From Candidatus Bipolaricaulota bacterium (GTDB taxonomy: Bacteria; Bipolaricaulota; Bipolaricaulia; UBA7950; UBA9294), in the NCBI GenBank assembly GCA_021159055.1, contig JAGGSO010000074.1, forward strand, positions 1 to 32,996: DNA of 32,996 nt, given 5' to 3'. Position 1 is the stretch's first letter. Every line of letters begins with the position of its first letter. Of this stretch, positions 1 through 32,996 are shown in pieces. The translations under genes were made by a program, and so were the position numbers. The notes below the pieces were generated by a model. The model saw only the letters and a list, made by a program, of their open reading frames with translations. It did not search any database and had not been told where the DNA came from.

Positions 1-718
1 TGCGGAGCGGCTTCCACCGGGAGTGCTCGTGTACCCTGAGGACCTTGTCCGCAAACGTAAAGAACCTCCCCCACGCACTCCGCTTCTTGGGAAGGGAGAG
101 ATCGGCGTTTGCCCTCCCCCGTGGGAAGAGCTCGTCGATCCGGGCGTAAGCCGGGATGGGGAAGGTCGGCCGGTGGGCGTAGACGATCGTGAGGGGGACC
201 ATTGTTCCCCGGGCCCAGGAGCCGAACTCGTAGATATTGATCGGGAACCACTTCGGCAGGAGGACCACCTCCGGGGGGATCACCGGAAGCCCCTCCCAGG
301 GCCACTCCCCCATGAGGGCGAGCCAGATCTTGGTGAAGTTCCGTACCCGTTCGACCCCTCCCCGCGCCATGATCCACTCCCGGGCGTTTGTCATCTCCGG
401 GGAATCGGGGTCGACCCCGGCCATCTTGAGGGCCACGTACGCCTCAACCGTGGTGGAAAGCTCACCCGGCCCGTCGTACCAGAGGGACCAACTCCCGTCC
501 TCGTTCTGCCAGGCAAGGAGCTGGCGGGCGATCTTGTCCCAAAGATCCTGCGTTCCGATCCCGAGGATGTGGGTGAGGAACAGATGCTCAGCGGTGATGG
601 TGGCGTTCGATTCCAGCTCCCCCCACCAGTACCCCTCATCGTACTGGAGAGAGAGGAGGTGGGAGACCCCCTGTGAGATCGCTTCGTCAAGCTTCGTAGT
701 GGTTACAACCTCAGGCAT
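1..718 (-). CDS. shc: Squalene-hopene cyclase, N-terminal part (cut by window edge)
   Basis: This family cyclises squalene to hopene/hopanol at the membrane and is the defining enzyme of hopanoid synthesis. The visible 239 residues begin MPEVVTTTKLDEAI and show the family's N-terminal pattern. A YDEGYWWGEL segment lies at about residues 26-35, followed by ITAEHLFL. A QW repeat, QNEDGSW, is at residues 71-77, and STTVEAYVALKMAG follows. The catalytic DxDD motif would lie beyond the window. The ATG at 718 overlaps the ispG stop (ATGCCTGA), so the gene is translationally coupled as the last visible member of the operon. Family assignment is strong. Completeness cannot be judged because the gene runs off the left edge. 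Confidence 0.93.
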   Translation of the reverse strand, partial: MPEVVTTTKLDEAISQGVSHLLSLQYDEGYWWGELESNATITAEHLFLTHILGIGTQDLWDKIARQLLAWQNEDGSWSLWYDGPGELSTTVEAYVALKMAGVDPDSPEMTNAREWIMARGGVERVRNFTKIWLALMGEWPWEGLPVIPPEVVLLPKWFPINIYEFGSWARGTMVPLTIVYAHRPTFPIPAYARIDELFPRGRANADLSLPKKRSAWGRFFTFADKVLRVHEHSRWKPLR

Positions 719-1775
719 ATTCCTCCTCCTTCGTCAACGCACGTACTGCACTGACTACCGCGTCGGGAAGCTCGTCTTCCGGGACGTTGCGCTGCGCGAT
801 CTTTCCGCGCACGTAGATCGTGCCCACGCCCGCTCCGCCGACGAGGCCAACATCTGCCTCGCTTGCCTCCCCGATCCCGTTTACCACGCAGCCCATCAAT
901 GCCACGGTGAGCGGGATGGACACGTCCTTCAGTTCCGCCTGCACCTTCTCCGCGATGGTGAGAAGGTCGATCTCGGTGCGGCCGCACGTCGGGCAGACGC
1001 GATAGGTGATCCCGCGCTGCCGCAGCCCGAGGGCGCGCAGGATCGCGTAGGCGACGTGCACCTCCTCCACCGGGTCGCCGGTGAGCGACACGCGCACGGT
1101 GTCCCCCAGCCCCTCGGCAAGGAGGATCCCCAGCCCGACGGCGGAGCGGATCGCCCCCTCCCACGGGGTTCCCGCCTCGGTGATCCCGATGTGGAGCGGA
1201 TAGTCGACCTCGCGCACGATCATGCGGTAGGCGGCGATCGTCATCGGAACGTCGGTCCCTTTCAGCGAGATCACGATGTCGTGGAACCCGTGCTCCTCGA
1301 GGATGCGCACCTCGCGCAGGGCGCTCTCCACCATCCCTTCCGCCGTTGCCTCCCCGTGCGGGCCGCGGAACTCGGGGGCGAGCGATCCCGAGTTCGCCCC
1401 GACCCGGATCGGGATCCCCGCGGCCTTCGCTGCCTCCACCACCTCCCCGATCTTGTCCGGGTCGGTGATGTTCCCCGGGTTGAGGCGCAGCTTGTCGACC
1501 CCGGCTTCGATTGCGGCGAGGGCGAGCCGGTGACTGAAGTGGATGTCGGCGACGAGCGGGAGGGAGATCCGCTCCTTGATCGCAGGGAGGGCATCCGCTG
1601 CGGCCTGGTCCGGAACCGCGACGCGCACGATCTCGCATCCCGCGGCGTGCAATCGGTTTATCTGGGCGACGGTCGCCTCCACGTCGCGGGTGTCGGTGTT
1701 GGTCATCGATTGCACGACGATCGGTGCTTCGCCCCCGATCACCACACCACCAACGTTCACCGCCCTCCGCGTCAC
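711..1775 (-). CDS. ispG: 4-hydroxy-3-methylbut-2-enyl diphosphate synthase (IspG/GcpE)
   Basis: IspG is the [4Fe-4S] enzyme that reductively opens MEcPP to HMBPP in the MEP isoprenoid pathway, in the cytoplasm. The 354-residue protein has the family start (VNVGGVVIGGEAPIVVQSMTNTDT), the TIM-barrel segments VADIHFSHRLAL and KLRLNPGNI, and VGANSGSL. The C-terminal cluster-binding cysteines lie in CPTCGRTEID and MGCVVNGIGEASEADVG; most homologues have NGPGE there. The start is GTG at 1775, overlapping the hpnG stop as GTGA and preceded by GGAGGTG. Its place between hpnG and shc ties precursor supply to hopanoid synthesis. Length is normal for the short bacterial form. Confidence 0.97.
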   Translation of the reverse strand: MTRRAVNVGGVVIGGEAPIVVQSMTNTDTRDVEATVAQINRLHAAGCEIVRVAVPDQAAADALPAIKERISLPLVADIHFSHRLALAAIEAGVDKLRLNPGNITDPDKIGEVVEAAKAAGIPIRVGANSGSLAPEFRGPHGEATAEGMVESALREVRILEEHGFHDIVISLKGTDVPMTIAAYRMIVREVDYPLHIGITEAGTPWEGAIRSAVGLGILLAEGLGDTVRVSLTGDPVEEVHVAYAILRALGLRQRGITYRVCPTCGRTEIDLLTIAEKVQAELKDVSIPLTVALMGCVVNGIGEASEADVGLVGGAGVGTIYVRGKIAQRNVPEDELPDAVVSAVRALTKEEEYA

Positions 1776-2392
1776 GCTGCACCTCCGGCGAACTCCCGCA
1801 CAAGCGCCCCGATCCCCCGGCCGATCGCCCGGCCGGCCCGGATCGCGGCGAGCCCGGCTTTGATCGCGGCGATCGGGTGACGGAGCGCGTCACCGGCCCC
1901 GGTCAGGGGAAGCTCAACCCCGGCCGGATCGAGGACGCTCTTCACGGCGAGGAATGAGACCCCGTTATCATCCGCCCACTCGGCCAGCTTTCCTGCTTCC
2001 ATCTCCACTCCCAGCGCCTTTGTCTCGGTGTGCAGCCGTTGTTTCTCTTCTTTTTTTCCGATCACCCGCGCCGCGGTGACGAGCCGTCCCGGAGCGGGGT
2101 GAATCCCCTCCCGCGCGAGCGCGGCCCGCGCCCGGGTTAACAGCTCGGGGGCGATCGCGATCGCCCGCCCGCGGTGGATCACCTCGGTCGCCAGGATCAG
2201 ATCCCCAATCCCGAGCCTCGGATCGAGCCCGCCACAGAACCCAGTCGAGATGAGAAGATCAGGCCTTCCCCCTGCTGTGATCGCCCGCGCGAATCCGGAC
2301 GGCGCTCCGACCCGGACGCGCACCACCCGCGTCCCCGGGATCTTCGGAATCCACGCCGTCTCGAGTCGGAAGCAGGCCGCCACCACGATCAT
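1772..2392 (-). CDS. hpnG: Hopanoid-associated phosphorylase (HpnG-like nucleoside phosphorylase)
   Basis: A 206-residue member of the nucleoside phosphorylase/MTA-SAH nucleosidase superfamily. The sequence shows STGFCGGLDPRLGIGDLIL (the substrate-binding STGFCGGL loop) and GVEMEAGKLAEWA, the ExEA-type motif that binds the ribose. In characterised hopanoid clusters HpnG removes adenine from adenosylhopane to give ribosylhopane. The position directly after hpnH, with a 4-nt ATGA overlap, supports that role over general purine salvage. The C-terminus is Ala/Gly-rich and ends GGAA. Function rests on family plus context. A plain phosphorylase of another substrate cannot be excluded. Confidence 0.8.
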   Translation of the reverse strand: MIVVAACFRLETAWIPKIPGTRVVRVRVGAPSGFARAITAGGRPDLLISTGFCGGLDPRLGIGDLILATEVIHRGRAIAIAPELLTRARAALAREGIHPAPGRLVTAARVIGKKEEKQRLHTETKALGVEMEAGKLAEWADDNGVSFLAVKSVLDPAGVELPLTGAGDALRHPIAAIKAGLAAIRAGRAIGRGIGALVREFAGGAA

Positions 2393-3393
2393 CCCCCCCG
2401 CTCACCCCGCGCCAGAGTCAACAGGTCGCGCGGCTTGGACAGGGCCTCGAGGATGCTCGCCCCCTCGAACCCGGAGTGCATCATGCAGTTCGTGCACCGG
2501 CGATCCTTGCCCGGCCCGTATCTCTCCCACAGCTTAGGATCGAACAGCTCGTTCACGTCCTCCACGTGCTCGTCGGCGAGGATGTAGCACGGCTTCCGCC
2601 ATCCGAGCACGGTGTAGGTCGGAGTCGTCCACGCAGCGCACGGGTAATCCCGCTCCCCGCGGAGGAAGTCGAGATACAGCGGGTTGTTGTAGAACGGGAA
2701 CCCCTTGGTCGGATCGAGGACCTTGCGGAACACCTCGATCGATTCCTGCCGCTCGAGGAAGAGCTCGCGGTCGGAGACGTCCTTGTACGCGTAGCCCGGG
2801 GAGACCATCAACCCCTCCACCCCAAGCTCGGTGAGGAGCGCGAACAGCTTGTGCAGGTCCTCGACGTCGGATCCGTGGAACAGGGTCGTGTTCGTGTTCA
2901 CCCGGAACCCGCGTTTGATCGCCTCCTTGAGCCCAGCGATCGCCGTGGCGTACGTCCCCTTCCGCTGCGTCACGTAGTCGTGGATCTTCTCCGTCCCGTC
3001 CAGGTGGACGACGAACGAGAAGTAGGGGGTCGGCTTGAACAGGTCGAGCTTCTCCTGGAGGAGCAGCCCGTTCGTGCACAGGTAGATGAACCGCTTCTCG
3101 GCGATGATCGCCTTTACGATCTCCCCGATCTGGGGATGGAGGAGCGGTTCGCCGCCGGCGATCGATACGATCGGTGCCCCGGAGGCGTGCACCGCCTCCA
3201 GCGACTGCTCTACCGTCAGGCGCCGGCCGAGGACGCTCTTGTACTCCTCTACTCTTCCGCACCCGATGCAGTGGAGGTTGCACGCCTCGAGTGGTTCGAG
3301 CATCGTGACGAACGGGAAGTACTTCCTCCCCTTCGCCTTCTGCGCCATGATATACCGCGCCATCGTCAGATCCAACTTAAGTGGTCGTTTCAT
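2389..3393 (-). CDS. hpnH: Adenosylhopane synthase HpnH (radical SAM)
   Basis: HpnH is a radical-SAM enzyme that joins the 5'-deoxyadenosyl group to diploptene, the first step of C35 hopanoid side-chain building. The 334-residue protein starts MKRPLKLDLTMARYIMAQK, characteristic of the family. The CX3CX2C iron-sulfur motif is at C38, C42 and C45 (EACNLHCIGCGR). A SAM-binding SIAGGEPLLHP segment follows, and C-terminal cysteines occur in RRCTNCMMHSGFEGA. ATG 3393 is preceded by AAGGAG and overlaps the upstream stop as ATGA. It is coupled to polyprenyl synthase upstream and hpnG downstream. Confidence 0.94.
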   Translation of the reverse strand: MKRPLKLDLTMARYIMAQKAKGRKYFPFVTMLEPLEACNLHCIGCGRVEEYKSVLGRRLTVEQSLEAVHASGAPIVSIAGGEPLLHPQIGEIVKAIIAEKRFIYLCTNGLLLQEKLDLFKPTPYFSFVVHLDGTEKIHDYVTQRKGTYATAIAGLKEAIKRGFRVNTNTTLFHGSDVEDLHKLFALLTELGVEGLMVSPGYAYKDVSDRELFLERQESIEVFRKVLDPTKGFPFYNNPLYLDFLRGERDYPCAAWTTPTYTVLGWRKPCYILADEHVEDVNELFDPKLWERYGPGKDRRCTNCMMHSGFEGASILEALSKPRDLLTLARGERGG

Positions 3394-4373
3394 TTCTCTC
3401 TCCTTGCCAGATAGTCTATCAACTCGGTCATCTTCTCCTTATGGGGGAACGGAAGCGCAGCGAGAATCTCCTCAGCCCTGCCGAGATGCTCCTTCACCAT
3501 CCGTTCTGCGATTTCCTTCGCTCCGAGCCGCTCGAGCACCGTCACCACGGCGGTCACATCGGCGTCGGTCAGGCCCTCCTTTTGGTACGTCTCGACGAGG
3601 ATGGTGCGATCGGCTCCGCCGGCGCGGGACAGGCCGACTACGACCGGAAGCGACTTCTTCCGGCGGCGGATGTCCGAACCGAGGGGTTTTCCGGTCACTT
3701 CGCCGTTCCCCCAGATACCGAGAATGTCGTCGCGGATCTGAAATGCCCGTCCCAACGCCATACCAAGATCGGACAACCTATTGAGGGTCTCCGCTTCCGC
3801 TCCTGCCACGAGCCCGCCCAGGGTGAACGAGCCCCGAATGAGGGCCCCTGTCTTCTTGTCGATCATCTCCATGTACTCGTCCACGGTCGCTTCCCGTGTC
3901 TCGAACGAGAGATCGAGTCCCTGCCCCTCGATCATCTCGATCGTGGCGGAAACGAGGGCCGCCGTGATCTGCGGGCCAGCGGAGAGCGCCTCCCGGATCG
4001 CGATCGCCGCCATCAGGTCGCCGGCGTTTATCCCCTGCGCGATCCCGTGCAGGGACCACACGGTCGGGCGGCCGCGGCGCAGCCTGTCACCGTCTTGGAT
4101 GTCGTCGTGGATGAGGGAGAAGTTGTGGATGAGCTCGATCCCGACCGCAGCGGGGAGGGCTCTCCTCGGATCCGCCCCGAGCTCGGTCGCGGTGAACAGG
4201 ACGAGGCTCGGGCGCAGGAGCTTTCCCAGGTTCTCCCTCCGGGCTCCGGTCTCGTCCTCCAGACCGACGTGGTACCGGAGGACCGGATGCAGGAGGGAGG
4301 TGCCAGCGAGCGCCCCTTCCAGCCCGGAGACGATCAGATCCCTGAACTCCGTCAATATCCTCGGTGTAGTCAT
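3390..4373 (-). CDS. Polyprenyl (farnesyl/geranylgeranyl-type) diphosphate synthase
   Basis: This family condenses IPP with allylic diphosphates; next to hopanoid genes the likely product is farnesyl diphosphate for squalene. The 327-residue protein has the first Asp-rich motif in SLIHDDIQDGDRLRRGRPTVW and the second in FQIRDDILGIWGNGEVTGKP, followed by KKSLPVV. Conserved Lys/His residues lie in MIDKKTGALI. ATG 4373 overlaps the stop of the upstream response regulator (ATGA), linking the isoprenoid genes to the two-component genes. Product chain length cannot be settled from the sequence, so FPP versus GGPP synthase is left open. Confidence 0.92.
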   Translation of the reverse strand: MTTPRILTEFRDLIVSGLEGALAGTSLLHPVLRYHVGLEDETGARRENLGKLLRPSLVLFTATELGADPRRALPAAVGIELIHNFSLIHDDIQDGDRLRRGRPTVWSLHGIAQGINAGDLMAAIAIREALSAGPQITAALVSATIEMIEGQGLDLSFETREATVDEYMEMIDKKTGALIRGSFTLGGLVAGAEAETLNRLSDLGMALGRAFQIRDDILGIWGNGEVTGKPLGSDIRRRKKSLPVVVGLSRAGGADRTILVETYQKEGLTDADVTAVVTVLERLGAKEIAERMVKEHLGRAEEILAALPFPHKEKMTELIDYLARREK

Positions 4374-4990
4374 CTTTCCGGTGATAACCTCACTATTCCC
4401 AGCCGTTCCGCCGCCTCCACAAGCTCGGCCGCGGAGTGGGCGTTGAGCTTGCGCATCAGCCGCGCACGGTGGTTGCGCACCGTGTGGAGGCTGCGCGACA
4501 TGATCTGCGCGATCTCCGCGTTCCTCTTCCCCTCCACGATCAGCTGGAGGACCTCCCGCTCCCGCTCCGTCAGGGACGGCCCCTCTTCCTTCAGCTCTGG
4601 AATTCCGTCCGGGAAGTAGGTCTTCCCCGCCGCGACCGCCGCGATCGCCGCAAGCAGCCGCGTGGGAGCCTCGTCCTTCGGGACGTAGCCGTGCGCCCCG
4701 GCTTGGGCCGCGTGGGCTACGTAGCCTTGATCCGCGTACATCGAGAGGACGATCACCCGCGTATCCGGCGAAATCCGCTTCAACCTCCGGATGGAGTCGA
4801 TCCCGTTCAGGATCGGCATCGATATGTCGACGAGGGCGAGGTCGGGACGCTCCCTTCGGATCACCCGCAGGAGGGCGCGCCCGTCCCCCGCCTCCCCCAC
4901 GACCTCGATCCCGGAGGATGAGAGGAGGGAAGCGATCCCCTCGCGCACGAGGGCATGATCATCTCCTAACACCACCCTAATTCTATTCAC
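4370..4990 (-). CDS. NarL/LuxR-family response regulator (second of tandem pair)
   Basis: A 206-residue transcription factor with an N-terminal receiver (VVLGDDHALVREG acidic pocket, phospho-acceptor Asp in DLALVDISMPILNGID, Lys in YVPKDEA) and a C-terminal LuxR helix-turn-helix (LTEREREVLQLIVEGKRNAEIAQ). It lies 48 nt after the first regulator and its stop overlaps the polyprenyl synthase start. The chosen start is GTG at 4990. It has no well-spaced SD (ACGGAG abuts the codon) but sits 6 nt after a TAAACT -10-like box at 4997-5002, so a leaderless internal transcript is possible. It probably regulates this operon or envelope genes; targets are unknown. Confidence 0.93.
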   Translation of the reverse strand: MNRIRVVLGDDHALVREGIASLLSSSGIEVVGEAGDGRALLRVIRRERPDLALVDISMPILNGIDSIRRLKRISPDTRVIVLSMYADQGYVAHAAQAGAHGYVPKDEAPTRLLAAIAAVAAGKTYFPDGIPELKEEGPSLTEREREVLQLIVEGKRNAEIAQIMSRSLHTVRNHRARLMRKLNAHSAAELVEAAERLGIVRLSPER

Positions 4991-5038
4991 TCCGTAAGTT
5001 TACTGGAAATGGAGCTTCGGCGTAATGGGGAAAATGTA

Positions 5039-5620
5039 TCAATCCCGCGCTTCGAGCCTGATCCTCCTGGCATGCGCGATCAGGCCGGCACGGGTGTGGA
5101 TCCCGAGCTTCTCCATCAGCCGGGCGCAGTGGTTGGCGACCGTCCGCGGGCTGATCCCGAGGAGCGCCGCGATCTCGGCATCCTCCTTTCCCTCTCCGAG
5201 GAGGGAAAGGACGTCCTGCTCCCGCTCGGTCAACCCGAAGCTCGGCCGTTCCAGGGTCCCCTTCACCGCCGCGTCGATCGCCGCATACAGGGTGTCGGCC
5301 GAGGCTGACTTGGAGACGAGCCCACACGCCCCGGCGGCGACGGCCGCGGCGGCGTACTCCGGCTCGTCGTACATCGTGAGGACGAGGATTCTCGTGTTCG
5401 GGGAAGCAGCGATGAGGTCGGGAATCGCGCTCAGCCCGTCGCGGTCGGGGAGGGAGAGGTCGAGGAGGAGAAGATCGGGGGACGCACGGCGGACGAGCGC
5501 GAGCGCGGACGCGGCGTCGGCCGCCTCTCCGATCACGTCGTAGCGGGCGGAGAGGAGCCGGACCAATCCAGCGCGGACGAGGGCATGGTCATCGACGATC
5601 GCGATTCTTATCCCCGGCAT
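5039..5620 (-). CDS. NarL/LuxR-family response regulator (first of tandem pair)
   Basis: A 193-residue receiver + LuxR-HTH protein. The receiver shows IRIAIVDDHALVRAGL, the phospho-acceptor in DLLLLDLSLPDRDGLS, and GLVSKSASAD with the switch Lys. The HTH is LTEREQDVLSLLGEGKEDAEIAALLGISPRTVANH. ATG 5620 (MPGIRIAIV) lies inside the 3' end of the kinase gene, a 32-nt overlap, so the two are almost certainly coupled and cognate. Longer upstream reading in this frame is low-complexity antisense-like sequence and was not used. Two adjacent regulators behind one kinase suggest branching or heterodimer control, which is inference. Confidence 0.94.
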   Translation of the reverse strand: MPGIRIAIVDDHALVRAGLVRLLSARYDVIGEAADAASALALVRRASPDLLLLDLSLPDRDGLSAIPDLIAASPNTRILVLTMYDEPEYAAAAVAAGACGLVSKSASADTLYAAIDAAVKGTLERPSFGLTEREQDVLSLLGEGKEDAEIAALLGISPRTVANHCARLMEKLGIHTRAGLIAHARRIRLEARD

Positions 5621-6818
5621 ACGGGACCTCCACCTCGAGCCGCGTCCCTTCCCCGGGTCGGGAGGATACCGACATCCTCCCCCCGATCCCCTCCACCCGC
5701 TCCCTGATCCCGCGCAGGCCGAGGCCGGGGACGGCGGCATGGTCGAACCCGATTCCGTCGTCGGTGACAACGAGGACGATCGCCCCCTCCCGCTGCTCCA
5801 CCGCGATCTCGACGTGCCGCGCCTGCGCGTGCGCCTCGATGTTCCGGAGCGCCTCCTGGGCGGCGGAGAAGAGGAGCCCCTCGTGCTCCTGGGGAAGCCG
5901 CTCGGTGATCTCAACGCGCACCCTCACATCCACATTTCCCGCCTCCTCCACCATCCTGCCGAGCCGGCGGAGCGACGGGCCGAGCCCGAGGTCGTCGAGG
6001 AGGGGAGGGCGGAGGGAGTGGGCGAGGTCGCGCGTCTGAGAGATCGCCCGATCGATCAGTCCTTGGGCCCGAGTGACATCCCCCCCGGCAGCGAGCTCGA
6101 GCTTGACCGCAGCGAGGGTCTGGCCGAGCTCGTCGTGGAGCACACGCGCGATCCGGCGGCGCTCCTCATCCTGGGCGGAGAGGATCCGCTGGGAGAGCTT
6201 GGAGAGCTCCCGCTCGCGGGCGCGGAGGGCCCTGTTCTTCCGGGCGTAGATCTCGGTGAACGCACGCACCGTATAGGAGAGCGCCCCGTACACCCCGGCC
6301 GCCCCGGCAAGGATCGTGGTCAGGTTGTAGGCCAGGTTCCGGTACGGGGCCTCATAGGGCGGGAACAAGGAACGATGTGGAATCACGCCGAAATACTCGA
6401 GGATCACCAGGCTGGAGTAGAGGAGAACCACAAGACCGGTGATCAGGTACCCCTGCAGCTCGGGGAGGAAGAAGTTTGCGTAGATAACGGTGAATACATA
6501 GAAGATGACCCCGATCCACTCGCTCCCCCCCATCAAGTGGATCAGTGCAGTGATCAGGACGATCTCAGCGATGAAGAACCCGGCGTGCGCCCAATGAAGG
6601 CCGGTAGGGTTCGTCTGCCGCTCGATCAGGTACTTGAACGGGAAGGTGAGGAGGAACCAGACGAGGGGGGCGTAGAACAGCGGGTTCAGATAGCTGATCT
6701 TGGTCAGTAAGATGACGATGAGGGCGATCGCGGAGAATGCCCCGAGGGTGATCCTCCGCGCCATCACCGTCTTGATGACGGTCGCCTTCAGCTCGGCGAA
6801 GTCCGGATCGGAGACCAT
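5589..6818 (-). CDS. Membrane sensor histidine kinase, HisKA_3/NarX-type
   Basis: A 409-residue kinase that would phosphorylate the two NarL-type regulators encoded next. The N-terminal half has about six hydrophobic segments (e.g. ITLGAFSAIALIVILL, AGFFIAEIVLITALIHLMGG, LITGLVVLLYSSLVIL) with short loops, so the sensor is intramembrane rather than a large periplasmic domain. A coiled linker (ARERELSKLSQRILSAQDEE) leads to the phosphorylated His in RRRIARVLHDELGQTLAAV. The ATP-binding part has VVTDDGIGFDH and GLRGIRERVEGIGG. Start ATG 6818 (MVSDPDFAEL) lies 7 nt after the DUF3467 stop; a longer frame into that gene is not needed. Confidence 0.94.
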   Translation of the reverse strand: MVSDPDFAELKATVIKTVMARRITLGAFSAIALIVILLTKISYLNPLFYAPLVWFLLTFPFKYLIERQTNPTGLHWAHAGFFIAEIVLITALIHLMGGSEWIGVIFYVFTVIYANFFLPELQGYLITGLVVLLYSSLVILEYFGVIPHRSLFPPYEAPYRNLAYNLTTILAGAAGVYGALSYTVRAFTEIYARKNRALRARERELSKLSQRILSAQDEERRRIARVLHDELGQTLAAVKLELAAGGDVTRAQGLIDRAISQTRDLAHSLRPPLLDDLGLGPSLRRLGRMVEEAGNVDVRVRVEITERLPQEHEGLLFSAAQEALRNIEAHAQARHVEIAVEQREGAIVLVVTDDGIGFDHAAVPGLGLRGIRERVEGIGGRMSVSSRPGEGTRLEVEVPYAGDKNRDRR

Positions 6819-6825
6819 CGCGCCT

Positions 6826-7104
6826 TTACTTGAGGGTCGGCGGGATGACGATCTTTCCGAAGTTTTTCTCGTATTTTGCGATGTTCTCCCCGATAGCACC
6901 GTACAGCCGCTTCATGTGCCCGGGGTTGAGGATGATCCGCGACACGAGGAGGGCTTGATCGGCCTCCGGGGTCTGCGTCTGGGGATCGACGAACAGAAAG
7001 TCGATGATGAACTCCTCCTTGCGGTGAGAGATGAGGGCGAGGTTCGAATAGTTCCCCCGTCGCGTTTCGTTGTCCGCAGTAATCCGCATCTGCCTATCTA
7101 CCAC
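6826..7104 (-). CDS. DUF3467-family small protein
   Basis: A 92-residue soluble protein matching the DUF3467 pattern: NYSNLALISHRKEEFIIDF, then SRIILNPGHMKRLYGAIGENIAKYEKNFG. Biochemical function is unknown; family members are small cytosolic proteins without catalytic motifs. The start is GTG 7104, nine nucleotides after GGAGG. That SD lies inside an imperfect hairpin (see 7108-7140), suggesting controlled translation. It is the first gene of the kinase-regulator-hopanoid run, separated from the kinase by only 7 nt, so it is likely co-expressed and could be an accessory to the signalling pair. That last point is inference. Confidence 0.85.
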   Translation of the reverse strand: MVDRQMRITADNETRRGNYSNLALISHRKEEFIIDFLFVDPQTQTPEADQALLVSRIILNPGHMKRLYGAIGENIAKYEKNFGKIVIPPTLK

Positions 7105-7107
7105 TTT

Positions 7108-7140
7108 CTACCACCTCCGTTTGTTGTCGGAAGATGGTAG
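7108..7140 (-). promoter_or_regulatory. Imperfect hairpin enclosing the SD of the DUF3467 gene
   Basis: Read on the minus strand, CTACCATCTTCCG pairs imperfectly with CGGAGGTGGTAG across a short A/C-rich loop. The GGAGG of the right arm (7118-7114) is the SD for the GTG at 7104. No T-run follows, so it is not a standard terminator of the upstream isomerase gene. It could mask the ribosome site. Confidence 0.4.
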
Positions 7141-7162
7141 CCCCTACGCGGATGGCGAACAA

Positions 7163-8377
7163 CTACGGGATGAGGTAACGGGTGAAGAACCGCTCCACTG
7201 TCTCCCGGTGGCGCCCAGGGATCAGGATATGGTGGTTGCCGAGCGGTTCGGTCAGGATCGAAGCGATCTCCCCTTCCACCGCGATCGCAAGCTGGGTGCG
7301 GCACAGGTCCTCCCGTGGTGGGACCGCCTCGATCACTCCCTCCCGCACGAACAGGCGATCGAGTCGTTCCCCACCGAGGCGGAGGATGGTGCACGGCCCC
7401 GGAGGGATTTTCGCGGCGATCCCGACTCCAATACCCGATTCGAAGTGGCTGCGCACCGCGTACCCTGACGCAAGGGATAACGGACAGGTGCAATGCGCAA
7501 GGTGGATCTTCCCGCCGTTGAGGTCAACGGAGGTGACGTTTCCCATGAATGTCACCTGTCCGGATAAGAGGCTCCCGAGGTAGAGGGAGAACAGGGCCTG
7601 CAGATCCCCCTCGCATCCTGCCGGCACCCGCTCGTCGTTCAGACGGGATAAGGCATAGCATCCCGTGTTTTGAATCCGGGTGACCAGATCGAAGCATCGG
7701 ATCGTGAACGCCGCGAGATGATGTTCATCCACCAGCTCGCGGATCGCGGCGTAGATCGCCACCGCGCCCTGCAGCTCCTCCACGCTCGGCTCAGCCACCG
7801 TCTCCGCTTCCTTGGTAAACCGGGAGACGTCGCGCCGCGGGGTGCGGACCCGCTCCACCCGCGCGATCACTTCATCGATCGGGATCTTGATGAGCTCGAT
7901 CCCCAGCCTCCCTTTGAGGAAGGCGCGGTCGACATCACTCGCCACCAACCACTCCGATGGTTCACCGATCAGCCCGATCCGACTGAACCGGAGCTCCTCC
8001 CACGCCGTGGCGACCCGCAGCTCGCGTGCCAGCTCGACAGCGATCTCCTCGGGGGAACCAAACAGGATCCTCCCTTCCCCTCCGTCCTGACGGATGCGCG
8101 CCAGGATCTCGAGGGCCGCTGGAAGGGAATTGTGGCCCGGATGGGCAATGAGGATCGCCGGGGGTGGGAGCTGGGATACGACCTTCAACACCTCCCGTTC
8201 CACTCCGCCGGTGAGCACGAGGACAGCGGGCAAACCGGTGCCGGTAGGGAACTCCGCCTCGGACACGGAGAACCCGCCTGCGGCCTCGATCCCGGACAGG
8301 ATCTCCTGCTTCAGCCGAGCGATCTCCCGCTTCCCGTGGAGGGGAGAAGCCTGCACGATCACTTCCACCTTGTCCAT
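7163..8377 (-). CDS. L-fucose/L-arabinose isomerase-like protein
   Basis: A 404-residue cytosolic protein resembling the FucI-like sugar isomerase family (COG2407 type). Recognisable segments are the early Rossmann-like stretches (AVLVLTGGVEREV, ILIAHPGHNSLPAALEIL), TIRCFDLVTRIQNTGCYALSRLND, the ACEGD-equivalent AGCEGDLQALFSLYL, and GGKIHLAHCTCPLSL. Glu/Asp/His residues in these motifs would bind the metal in true isomerases. The substrate is not predictable. It ends 58 nt before the DUF3467 gene on the same strand, so it may be transcribed with the downstream operon. ATG 8377 has only a weak SD-like AGGATCAGG. No sugar transporter or kinase genes are adjacent, so its physiological role is unclear. 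Confidence 0.75.
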   Translation of the reverse strand: MDKVEVIVQASPLHGKREIARLKQEILSGIEAAGGFSVSEAEFPTGTGLPAVLVLTGGVEREVLKVVSQLPPPAILIAHPGHNSLPAALEILARIRQDGGEGRILFGSPEEIAVELARELRVATAWEELRFSRIGLIGEPSEWLVASDVDRAFLKGRLGIELIKIPIDEVIARVERVRTPRRDVSRFTKEAETVAEPSVEELQGAVAIYAAIRELVDEHHLAAFTIRCFDLVTRIQNTGCYALSRLNDERVPAGCEGDLQALFSLYLGSLLSGQVTFMGNVTSVDLNGGKIHLAHCTCPLSLASGYAVRSHFESGIGVGIAAKIPPGPCTILRLGGERLDRLFVREGVIEAVPPREDLCRTQLAIAVEGEIASILTEPLGNHHILIPGRHRETVERFFTRYLIP

Positions 8378-8497
8378 GTCCTGATCCTATGCGGGAATGA
8401 ACGGCCGCGGGATGTAAGGCTGGACCTGAAAACCGGACACCGATGACCCGACGACCTCCCGGTTGGGTGAAAAATACAGGAACAGATGCCGTCGCCG

Positions 8498-8526
8498 TTG
8501 ACGCAGGGGATAGAGGTGCATATAAT
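8498..8526 (+). promoter_or_regulatory. Near-consensus promoter for the tRNA-Cys/tRNA-Val pair
   Basis: TTGACG (8498-8503), a 17-nt spacer and perfect TATAAT (8521-8526). The tRNA-Cys begins 12 nt after the -10 box. Confidence 0.85.
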
Positions 8527-8537
8527 CGTGATGGGAC

Positions 8538-8612
8538 GGCGGCGTAGCCAAGTGGCAAGGCAAGGGACTGCAAATCCCTCATTCCCCGGTTCGAATCCGG
8601 GCGTCGCCTCCA
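8538..8612 (+). tRNA. tRNA-Cys (GCA)
   Basis: A 7-bp acceptor stem GGCGGCG/CGTCGCC, discriminator U (expected for Cys), and anticodon stem AGGGA/TCCCT around the loop CTGCAAA with anticodon GCA. The T-loop is GGTTCGAATCC and CCA is encoded at the 3' end. The next tRNA starts two nucleotides later. Confidence 0.97.
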
Positions 8613-8613
8613 T

Positions 8614-8686
8614 GGGTGGTTAGCTCAGCTGGGAGAGCGCATGCTTGACGTGCATGAGGCCAGAGGTTCGAGTCCTCTACCACCCA
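8614..8686 (+). tRNA. tRNA-Val (GAC)
   Basis: Acceptor stem GGGTGGT/ACCACCC with discriminator A. The D arm is TAGCTCAGCTGGGAGAGC. The anticodon stem CATGC/GCATG holds the loop TTGACGT with anticodon GAC. CCA is not encoded, unlike the adjacent tRNA-Cys. It shares that gene's promoter. Confidence 0.97.
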
Positions 8687-8692
8687 TTTCTC

Positions 8693-8722
8693 TTGCATCG
8701 CATCCCTCCGCTGCGATATAGT
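8693..8722 (+). promoter_or_regulatory. Candidate promoter for the DUF1573-rhodanese gene
   Basis: TTGCAT (8693-8698), an 18-nt spacer and TATAGT (8717-8722), 40 nt before the start codon at 8763, which has its own AAGGAGG SD. Confidence 0.5.
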
Positions 8723-8762
8723 AGCTAAAACCTACTTCTCTAATCGGATATAAGGAGGGAAA

Positions 8763-9452
8763 ATGCGAAGGATACTGGTTTTTGCGTTCTTGGCGACCAT
8801 CGGACTCGGGTGGATCGGGCTCGCCGCGCCGAAGATATCGGTCGACCAGGCGGTGTACGACTTCGGCGAGGTGGTCGCCGGAATTGCGGTTACCCATACG
8901 TTCGTCCTCACCAACGTCGGGGACGCCGCGCTCACCATCACTCGGGTGCGGACGAGCTGCGGCTGCACGACGACCGCCCTCACCAAAACGACCCTCGCGC
9001 CAGGAGAGTCGGTGGAACTGACCGCGACGTTCGACACCACCCATTACAGCGGGAAGGTGGGTAAGAGCGTCTATGTGGAATCGAACGACCCGCATACCCC
9101 GAAGCTCGTGTTGGTCTTGACCGGGACAGTGAAGCGGGGTGAACCATACAACATCTCCGTTGCTGATCTGAATTACCTGTTCTACATCCTGATCGATCTG
9201 CGCAGTCCGGATGACTACGCCGCGGCTCACCTGTTCGGGGCGATCAACATCCCGTACGATCAGCTCTCCGGCTGGTACAACCGGCTTCCAAAAGGGATCC
9301 TCATCGTCCTGTACGATCAGGACGGCTCCCTCTCCGACAAAGCAGCGCAGGAGATGATCGCCGCCGGGTTCCCACAGGCGAAGAGCCTTCTCGGCGGACT
9401 GAACGAGTGGATGCGCTTGTACAAAGCAAGGTTCGTCCTCACCGCGGAATAG
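8763..9452 (+). CDS. Exported DUF1573 protein with C-terminal rhodanese-like domain
   Basis: A 229-residue exported protein. Residues 1-22 form a signal peptide (RRILVFAFLATIGLGWIGLAA). Residues ~25-125 are a DUF1573/ASH-type immunoglobulin-like domain with the hallmark FVLTNVGDAALTITRVRTSCGCTT and FDTTHYSGKVGKSVYVESND. Residues ~130-229 are rhodanese-like (LIDLRSPDDYAAAHLFGAINIP, LLGGLNEW). The usual active-site Cys loop (YCxxGxRS) reads LYDQDGSLSDKAA here, with no Cys, so sulfurtransferase activity is unlikely and binding or scaffolding is more plausible. It sits immediately upstream of the ArsR-controlled thiol-redox genes and may act with them outside the membrane (inference). No terminator separates them. 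Confidence 0.86.
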   Translation: MRRILVFAFLATIGLGWIGLAAPKISVDQAVYDFGEVVAGIAVTHTFVLTNVGDAALTITRVRTSCGCTTTALTKTTLAPGESVELTATFDTTHYSGKVGKSVYVESNDPHTPKLVLVLTGTVKRGEPYNISVADLNYLFYILIDLRSPDDYAAAHLFGAINIPYDQLSGWYNRLPKGILIVLYDQDGSLSDKAAQEMIAAGFPQAKSLLGGLNEWMRLYKARFVLTAE

Positions 9453-9461
9453 GAGGCTCGG

Positions 9462-9490
9462 TTGCCCGTGGTGGACTCCGCGGGTATCAT
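9462..9490 (+). promoter_or_regulatory. Promoter of the arsR-type redox operon
   Basis: TTGCCC (9462-9467), a 17-nt spacer and TATCAT (9485-9490). The -10 box runs into the palindromic operator, placing the transcription start inside it. Confidence 0.7.
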
Positions 9491-9508
9491 ATGCCTAAAT
9501 AGGCATAT
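9489..9508 (+). promoter_or_regulatory. Palindromic ArsR operator
   Basis: A perfect inverted repeat ATATGCCTA-AA-TAGGCATAT (9-bp arms, 2-bp centre) starts at the end of the -10 box and lies 10 nt before the arsR-type start codon. Geometry is typical of winged-helix repressor sites that block RNA polymerase, so autoregulation is likely. Confidence 0.8.
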
Positions 9509-9518
9509 AGGAGAGGAC

Positions 9519-9902
9519 ATGAAAGATTGGAGCGAGGCGTTTAGTGCGCTCGGAAATCCTGAGCGCCTGCGCCTCTTCCTTCTTCTCGTTCACCAGGATG
9601 AAGCAGGGGGGCTCTGCGTGTGCGAATTGGTGGAGGCGCTGGGGATCCCGCAGTACCGGGTCTCCAAGCACCTGGGAGCGCTGCGCCGAGCTGGATTGAT
9701 CACGAACGTCCGCACAGGAAGGTGGGCGTATTACAGCGTGGCGTGCTCGCAGCCGGCCAAGGACCTCTCGACTTTCCTCCGGAAGGCGCTCCCCGCTTCG
9801 AAGGTCGCCGCTGAACTCGAACAGCTGAGGGAGAGCCTCTCTTTGCGGGTGAACGGGCGCTGCGTCTCGGAGAAGAGGCGGGGAAGGGGCGAAGATACCT
9901 GA
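9519..9902 (+). CDS. ArsR/SmtB-family transcriptional repressor (CVC motif)
   Basis: A 127-residue winged-helix dimeric regulator: EAFSALGNPERLRLFLLL, then LCVCELVEALGIPQYRVSKHLGALRRAGLI (recognition helix) and TGRWAYYSV (wing). Cys33 and Cys35 form the LCVCEL motif that in classic ArsR proteins binds As(III)/Sb(III); in related sensors such cysteines respond to thiol oxidation or persulfides. The ligand is therefore metalloid or redox, not resolved. ATG 9519 is chosen for its GGAGAGG SD; the longer frame would start inside the promoter. It is followed 19 nt later by the thioredoxin-CcdA gene, its likely target along with itself. Confidence 0.92.
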   Translation: MKDWSEAFSALGNPERLRLFLLLVHQDEAGGLCVCELVEALGIPQYRVSKHLGALRRAGLITNVRTGRWAYYSVACSQPAKDLSTFLRKALPASKVAAELEQLRESLSLRVNGRCVSEKRRGRGEDT

Positions 9903-9921
9903 GGATTGTGAAGGAGGAAGA

Positions 9922-11055
9922 GTGAAATCGAAGCGGAGTTTGGTCCTTCTCGTCGCGTTGCTTCTTGGCGTGCTCTTCGCCTACGGCGCCTGGGGGACAC
10001 AGCTTGTGATGTTCTACGAGGACGGATGTCCGCATTGCGCGCGGATAGAGGCGTTCTTGAACTCGATCGCCCCGAAGTATCCGACCCTGGAGATCACGCG
10101 CTACGAGATCCACGATCCGGCCGCGCACGACCTCCTCGACCAGCTTCTGACCGCGTACAACGCCGAGCTCGGACCGGTTCCGATCATCTTCATCGGAGAT
10201 GTGGCGTTCGTCGGGGGGACGTTCTACGGTCTCTACCCGGAGCCGACGACGGTCAGTGGACGAGCGGAGGAGATGCAGCTCGAACAGGTTATCCAACAGG
10301 CGATTGAGGAAGACGCCCCCTCCCCACTCTCCCGGATCGAGGGGAAGTCGGGGAGCGGACTGGCCAAGTCCCTCACCATCCCGGCAGTAGTCCTCGCCGC
10401 CGCCGCCGACTCGGTGAACCCGTGCACGTTCGCCGTCCTCGTCCTCCTCCTCGGGACCCTCCTCGTCGCCGGGAAGCGAGGGAAGGTCCTCCAGGCCGGG
10501 CTGGCGTTCATCGCTGCGATCTACATCTCCTATTTCTTGATGGGGATCGGGATATTCTCCGCGATCCAGGCGGCCGGGGTGCAGCGTCCGTTCGTCATCG
10601 CCGTCTCCGGGCTCGCCATCCTCCTCGGGCTGTGGAACATGAAGGACTACTTCGCCTACGGGAAGTGGTTCACGATCGAGGTTCCCGATCGGTGGCGTCC
10701 GCTCGTCAAGCGGATCACGTCATCGGTCGTCTCCGTCCCTGGTGCATTCGCGGTCGGGGTGCTCGACTCCCTGTTCCTCCTTCCCTGCTCCTCCGGGCCG
10801 TACATCGCGATCCTCGCGCTCCTGTCCAAGACGACGACCAGGACGCAAGGGATCGGACTCCTCTTGTTCTACAACTTGATTTTCATCATGCCGCTGATCA
10901 TCATCACCGGGGCGGTCCACTTCGGGTACACGACCACGGCCCGGGCGGAGCGGTGGCGCTCGGCGCGACTCGGGAAGCTCCACCTCGTCTCCGGGCTGAT
11001 CATGTTCCTCCTCGGGGTGGGGATGATCATCGCGGTCCAGTTCGGCTATATGTAG
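9922..11055 (+). CDS. Thioredoxin-like domain fused to CcdA/DsbD-type transmembrane reductant carrier
   Basis: A 377-residue membrane protein likely moving reducing equivalents across the cytoplasmic membrane to an exported thioredoxin fold. Residues 1-25 are a signal/anchor. A thioredoxin-like domain follows with C36-P-H-C39 (the DsbA-type dipeptide) and VPIIFIGD as the cis-Pro region. From about residue 155 come six hydrophobic helices of the CcdA family, with the two expected cysteines in DSVNPCTFAVLV and LFLLPCSSGPYIA. A DsbD-like order is thus inverted, with thioredoxin first. GTG 9922 has an ideal AAGGAGG SD. It is in the ArsR operon; cargo (disulfide repair, cytochrome maturation or metalloid handling) is unknown. 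Confidence 0.92.
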   Translation: MKSKRSLVLLVALLLGVLFAYGAWGTQLVMFYEDGCPHCARIEAFLNSIAPKYPTLEITRYEIHDPAAHDLLDQLLTAYNAELGPVPIIFIGDVAFVGGTFYGLYPEPTTVSGRAEEMQLEQVIQQAIEEDAPSPLSRIEGKSGSGLAKSLTIPAVVLAAAADSVNPCTFAVLVLLLGTLLVAGKRGKVLQAGLAFIAAIYISYFLMGIGIFSAIQAAGVQRPFVIAVSGLAILLGLWNMKDYFAYGKWFTIEVPDRWRPLVKRITSSVVSVPGAFAVGVLDSLFLLPCSSGPYIAILALLSKTTTRTQGIGLLLFYNLIFIMPLIIITGAVHFGYTTTARAERWRSARLGKLHLVSGLIMFLLGVGMIIAVQFGYM

Positions 11056-11064
11056 GGAGGTGGC

Positions 11065-11562
11065 TTGAAAACAAGAATCGCATCGGCGTTGCTGGTCTTC
11101 CTGGTGGCGGCGGCTGCGTTGGGATTCGGTCAGGTGCAGACTCCGTCCACCGTGCAGACCGGTTCCCAGACCATCTCGCCGACGATCGTCGTATTCTATG
11201 CCGCTGGCTGCCCGAATTGCGAGCGGATGGAGGAGATCCTCGACGCCCTCCTCGTCGATCACCCTAACATGACGGTCGCCCGCTACGAGATCGATGCCCC
11301 GGGGGCAAGGTCCCTCCTGTGGAAGCTCTCCTCCCGCTACAAGGTCCTGGCGACACAGGTCCCGGTGATATTCGTCGGAGATCAGGCGATCGTCGGTGCA
11401 GGAAGGGCGCAGGAGTTCGCCCTGCGAACGGCGATCGACGATTGCGCCACCCTTGGTTGCCCCTCTCCGCTCGATTACGCCGCCGTGGGGGTCCCGAACG
11501 ACTTCCTGTGGCTCGGGCTGTTCGTCGGGATGTTCCTCCTGTTTCTCCTCTTGCAGCGCTAG
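11065..11562 (+). CDS. Exported thioredoxin-like protein with C-terminal membrane anchor
   Basis: A 165-residue protein with signal peptide (residues 1-22), thioredoxin-like core with C49-P-N-C52 in VVFYAAGCPNCERMEEIL, TQVPVIFVGDQAIVG as the cis-Pro strand, and a terminal hydrophobic helix FLWLGLFVGMFLLFLLL. The extracytoplasmic domain is therefore tethered at both ends or at the C-terminus. An additional pair, CATLGC, lies near residues 130-135. TTG 11065 is 9 nt after the previous stop and preceded by GGGAGG. It resembles the thioredoxin part of its neighbour and is probably its redox partner. Confidence 0.88.
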   Translation: MKTRIASALLVFLVAAAALGFGQVQTPSTVQTGSQTISPTIVVFYAAGCPNCERMEEILDALLVDHPNMTVARYEIDAPGARSLLWKLSSRYKVLATQVPVIFVGDQAIVGAGRAQEFALRTAIDDCATLGCPSPLDYAAVGVPNDFLWLGLFVGMFLLFLLLQR

Positions 11563-11591
11563 TTGCCCTTGTCGCCGAACGGTCCTATACT
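11563..11591 (+). promoter_or_regulatory. Promoter of sigma-factor gene, giving a near-leaderless transcript
   Basis: TTGCCC (11563-11568), 17-nt spacer, TATACT (11586-11591). The sigma-factor ATG is at 11599, only 7 nt after the -10 box, with no SD in between, so transcription should start at or within a base or two of the start codon. Confidence 0.7.
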
Positions 11592-11598
11592 CTCCAAG

Positions 11599-12393
11599 AT
11601 GGAGAAGGATAGATCACACCAACTCAGCAACGAGCAACTCCTCACACGTCTGAGGGAAGCGATCGATGCCGGGATCACCGGAGATGAGCTGGCCCGCCTG
11701 AAAGACGAGATCGTGAGGCGCAACGTCGGGTTGGTCAAGTCGATCGCGCTTGAGTTCACAAACTCCGGCGAGGAGCTGGAAGATCTGATCCAGGCCGGTT
11801 ACATCGGGCTTCTGAACGCAGTGGCCAACTTCGACCTGTCACGCAAGGTCCGTTTCTCAACGTACGCAAGCCATCTCATCCGCGGCGAGATCCGTCACTA
11901 CATCAGGGACAAGCACGCCCCGGTCCACGTTCCACAGTGGGTCCAGGCGATGAACCGCCGCGTCACCGAGGCGGAGGAGGAGTTCTTCAAGCAGGAGGGG
12001 CGCCCCCCAACCTTGCAGGAACTCGCCGCCCGTGTCGGGGTGGATGAGAAGCAGCTCGTGGAGATCCTGCGCGGGCGGGAGGCGATGACCTACGTATCGA
12101 TCGACGAAAAACGGCGCGCCGAGGATCCAAATCCTGCTGTGCCAAGCATCGATCATTTCATCACAGAGAAGGAGGACGGCCTTCCGTTGGATGTGCGGAT
12201 CCGGATCGTGGCGGCAATCGAACGGCTCGGAGAGCTGCAGCGGCGGGTGGTGGAGGGGATCTTCTACCAGGGGAAGAGCCAGGCCGAGGTCGGCAAGGAC
12301 CTCGGGATCTCTCAGCGCCAAGTGTCGCGGATGAAGGAGGCGGCACTCCGCGCTCTGCGGGACAAGCTAGAACCGAAGAAAGATGCTGAATAA
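11599..12393 (+). CDS. Group-3 (SigF/SigB/SigG-like) sigma-70 family factor
   Basis: A 264-residue alternative sigma factor. Region 2 is complete (RNVGLVKSIALEF, EELEDLIQAGYIGLLNAVANFDLSRKVRFSTYASHLIRGEIRHYIRD). Region 3 follows (RRVTEAEEEFFKQEGRPPTLQELAARVGV), and region 4 has the -35-binding HTH (GELQRRVVEGIFYQGKSQAEVGKDLGISQRQVSRMKEAALRAL). Region 1.1 is absent. Members of this group control sporulation, stress or motility genes; which applies here is unknown. No anti-sigma or anti-anti-sigma gene is adjacent. ATG 11599 is chosen because the longer frame begins in the promoter. Translation would have to be leaderless. Confidence 0.93.
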   Translation: MEKDRSHQLSNEQLLTRLREAIDAGITGDELARLKDEIVRRNVGLVKSIALEFTNSGEELEDLIQAGYIGLLNAVANFDLSRKVRFSTYASHLIRGEIRHYIRDKHAPVHVPQWVQAMNRRVTEAEEEFFKQEGRPPTLQELAARVGVDEKQLVEILRGREAMTYVSIDEKRRAEDPNPAVPSIDHFITEKEDGLPLDVRIRIVAAIERLGELQRRVVEGIFYQGKSQAEVGKDLGISQRQVSRMKEAALRALRDKLEPKKDAE

Positions 12394-12445
12394 CGGAACT
12401 TCTAGGCATAATAGTGACGAGAGCGGTGGTGAGAAAGAGGAGGAA

Positions 12446-12718
12446 ATGAAGTTGGAAGACTTACTATCCCTGATCGGAAATGCGGTAGATCGACTGCAAC
12501 GTAGCGTCACCCTGTTCTCCGACTCCGACCGCTCCGCTGGGCTGAAGGAGCTGCAGCACGTGGTCAACGAAATCGACCAGTACATCGCAAAGATCGATCA
12601 GGATCCCCTCCTCAAGATCGCCGGGATCGACCGCGATCAGATCGTGAGCGAGCTCGAGGGGGTGAAGCACGAGCTCACCCTGGTGATCGATGAGCTCACC
12701 GCTGCCTCAACCGGCTAG
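12446..12718 (+). CDS. Small coiled-coil protein of unknown function
   Basis: A 90-residue acidic, probably all-helical protein (MKLEDLLSLIGNAVDRLQRSV ... LKELQHVVNEIDQYIAKIDQDPLLKIAG ... LEGVKHELTLVIDEL) with no cysteines, signal peptide or recognised domain. ATG 12446 has a strong GAGGAGG SD; an earlier ATG at 12383 overlapping the sigma gene has none. It sits between the sigma factor and an SDR gene, and the SDR start follows its stop by one base. An accessory to the sigma factor is possible but unsupported by motif. Confidence 0.7.
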   Translation: MKLEDLLSLIGNAVDRLQRSVTLFSDSDRSAGLKELQHVVNEIDQYIAKIDQDPLLKIAGIDRDQIVSELEGVKHELTLVIDELTAASTG

Positions 12719-12719
12719 G

Positions 12720-13430
12720 ATGAAGGACAGACCACGGGCGGTGATCACGGGGGGGACAGGGGCGATCGGCCTTGCTACCGCCAAGAGCCTCTCCCAGTCT
12801 GGGTACCTTCCAATCCTGAACTACGCCCACGACGAGGCCCGCGCCATGGCTGCGCTGCGCGCCCTCAACGGAGGCGCCGTGCTGGTGCGGGCCGATGTTA
12901 CGACAGAGGCCGGAGCGACCAAGCTGGCGGAGGAGGCGACCGCCGGAGGGATCGTCCGCGTTCTCGTCAACTGCGTAGGGGATTTCCTGTATAAACCCCT
13001 CCTGGAGACGACGCTCGCGGAGTGGGATGAAATCATCCGCAGCAACCTCACCGCCGCCTTCCTGTGCGCGCGTGCATTCATCCCTCACATGAGGAAGAAC
13101 AAGGGCGGGGTGATCATCAACGTGGGGATGATGCACGCCGAGACGGTGCGCGCCGTCCCTCACACCGTCCCCTATACCGCGGCCAAGGCCGGGTTGATGG
13201 TTCTCACCAAATCCCTCGCCAAGGCGGAGGGACGGTATGGAATCAGGGTAAACGCGGTAAACCCCGGTTTCATCACCGGTGTCTACCCTCCTCCCACCGG
13301 GGCAGAGATCCCCCTCGGCAGGGTGGGAAGACCGGAGGAGGTGGCCGCCGCGATCGCGTTCCTCGCCTCGGACGACGCCTCCTACATCACCGGCGCCGTC
13401 CTCGAGGTGCACGGTGGTGCTTACCTCTAA
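12720..13430 (+). CDS. Short-chain dehydrogenase/reductase with atypical active site
   Basis: A 236-residue Rossmann protein similar to FabG: the nucleotide-binding TGGTGAIG motif is at residues ~10-17, VRADVTTEAGATKLAEEA, the helix Asn in IIRSNLTAAF, and Y-TAA-K. NNAG is replaced by NCVG. The segment before the catalytic Tyr (VGMMHAETVRAVPHTVPY) has no Ser at all; the residue at Tyr-13 is His. Substrate is unknown. Pteridine-reductase-like SDRs also replace this Ser, which is one alternative. The ATG at 12720 begins one base after the preceding stop. Its stop overlaps that of the convergent VWA gene. Confidence 0.85.
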   Translation: MKDRPRAVITGGTGAIGLATAKSLSQSGYLPILNYAHDEARAMAALRALNGGAVLVRADVTTEAGATKLAEEATAGGIVRVLVNCVGDFLYKPLLETTLAEWDEIIRSNLTAAFLCARAFIPHMRKNKGGVIINVGMMHAETVRAVPHTVPYTAAKAGLMVLTKSLAKAEGRYGIRVNAVNPGFITGVYPPPTGAEIPLGRVGRPEEVAAAIAFLASDDASYITGAVLEVHGGAYL

Positions 13431-14866
13431 GGAGTGCTGACCTCGGCCTTGTACCCTCCATCCGCCCGTTCCACCGTGATCATCGTGGTTCTGTTCGCCG
13501 ATACGATGACGTTCTCCACCACGGTCGGCGGGAGGGTGTCGATCACCACGCGGTAGACACCGGCGGGGAGGTTCGGGGCCGGTTCGCGCAGGTTTCCGCT
13601 GAACACCTCCTGCCCAGCCTGATCGTAGACGTGGTAGCGGAGTTCGGTCGGAAGCTGAAGCGCTTGGCGAAGTTCGGAGCTGCTCTGGGCATCGAAGTAG
13701 ATCCCTCCGGTGGCGGCGGCGATCTCCTTCAGCTGCTCCCGCGCCTTGGGCAGGCTCCCGATGTCGAACCCGACCACGTGGATCTTCAGGTCATACCCGG
13801 CGGCGAGGAGGTCCTTAGCCGCTTTTACCGGATCACCGTGACACGTCTCCATCCCATCGGTTACGAGCAGGATGAGGTCAGGACCGTATGCCCCGTCGAA
13901 GTCCTCTTTCGCCTGCTCCAAGGCGTAAGCGATCGGAGTGGGTCCGCCCGTCTCGATCGCCTGAATCCGGGCGCGCAACGCCGCGCGGTCGAGCGGCGCG
14001 AGCGGGACGAGGAGCTTACTCACCTGACAGCCGCCAAATACGCGCAGCCCAACGCGGGTCCCGTCGGGGATCGTTCCCACCAACTCATCGAGGACCCGCT
14101 TTGCCACCTCGATCTTGGTCGAATCCTCGAACGGCTCGGCCATGCTCGAGGAGGTGTCGAGGATGATGAGCAGGTTCTTCGGGGCCTCGAGCGCGGTCAA
14201 GGCGAGCTCACCGCCGGGGCGCAGTTCGAGTGCCCCCATCTCCTCGCCGGTCGCTCGCGTCGGGCCCATCGCCCCGACCGCATCTACGCACGGTCCGGAA
14301 CATGCGCTTCGATCCTCGTCCGCCGGGACGTCGCTGATCCGCACAAATCTGAATTCCTCCCCCGGTTGCACATAGGGGGAGATGTCGATCCCGGTCGGCC
14401 AGGAATCGGCCTGCCCCACCGCAATGAACGAACTCCCGTCTGCGCTGATCTCGATTCGCGCCGGGTGCCCGTTGGTTATGTAGACGAACAGGTCGGGACC
14501 GGGAACGTCGACCAGCCGGTTGTCGACGAACTCCAGAACCAGGTAGGCGCGGTCGTCGAGCTCGCTCAATCGGTAGCCGAGGGAGACGGAGCACGTTCCG
14601 CACCCCGCACAGTTCGTGCACCCCGGTCCGTCGCAGTCCGGCGGTCCGAGCGCCTCCTTGGCACGGGAGAACGCCGTGCAGACACAGCTTCCCTGCACGT
14701 AAGCCGCCACCCGATCGGCGAACGCAGAGTCCCCCTGCGGGAACGTCACTCCGCCGTAGGTCGTGGGCTGGGCAGTTCCGAGCTGTCCGATCGTCCCGAC
14801 AGCCCATACCAACCAGATGAGCCCGAGGATGATCCTTGCCGTCTTCATGTGGCGCGTTCTTTTCAT
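13427..14866 (-). CDS. Exported Cys-rich protein with von Willebrand factor A domain
   Basis: A 479-residue exported protein. Residues 1-32 form a signal peptide. Residues ~35-215 are Cys-rich (GSCVCTAF, CDGPGCTNCAGCGTC) with discoidin-like strands (LFVYITNGHPARIEISADGSSFIAVG, VDAVGAMGP). A VWA domain begins near 228, with MIDAS motif D237-TSSS, Thr in TGGPTPIAYAL, and Asp in LLVTDGMETCHGDP. The final ~80 residues form a beta-rich tail (AGVYRVVIDTLPPTVVENVIV). Metal-dependent adhesion or matrix binding is the usual role of such domains. ATG 14866 is chosen for the GGAGGTGA SD. Many cysteines imply disulfides and so dependence on the thiol-redox machinery. Confidence 0.88.
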   Translation of the reverse strand: MKRTRHMKTARIILGLIWLVWAVGTIGQLGTAQPTTYGGVTFPQGDSAFADRVAAYVQGSCVCTAFSRAKEALGPPDCDGPGCTNCAGCGTCSVSLGYRLSELDDRAYLVLEFVDNRLVDVPGPDLFVYITNGHPARIEISADGSSFIAVGQADSWPTGIDISPYVQPGEEFRFVRISDVPADEDRSACSGPCVDAVGAMGPTRATGEEMGALELRPGGELALTALEAPKNLLIILDTSSSMAEPFEDSTKIEVAKRVLDELVGTIPDGTRVGLRVFGGCQVSKLLVPLAPLDRAALRARIQAIETGGPTPIAYALEQAKEDFDGAYGPDLILLVTDGMETCHGDPVKAAKDLLAAGYDLKIHVVGFDIGSLPKAREQLKEIAAATGGIYFDAQSSSELRQALQLPTELRYHVYDQAGQEVFSGNLREPAPNLPAGVYRVVIDTLPPTVVENVIVSANRTTMITVERADGGYKAEVSTP

Positions 14867-14896
14867 CGGTCACCTCCGAAGGTCTTCCCGACCACC

Positions 14897-14925
14897 ATCA
14901 TAGAACGATTTGCAGGGGAAGACAA
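14897..14925 (-). promoter_or_regulatory. Promoter for the exported VWA gene
   Basis: On the minus strand TTGTCT (14925-14920), a 17-nt spacer and TATGAT (14902-14897), about 31 nt before the start codon. Confidence 0.65.
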
Positions 14926-14946
14926 GAGGAAGGGCGAGCATTCCGG

Positions 14947-14975
14947 TTGACAGGGCTGTTTCGGTTCGCTAACAT
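14947..14975 (+). promoter_or_regulatory. Promoter for tRNA-Leu and possibly the fatty-acid operon
   Basis: Perfect TTGACA (14947-14952), 17-nt spacer, TAACAT (14970-14975). tRNA-Leu starts 9 nt later. No terminator is visible between the tRNA and plsX, 27 nt further on. Confidence 0.8.
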
Positions 14976-14984
14976 GGGGCAGTC

Positions 14985-15074
14985 GCCGAGGTGGCGGAAT
15001 TGGCAGACGCGCATGGTTGAGGGCCATGTGGACATAAAACGTCCGTGCGGGTTCAAGTCCCGCCCTCGGCACCA
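14985..15074 (+). tRNA. tRNA-Leu (GAG)
   Basis: Acceptor stem GCCGAGG/CCTCGGC, discriminator A and encoded CCA. The anticodon stem CATGG/CCATG holds the loop TTGAGGG, anticodon GAG. A long variable arm around GGACATAAAACGTCC marks class II. The T-loop is GGTTCAAGTCC. Confidence 0.97.
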
Positions 15075-15101
15075 ATTCGATCATCGTAAGCAGGCCCGGT
15101 T

Positions 15102-16118
15102 ATGCGCATTTTAGTCGACGTAATGAGTGGAGATCTCCCGCCGGAGGAGCTGGTAAGAGGCGGGGTAACAGCCGGGCGTGAGGCAGGGATCGAGATCGGG
15201 TTTGTCGGAGCCCCTGACGTAATTCGTACTGCCCTCTCCCAGGTCCATGAGCGGGAAGGAGGGAGGTTCTTCATTGTCCCTGCCTCCCAAGTGATCCGGA
15301 TGGACGACCCGCCGGTGCGCGCGGTGCGAGAGAAGCGCGACTCATCGCTGATAAAGGGATTAACCTCCCTGAAGCACGGTGAGGGAGATGCATTCGTCAC
15401 CCCGGGGAACACTGGGGCGGCCGTCGCCGGCGCGATCTTCACCCTGGGAAGGATCCACGGGGTCCCCCGCCCGGGGATCGCCGCCACCCTTCCCACCCTG
15501 TCCGACAGGGAGATCTTGATCATCGACGTCGGAGCGACGGTCGATTGCGCCCCGCCTCATCTCCTTCACTTCGGGCTGATGGGAGGGAGTTACGCCCGCG
15601 ACGTCATGGGGATATCGACACCGCGGATCGGCCTGTTGAACATCGGAGTGGAGAAGACAAAGGGGAACAAGCTCACCCAACGTGCGTTCTCGTTGCTTGA
15701 GGGAAGCCCTCTCCCGTTCGTTGGGAACGTAGAGGGGCATGACCTCCTCACCGATCCCGGAGTCGACGTCGTCGTCTGCGACGGGTTTGTGGGAAACGTC
15801 TTCCTCAAGGCGCTTGAGGGCGGAATAAACGCAGTGACCAGCTTCCTGCGGAACGGAATCCGCAGCGGAGGCCCCCGGGAGAAGCTCGGCGGGCTGTTGC
15901 TGCAACCGGTCTTCGCGGCGTTGCGGGAGCGACTCTCCTACGAGCGTCATGGTGGCGCGCCCCTCCTTGGGGTAAACGGGGTGGTGGTGATCGGGCACGG
16001 GCGCTCGGACGCCGCGGCGATCGCCGGAGCGATCAACGCGGCGCGACGGGCGGTAGCAGCGAGGCTGAACGAGCGGATCGCGCAGGGAATGAAAGGATGG
16101 GGAAACATTGGGAGCTAA
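15102..16118 (+). CDS. plsX: Phosphate acyltransferase PlsX
   Basis: PlsX converts acyl-ACP to acyl-phosphate for phospholipid synthesis at the inner face of the membrane. The 338-residue protein starts MRILVDVMSGD (family form usually VDAMGGD), with DSSLIKGLTSLKHGEGDAFVTPGNTGA, IDVGATVDCAP, RIGLLNIGVEKTKG, FVGNVEGHDLL and VVVCDGFVGNVFLK, all typical. Length is normal. It heads plsX-fabH-fabD-fabG-acpP, overlapping fabH by 11 nt. ATG 15102 has little SD. No promoter is visible between it and tRNA-Leu, so read-through from the tRNA promoter is plausible. Confidence 0.96.
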   Translation: MRILVDVMSGDLPPEELVRGGVTAGREAGIEIGFVGAPDVIRTALSQVHEREGGRFFIVPASQVIRMDDPPVRAVREKRDSSLIKGLTSLKHGEGDAFVTPGNTGAAVAGAIFTLGRIHGVPRPGIAATLPTLSDREILIIDVGATVDCAPPHLLHFGLMGGSYARDVMGISTPRIGLLNIGVEKTKGNKLTQRAFSLLEGSPLPFVGNVEGHDLLTDPGVDVVVCDGFVGNVFLKALEGGINAVTSFLRNGIRSGGPREKLGGLLLQPVFAALRERLSYERHGGAPLLGVNGVVVIGHGRSDAAAIAGAINAARRAVAARLNERIAQGMKGWGNIGS

Positions 16119-17085
16119 GATACTCGGTACAGGAAGCTACTTGCCGAAAGACGTGAGGACAAACGACGATCTCGCCCAAATCGTGGAGACGTCGGATGAA
16201 TGGATCGTGAAACGCACTGGAATCCGGACGCGGCACATCCTCGAGCCGGATCAAGACCCGGCGGAGATAGGGATCGCGGCCGGAAAGGAGGCCCTCGCCG
16301 CGGCCGGCGCATCCCCGGACGATGTTGACCTCTTGATAGTGTCCACCAACTTCCCGGAGATGATCTGCCCGGGGTCGGCGCCGTTCATCGCCGTCGGGCT
16401 CGGGATGAAGCAGCAGCCGTTCTTCGACCTCAAGGCCGGTTGTTCCGGGTTTGTCTACGCGCTGACCGTAGCCAGCGGGTTGATCGACGCCGGAATTTAC
16501 CAACATATCCTCGTGATTGGGGCCGAGGCCATGTCGCGGGTGATCGATTGGACCGATCGCAGGACGTGCGTCCTGTTCGGAGACGGGGCCGGAGCCACCC
16601 TGCTCGGGCCGGGGAGTCCCGGGGAAGGGGTACTGGGGATCTCACTGCACGCGGTTGGGGAACAGGCAATGCTCATCCATCTTCCCGGTGGGGGAACGCG
16701 CATCCCGGCAAGTCATGCCACTGTTGACGCCAGGGAACACTTCGTGAAAATGGAGGGGTCCGGGGTGTACCGAAGTGCCGCACCAATGATGGATACCGCG
16801 ACCAGGGAGGCATTGGCCGCTGCCGGACTGGGATTGGAAGACGTCGACTGGCTGATCCCGCATCAGGCGAACATCCGCATCATCGAATCCCTCGTGCGGC
16901 GCCTTGAATTCGATCCGGATCGGGTGATCATCAATATTGACCGAGTGGCAAATACTTCTAGTGCGTCTATTCCAATCGCCCTCGATGAAGCACTGCGCGA
17001 CGGCCGCATTAACCGCGGAGACGTCGTCGTCCTCACCGCGTTCGGGGCCGGGGTGACCTACGGAGCAGCGGTGGTGCGGATCTGA
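16108..17085 (+). CDS. fabH: 3-oxoacyl-ACP synthase III (FabH)
   Basis: FabH starts fatty-acid synthesis by condensing acetyl-CoA (or a branched acyl-CoA) with malonyl-ACP. The catalytic triad is visible: Cys112 in LKAGCSGFVYAL, His in LIPHQANIRII, and Asn in VANTSSASIPIAL. SDEWIVKRTGIRTRHI and GDGAGATLLG are also characteristic. The 325-residue length is normal. The start is TTG 16108 (GGATGGGG upstream), overlapping plsX. The enzyme is followed one base later by fabD. Confidence 0.97.
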   Translation: MGAKILGTGSYLPKDVRTNDDLAQIVETSDEWIVKRTGIRTRHILEPDQDPAEIGIAAGKEALAAAGASPDDVDLLIVSTNFPEMICPGSAPFIAVGLGMKQQPFFDLKAGCSGFVYALTVASGLIDAGIYQHILVIGAEAMSRVIDWTDRRTCVLFGDGAGATLLGPGSPGEGVLGISLHAVGEQAMLIHLPGGGTRIPASHATVDAREHFVKMEGSGVYRSAAPMMDTATREALAAAGLGLEDVDWLIPHQANIRIIESLVRRLEFDPDRVIINIDRVANTSSASIPIALDEALRDGRINRGDVVVLTAFGAGVTYGAAVVRI

Positions 17086-17086
17086 T

Positions 17087-17956
17087 ATGCCCGGAAAGAC
17101 CGCATTCCTGTTCCCGGGGCAAGGGACGGTCCCGGAGGTCCTTCCACCTTCCTCTCCATTGGTCGACCGCCTCCTCGCCCAGGCCGCCGCGGCCGGGATC
17201 GACCTGAAAGAGCTGATTCAAGATCGCCAGCGGATAGCGCTCACCGAGTTCGCCCAGCCTGCGATCCTGATCGATTCCCTCGCCAAGGACCAGGCCCTCC
17301 GGGCCGCTGGGTTCGCTCCCGATGTCGTCGCCGGCCATTCTCTGGGGGAGTACGCCGCCCTGGCGAGCTCCGGGGTGATCTCCCCGGCCGATGCCCTGTC
17401 GGTGGTGATCGCGCGCGGGCGGTTGATGGGACACGTACCAGGAGCGATGGCCGCGATCTTGAAGCTCGATCGGGAGGAGGTGGAGGAGGTCTGCGCTGCA
17501 ACCGGAACGAGCGTCGCCAACTACAACGCTCCTGGCCAGATCGTGATCTCGGGAGAAGCCGCTGCGATTGAGGCGGCGATGCGCCTCGCCAAAGAGCGGG
17601 GCGGTCGGGCGGTCAGGTTGAACGTCTCCGGGCCGTTTCACTCCCCCGCGATGGCCCCGGCGCAGGCGGGCCTCGCTCCGCGGATCGAGGCCCTCGAGTT
17701 CCGCCGTCCTCAGGTCCCGGTCATCTCCGGGGTGAGCGGGAAAGCGGAGACCGATCCGGCACGACTGAAGGAGCTCCTCTTGACACAGATCACTGCATGC
17801 GTACGCTGGGAAGAGGCGGTGAACGCAATGGTAGGGCTCGGGGTGCGGACGGCGATCGAGGTCGGGCCAGGCGAGGTACTGACCCGGATCGGAAGGAGGA
17901 TCACCGACCGGATTGAATTCCTAGATTACGAGGAGGTGAGCCGTGGGAGAGCTTGA
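17087..17956 (+). CDS. fabD: Malonyl-CoA:ACP transacylase (FabD)
   Basis: FabD transfers malonyl from CoA to acyl carrier protein. The 289-residue protein has the oxyanion loop FLFPGQGT, the nucleophile Ser85 in GHSLGEYAAL, and the active-site His in VSGPFHSPAM. The C-terminal AIEVGPGEVLTRIGRRI is standard. The N-terminal region after PGQGT is shorter than in many FabDs but continuous. It overlaps fabG by 14 nt, so the two are coupled. Confidence 0.96.
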   Translation: MPGKTAFLFPGQGTVPEVLPPSSPLVDRLLAQAAAAGIDLKELIQDRQRIALTEFAQPAILIDSLAKDQALRAAGFAPDVVAGHSLGEYAALASSGVISPADALSVVIARGRLMGHVPGAMAAILKLDREEVEEVCAATGTSVANYNAPGQIVISGEAAAIEAAMRLAKERGGRAVRLNVSGPFHSPAMAPAQAGLAPRIEALEFRRPQVPVISGVSGKAETDPARLKELLLTQITACVRWEEAVNAMVGLGVRTAIEVGPGEVLTRIGRRITDRIEFLDYEEVSRGRA

Positions 17957-18674
17957 CGGTCGAGTGGCGGTCGTCACCGGGGGAACACGCGGGATTGGAA
18001 GGGCGATCGCGGTCCGCTTGCATCGAGAAGGGTGTTCGGTTACAGTCCTCGCCCGCAATGAGGAAGCGGGAACGGCACTGGAGGCGGAGTTCCCGGGGAT
18101 GGAGTTCGTACCGGCGGACGTGACCGACTTCGCGCAGCTTCAGGAGGCGGCAAAGGAGGTGTACTCCCGCCATGGTCGGGTCGATTTCCTCGTGAACAAC
18201 GCCGGGGCGACGCGCGACCGTCTCCTCCTGCGGATGGGGAAGGAGGACTGGGACCGGGTGATAGCAGTGAACCTGACCGGAGCGTACAACACCGTTCGCG
18301 CCTTCCTCCGCTACATCATCCGCGCCGAGGAAGGAGGAATCGTGACCATCTCTTCGGTGGTGGGGGAGACGGGAAACATCGGCCAAGCGAACTACGCTGC
18401 AGCCAAGGCCGGGCTCGTCGGCTTCTCCCGCAGCCTGGCCAAGGAGGTCGCAGGGAGGGGAGTGCGGGTGAACGTCGTCGCGCCGGGGTTCATCGAGACC
18501 GAGATGACCGCGGGCCTGTCGGATGAGATACGGGATTCCTACATCTCCCGCATCCCGCTCCATCGCCCCGGGACGGCGGACGAAGTGGCGGAGGTGGTGG
18601 AGTTCTTGCTATCGCCCCGCGCTTCCTATATAACTGGGCAAGTTATCCATGTGAACGGGGGGCTTTACCCCTAA
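17943..18674 (+). CDS. fabG: 3-oxoacyl-ACP reductase (FabG)
   Basis: NADPH-dependent ketoreductase of the elongation cycle. It has the complete SDR set: TGGTRGIG, NNAGATRD, the helix Asn in VNLTGAYN, ISSVVGETGNIGQANYAAAKAG (Ser-Tyr-Lys), and the family end VIHVNGGLYP. Length 243 residues. The start is GTG 17943, with the excellent AGGAGGTGA SD inside fabD. It contrasts with the atypical SDR at 12720, whose Ser is missing. acpP follows after 32 nt. Confidence 0.97.
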   Translation: MGELDGRVAVVTGGTRGIGRAIAVRLHREGCSVTVLARNEEAGTALEAEFPGMEFVPADVTDFAQLQEAAKEVYSRHGRVDFLVNNAGATRDRLLLRMGKEDWDRVIAVNLTGAYNTVRAFLRYIIRAEEGGIVTISSVVGETGNIGQANYAAAKAGLVGFSRSLAKEVAGRGVRVNVVAPGFIETEMTAGLSDEIRDSYISRIPLHRPGTADEVAEVVEFLLSPRASYITGQVIHVNGGLYP

Positions 18675-18706
18675 AAGGTGTCTACGAAAGGGAGGTGTAC
18701 GCATAG

Positions 18707-18958
18707 ATGAGCGACATCGCAGAACGGGTAAAGGCGATCATCTCCGATCAGTTGATGGTCGACCCGGAGGAGATTACAGAGGAGTCTTCGTTCGTCGAGG
18801 ATCTCGGCGCTGATTCACTCGACACCGTCGAACTGATCATGGAGTTCGAGGACGAGTTCGGAATCGAGATCTCGGACGAGGACGCGGAGAAGATCACCAC
18901 CGTCGGGGAGGCGATCGCCTACCTGGAAAAGCTGATGGAAGAGAAGGAAGAAGAATAA
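18707..18958 (+). CDS. acpP: Acyl carrier protein
   Basis: An 83-residue acidic four-helix protein that carries acyl chains on 4'-phosphopantetheine. The attachment site is Ser37 in [21 protein letters not shown]. The C-terminus is a run of Glu and Lys ([10 protein letters not shown]). A GGGAGGTG SD precedes ATG 18707. It is the last gene of the operon; fabF, often next, is absent, and a terminator follows. Confidence 0.98.
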
Positions 18959-18985
18959 ACTGGTTCCAGTGGGAGGAGGAAATGG

Positions 18986-19020
18986 AGGGACAAGCGGTTA
19001 CGGTTGTCCCTTTTTCTTTT
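18986..19020 (+). terminator. Intrinsic terminator after acpP
   Basis: AGGGACAA pairs with TTGTCCCT around a 10-nt loop, followed by TTTTTCTTTT. It ends the plsX-acpP operon. Confidence 0.9.
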
Positions 19021-19054
19021 CCCGGACTATCATATAGGATCGAGGTGATCCCGA

Positions 19055-19540
19055 ATGCGAGAAGGCGAACGACGGGGACAGGTGGGGAAGGAGAGCGTAA
19101 ACCCCTACTACGAAGGGCAGAAGTATCCGGAACCGACCGTCTGCCCGCGCTGCGGGCTCGTCTACCATGATGGGAGGTGGCAGAGGGCCGAGGGACAACC
19201 GCCTCCGGAGGCAAACAAGAGCCTATGCCCGGCGTGTCGACGTGTGGCCGACCGGAACCCAGCCGGGTTCGTATACCTATCCGGCGGTTATCTCTCCGCT
19301 CATCGGGAAGAGATCCTCAACCTGGTCCAGAATCAGGCGGACGCGGCGGCTGAAACCAGGCCGCTACAGCGTATCATGTGGATCGAGGACCGGGACGGCG
19401 GAGTGGAGATCGCGACCACGAATCCCCACCTCGCCACCCGAATCGCCAAGGCGGTGGAGAGCGCATGCAAGGGGAGCTTGACGATCAAGCAGGCCCCGGA
19501 CGAGCCGCTCGTCCGTTGCTACTGGGAGCGGGATGACTGA
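19055..19540 (+). CDS. Zinc-ribbon protein, BCAM0308/NMD3-like
   Basis: A 161-residue cytosolic protein. Two CxxC pairs, CPRCGLVYHDGRW (residues ~30) and SLCPACRRVADRNPAGFVYLSG (~57), form a probable zinc ribbon resembling the N-terminal part of NMD3-type proteins. The rest is an alpha/beta domain (RIMWIEDRDGGVEIATTNPHLATRIAKAVESACKG). Family function is not established; an RNA or ribosome link is only suggested by the similarity. ATG 19055 is preceded by GAGGTGATC. A TATCAT at 19028-19033 with TTGTCC 18 nt upstream may be its promoter. Its stop overlaps the broken gene at 19533. Confidence 0.75.
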   Translation: MREGERRGQVGKESVNPYYEGQKYPEPTVCPRCGLVYHDGRWQRAEGQPPPEANKSLCPACRRVADRNPAGFVYLSGGYLSAHREEILNLVQNQADAAAETRPLQRIMWIEDRDGGVEIATTNPHLATRIAKAVESACKGSLTIKQAPDEPLVRCYWERDD

Positions 19541-19629
19541 TTTCAGGGACCTGACGATCGGCGAATTCATCTCTGGCCGCGCGGCTGGCAGAAGCGGCGC
19601 TGCGGACAGCGGATGAGAAGGAATCATGA
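19533..19629 (+). pseudogene. Frame-broken small gene, cyclodeaminase-like N-terminus
   Basis: ATG 19533 overlaps the previous stop (ATGACTGA) and opens MTDFRDLTIGEFI, which looks like the start of formiminotransferase-cyclodeaminase/FchA proteins (DLTIxEFL). In this frame it stops at 19614-19616. One frame over, from 19573, the sequence reads LAARLAEAALRTADEKES and ends in a TGA that overlaps the next gene's ATG as ATGA. Both junctions thus look like real gene boundaries, but the frames disagree by one base. It is either a remnant of a larger gene reduced by deletion, a frameshifted 31-codon gene, or a sequencing error. Confidence 0.4.
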
Positions 19630-20354
19630 CCAGGATCGGGATCATCTCTGACATCCATGGGAACCTCCCCGCGCTGGAGGCGGTCCTGTCCGCCCTGAAC
19701 GCGGAGGGAGCGGAGACGGTGATCTTCTGTGGCGACCTGGTCGGGTACGGCCCATGGCCCGGGGAGGTGATCGCCCGGATGCAGGGATCCTCGATCGGGG
19801 TGCAGGGGAACCACGACGCCGCCGCCTGCGGTGCGCTTCCGACGAACCATTTTACGCCCGCGGCGCGGGCGGCGATCGACTGGATCCGCTCCCGGTTATC
19901 CGCGGCTGATATCGCGTACCTCTCCTCCCTCCCGTTGACGCGGGAGGTGGAGGGGATGACGGTCGTGCACGGGAGCCCGCGCGGTCCGCTTTGGGAATAC
20001 ATCCTCGATCCATGGACCGCAGCGGAGAGCCTTTCCCTGTTGTCCACCGACATCAATCTATTCGGCCACTCCCACATCCAGGGGGGGTTCGTTGCCGACG
20101 GCGAGAAGGTTGAGCCGATCGATCCACGGGCGGGAACCATCGAGCTCGTTCCCGGCCTCCGCTACCTGATCAACCCGGGGAGCGTCGGCCAGCCGCGCGA
20201 TGGTGACCCGCGGGCGGCGTACGCGATCCTCGACCTCAAACAGGGAACCATCGCGTATCACCGCATCTCTTACGATATCAGCGCGGTGCAACGGGAGATC
20301 ATCCGCGTCGGCCTCCCGCGTGAGCTTGCGGATCGGCTGAGCGTGGGGCGATGA
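19626..20354 (+). CDS. Calcineurin-like metallophosphoesterase (YfcE/MJ0936-like)
   Basis: A 242-residue metal-dependent phosphoesterase. All family motifs are visible: ISDIHGNLPALEAVL, FCGDLVGYGPWP, QGNHDAAACG, TVVHGSPRG, LFGHSHIQGGF and NPGSVGQPRDGDPRAAY. Family members hydrolyse phosphodiesters or phosphomonoesters; the natural substrate is unknown. ATG 19626 has GAAGGA upstream. It overlaps the next gene by 4 nt (ATGA), so the two phosphatase-type genes are coupled. Confidence 0.93.
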   Translation: MTRIGIISDIHGNLPALEAVLSALNAEGAETVIFCGDLVGYGPWPGEVIARMQGSSIGVQGNHDAAACGALPTNHFTPAARAAIDWIRSRLSAADIAYLSSLPLTREVEGMTVVHGSPRGPLWEYILDPWTAAESLSLLSTDINLFGHSHIQGGFVADGEKVEPIDPRAGTIELVPGLRYLINPGSVGQPRDGDPRAAYAILDLKQGTIAYHRISYDISAVQREIIRVGLPRELADRLSVGR

Positions 20355-21127
20355 TGGAGCAAACGGAGCTGGCAGCCGCTGTCCGGGCGGCGCGGGCGGC
20401 CGGGGCGATCCTCCGCGCCGGGCTTCGGTCGGAGAAGCACGCTACGACCAAGGCGCACGCCCGCGACCCGGTGACGGTGTTCGACAAGCAGAGCGAGTCA
20501 GTCATCGCCGCCATCCTCCAGGAGGGGTTCCCGGACTACGGTATCCTCTCCGAGGAGGGGCTCGATACCACCGGAAAATCCCGGTGCCGCTGGGTGATCG
20601 ACCCCCTCGACGGGACGAATAACTTCCTGCGGGGCCTCCCCCAGTTCGCCGTCTCGATCGGGCTCGAATGCTCCGGGATCCCCGTGGTTGGCTGCGTCTA
20701 CGACCCGAGCCGGGATGAGCTCTTCACCGCGATCAGGGGGGAAGGGGCATACCTGAACGGTGCCCCGATCCGAGTGAGCGAGAAGACCTCCCGCGCGGAT
20801 CTCCTGCTCGCGGTCGAGTTTTCCTCCTACCCGCCCCGGGCCCGGATTCTTCACCGCCGGCTGGCGCGGGCGATCGGGGAGGTACGGGGTATACGCGCCC
20901 TCGGGGCGGCCGCCCTCGATCTCTCCTACGTCGCCGCCGGGAGGGTGGATGGAGCGCTGTTCCTCTCCCTCTCCCCGTGGGACGTCGCCGCCGGGTGTCT
21001 CATCGTCGCCGAAGCCGGGGGGACGGTCACCGACCTCTCCGGCGCCCGGCTGACCGATCCTGAACAGGGACTCCTCGCCACGAACGGGAGGGTCCACGCT
21101 ACAGTTCTCGCGCTTACAGGGGAGTAG
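20351..21127 (+). CDS. Inositol-monophosphatase family phosphatase (SuhB-like)
   Basis: A 258-residue Mg/Li-sensitive-type phosphatase: DPVTVFDKQSE, YGILSEEGLDTTG, the metal-binding WVIDPLDGTNNFLRGLPQFAVSIGL, and the C-terminal SPWDVAAGCLIVAEAGGTVTDLSG. Substrates in the family include inositol phosphate, fructose-1,6-bisphosphate, histidinol phosphate and PAP, so exact activity is open. ATG 20351 overlaps the previous stop; a second ATG directly follows. The methyltransferase gene begins one base after its stop. Confidence 0.93.
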   Translation: MMEQTELAAAVRAARAAGAILRAGLRSEKHATTKAHARDPVTVFDKQSESVIAAILQEGFPDYGILSEEGLDTTGKSRCRWVIDPLDGTNNFLRGLPQFAVSIGLECSGIPVVGCVYDPSRDELFTAIRGEGAYLNGAPIRVSEKTSRADLLLAVEFSSYPPRARILHRRLARAIGEVRGIRALGAAALDLSYVAAGRVDGALFLSLSPWDVAAGCLIVAEAGGTVTDLSGARLTDPEQGLLATNGRVHATVLALTGE

Positions 21128-21128
21128 G

Positions 21129-22019
21129 GTGGGACTCGAACGCTATCACGGGATCATCCCTGATTGGGATCGGTTCATCACCACCTGCTCCACCCCCCTC
21201 CCAACCGTCATCAGGGCGAACACGCTCCGGATCGCCCCATCGGAGTTGCGGACGCGACTGGAGGAGAAGGGGTTCACCCTCGCCCCCTACCCCGGCCTCC
21301 CGTGGCTGTTCCGGGTCGAGGAGGACTGCGTCACTAAGACGATCGAGCACTGGCTCGGGCTGTTCTACTCCCAGGAGGCGACCCAGGCCCTCCCGGTCCT
21401 GGCCCTCGCCCCACAGCCGGGGGAGCGGGTCCTCGACATGTGCGCCGCCCCTGGGGGGAAGACGACGCAGATCGCGGCAGAGATGGAAAACTCCGGCCTC
21501 CTCGTCGCCAACGAGCCGAACGGCCGGCGCCAGCAAGCCCTCCTCTCCAACCTGAACCGCCTCTCGGTCCTGAATGCAGCCGTCACCGCCTACCGCGGGG
21601 AGATGTTCCCGCTGGGGGAGAAATTCGACCGCGTACTGATCGACGCCCCGTGCTCGGCCGAGGGGACCCTGCGCAAGTCCCCGTCCCTCCGGGATGGAGC
21701 GACAGAGGCGACGATCCGGCGCCTGGCCGGGATCCAACGTCGGTTGATCCTGCGGGGTTACGAGCTCCTCAAGCCAGGCGGGGTACTCGTCTATTCCACC
21801 TGCACCTTTGCCCCGGAGGAGGATGAAGCCGTCGTCTCGTTCCTCCTTTCCTCCCGCGACGCCCACGTCGAACCACTCGCGCTCCCTCTCCCCCACTCCC
21901 CGGGGATCACCGCATGGAACGGGGAGGAGTTCTCCCCGGAGGTGGCCGGCTGCGCCCGCATCTATCCCCATCACTTCGACTCCGGAGGTGGGTTCATTGC
22001 CCGAATCAGACGAGGTTAG
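21129..22019 (+). CDS. RsmB/NOP2/Sun-family RNA cytosine-5 methyltransferase (catalytic part)
   Basis: A 296-residue SAM-dependent m5C methyltransferase. The family start motif is PTVIRANTLRI. SAM site VLDMCAAPGGKTTQIAAEM, then DRVLIDAPCSAEGTLRK and the catalytic Cys in VYSTCTFAPEEDEAVV are all intact. In full-length RsmF (YebU) proteins this catalytic core continues into PUA-like RNA-binding domains; here the polypeptide ends after FIARIRRG and the RNA-binding part is the next, overlapping gene. GTG 21129 has AGGGGAG upstream. rRNA or tRNA may be the substrate. Confidence 0.93.
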   Translation: MGLERYHGIIPDWDRFITTCSTPLPTVIRANTLRIAPSELRTRLEEKGFTLAPYPGLPWLFRVEEDCVTKTIEHWLGLFYSQEATQALPVLALAPQPGERVLDMCAAPGGKTTQIAAEMENSGLLVANEPNGRRQQALLSNLNRLSVLNAAVTAYRGEMFPLGEKFDRVLIDAPCSAEGTLRKSPSLRDGATEATIRRLAGIQRRLILRGYELLKPGGVLVYSTCTFAPEEDEAVVSFLLSSRDAHVEPLALPLPHSPGITAWNGEEFSPEVAGCARIYPHHFDSGGGFIARIRRG

Positions 22020-22515
22020 AAAAGAGGTGACCACCTACTTTCGGACCCGGTTCGGGGTGCCGGAGGAGGCATTCGCCGGAATCAGATTCATCTCCCGTAA
22101 GGACACGATCTGGGCGACGAGCACCGCCCTCCCCCCGTCCCTTTTCTCCCCTCGTCCACCCGGGATCCGCGCCCTGCGCCGGATGGGAACCCGCCTCAAG
22201 CCGACGAGCGTATTCCTCCGCTACCTCGGGAACAGGATCGCATCCTCCCGGGTTGAGATCTCTGAGGTATCCGTCCTCAAGTCCCTACTACTCGGCGGTG
22301 GAATCCCCACCTCCGTTTCCCCGGGCTACGTGGCGCTATCGTTCCGGGGAGAAGTCATCGGTTGTGGTTCCTCGGATGGGGCGAAGGTCAAGGCGATGAT
22401 CCCCACCGGGAGGAGGAGAGAACTCCTCGAGATCCTGGACTCCGATTGTTATCCCCATCACGGAAATTCGACCCCTTATTCTGGTAAGATTGTCCGCGAA
22501 GGAGGGGGAAAATGA
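21997..22515 (+). CDS. Stand-alone PUA-like RNA-binding partner of the methyltransferase
   Basis: A 172-residue protein resembling the C-terminal domains of RsmF/YebU methyltransferases: [14 protein letters not shown], a central [13 protein letters not shown], then the PUA-like strand pattern [31 protein letters not shown]. The chosen start is TTG 21997, six nt after GGAGGTGG and overlapping the methyltransferase by 23 nt in another frame; a longer frame upstream is antisense-like and was ignored. The arrangement suggests a gene split of a fused ancestor with translational coupling, the two chains working together. Its stop overlaps the next ATG (ATGA). Confidence 0.75.
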
Positions 22516-24548
22516 ATAAGGAGGTAGGAATGCGTGGCAGAAGATTAGCAGTGTTGCTCGGCCTTTTGCTCGGGCTTCTTGTCTATGGTATCGTACAGGC
22601 GGCTCCTCAGAACCTGGTATTGATCCTCGACGCTTCCAACAGCATGAACAAGGCGTTTGGAGCGCAGACCAGGATCGAGGAGGCGAAGGGGGCTCTGTCG
22701 GAACTCCTCGGGACCCTGCCGGAGGGGATAAACATCGGCGCGATCGCCTATGGCCATCGGGTGGCAAAAACCGATCGCGACGCGAGCTGCAAGGACATCG
22801 AGGAGGTATTCCCGCTGCAGCCGCTCACCGCGCAGCTGCGCAGCGACATGGTCTCCACCCTCAAGGGGATAACGGCGCAGGGGATGACCCCGCTCGCCGA
22901 CGCCCTCGCCCGCGCCGGCGATGCCCTCGCCAATGCGCAAGGGAATCGGATGATCCTCCTCCTCACCGACGGAGAGGAGACGTGCGGCGGCGACCCGCTG
23001 GCAGTGGCACAGCGGCTTGGGGCGATGGATCCCCCGGTCGAGCTCAACATCGTCGGGATCGCGGTCGATCCGGAGGTGCGGGATTCTCTGACCGCGATGG
23101 CTGCAGCGACCGGTGGTCAGTACCGCGACGTCGGACAGGCGGATGATCTGTTCTCCGCCCTCGCGGCGGCGATCTCCCCGCCAGCGGAACAGAAGCCGGC
23201 GATCCCCCCGGAGTACGCGTGCATCGGGATCACCAATGTGGTCAAGGGAACAGAGGGGAACGACACCCTGTACGGCACCCCGGGGAACGACTTGATCTAC
23301 GGACTCGGCGGGGATGATCTGATCATCGGGCTCGGCGGGAACGACGTCCTCCTCGGCGGCGCGGGGGACGATGTCATCGAGGGCCTGGACGGGAATGACC
23401 TTCTAAACGGCGGGCCGGGCAACGACACCATATTCGGTGGGGCCGGGGACGACCTGATCGCAGGAGGGCTGGGGAACGACTCCCTCGAAGGAGAGGCGGG
23501 CAACGATTGCCTCGACGGCGGTCCAGGAAACGACAAGCTCCTCGGCGGGGCCGGGAACAACCTCCTCTACGGTGGAGGAGGTGACGACGTGCTGATGCAG
23601 GGGCAGATCTCCAATGCGCCGTGCATCCCCACCTGTCCGCCGGTATGCTCGGCATGTGGGTCAACCCCGTCGCCTCTCCCTTGCTGTCCGGGGCCGAGGG
23701 CGGCCAAGGTAGTCGATGAAGGGACGCAGATCAGGCTGCATGGGACCGTCGCCGATGACGACTGCGGAGTGACCCAGGTCTGCTGGACGGCAACGGCCGG
23801 GACGTTCGATGATCCGACCGCGCTCGACCCGCTTTACACAGCCCCGATGGTGAATTGCTGCCAGGGGATCGACGTCAAGGTGACCCTCACCGCGACCGAC
23901 AAGTGTGGGGCGAGCTCGTCCGACTCGTTCGTGATCCACGTGCGGAACGTCAACCATCCCCCGGTGGTCGAGGCCGGACCGGACGTGGTGGTGGACGAGA
24001 ACGGGACGATCCAGCTCACCTGCTCTGCGTCCGATCCGGACGGAGACTCGTTGAGCTACTACTGGACGGTGGAGAACGGCCGCGGGGTCATCTCCGATCC
24101 GTGCATTCTCCATCCGACCTACACTGCACCTGAGGTCTCTTCCTGCAATGGGGAGGACGTGGTACTGACTCTGACCGTGACCGATGCGTGCGGGGCGTCG
24201 AGCTCGGACACCCTGACGGTGCACGTGCGCAACGTCAATGCACCGCCGATCGTGCAGCTCGGCCCGGGGTTTGCCATGCCCGAGGGCGCGAGCAAGCGGC
24301 TCGCCGCGGTGGCGAGCGACCCGGAGTGCGAGGCGCTCACGTACTACTGGACAGCGAGCGCGGGGAGCTTCGACGACCCGTTCGCCGCAACCCCGGTGTA
24401 CACCGCACCGCTGACCAGCAACTGCGACGGGGAGGATGTATACATCAACCTCACCGTCACTGACCCGTGCGGGGCGAGCGCGTGCGCAACCATGTGCATC
24501 CACGTCCAGAACGTTAATGCACCACCGCAAGTTAAAGCCGATCCGTAA
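22512..24548 (+). CDS. Secreted VWA + RTX calcium-repeat + PKD-like repeat protein
   Basis: A 678-residue exported mosaic. Residues 1-31 form a Sec-type signal peptide. A VWA domain begins ~34, with MIDAS D40-ASNS, Thr in [11 protein letters not shown] and Asp in [13 protein letters not shown]. Residues 246-362 hold 13 consecutive RTX nonapeptides of the GGxGNDxLx type, a parallel beta-roll binding calcium. A short Cys-rich linker ([14 protein letters not shown]) follows, then three ~95-residue PKD-like repeats, each ending HVRNVNxPP or [12 protein letters not shown] proteins usually leave by type I secretion, yet this has an N-terminal signal. No sorting anchor is seen. ATG 22512 overlaps the previous stop and has GGAGGGGG; an extended -10 (TGGTAAGAT, 22482-22490) may add a promoter. 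Confidence 0.9.
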
Positions 24549-24576
24549 GGGTCGGGAGAAAAAAGCGACCGTTGGC

Positions 24577-24612
24577 CGATCCGCTCCGCCAGCACCACGG
24601 CGGAGCGGATCG
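24577..24612. terminator. Bidirectional hairpin between convergent genes
   Basis: A perfect 14-bp stem, CGATCCGCTCCGCC with GGCGGAGCGGATCG, encloses an 8-nt loop. It lies between the plus-strand VWA-RTX gene and the minus-strand kinase gene. T-runs are poor on both sides (GTTTCC on plus; a T-stretch about 15 nt away on minus), so termination is inferred mainly from position. Confidence 0.6.
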
Positions 24613-24657
24613 TTTCCAAGCAGGCCGCATCCACGGAGGATACTCCCGACTAGGCAT

Positions 24658-26034
24658 TCACCTCGGGAAGGGGATGTGGACAACGAACCTCGCCCCACCC
24701 TGAGGGCGGTTGCTCGCCCGGATCGTACCGCCGTGCGCCTCGGTCCATTGCTTAGCGATCGCCAGCCCGAGGCCGGAACCTCCGCCCGCCCGGGTCCGCG
24801 CCCGGTCGCCCCGGTAGAACCGCTCGAACAGGTGGGGGAGGTCGTCGGGTGATATCCCGGGACCGTTGTCCTCCACGATGAACTCGACCCCGTCCCCGGC
24901 CCGCCGGAGAGAGACCTCGATCACCCCGTCCTTCGGGGTGTAGCGAACGGCGTTGCTGACAAGATTTACGATCACCTGCCTGATTCGCATCGGGTCGACC
25001 GGGATCGGGGGGAGGGAGTGATCGACTTGCACCTCGATCCGCGGGCCGTCCTCGAGGGCTCCCGCGATCGTCTCCGTCACCTGCTCGACCAACGCCGCCA
25101 GGTCGGTCGGGGTGCGGTTCAACGGGAGCTCACCCGCCTCGGCCAGCGACAGCTCGCGCAGGTCGTCGATCAGCCGACCGAGGTGGAGGGTCTCCTCGTA
25201 GATCGGGGCGATCGTCTCCGGGGTCGGCTCGTAGATCCCGTCCAGGATCGCTTCCAGGTTCCCCTGGATGATCGTCACCGGGGTGCGAAGCTCGTGGGCG
25301 ATGTCCGCGGTCATCGTCTGGCGCACCCGCTCGGAGCGGCGCAGGTTCTCGATCATCCGGTTGAACGACTCGCCGAGCTGCCCGAACTCGTCCCGCGCCC
25401 GCAGGACAACGCGCTGGGAGAGATCACCGCTCGCGATCCGCTCCGTCGCCCGCGCCAGGAGGTGAAGCGGGGATAGTACCTGGGAGATGAGGATCATCGC
25501 CAGGAACAGGGCAACTCCGGAGGCGATCCCACCTCCGATCAGGGCGGAGTGCTTCGCCGAGGTGAGAAACTTCTCCTCGGCCGGATCGAGGATCGAGGAG
25601 CTTGCGTCGAGGACCAATGTCCCGACGCGGACGCTCCCGATTTTGATCGGGATCCCGGACGCGATCTCCTTTGGGGTAAGGATCGTCCCCACCCGATCCG
25701 GCTTTGTGGAGACGATCACCTTCCCCGTCTCATCCGCGAGGGAGAACGGCCCGATCATCGACGTCCGCCGCACGATCAGCCTCCCATTGATGAACACGGT
25801 GTACTGGGTGGATAGGAGGCGCTCGATCCCGAACCAACTTCCGTTTTCCATCCGATACGCGGCGAGGAGTCCGGATACCTGCCGCGCGACCTGGGCCCGG
25901 TTCTGGGCACGAAACTCGGCGAACTGAGCGGTGATCGAGTGGGCGGTGAGGAAGTAGATCAAGGCAACCGTGACCAAAATCACGACCACAAACGACAGTC
26001 CGAGCTTGAGTGCAAATGGGAACCGGCGCTTCAT
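24658..26034 (-). CDS. HAMP-domain sensor histidine kinase (OmpR-type partner, pair 1)
   Basis: A 458-residue membrane kinase: TM1 (LGLSFVVVILVTVALIYFL), an extracytoplasmic sensor of about 130 residues (including GSWFGIERLL and GIPIKIGSVRVGTLVL), TM2 (ALIGGGIASGVALFLAMILI), HAMP (SPLHLLARATERIASGDLSQRV), phospho-His in MTADIAHELRTPVTII, and the ATPase domain (N-box LVSNAVRYT, EDNGPGIS, GGGSGLGLAIAKQ). ATG 26034 is preceded by GGGTGAT; a GTG nine bases upstream overlaps that SD and is less likely. It follows its regulator gene after 42 nt. The architecture and sensor layout mirror the kinase at 30561, indicating paralogy. Confidence 0.94.
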   Translation of the reverse strand: MKRRFPFALKLGLSFVVVILVTVALIYFLTAHSITAQFAEFRAQNRAQVARQVSGLLAAYRMENGSWFGIERLLSTQYTVFINGRLIVRRTSMIGPFSLADETGKVIVSTKPDRVGTILTPKEIASGIPIKIGSVRVGTLVLDASSSILDPAEEKFLTSAKHSALIGGGIASGVALFLAMILISQVLSPLHLLARATERIASGDLSQRVVLRARDEFGQLGESFNRMIENLRRSERVRQTMTADIAHELRTPVTIIQGNLEAILDGIYEPTPETIAPIYEETLHLGRLIDDLRELSLAEAGELPLNRTPTDLAALVEQVTETIAGALEDGPRIEVQVDHSLPPIPVDPMRIRQVIVNLVSNAVRYTPKDGVIEVSLRRAGDGVEFIVEDNGPGISPDDLPHLFERFYRGDRARTRAGGGSGLGLAIAKQWTEAHGGTIRASNRPQGGARFVVHIPFPR

Positions 26035-26076
26035 CGAAATCACCCGCTGATGCCCCGTATCCTGCTGCGGGACTCT

Positions 26077-26763
26077 TTATTTAACATCCCTTGCAAACCG
26101 GTAACCAACTCCGTGCACGGTGAGGATGTAGCGAGGGTTCTTCGGATCCTCGTTCAGCTTGCGACGGATGTTCTTCACGTGCGTGTCGATCGTACGGGCA
26201 AACGAGTCGTAGGTGTAGCCCTGCACCTCGCGCAACAGCTGGAGCCGGGTGAATACCTGCCCGGGATGGCGGGCGAGAAAGGCAAGGAGGTCAAACTCAG
26301 TCGGAGTGAGGTCGATCGTTTCCCCATTCAGGGTCACCTCTCGCCCCATCAGATCGATGACGAGGTCACCGGCCTCGATCCGCTCCGGTTCCTCCATCTT
26401 CCCCTCGCTCCGGCGCAGCACCGCCCGCACCCGGGCGACGAGCTCACGGGGGGAGAACGGCTTGACTACATAATCGTCCGCTCCGAGCTCAAGGCCGATC
26501 ACCCGATCGGTCTCCGCTGCCTTGGCGGTGAGCATAATGATCGGGACGTTCGAGTGGGATCTAATCCGCTTGGTGACATCGATCCCGCTCATCTTGGGGA
26601 GCATCAGGTCGAGCACGATCAGGTCCGGATTCTTGTCCTCCACCTCGCGCAGGGCCTGTTCCCCATCGTAGGCGGCGTAGGTCTTGAACCCTTCCCTCTC
26701 CAGGTACGCCCGCACCGTGCGGACGATCATCTCTTCATCGTCGACTACCAGGATCCGCTTCAT
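26077..26763 (-). CDS. OmpR/PhoB-family response regulator (pair 1)
   Basis: A 228-residue DNA-binding regulator. The receiver has ILVVDDEEMIVRTV, phospho-acceptor Asp in DLIVLDLMLPKMSG, MLTAK and ADDYVVKPFSPREL. The winged helix has IDLTPTEFDLLAFLARHPGQVFTRLQLLREVQGY and the recognition segment TIDTHVKNIRRKL, ending ILTVHGVGYRF. ATG 26763 lies 8 nt after a perfect extended -10 and has no SD, so translation is probably leaderless. It is upstream of and likely cognate to the HAMP kinase. Target genes are unknown; autoregulation is possible. Confidence 0.95.
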   Translation of the reverse strand: MKRILVVDDEEMIVRTVRAYLEREGFKTYAAYDGEQALREVEDKNPDLIVLDLMLPKMSGIDVTKRIRSHSNVPIIMLTAKAAETDRVIGLELGADDYVVKPFSPRELVARVRAVLRRSEGKMEEPERIEAGDLVIDLMGREVTLNGETIDLTPTEFDLLAFLARHPGQVFTRLQLLREVQGYTYDSFARTIDTHVKNIRRKLNEDPKNPRYILTVHGVGYRFARDVK

Positions 26764-26771
26764 GTCAGTCC

Positions 26772-26780
26772 ATTATAACA
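26772..26780 (-). promoter_or_regulatory. Extended -10 promoter for the OmpR-type regulator
   Basis: On the minus strand TGTTATAAT (26780-26772) is a perfect extended -10. The start codon follows 8 nt after the hexamer. No good -35 box is visible (CGTGCC at the 17-nt spacing), which suits an extended -10 promoter or activator dependence. Confidence 0.65.
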
Positions 26781-26933
26781 TTGCCCTCCCGGATGGCACG
26801 AAACGACGCCCAGGTCCCCCTGCTTTCCCGTTATCTTTTTCCACCGTTTGCGCAGGGCGCCCCGGACATCGCATGAATATGCTACCCGCATGGTGTGAAG
26901 CCGAAGTGAGCGAGATGTGAAGATCCTGTGGCG

Positions 26934-26970
26934 TTGCGTTTTTAAATATGGGCCAATAACATAGGCCCAT
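26934..26970 (+). promoter_or_regulatory. Promoter with embedded palindrome for the BioD-like gene
   Basis: TTGCGT (26934-26939), a 17-nt spacer and TAACAT (26957-26962). An inverted repeat ATGGGCC-N9-GGCCCAT (26948-26970) brackets the -10 box, a position suited to a repressor. The cognate regulator is not identified. The remaining ~170 bases upstream to 26781 show no gene or recognisable RNA. Confidence 0.65.
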
Positions 26971-26995
26971 CCACTGATTTACGCAAAGGAGCGGA

Positions 26996-28069
26996 ATGCG
27001 CACGATCTTGATCGTATCCACCGATAACCGAGCGGGGAAGAGCCTCCTCTCCCTCGGTCTCGGGCTCACCCTGCGGGAGAATGGGATCCCATTTTCCTAT
27101 ATGAAGCCGATCAGCTCCAAGGTCTCCTACTCCACCGGCGAGCCGCTCGACCGGGACGCAGGAACGATCCGGGACGTCCTCGGGCTCGATGACCCACTGA
27201 AGGAGATCGCCCCGGTCGCCCTGGAGGGGCCGTTTCTGCAGGAAGCGATCGAGTCCGGGGACCGCGGGTTCCACCGCCGGATCGTGGACGCGTTCGAGCG
27301 GATCACCGCGGGAAGGGACGTGGCGATCGTGGAGGGGCGACGCTACCTCGGGCTTGGGACCGGGGCCGGGCTGAGCGATCTCGACCTCGCCGAGCTCCTC
27401 GGGGCGGACCTCCTCCTCCTCACAAGCTACGACGGCGAGGAAGCGATCGACCGCATCTTGTGCGCGCTGCGGATGCTCGAGGGCGGCCCGAACGTCCTCG
27501 GGGTGGTAATCAACGAAGTGGCGATGGAATCGCAGTTCGAGCAGGTGCGCGATGTGTTCGTCCCGTTCCTCGCTGATCGTGGGGCCGAGGTCCTCGGGAT
27601 CATCCCCTACGAGCGACGTCTCCGCTGGGTCCAGGTAGACGAGATCGTCGAGCGCCTCGGGGGAAAGGTCCTGACCGACGTCCCCCTCGAGCTCCCGGTG
27701 GAGAACTTCCTCGTCGGGGCGATGGGGCCGGAGGCCGCGCTGCGCAGCTTCCGCCGCACCCCGAACCTGGGGGTGATCACCGGTGGGGACAGGCATGACT
27801 TACAGGAGGCGGCCCTCACCGTTCCCAGCCTCCACTGTCTGGTCCTCACCGGGAACCTGCGCCCGCCGCGTCGGATCATCGAGCTCGCCAACACCCGCGG
27901 GGTGCCGATCATCCTCGTCGGGCAGCACACGATGAGCGCCGCTCTCCTCTGCCAAGAGCTCCCGGAGCGGTCACGGCTGCGCCGCGGGGCCCGGCTCGAC
28001 GAGGCGATCGAGCTCGTACGAAAGAACGTCGACCTTGAGCTGATCCTGGAGAAGGCGGAGGACCGTTAA
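26996..28069 (+). CDS. BioD-like/DRTGG-domain P-loop protein (phosphotransacetylase N-terminal type)
   Basis: A 357-residue cytosolic protein of the BioD-like P-loop family (COG0857 type). The nucleotide-binding loop is VSTDNRAGKSLLSLGLGL. SYMKPISSKV and VAIVEGRRYLGLG are typical, and a C-terminal DRTGG domain runs from about residue 230 (LGVITGGDRHDLQEAAL, RGVPIILVGQHTM). In phosphotransacetylases this module precedes the Pta catalytic domain, which is lacking here, so a regulatory or unknown ligase-like function is likelier than dethiobiotin synthesis. ATG 26996 has AAAGGAG. The stop shares bases with that of the convergent osmC gene. Confidence 0.82.
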   Translation: MRTILIVSTDNRAGKSLLSLGLGLTLRENGIPFSYMKPISSKVSYSTGEPLDRDAGTIRDVLGLDDPLKEIAPVALEGPFLQEAIESGDRGFHRRIVDAFERITAGRDVAIVEGRRYLGLGTGAGLSDLDLAELLGADLLLLTSYDGEEAIDRILCALRMLEGGPNVLGVVINEVAMESQFEQVRDVFVPFLADRGAEVLGIIPYERRLRWVQVDEIVERLGGKVLTDVPLELPVENFLVGAMGPEAALRSFRRTPNLGVITGGDRHDLQEAALTVPSLHCLVLTGNLRPPRRIIELANTRGVPIILVGQHTMSAALLCQELPERSRLRRGARLDEAIELVRKNVDLELILEKAEDR

Positions 28070-28482
28070 TCGGGCTCGACCACCGACTCCCAGGTCACTT
28101 CCGCCACTTTGTTGATGATGTTGGTGATCGGGCAGTAGCGCTCCATCGAGAGCCGAATCGCTTTATCGGCGTTCTCCTTGGGGACGTTCCCCTTGAACCG
28201 ATAGATGAGGTGAACCTTGGTCAACACCTTCGGATGCTCGGTCGCACGGGCGTCCTCGATCTCGATCCGAAACTCCGTGGGGACAGTGCGCATCTTGCGC
28301 AGGATCGAGATCACGTCCATCCCGGTACACCCCCCCAGGGCGCACAGCATCGTCTCCACCGGGCGAAGGGCGGTATCCTCCCCTCCGACCCGGGGATCGG
28401 AATCCATCAGAACCGCATGCCCGCTCTCCCCCTGCCCGATAAATTGCATCCCACCTGCGAACTTGACGATCGTCTTTCCCAT
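28066..28482 (-). CDS. OsmC/Ohr-family peroxide-handling protein
   Basis: A 138-residue OsmC-fold protein. Family members reduce organic or other hydroperoxides using two cysteines, both present here: one in MLCALGGCTGMDVISIL and one in MERYCPITNIINKVAEV. VGGEDTALRPVETML is the usual substrate-side segment. ATG 28482 has GGAGGAGCG. It is transcribed away from arsR-glutaredoxin-PDO, sharing an intergenic region with two palindromes, so joint redox control is likely. It could be a YhfA/OsmC-like member rather than strict Ohr. Confidence 0.92.
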   Translation of the reverse strand: MGKTIVKFAGGMQFIGQGESGHAVLMDSDPRVGGEDTALRPVETMLCALGGCTGMDVISILRKMRTVPTEFRIEIEDARATEHPKVLTKVHLIYRFKGNVPKENADKAIRLSMERYCPITNIINKVAEVTWESVVEPD

Positions 28483-28490
28483 CGCTCCTC

Positions 28491-28516
28491 CAAATATTTA
28501 ACTATTTAAATACTTG
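28491..28516. promoter_or_regulatory. AT-rich imperfect palindrome, candidate ArsR operator
   Basis: A 26-bp site beginning CAAATATTTAA and ending TTAAATACTTG is symmetric at 22 of 26 positions. It touches the osmC SD on one side and the arsR -35 box on the other, so one bound dimer could control both directions. Confidence 0.65.
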
Positions 28517-28542
28517 ACAGGGATCACCCTGTCGGATACCAT
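28514..28542 (+). promoter_or_regulatory. Promoter of arsR-glutaredoxin-PDO operon
   Basis: Perfect TTGACA (28514-28519), 17-nt spacer, TACCAT (28537-28542). An upstream palindrome overlaps the -35 box and a second fills the spacer. Confidence 0.8.
28516..28533. promoter_or_regulatory. Perfect palindrome in the promoter spacer
   Basis: GACAGGG-ATCA-CCCTGTC is an exact inverted repeat with 7-bp arms that fills the space between the -35 and -10 boxes. It is a strong repressor-site candidate distinct in sequence from the AT-rich site beside it. Confidence 0.65.
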
Positions 28543-28571
28543 TCTAGCCGATGAAAGAAAAGGAGCAACCG

Positions 28572-28850
28572 ATGAGGGAAACAGAAGCGAGAAAGCGGTG
28601 GGTGGAGGTGTTCTCCGCGCTGGCGAGCGAGCCGCGTCTCCGTATCGTGGAGATGCTGATCGGCCGCACCGTCGACTGCCAGGAGATTCTGGACGAGCTC
28701 TCATTGAGCCAGCCAGCGGTCTCCTATCACCTCGGTCGGCTCGAGCGGGCCGGGGTGTTGGTGAAGGAGCGGAACGGAGCGCGGAACTGCTACCACCTGA
28801 ACGAGGACCTCACCGGACTCATAGAGCTATTGAAGGAGGAAGTAAGATGA
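28572..28850 (+). CDS. ArsR-family transcriptional regulator
   Basis: A 92-residue winged-helix protein: KRWVEVFSALASEPRLRIVEML, DCQEILDELSLSQPAVSYHLGRLERAGVLVKERNGARNCYHL. It has two cysteines, one in VDCQEI and one in RNCYHL, which could sense thiol state; the classic CVC metal motif is absent. ATG 28572 is preferred because AAGGAG is six nt upstream. An in-frame ATG at 28551, 8 nt after the -10 box, would give a leaderless form seven residues longer. Its stop overlaps the glutaredoxin ATG (ATGA). Probable controller of its own operon and osmC. Confidence 0.9.
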   Translation: MRETEARKRWVEVFSALASEPRLRIVEMLIGRTVDCQEILDELSLSQPAVSYHLGRLERAGVLVKERNGARNCYHLNEDLTGLIELLKEEVR

Positions 28851-29086
28851 GTCACGAGGTGATCATTTACACAACGCCGACCTGCTCATGGTGCCAGGCG
28901 CTCAAGGAGTATCTGCGGGCGCGGGAGGTCGATTTCGAAGAGATCGATGTCTCGGCCGATCCGGCAGCGGCGCAGGAAATGATCGACAAGAGCGGACAGA
29001 TGGGAACTCCGGTCGTGGACATCGACGGCGAGATCATCGTCGGGTTCAACAAACCGGAGATCGACCAACTACTGGGACTAAACTAG
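28847..29086 (+). CDS. Glutaredoxin-like protein (CSWC)
   Basis: A 79-residue small thioredoxin-fold reductase: IIYTTPTCSWCQALKEYLRAREVDFEEIDVS with redox pair C13-S-W-C16, MGTPVVDIDGEIIVGFNKPEIDQLL as the cis-Pro strand and C-terminal helix. It resembles NrdH/glutaredoxin-like proteins reduced by larger disulfide oxidoreductases. It is coupled to arsR by a 4-nt overlap and precedes the PDO gene by 8 nt, so PDO is the likely reductase partner. Confidence 0.95.
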   Translation: MSHEVIIYTTPTCSWCQALKEYLRAREVDFEEIDVSADPAAAQEMIDKSGQMGTPVVDIDGEIIVGFNKPEIDQLLGLN

Positions 29087-29094
29087 GAGGAACG

Positions 29095-29736
29095 ATGGCA
29101 CTGATCGGAAAAGAGGACCAGGACTACCTGCGGAACGAGTTCCTGCGCCTGGAGAAGCCGGTACGGCTCGTGTTGTTCACGAACGAATCCTGCGCCTCAT
29201 GCGCGGATACGAAGACCCTGCTCGAGGAGACGGCCGCACTGTCGGACAAGATCTCAATCGAGGTCTACGATCTGGCAAAGGACGCCGACAAGGCGAAGGA
29301 GTACGGAGTAGAGGGCAGGGCGCCGACGATCGCGGTCATGGGCGAGAAGGACTACAACATCAGGTTCTACGGGATCCCGGCCGGATACGAGTTTGGTACC
29401 CTGATCGAGGATATCATCGACGTCGGCCGCGGTGAGACCGGACTGTCGGATACAACCAAACAGGAGCTCGCGGAGCTGACTGTGCCCGTGCACATTCAGG
29501 TGTTCGTCACCCCGAGCTGTCCCTATTGCCCGCGGGCGGCGCGGACGGCGCACATGATGGCGTTCGAATCCGAGATGGTGAAGTCCGACGTCATCCTCGC
29601 CAACGAATTTCCCGTACTCTCCCAACAGTACAACGTGATGGCCGTACCAAAAGTGGTCATCAACGAGAAGACGAGCTTCGAAGGGGCGATCCCGGAGGAG
29701 GATTTCCTCTCGTTCGTCAAGCAGGCAACAGCTTAA
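29095..29736 (+). CDS. Protein disulfide oxidoreductase (two thioredoxin folds)
   Basis: A 213-residue PDO-type protein, a family typical of thermophiles, with two fused thioredoxin folds. The N-terminal fold holds C33-A-S-C36 (TNESCASCADTKTLLEE) and RAPTIAVMG. The C-terminal fold holds C142-P-Y-C145 (VFVTPSCPYCPRAARTAHMM) and VMAVPKVVINEKTSFEGAIPE, the usual PDO ending. CPYC is the active pair in characterised members; CASC is unusual for the first site. ATG 29095 has AGGAGG. It acts in cytoplasmic disulfide exchange, probably with the adjacent glutaredoxin. A terminator follows. Confidence 0.93.
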   Translation: MALIGKEDQDYLRNEFLRLEKPVRLVLFTNESCASCADTKTLLEETAALSDKISIEVYDLAKDADKAKEYGVEGRAPTIAVMGEKDYNIRFYGIPAGYEFGTLIEDIIDVGRGETGLSDTTKQELAELTVPVHIQVFVTPSCPYCPRAARTAHMMAFESEMVKSDVILANEFPVLSQQYNVMAVPKVVINEKTSFEGAIPEEDFLSFVKQATA

Positions 29737-29760
29737 CTAAAGGGTATAAACGTCACTGAT

Positions 29761-29793
29761 AGCGCCCCGAACTTCATCGGGGCGCTTTTTTCT
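29761..29793 (+). terminator. Intrinsic terminator after PDO
   Basis: AGCGCCCCGA pairs exactly with TCGGGGCGCT around the loop ACTTCA, followed by a T-rich tract. It separates the thiol operon from the two-component genes. Confidence 0.95.
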
Positions 29794-29813
29794 TGTACAC
29801 GGAGGTCGAGAGG

Positions 29814-29833
29814 TATAATGCCTTCGGCATTAT
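29814..29833 (+). promoter_or_regulatory. -10 box inside a perfect palindrome, regulator pair 2
   Basis: TATAAT (29814-29819) lies at the left of ATAATGCC-TTC-GGCATTAT (29815-29833). The expected transcription start falls in the right arm, so this is a DNA-level site, not a transcript hairpin. The -35 is weak (TTCTTG with 18-nt spacing). Confidence 0.6.
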
Positions 29834-29863
29834 CCTATGAAATAAGGTTGACGGAGTGTTGCG

Positions 29864-30571
29864 ATGGCTAAAATCGTTCTCATAGTCGACGATGAAGAGG
29901 AATTGGCTAAGTCGATCTCGGATTACCTGCACCAGGCCGGGTACCGCACGATCGAAACGTTCGACGGGGCCTCAGCGCTGGCCGAGTTCGACTCCCACCG
30001 ACCGGATCTGGTCATCCTCGATCTCGGACTCCCCGACATCGATGGTCTTGACGTCGCACGGGAGATCCGCCGCCGGACGCAGGTCCCGATCATCATGCTC
30101 ACCGCACGGGCGCAGGAGGTGGACCGGATCGTCGGGCTCGAGCTCGGAGCGGACGACTACATCACGAAGCCGTTCTCTCCCCGCGAGCTCGTGCTGCGGG
30201 TGCAGGCGGTCCTGCGCCGGTTGGCCGGACCGGCCCCGGAGGCTCCGGTGCGGATCGGCGACCTCGTGATCGATCTCGCCGGGCGGGAGGTGCGCCGGGA
30301 CGGCGCTCTCATCAAGCTCACCCCGACCGAGTTCGACCTCCTCGCCTTCCTCGTCCGTCGGCCGAACCGGGTCTTCACCCGGCTCGAGCTCCTCAAGGAG
30401 GTGCAGGGTTACACCACCCCTGCCCTGATGCGGAACATCGACAACCACATCATGAACCTGCGGCGGAAGATCGAACCGGACCCGGCCGAACCGCGGATCA
30501 TCAGGACCGTCTACGGGGTCGGGTACAAGCTCGTCATCCCCCGGACACAAGGAGACAACGACGAAACTTAG
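29864..30571 (+). CDS. OmpR/PhoB-family response regulator (pair 2)
   Basis: A 235-residue regulator: receiver VLIVDDEEELAKSI, phospho-acceptor in DLVILDLGLPDIDG, MLTARAQEVDRIVGLELGADDYITKPFSPREL; winged helix KLTPTEFDLLAFLVRRPNRVFTRLELLKEVQGY and IDNHIMNLRRKIEP. It is close in sequence to the regulator at 26077, so the two are paralogues. ATG 29864 has ACGGAG seven nt upstream. Its last codons overlap the likely start of the kinase gene. The downstream exported protein and DUF4405 gene are plausible targets. Confidence 0.95.
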   Translation: MAKIVLIVDDEEELAKSISDYLHQAGYRTIETFDGASALAEFDSHRPDLVILDLGLPDIDGLDVAREIRRRTQVPIIMLTARAQEVDRIVGLELGADDYITKPFSPRELVLRVQAVLRRLAGPAPEAPVRIGDLVIDLAGREVRRDGALIKLTPTEFDLLAFLVRRPNRVFTRLELLKEVQGYTTPALMRNIDNHIMNLRRKIEPDPAEPRIIRTVYGVGYKLVIPRTQGDNDET

Positions 30572-31913
30572 ACCGGTCTCGCTTCGCTACAAGCTGTTCT
30601 TCGGCCTCGCTGTCGTGGTCGTCGCCTCCCTCGGAGCGGTCTACGCCGTCGCCACCCACCTTCTCGTCACCGACGCCAAGGAGTTCATCGCATCGGAGCA
30701 CGCGGCGCAAGCAGTCGGGATCAAGGCCCAACTCGTCTCCTATTACTCGGAGAACATGACCTGGGACGGGGTGGAGAAGCTGTTCAGCGAACACGGCCGG
30801 TACAGGGGAGAGGAGCACGGACAGGGTGGACAGTTCCTCCTCACCGATCCCGAAGGGAGAATCGTCTACGCCGGTTCGCACAAGCTCAGGGAGGTGAATC
30901 TATCCCCGCGCCTCCTTGCCGAAGGGATTCCAATAACTGTGGAGGGGAAGAAGGTCGGAATCCTGTTCACCGGCCCGCTCCTCGGCCAGTTCACCGAAAT
31001 CGAGGAGAGGCTCCTGAGCTCGGTCCGCCGCACGGTGGCCTACGCCGCGGTAATCAGCCTGGGGATAGCCCTCGGGATCGGTCTGACCCTGTTGCGCCTC
31101 ATCACCGCCCCGTTCGAGCGGTTGACCGCGGCGACCAGGGCGATCTCCTCCGGCGATCTCACTCACCCGGTTCCGGTCCCTGGTGACGATGAGATTGGGA
31201 GGCTCGGGCGCGTTCTGGAGGAGCTGCGTGTCGGGCTATCCCGCTCGGAGGCCGCGCGCCGGCGCATGCTCGCCGATATCGCCCACGAGCTGAGGAACCC
31301 CCTCGCCATAATCCGGGCCAAGGTGGAGGCGATGCTCGACGGGATCCAGCCCGCGAACGAAGAGAACCTGATGACCGTGAACGAGCGGCTCCTCCACCTC
31401 TCGGGGTTGGTCGACGAGCTCCAGGACATCGCCCTCGCCGAGGCGCACGAGCTTCCCCTCGACCGCGCTCCGATCGACCTCGTTGAGTTCCTCCGCGGGG
31501 TCGCCGCAGACGCCCGCACCCTGCTGGCCGGGGCCGATAAGAAGTTCAACCTGGAGATCCCTGCCAAACTACCCCGCGTCTCCGCCGATCGACGGCGCCT
31601 GCACCAGATCGTGTGGAACCTGCTCTCCAATGCGCTGCGTCACACCCACCCCGGCGATGAGATCACCCTGCACGCCGAGCCCCGGGGAAGGGAGGTCCTG
31701 ATCCAGGTGAGCGACACAGGAGAGGGGATGCCCGCGGAGACCGTCTCCCACGTCTTCGACCGCTTCTACAAAGGGAAGGGCTCGAAGGGGCTCGGGCTCG
31801 GCCTGGCGATCACCAAGGCCCTTGTCGAGTCGCACGGCGGCCGGATCTGGGTGGAGAGCGCCCCCGGAGAGGGTACGCGCTTTTCGTTCACCATCCCGAT
31901 TTCCCGAACTTAG
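30561..31913 (+). CDS. HAMP-domain sensor histidine kinase (pair 2), probable ACG start
   Basis: A 450-residue kinase if begun at ACG 30561: TKLRPVSLRYKLFFGLAVVVV leads into TM1. The sensor loop (TWDGVEKLF, GIPITVEGKKVGILF) resembles pair 1. TM2 is near TVAYAAVISLGIALGIGL. HAMP (APFERLTAATRAISSGDLTHPV), phospho-His in LADIAHELRNPLAII, N-box LLSNALRHT, DTGEGMP and GLGLGLAITKA are intact. The first ATG/GTG/TTG in frame is GTG 30615, inside TM1. The ACG at 30561 lies six nt after AAGGAG, ideal spacing. A C-to-T change would give ATG and be silent in the overlapping regulator, so a sequencing error is the alternative. Confidence 0.85.
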   Translation, partial: TKLRPVSLRYKLFFGLAVVVVASLGAVYAVATHLLVTDAKEFIASEHAAQAVGIKAQLVSYYSENMTWDGVEKLFSEHGRYRGEEHGQGGQFLLTDPEGRIVYAGSHKLREVNLSPRLLAEGIPITVEGKKVGILFTGPLLGQFTEIEERLLSSVRRTVAYAAVISLGIALGIGLTLLRLITAPFERLTAATRAISSGDLTHPVPVPGDDEIGRLGRVLEELRVGLSRSEAARRRMLADIAHELRNPLAIIRAKVEAMLDGIQPANEENLMTVNERLLHLSGLVDELQDIALAEAHELPLDRAPIDLVEFLRGVAADARTLLAGADKKFNLEIPAKLPRVSADRRRLHQIVWNLLSNALRHTHPGDEITLHAEPRGREVLIQVSDTGEGMPAETVSHVFDRFYKGKGSKGLGLGLAITKALVESHGGRIWVESAPGEGTRFSFTIPISRT

Positions 31914-31954
31914 CGGTCAGTCCCTGATCGTCCTGACAGGTTCCAGAAAAGTCG

Positions 31955-31972
31955 CTCACGACCACTTCACAC
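31955..31972 (+). promoter_or_regulatory. Candidate response-regulator direct repeat
   Basis: CTCACGA (31955-31961) and TTCACAC (31966-31972) repeat TCAC with an 11-bp period, the spacing used by many OmpR-type regulators. They sit upstream of a weak TATCTT (31981-31986) and the small exported protein gene. Support is modest. Confidence 0.3.
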
Positions 31973-32017
31973 AGCCCGGGTATCTTTGCAACATCCAAAC
32001 GAAAAGGAGTGGTCAAA

Positions 32018-32398
32018 ATGACCAAGACAAAGACGATAGTCATCGGGATCTTGTTGCTCACCCTGCTCGCGTTTGGGCTCGTTGCCCTGGCGGGGGGAGG
32101 ATTCGGGAAAGGCGTTCCTTCAGATAAACCGGGAGCCGGCGCATGCATGCAGGAGCGGGACTCGGACGGGGACGGGATCCCCAACTGCGATGATCCCGAT
32201 TGGACCCGTCCACTCGACGGGACCGGCTATGGAGCGACGAACTGTCTCCATGCCGGAGCCGAAAACGGACATGAGAACGGCCTCCACGACAGAGACGGCC
32301 GTGGACAGGGGAGCTGCCAGCGCAACGGGAACGGTGGCGGCCGCGGAATGCACCGCGGTTACGGGAACGGTGCCCGCATGGGTGTAAACAGCGAGTAG
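32018..32398 (+). CDS. Small exported Gly/Asn/His-rich protein with calcium-loop-like motif
   Basis: A 126-residue protein of unknown function. Residues 1-27 form a clear signal peptide (TKTIVIGILLLTLLAFGLVALAGG). An Asp-rich loop, RDSDGDGIPNCDDPDW (residues ~45-60), resembles thrombospondin type-3/dockerin-like calcium loops. The rest is low-complexity, rich in Gly, Asn, His and Arg (GHENGLHDRDGRGQG, RNGNGGGRGMHRGYGNG). His/Asp content would suit metal binding. ATG 32018 is eight nt after AAGGAG. It follows the kinase gene by about 100 nt and may report or buffer the signal sensed by it (inference). Confidence 0.75.
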   Translation: MTKTKTIVIGILLLTLLAFGLVALAGGGFGKGVPSDKPGAGACMQERDSDGDGIPNCDDPDWTRPLDGTGYGATNCLHAGAENGHENGLHDRDGRGQGSCQRNGNGGGRGMHRGYGNGARMGVNSE

Positions 32399-32405
32399 AT
32401 CCCCG

Positions 32406-32434
32406 GTGGGGGTGGGTTTGACGCCCGCCCCCAC
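32406..32434 (+). terminator. GC-rich intergenic hairpin, partial terminator or mRNA stabiliser
   Basis: GTGGGGGTGGG pairs with CCCGCCCCCAC (one G-U) around TTTGACG, very stable, but no T-run follows. It lies between the small exported protein and the DUF4405 gene and probably sets their expression ratio. Confidence 0.55.
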
Positions 32435-32453
32435 TGCATTAAGGAGGATGGAA

Positions 32454-32816
32454 ATGACCAAAGGCTCTGGTTGGAACTGGCGAAGCGTGATCTCGTTCTC
32501 TCTCCTCTTCTCCGCGGTTGTGCTCATCCTCTCCGGGATAGCCCTGCTCATCGCCCCAAGTGGGAGGATCGCCCGGGAGACCGGCTGGCAGATACTTGGA
32601 TTCGATAAGGAGAGATGGGAGTCGATCCATGACCTGTTCGGGTTCGTCTTCATCTTCCTCACGCTGATACACCTGTGGTTGAACTACAAAGCTCTTCTTG
32701 CTTACCTGCGCGACCGCGCACGCAATGTCTATCGGCTGCGGGCGGAACTGCTCACTGCGTTGCTCCTCTCCGGGGTCGTCTTCCTCGTCGCCGCCCTGCG
32801 TCTCCTTCCCCTGTGA
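32454..32816 (+). CDS. DUF4405-like small membrane protein
   Basis: A 120-residue protein with three or four hydrophobic helices (VISFSLLFSAVVLILSGIALLI, SIHDLFGFVFIFLTLIHLWLNY, LLTALLLSGVVFLVAALRLLPL). The HDLFGFVF and LIHLWLNYKAL histidines match the DUF4405/cytochrome b-like pattern, where His pairs may hold haem. Function is unknown. ATG 32454 is six nt after AAGGAGG; an earlier ATG at 32448 abuts the SD. It shares direction and probably transcript with the exported protein and kinase. Confidence 0.8.
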   Translation: MTKGSGWNWRSVISFSLLFSAVVLILSGIALLIAPSGRIARETGWQILGFDKERWESIHDLFGFVFIFLTLIHLWLNYKALLAYLRDRARNVYRLRAELLTALLLSGVVFLVAALRLLPL

Positions 32817-32996
32817 ACGTCTCGGCATGTAGTAGGCCAAGACAATCGTGCACCCTTAGAGGCCTAGATCACCACCACTTTGTCGAGTAGGATCACCGGG
32901 AAACAAGCGAACTCGTCCGGTAAATCTTGGAGTTCCCCCGCTTCTGCGGACAGTGTAGCGCTTGGTATCCGCGCTGTCTAGTACCGTGGTGATCCC
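32817..32996. other. Right-edge stretch, no assignable gene
   Basis: No start-to-stop gene is supported. On the minus strand one frame is open from the window edge to a stop at 32856-32858. Another reads like a protein end (LPDEFACFPVILLDKVVVI, stop 32864-32866) but is interrupted by TAG near 32980. A C-run (G-run on the coding side) lies where the two could join. Short inverted repeats GGATCACC (32890) and GGTGATCC (32988) flank it. It may be the 3' end of a damaged or frameshifted gene. Confidence 0.3.

Follow-up and report, generated by a model that had tools for sequence, protein, structure and literature searches.

The window is a 32,996-nt stretch of DNA, formed by a single contig of a 1.62 Mb Candidatus Bipolaricaulota draft genome, and it carries an osmC gene on the minus strand that diverges from an arsR-grx-pdo cluster on the plus strand. 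A preliminary description had proposed a divergent OsmC / ArsR-glutaredoxin-PDO module, and Pfam and NCBIfam profiles confirmed all of its genes. The first encodes a 138-aa OsmC-family protein (28069-28482, minus strand; Pfam OsmC PF02566, 58.2 bits against a cut-off of 27.5) that has both the domain and the two conserved cysteines of the OsmC/Ohr superfamily, while its score for the NCBIfam subfamily PRK10738 (82.1 bits) lies under that model's cut-off of 138. Its Shine-Dalgarno sequence, read from the sequence, is GGAGGAG on the minus strand (28487-28493). The ArsR-family repressor (28551-28850, plus strand) is recognized by HTH_20 (39.5 bits, cut-off 27), HTH_5 (34.8 bits, cut-off 22) and NCBIfam HTH_metalloreg (63.6 bits, cut-off 55), and these profile scores, together with a fold match, place it in the ArsR/SmtB family with its characteristic winged helix-turn-helix. 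Its probable start is the ATG at 28572 rather than the one at 28551 of the listed reading frame, because a Shine-Dalgarno sequence, AAGGAG (28560-28565, plus strand), recurs in relatives. The glutaredoxin frame (28847-29086, plus strand) shares 4 bases with the end of arsR and encodes a YruB-type protein with a CSWC motif (TIGR02196, 96.8 bits, cut-off 88.55). The PDO gene (29095-29736, plus strand) encodes two thioredoxin-fold halves with CASC and CPYC motifs (TIGR02187, 273.6 bits, cut-off 185), and an intrinsic-terminator-like hairpin of 10 pairs with a T-rich tail stands 3' of it (29761-29786, plus strand); 3 such sites were found in the stretch scanned, compared to 1.3 expected. The genome also has a thioredoxin-reductase-like gene (323.3 bits, under its cut-off of 343.45).

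Several other features adjoin these genes. An AAA_26/DRTGG protein identified by Pfam (26996-28069, plus strand) lies tail to tail with osmC, and such a neighbour is present at 20 of the 24 family loci with a linked glutaredoxin and, elsewhere in the phylum, at some of the remaining loci. Response regulator/histidine kinase pairs flank the redox module on both sides (24658-26763, minus strand, recognized by eye; 29864-31913, plus strand, recognized by Pfam). Farther away, a 678-aa frame (22512-24548, plus strand) has, by eye, a von Willebrand-like N-terminus followed by RTX-type GGxGxD and PKD-like repeats that suggest a calcium-binding protein, either surface-located or secreted, and a small exported-looking protein (32009-32398, plus strand; no Pfam match) has a DSDGDGIPNCDDPDW stretch that by eye is of calcium-binding type.

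We determined how widely the module is distributed. Among the 33 genomes of the family, 29 contain an ArsR match at an E-value of 0.001 or better, paralogues included. The module is not universal, as the other four lack any ArsR match and some of the rest hold only paralogues or broken copies; a glutaredoxin gene stands beside arsR at 24 family loci, one per genome. A search across 100 genomes of the phylum found matches in at least 91, and 76 loci were examined (30 from the family search, 6 from the phylum search and another 40 picked from the listed phylum matches, these being mostly the best per genome). At L032 the queries used matched no ArsR, which left 75 loci, 66 with a linked glutaredoxin and 9 without. 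Six of the 9 unlinked ArsR loci are intact and three are cut or damaged, by a run of N (L029), a broken frame (L033) or a contig end (L034). All 66 linked glutaredoxins have their CxxC motif. Of these 66 loci, 51 show OsmC, 22 show PDO and 13 show both, which are lower bounds because some contigs and stretches end early. The constant core is ArsR plus glutaredoxin, by definition of the set, with OsmC common and PDO optional. The OsmC neighbours retain the first cysteine motif in 51 of 51 cases and the second in 49 of 51. A separate clade (L108-L114) has the order ArsR-Grx-PDO with no OsmC match in view, and the first, N-terminal CxxC of its PDO is gone in all six readable proteins (L108-L111, L113 and L114). 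The same six PDOs retain a CPYC motif in their C-terminal half.

Beyond the phylum, a wider contig scan that employed two peptide patterns only returned 37 loci, 30 of them with a glutaredoxin match beside arsR. Most of these 30 are labelled Bipolaricaulota, Bipolaricaulis or Acetothermia, four are labelled 'bacterium' and four carry the labels of other phyla (Neomarinimicrobiota twice, Atribacteria and Caldisericota). Four further loci of the scan, labelled Actinomycetes, Chloroflexota, archaeon and Streptomyces, had no glutaredoxin match. Among 400 genomes around one seed genome labelled Chloroflexota (G101), only the seed matched at an E-value of 1e-22, a weak comparison because at most 13 candidates were scored per genome and many glutaredoxin-linked ArsRs of the phylum score worse than this threshold. 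The module is likely restricted to the phylum.

The arsR promoter consists of a -35 hexamer TTGACA (28514-28519, plus strand) and a -10 hexamer TACCAT (28537-28542, plus strand) separated by a 17-bp spacer, identified by a promoter scan and by conservation. It is the sole sigma-70-like promoter in 28440-29900; since 0.6 such promoters are expected by chance, the support for it rests on conservation. Directly upstream lies a 26-bp AT-rich palindrome (28491-28516), a candidate operator for ArsR, whose right end overlaps the TTGACA. The preliminary description had placed an AT-rich palindrome over the -35, and the element is present and conserved, though imperfect, with 11 of its 13 positions paired (P = 0.0002 when 28483-28571 is shuffled by dinucleotides). 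Because the stretch is AT-rich, the window reached a P-value of only 0.12 in a cruder test, which used arms of 8 bp and shuffled single nucleotides. A second, overlapping dyad (28499-28516; paired at 7 of 9 positions in the window) is centred on the TTTAAA at 28505-28510.

We aligned the osmC-arsR gap of 27 family loci, anchored on the -35; 24 of them have a linked glutaredoxin and three have a cut or damaged ArsR. The core of the AT-rich operator is as constant as the promoter hexamers, while the spacer is near background. Counted from the first base of the -35, columns -18, -17, -9, -4, -3, +2 and +3 do not vary at all. Across the 27 loci the two dyads, whose axes are 4 bp apart, average 6.74 and 6.93 (TTTAAA axis) of 9 pairs over a background of 2.64 (sd 1.08), and so by pair score they fit the operator about equally; only the axis of the originally described 26-bp palindrome pairs the invariant columns -18 with -3 and -17 with -4. 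Covariation among 25 distinct operators (13 pairs for one axis, 12 for the other) yielded no pair at P 0.05 and is too weak to be decisive, because most operator columns hardly vary.

The 18-mer of the second dyad, CAANTATTTAAATANTTG, occurs with at most one mismatch at 16 places in 15 of the 33 family genomes, all of them directly upstream of the module's arsR, while its reversed control has one match, in G000. In the window's own genome, allowing three mismatches, it occurs at three places compared to two for the control: the two overlapping dyads described here and one weak place on another contig (C153). A regulon of this ArsR elsewhere in its genome was rejected: beyond this locus there is just that one weak three-mismatch place, no more than the control produces. 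The other families of the phylum likewise have an AT-rich segment against the -35, with a different sequence: TTTTAAAA, TTCCA...TGGAA and TCAAC...GTTGA types occupy the same place. The window's family has the TATTTAAATA type, whereas at L142, L144, L145 and L148-L153 the DNA upstream of ArsR carries a GTTGA at the -35 with TCAAC- or TCAAT-like units in front of it. We compared dyad bias at 61 of the 66 loci, five being left out for want of a callable promoter. The best palindrome had a median shuffle P-value of 0.10 upstream and 0.85 in a spacer/-10 control, with P-values below 0.05 at 15 and 1 of the 61 loci, respectively. Outside the window's family, the putative operator differs in sequence, but a site that is AT-rich and biased towards dyads remains on the -35.

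A scan of 28440-29900 found no consensus promoter for osmC on the minus strand. The 68-base gap from the start of osmC to the first arsR ATG holds the operator, and this geometry suggests that osmC may be jointly controlled. One damaged locus (L033, in G014) still has its osmC gene and, in front of the broken ArsR frame, a clean AT dyad, TATTCATA-TG-TATGAATA; the broken frame is either a pseudogene or an assembly error.

A GC-rich inverted repeat, GACAGGG-N4-CCCTGTC (28516-28533), follows the AT-rich site. It had been described as a perfect 18-bp palindrome filling the spacer; its 7-bp arms are perfect, but four bases (ATCA) are unpaired, and the repeat begins within the -35 hexamer, which partly supplies its left arm, and stops 3 bases short of the -10. 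The preliminary description had read the two unlike sites as evidence for two regulators or a second sensor. In such an arrangement the AT-rich site would serve ArsR and the GC-rich site another protein, consistent with perfect arms that occupy most of the spacer, with a nominal shuffle P-value of 0.008 (arms of 7, gap of at most 4, in 28516-28571) and with one congener that retains 5-bp arms at a different gap (GACAG-N6-CTGTC). The P-value rises to 0.036 when gaps of up to 10 are allowed anywhere in 28483-28571, and the 33-kb window contains 20 repeats with 7-bp arms and gaps of at most 4 (overlaps not collapsed), so that the repeat is nominally unusual, not rare. The suggested motif search for its regulator returned this sole perfect copy in the own genome and no regulon; at up to three mismatches, the repeat had 111 matches there compared to 150 for its reversed control. 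It is absent from all 32 other family genomes, many of which are incomplete drafts, and the second of the two congeners has just an unrelated TCCA-N9-TGGA in its place. Along the repeat's axis, the alignment of the 27 family loci pairs at 2.8 of 9 positions, compared to a background of 2.6. With no partner regulator found either, we rejected a second regulator at this site and consider the two-operator arrangement very improbable. The repeat is best taken as a species-specific or chance feature without a shown role. What stands of the original proposal is the redox module with an ArsR-type regulator and an operator between its divergent genes; of its two palindromes, the AT-rich one is conserved and the GC-rich one is not, so that the lack of palindrome conservation which the proposal had named as a ground for refutation holds for the GC-rich site only.

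The ArsR of the window has only two cysteines, C43 and C80 (numbered from the frame that starts at 28551), 37 residues apart. Both are invariant in the 23 aligned ArsRs of the family. They occur together in 60 of the 66 glutaredoxin-linked ArsRs, and neither is found at those positions in the six intact unlinked ArsRs, counts that come from related and therefore not independent loci. Among the six linked exceptions, five (L130-L134) have the first cysteine one residue earlier and keep the wing cysteine, and one (L141) has a tryptophan in place of the wing cysteine. Six family ArsRs (L016, L018, L020, L024, L027 and L028) have a further cysteine near the C-terminal helix, so that in these relatives the pair is not the sole thiol. 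AF2 models the window's protein confidently as an ArsR fold (mean pLDDT 90.5). Residues 41-42 form a short strand, 43-50 a helix, and 70-75 and 78-83 the wing strands, so that C43 begins alpha3 and C80 belongs to the second strand of the wing. From this predicted secondary structure and from the RexT paper (PMC8960804), we infer that C43 and C80 could join. By the ranges of the sequence matches, they fall within one or two residues of the alpha3 cysteine and the wing contacts of RexT.

Such a pair could instead bind a thiophilic metal or As(III), making the protein a metal sensor and leaving the thiol oxidoreductases to repair metal-induced thiol damage. ArsR/SmtB proteins usually sense metals, the NCBIfam model that recognizes this one is named metalloregulator and two cysteines can hold As(III). 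The classical ArsR, SmtB, CzrA and CadC sensors share its fold, and they have AT-rich operators at the promoter. Their metal sites are an alpha3 Cys-x-Cys or alpha5 His/Asp residues, however, and C43 is a single cysteine that aligns with the valine after the cysteine of SmtB LCVG, not with a Cys-x-Cys, while the C-terminal helix (alpha5) has no conserved His/Asp site in the 23 aligned proteins. The recurring neighbours found (OsmC, glutaredoxin, PDO and the DRTGG protein) are likewise not transport or arsenate-reductase genes. We regard metal sensing as quite unlikely.

A second possibility is that the pair senses sulfane sulfur (persulfide or polysulfide) by SurR- or SqrR-like chemistry, the genes serving sulfur metabolism and not peroxide defence. 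In Thermococcales, according to the SurR literature (PMC12162507, PMC7278568), PDO is under the control of the S0-sensing ArsR-type SurR and is also its in vitro reductant. A structure comparison aligned the ArsR model to ArsR folds at Z up to 14.0, the best matches being HlyU and CzrA, with SqrR and BigR further down, and several source samples appear from their titles to be sediments or dives. On the other hand, the alpha2 cysteine position of HlyU is a glutamate in the window's ArsR, the last helix has no cysteine and the BigR model scores only 27.2 bits against a cut-off of 155. We regard sensing of sulfane sulfur as unlikely, and it is chemistry that would separate it from the regulon that we favor.

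We consider it reasonably probable that this locus makes up a thiol-switch regulon of its own, composed of a two-cysteine ArsR repressor, an AT-rich operator and a reset by glutaredoxin and PDO. Oxidative or sulfur stress is probably what the small ArsR detects, turning on the disulfide-repair genes beside it in response. When reduced, an ArsR dimer would bind the one AT-rich operator (28491-28516) and, because this site overlaps the -35 and sits in the short gap before osmC, would repress arsR-grx-pdo and probably osmC. Oxidation by peroxide, disulfide stress or sulfane sulfur, signals among which the sequence does not discriminate, would link C43 to C80 through a disulfide or sulfur bridge; the winged helix would be distorted as a result, and ArsR would leave the operator on the -35. 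Since NolR and other relatives contact DNA with alpha3 as well as with the wing (PMC8960804), the bridge could lower DNA affinity. Glutaredoxin and PDO would then be produced, clearing protein disulfides and re-reducing ArsR in a negative feedback, while OsmC would remove peroxides. The two reductases would be the natural reductants of ArsR, a role that TrxR-Pdo plays for SurR in vitro.

More broadly, there may be a class of single-domain ArsR redox switches in which the bridge fastens the residue that opens alpha3 to the second strand of the wing, within the DNA-binding unit, and which is reset by a glutaredoxin of the same operon. Such a class would be old in a phylum of uncultured bacteria, with an operator that drifts in sequence and stays fixed on the -35; we give this proposal an even chance. 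If it is correct, bacteria far outside the cyanobacteria also link ArsR-type thiol switches to disulfide reductases, and the cysteine geometry is a third beside those of SurR and RexT. The locus also offers a small, clean test system, with one protein, one operator, two cysteines and one glutaredoxin, and adds a regulatory module to the little-studied Bipolaricaulota. Among the titles and abstract beginnings of open-licence PMC papers, we found no study of an ArsR-glutaredoxin-OsmC module, and papers on Bipolaricaulota and oxidative stress, judged by title, included none on redox regulation.

SurR of the Thermococcales is an ArsR-type winged-helix thiol switch beside a PDO gene, and the window likewise has an ArsR-type winged-helix protein with a PDO gene in its operon. 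According to the SurR papers (PMC12162507, PMC7278568; also PMC4463584, PMC6981617), it represses pdo when reduced and releases it upon oxidation, and TrxR-Pdo reduces it in vitro (PMC12162507, PMC7278568). The same papers describe an archaeal global regulator with two wHTH domains, a CxxC at 24/27 in the N-terminal one and a divergent pdo. In contrast, the window's ArsR is a 99-aa single domain with no CxxC and no second, C-terminal wHTH, and its cysteine pair spans 37 residues across alpha3 and the wing. Its operon also holds a glutaredoxin, osmC is the divergent gene and the operator is found only at its own locus. SurR controls an adjacent PDO gene; among the 66 glutaredoxin-linked ArsR loci, a PDO gene is in view at 22.

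SqrR, BigR, HlyU and YgaV are two-thiol ArsR-type persulfide or redox sensors and among the closest solved folds; PMC8960804 places their cysteines in alpha2 and alpha5, and the window's ArsR has neither. RexT of Nostoc is a single-domain ArsR/SmtB redox switch beside the thioredoxin-fold gene trxA2, and its alpha3 cysteine contacts the wing residues His75 and Asn77 (PMC8960804). RexT (7txm) matched the window's ArsR by sequence (E-values of 1.7e-4 and 4.8e-8), ranking below many metal sensors; it is not among the 50 entries listed in the structure comparisons of the model, which excludes nothing. PMC8960804 attributes its switch to a vicinal Cys40-Cys41 disulfide on alpha3 and suggests that no group but the cyanobacteria has such a switch (102 of the paper's 105 thioredoxin-linked sequences). 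No adjacent cysteine pair occurs at that place in the loci compared; the partner of the alpha3 cysteine would be a wing-strand cysteine, and the neighbouring gene encodes a glutaredoxin, which has a thioredoxin fold and is not a thioredoxin. SurR/Pdo and RexT/TrxA2 perform the kind of task proposed here through different cysteines, and the window's ArsR belongs to neither.
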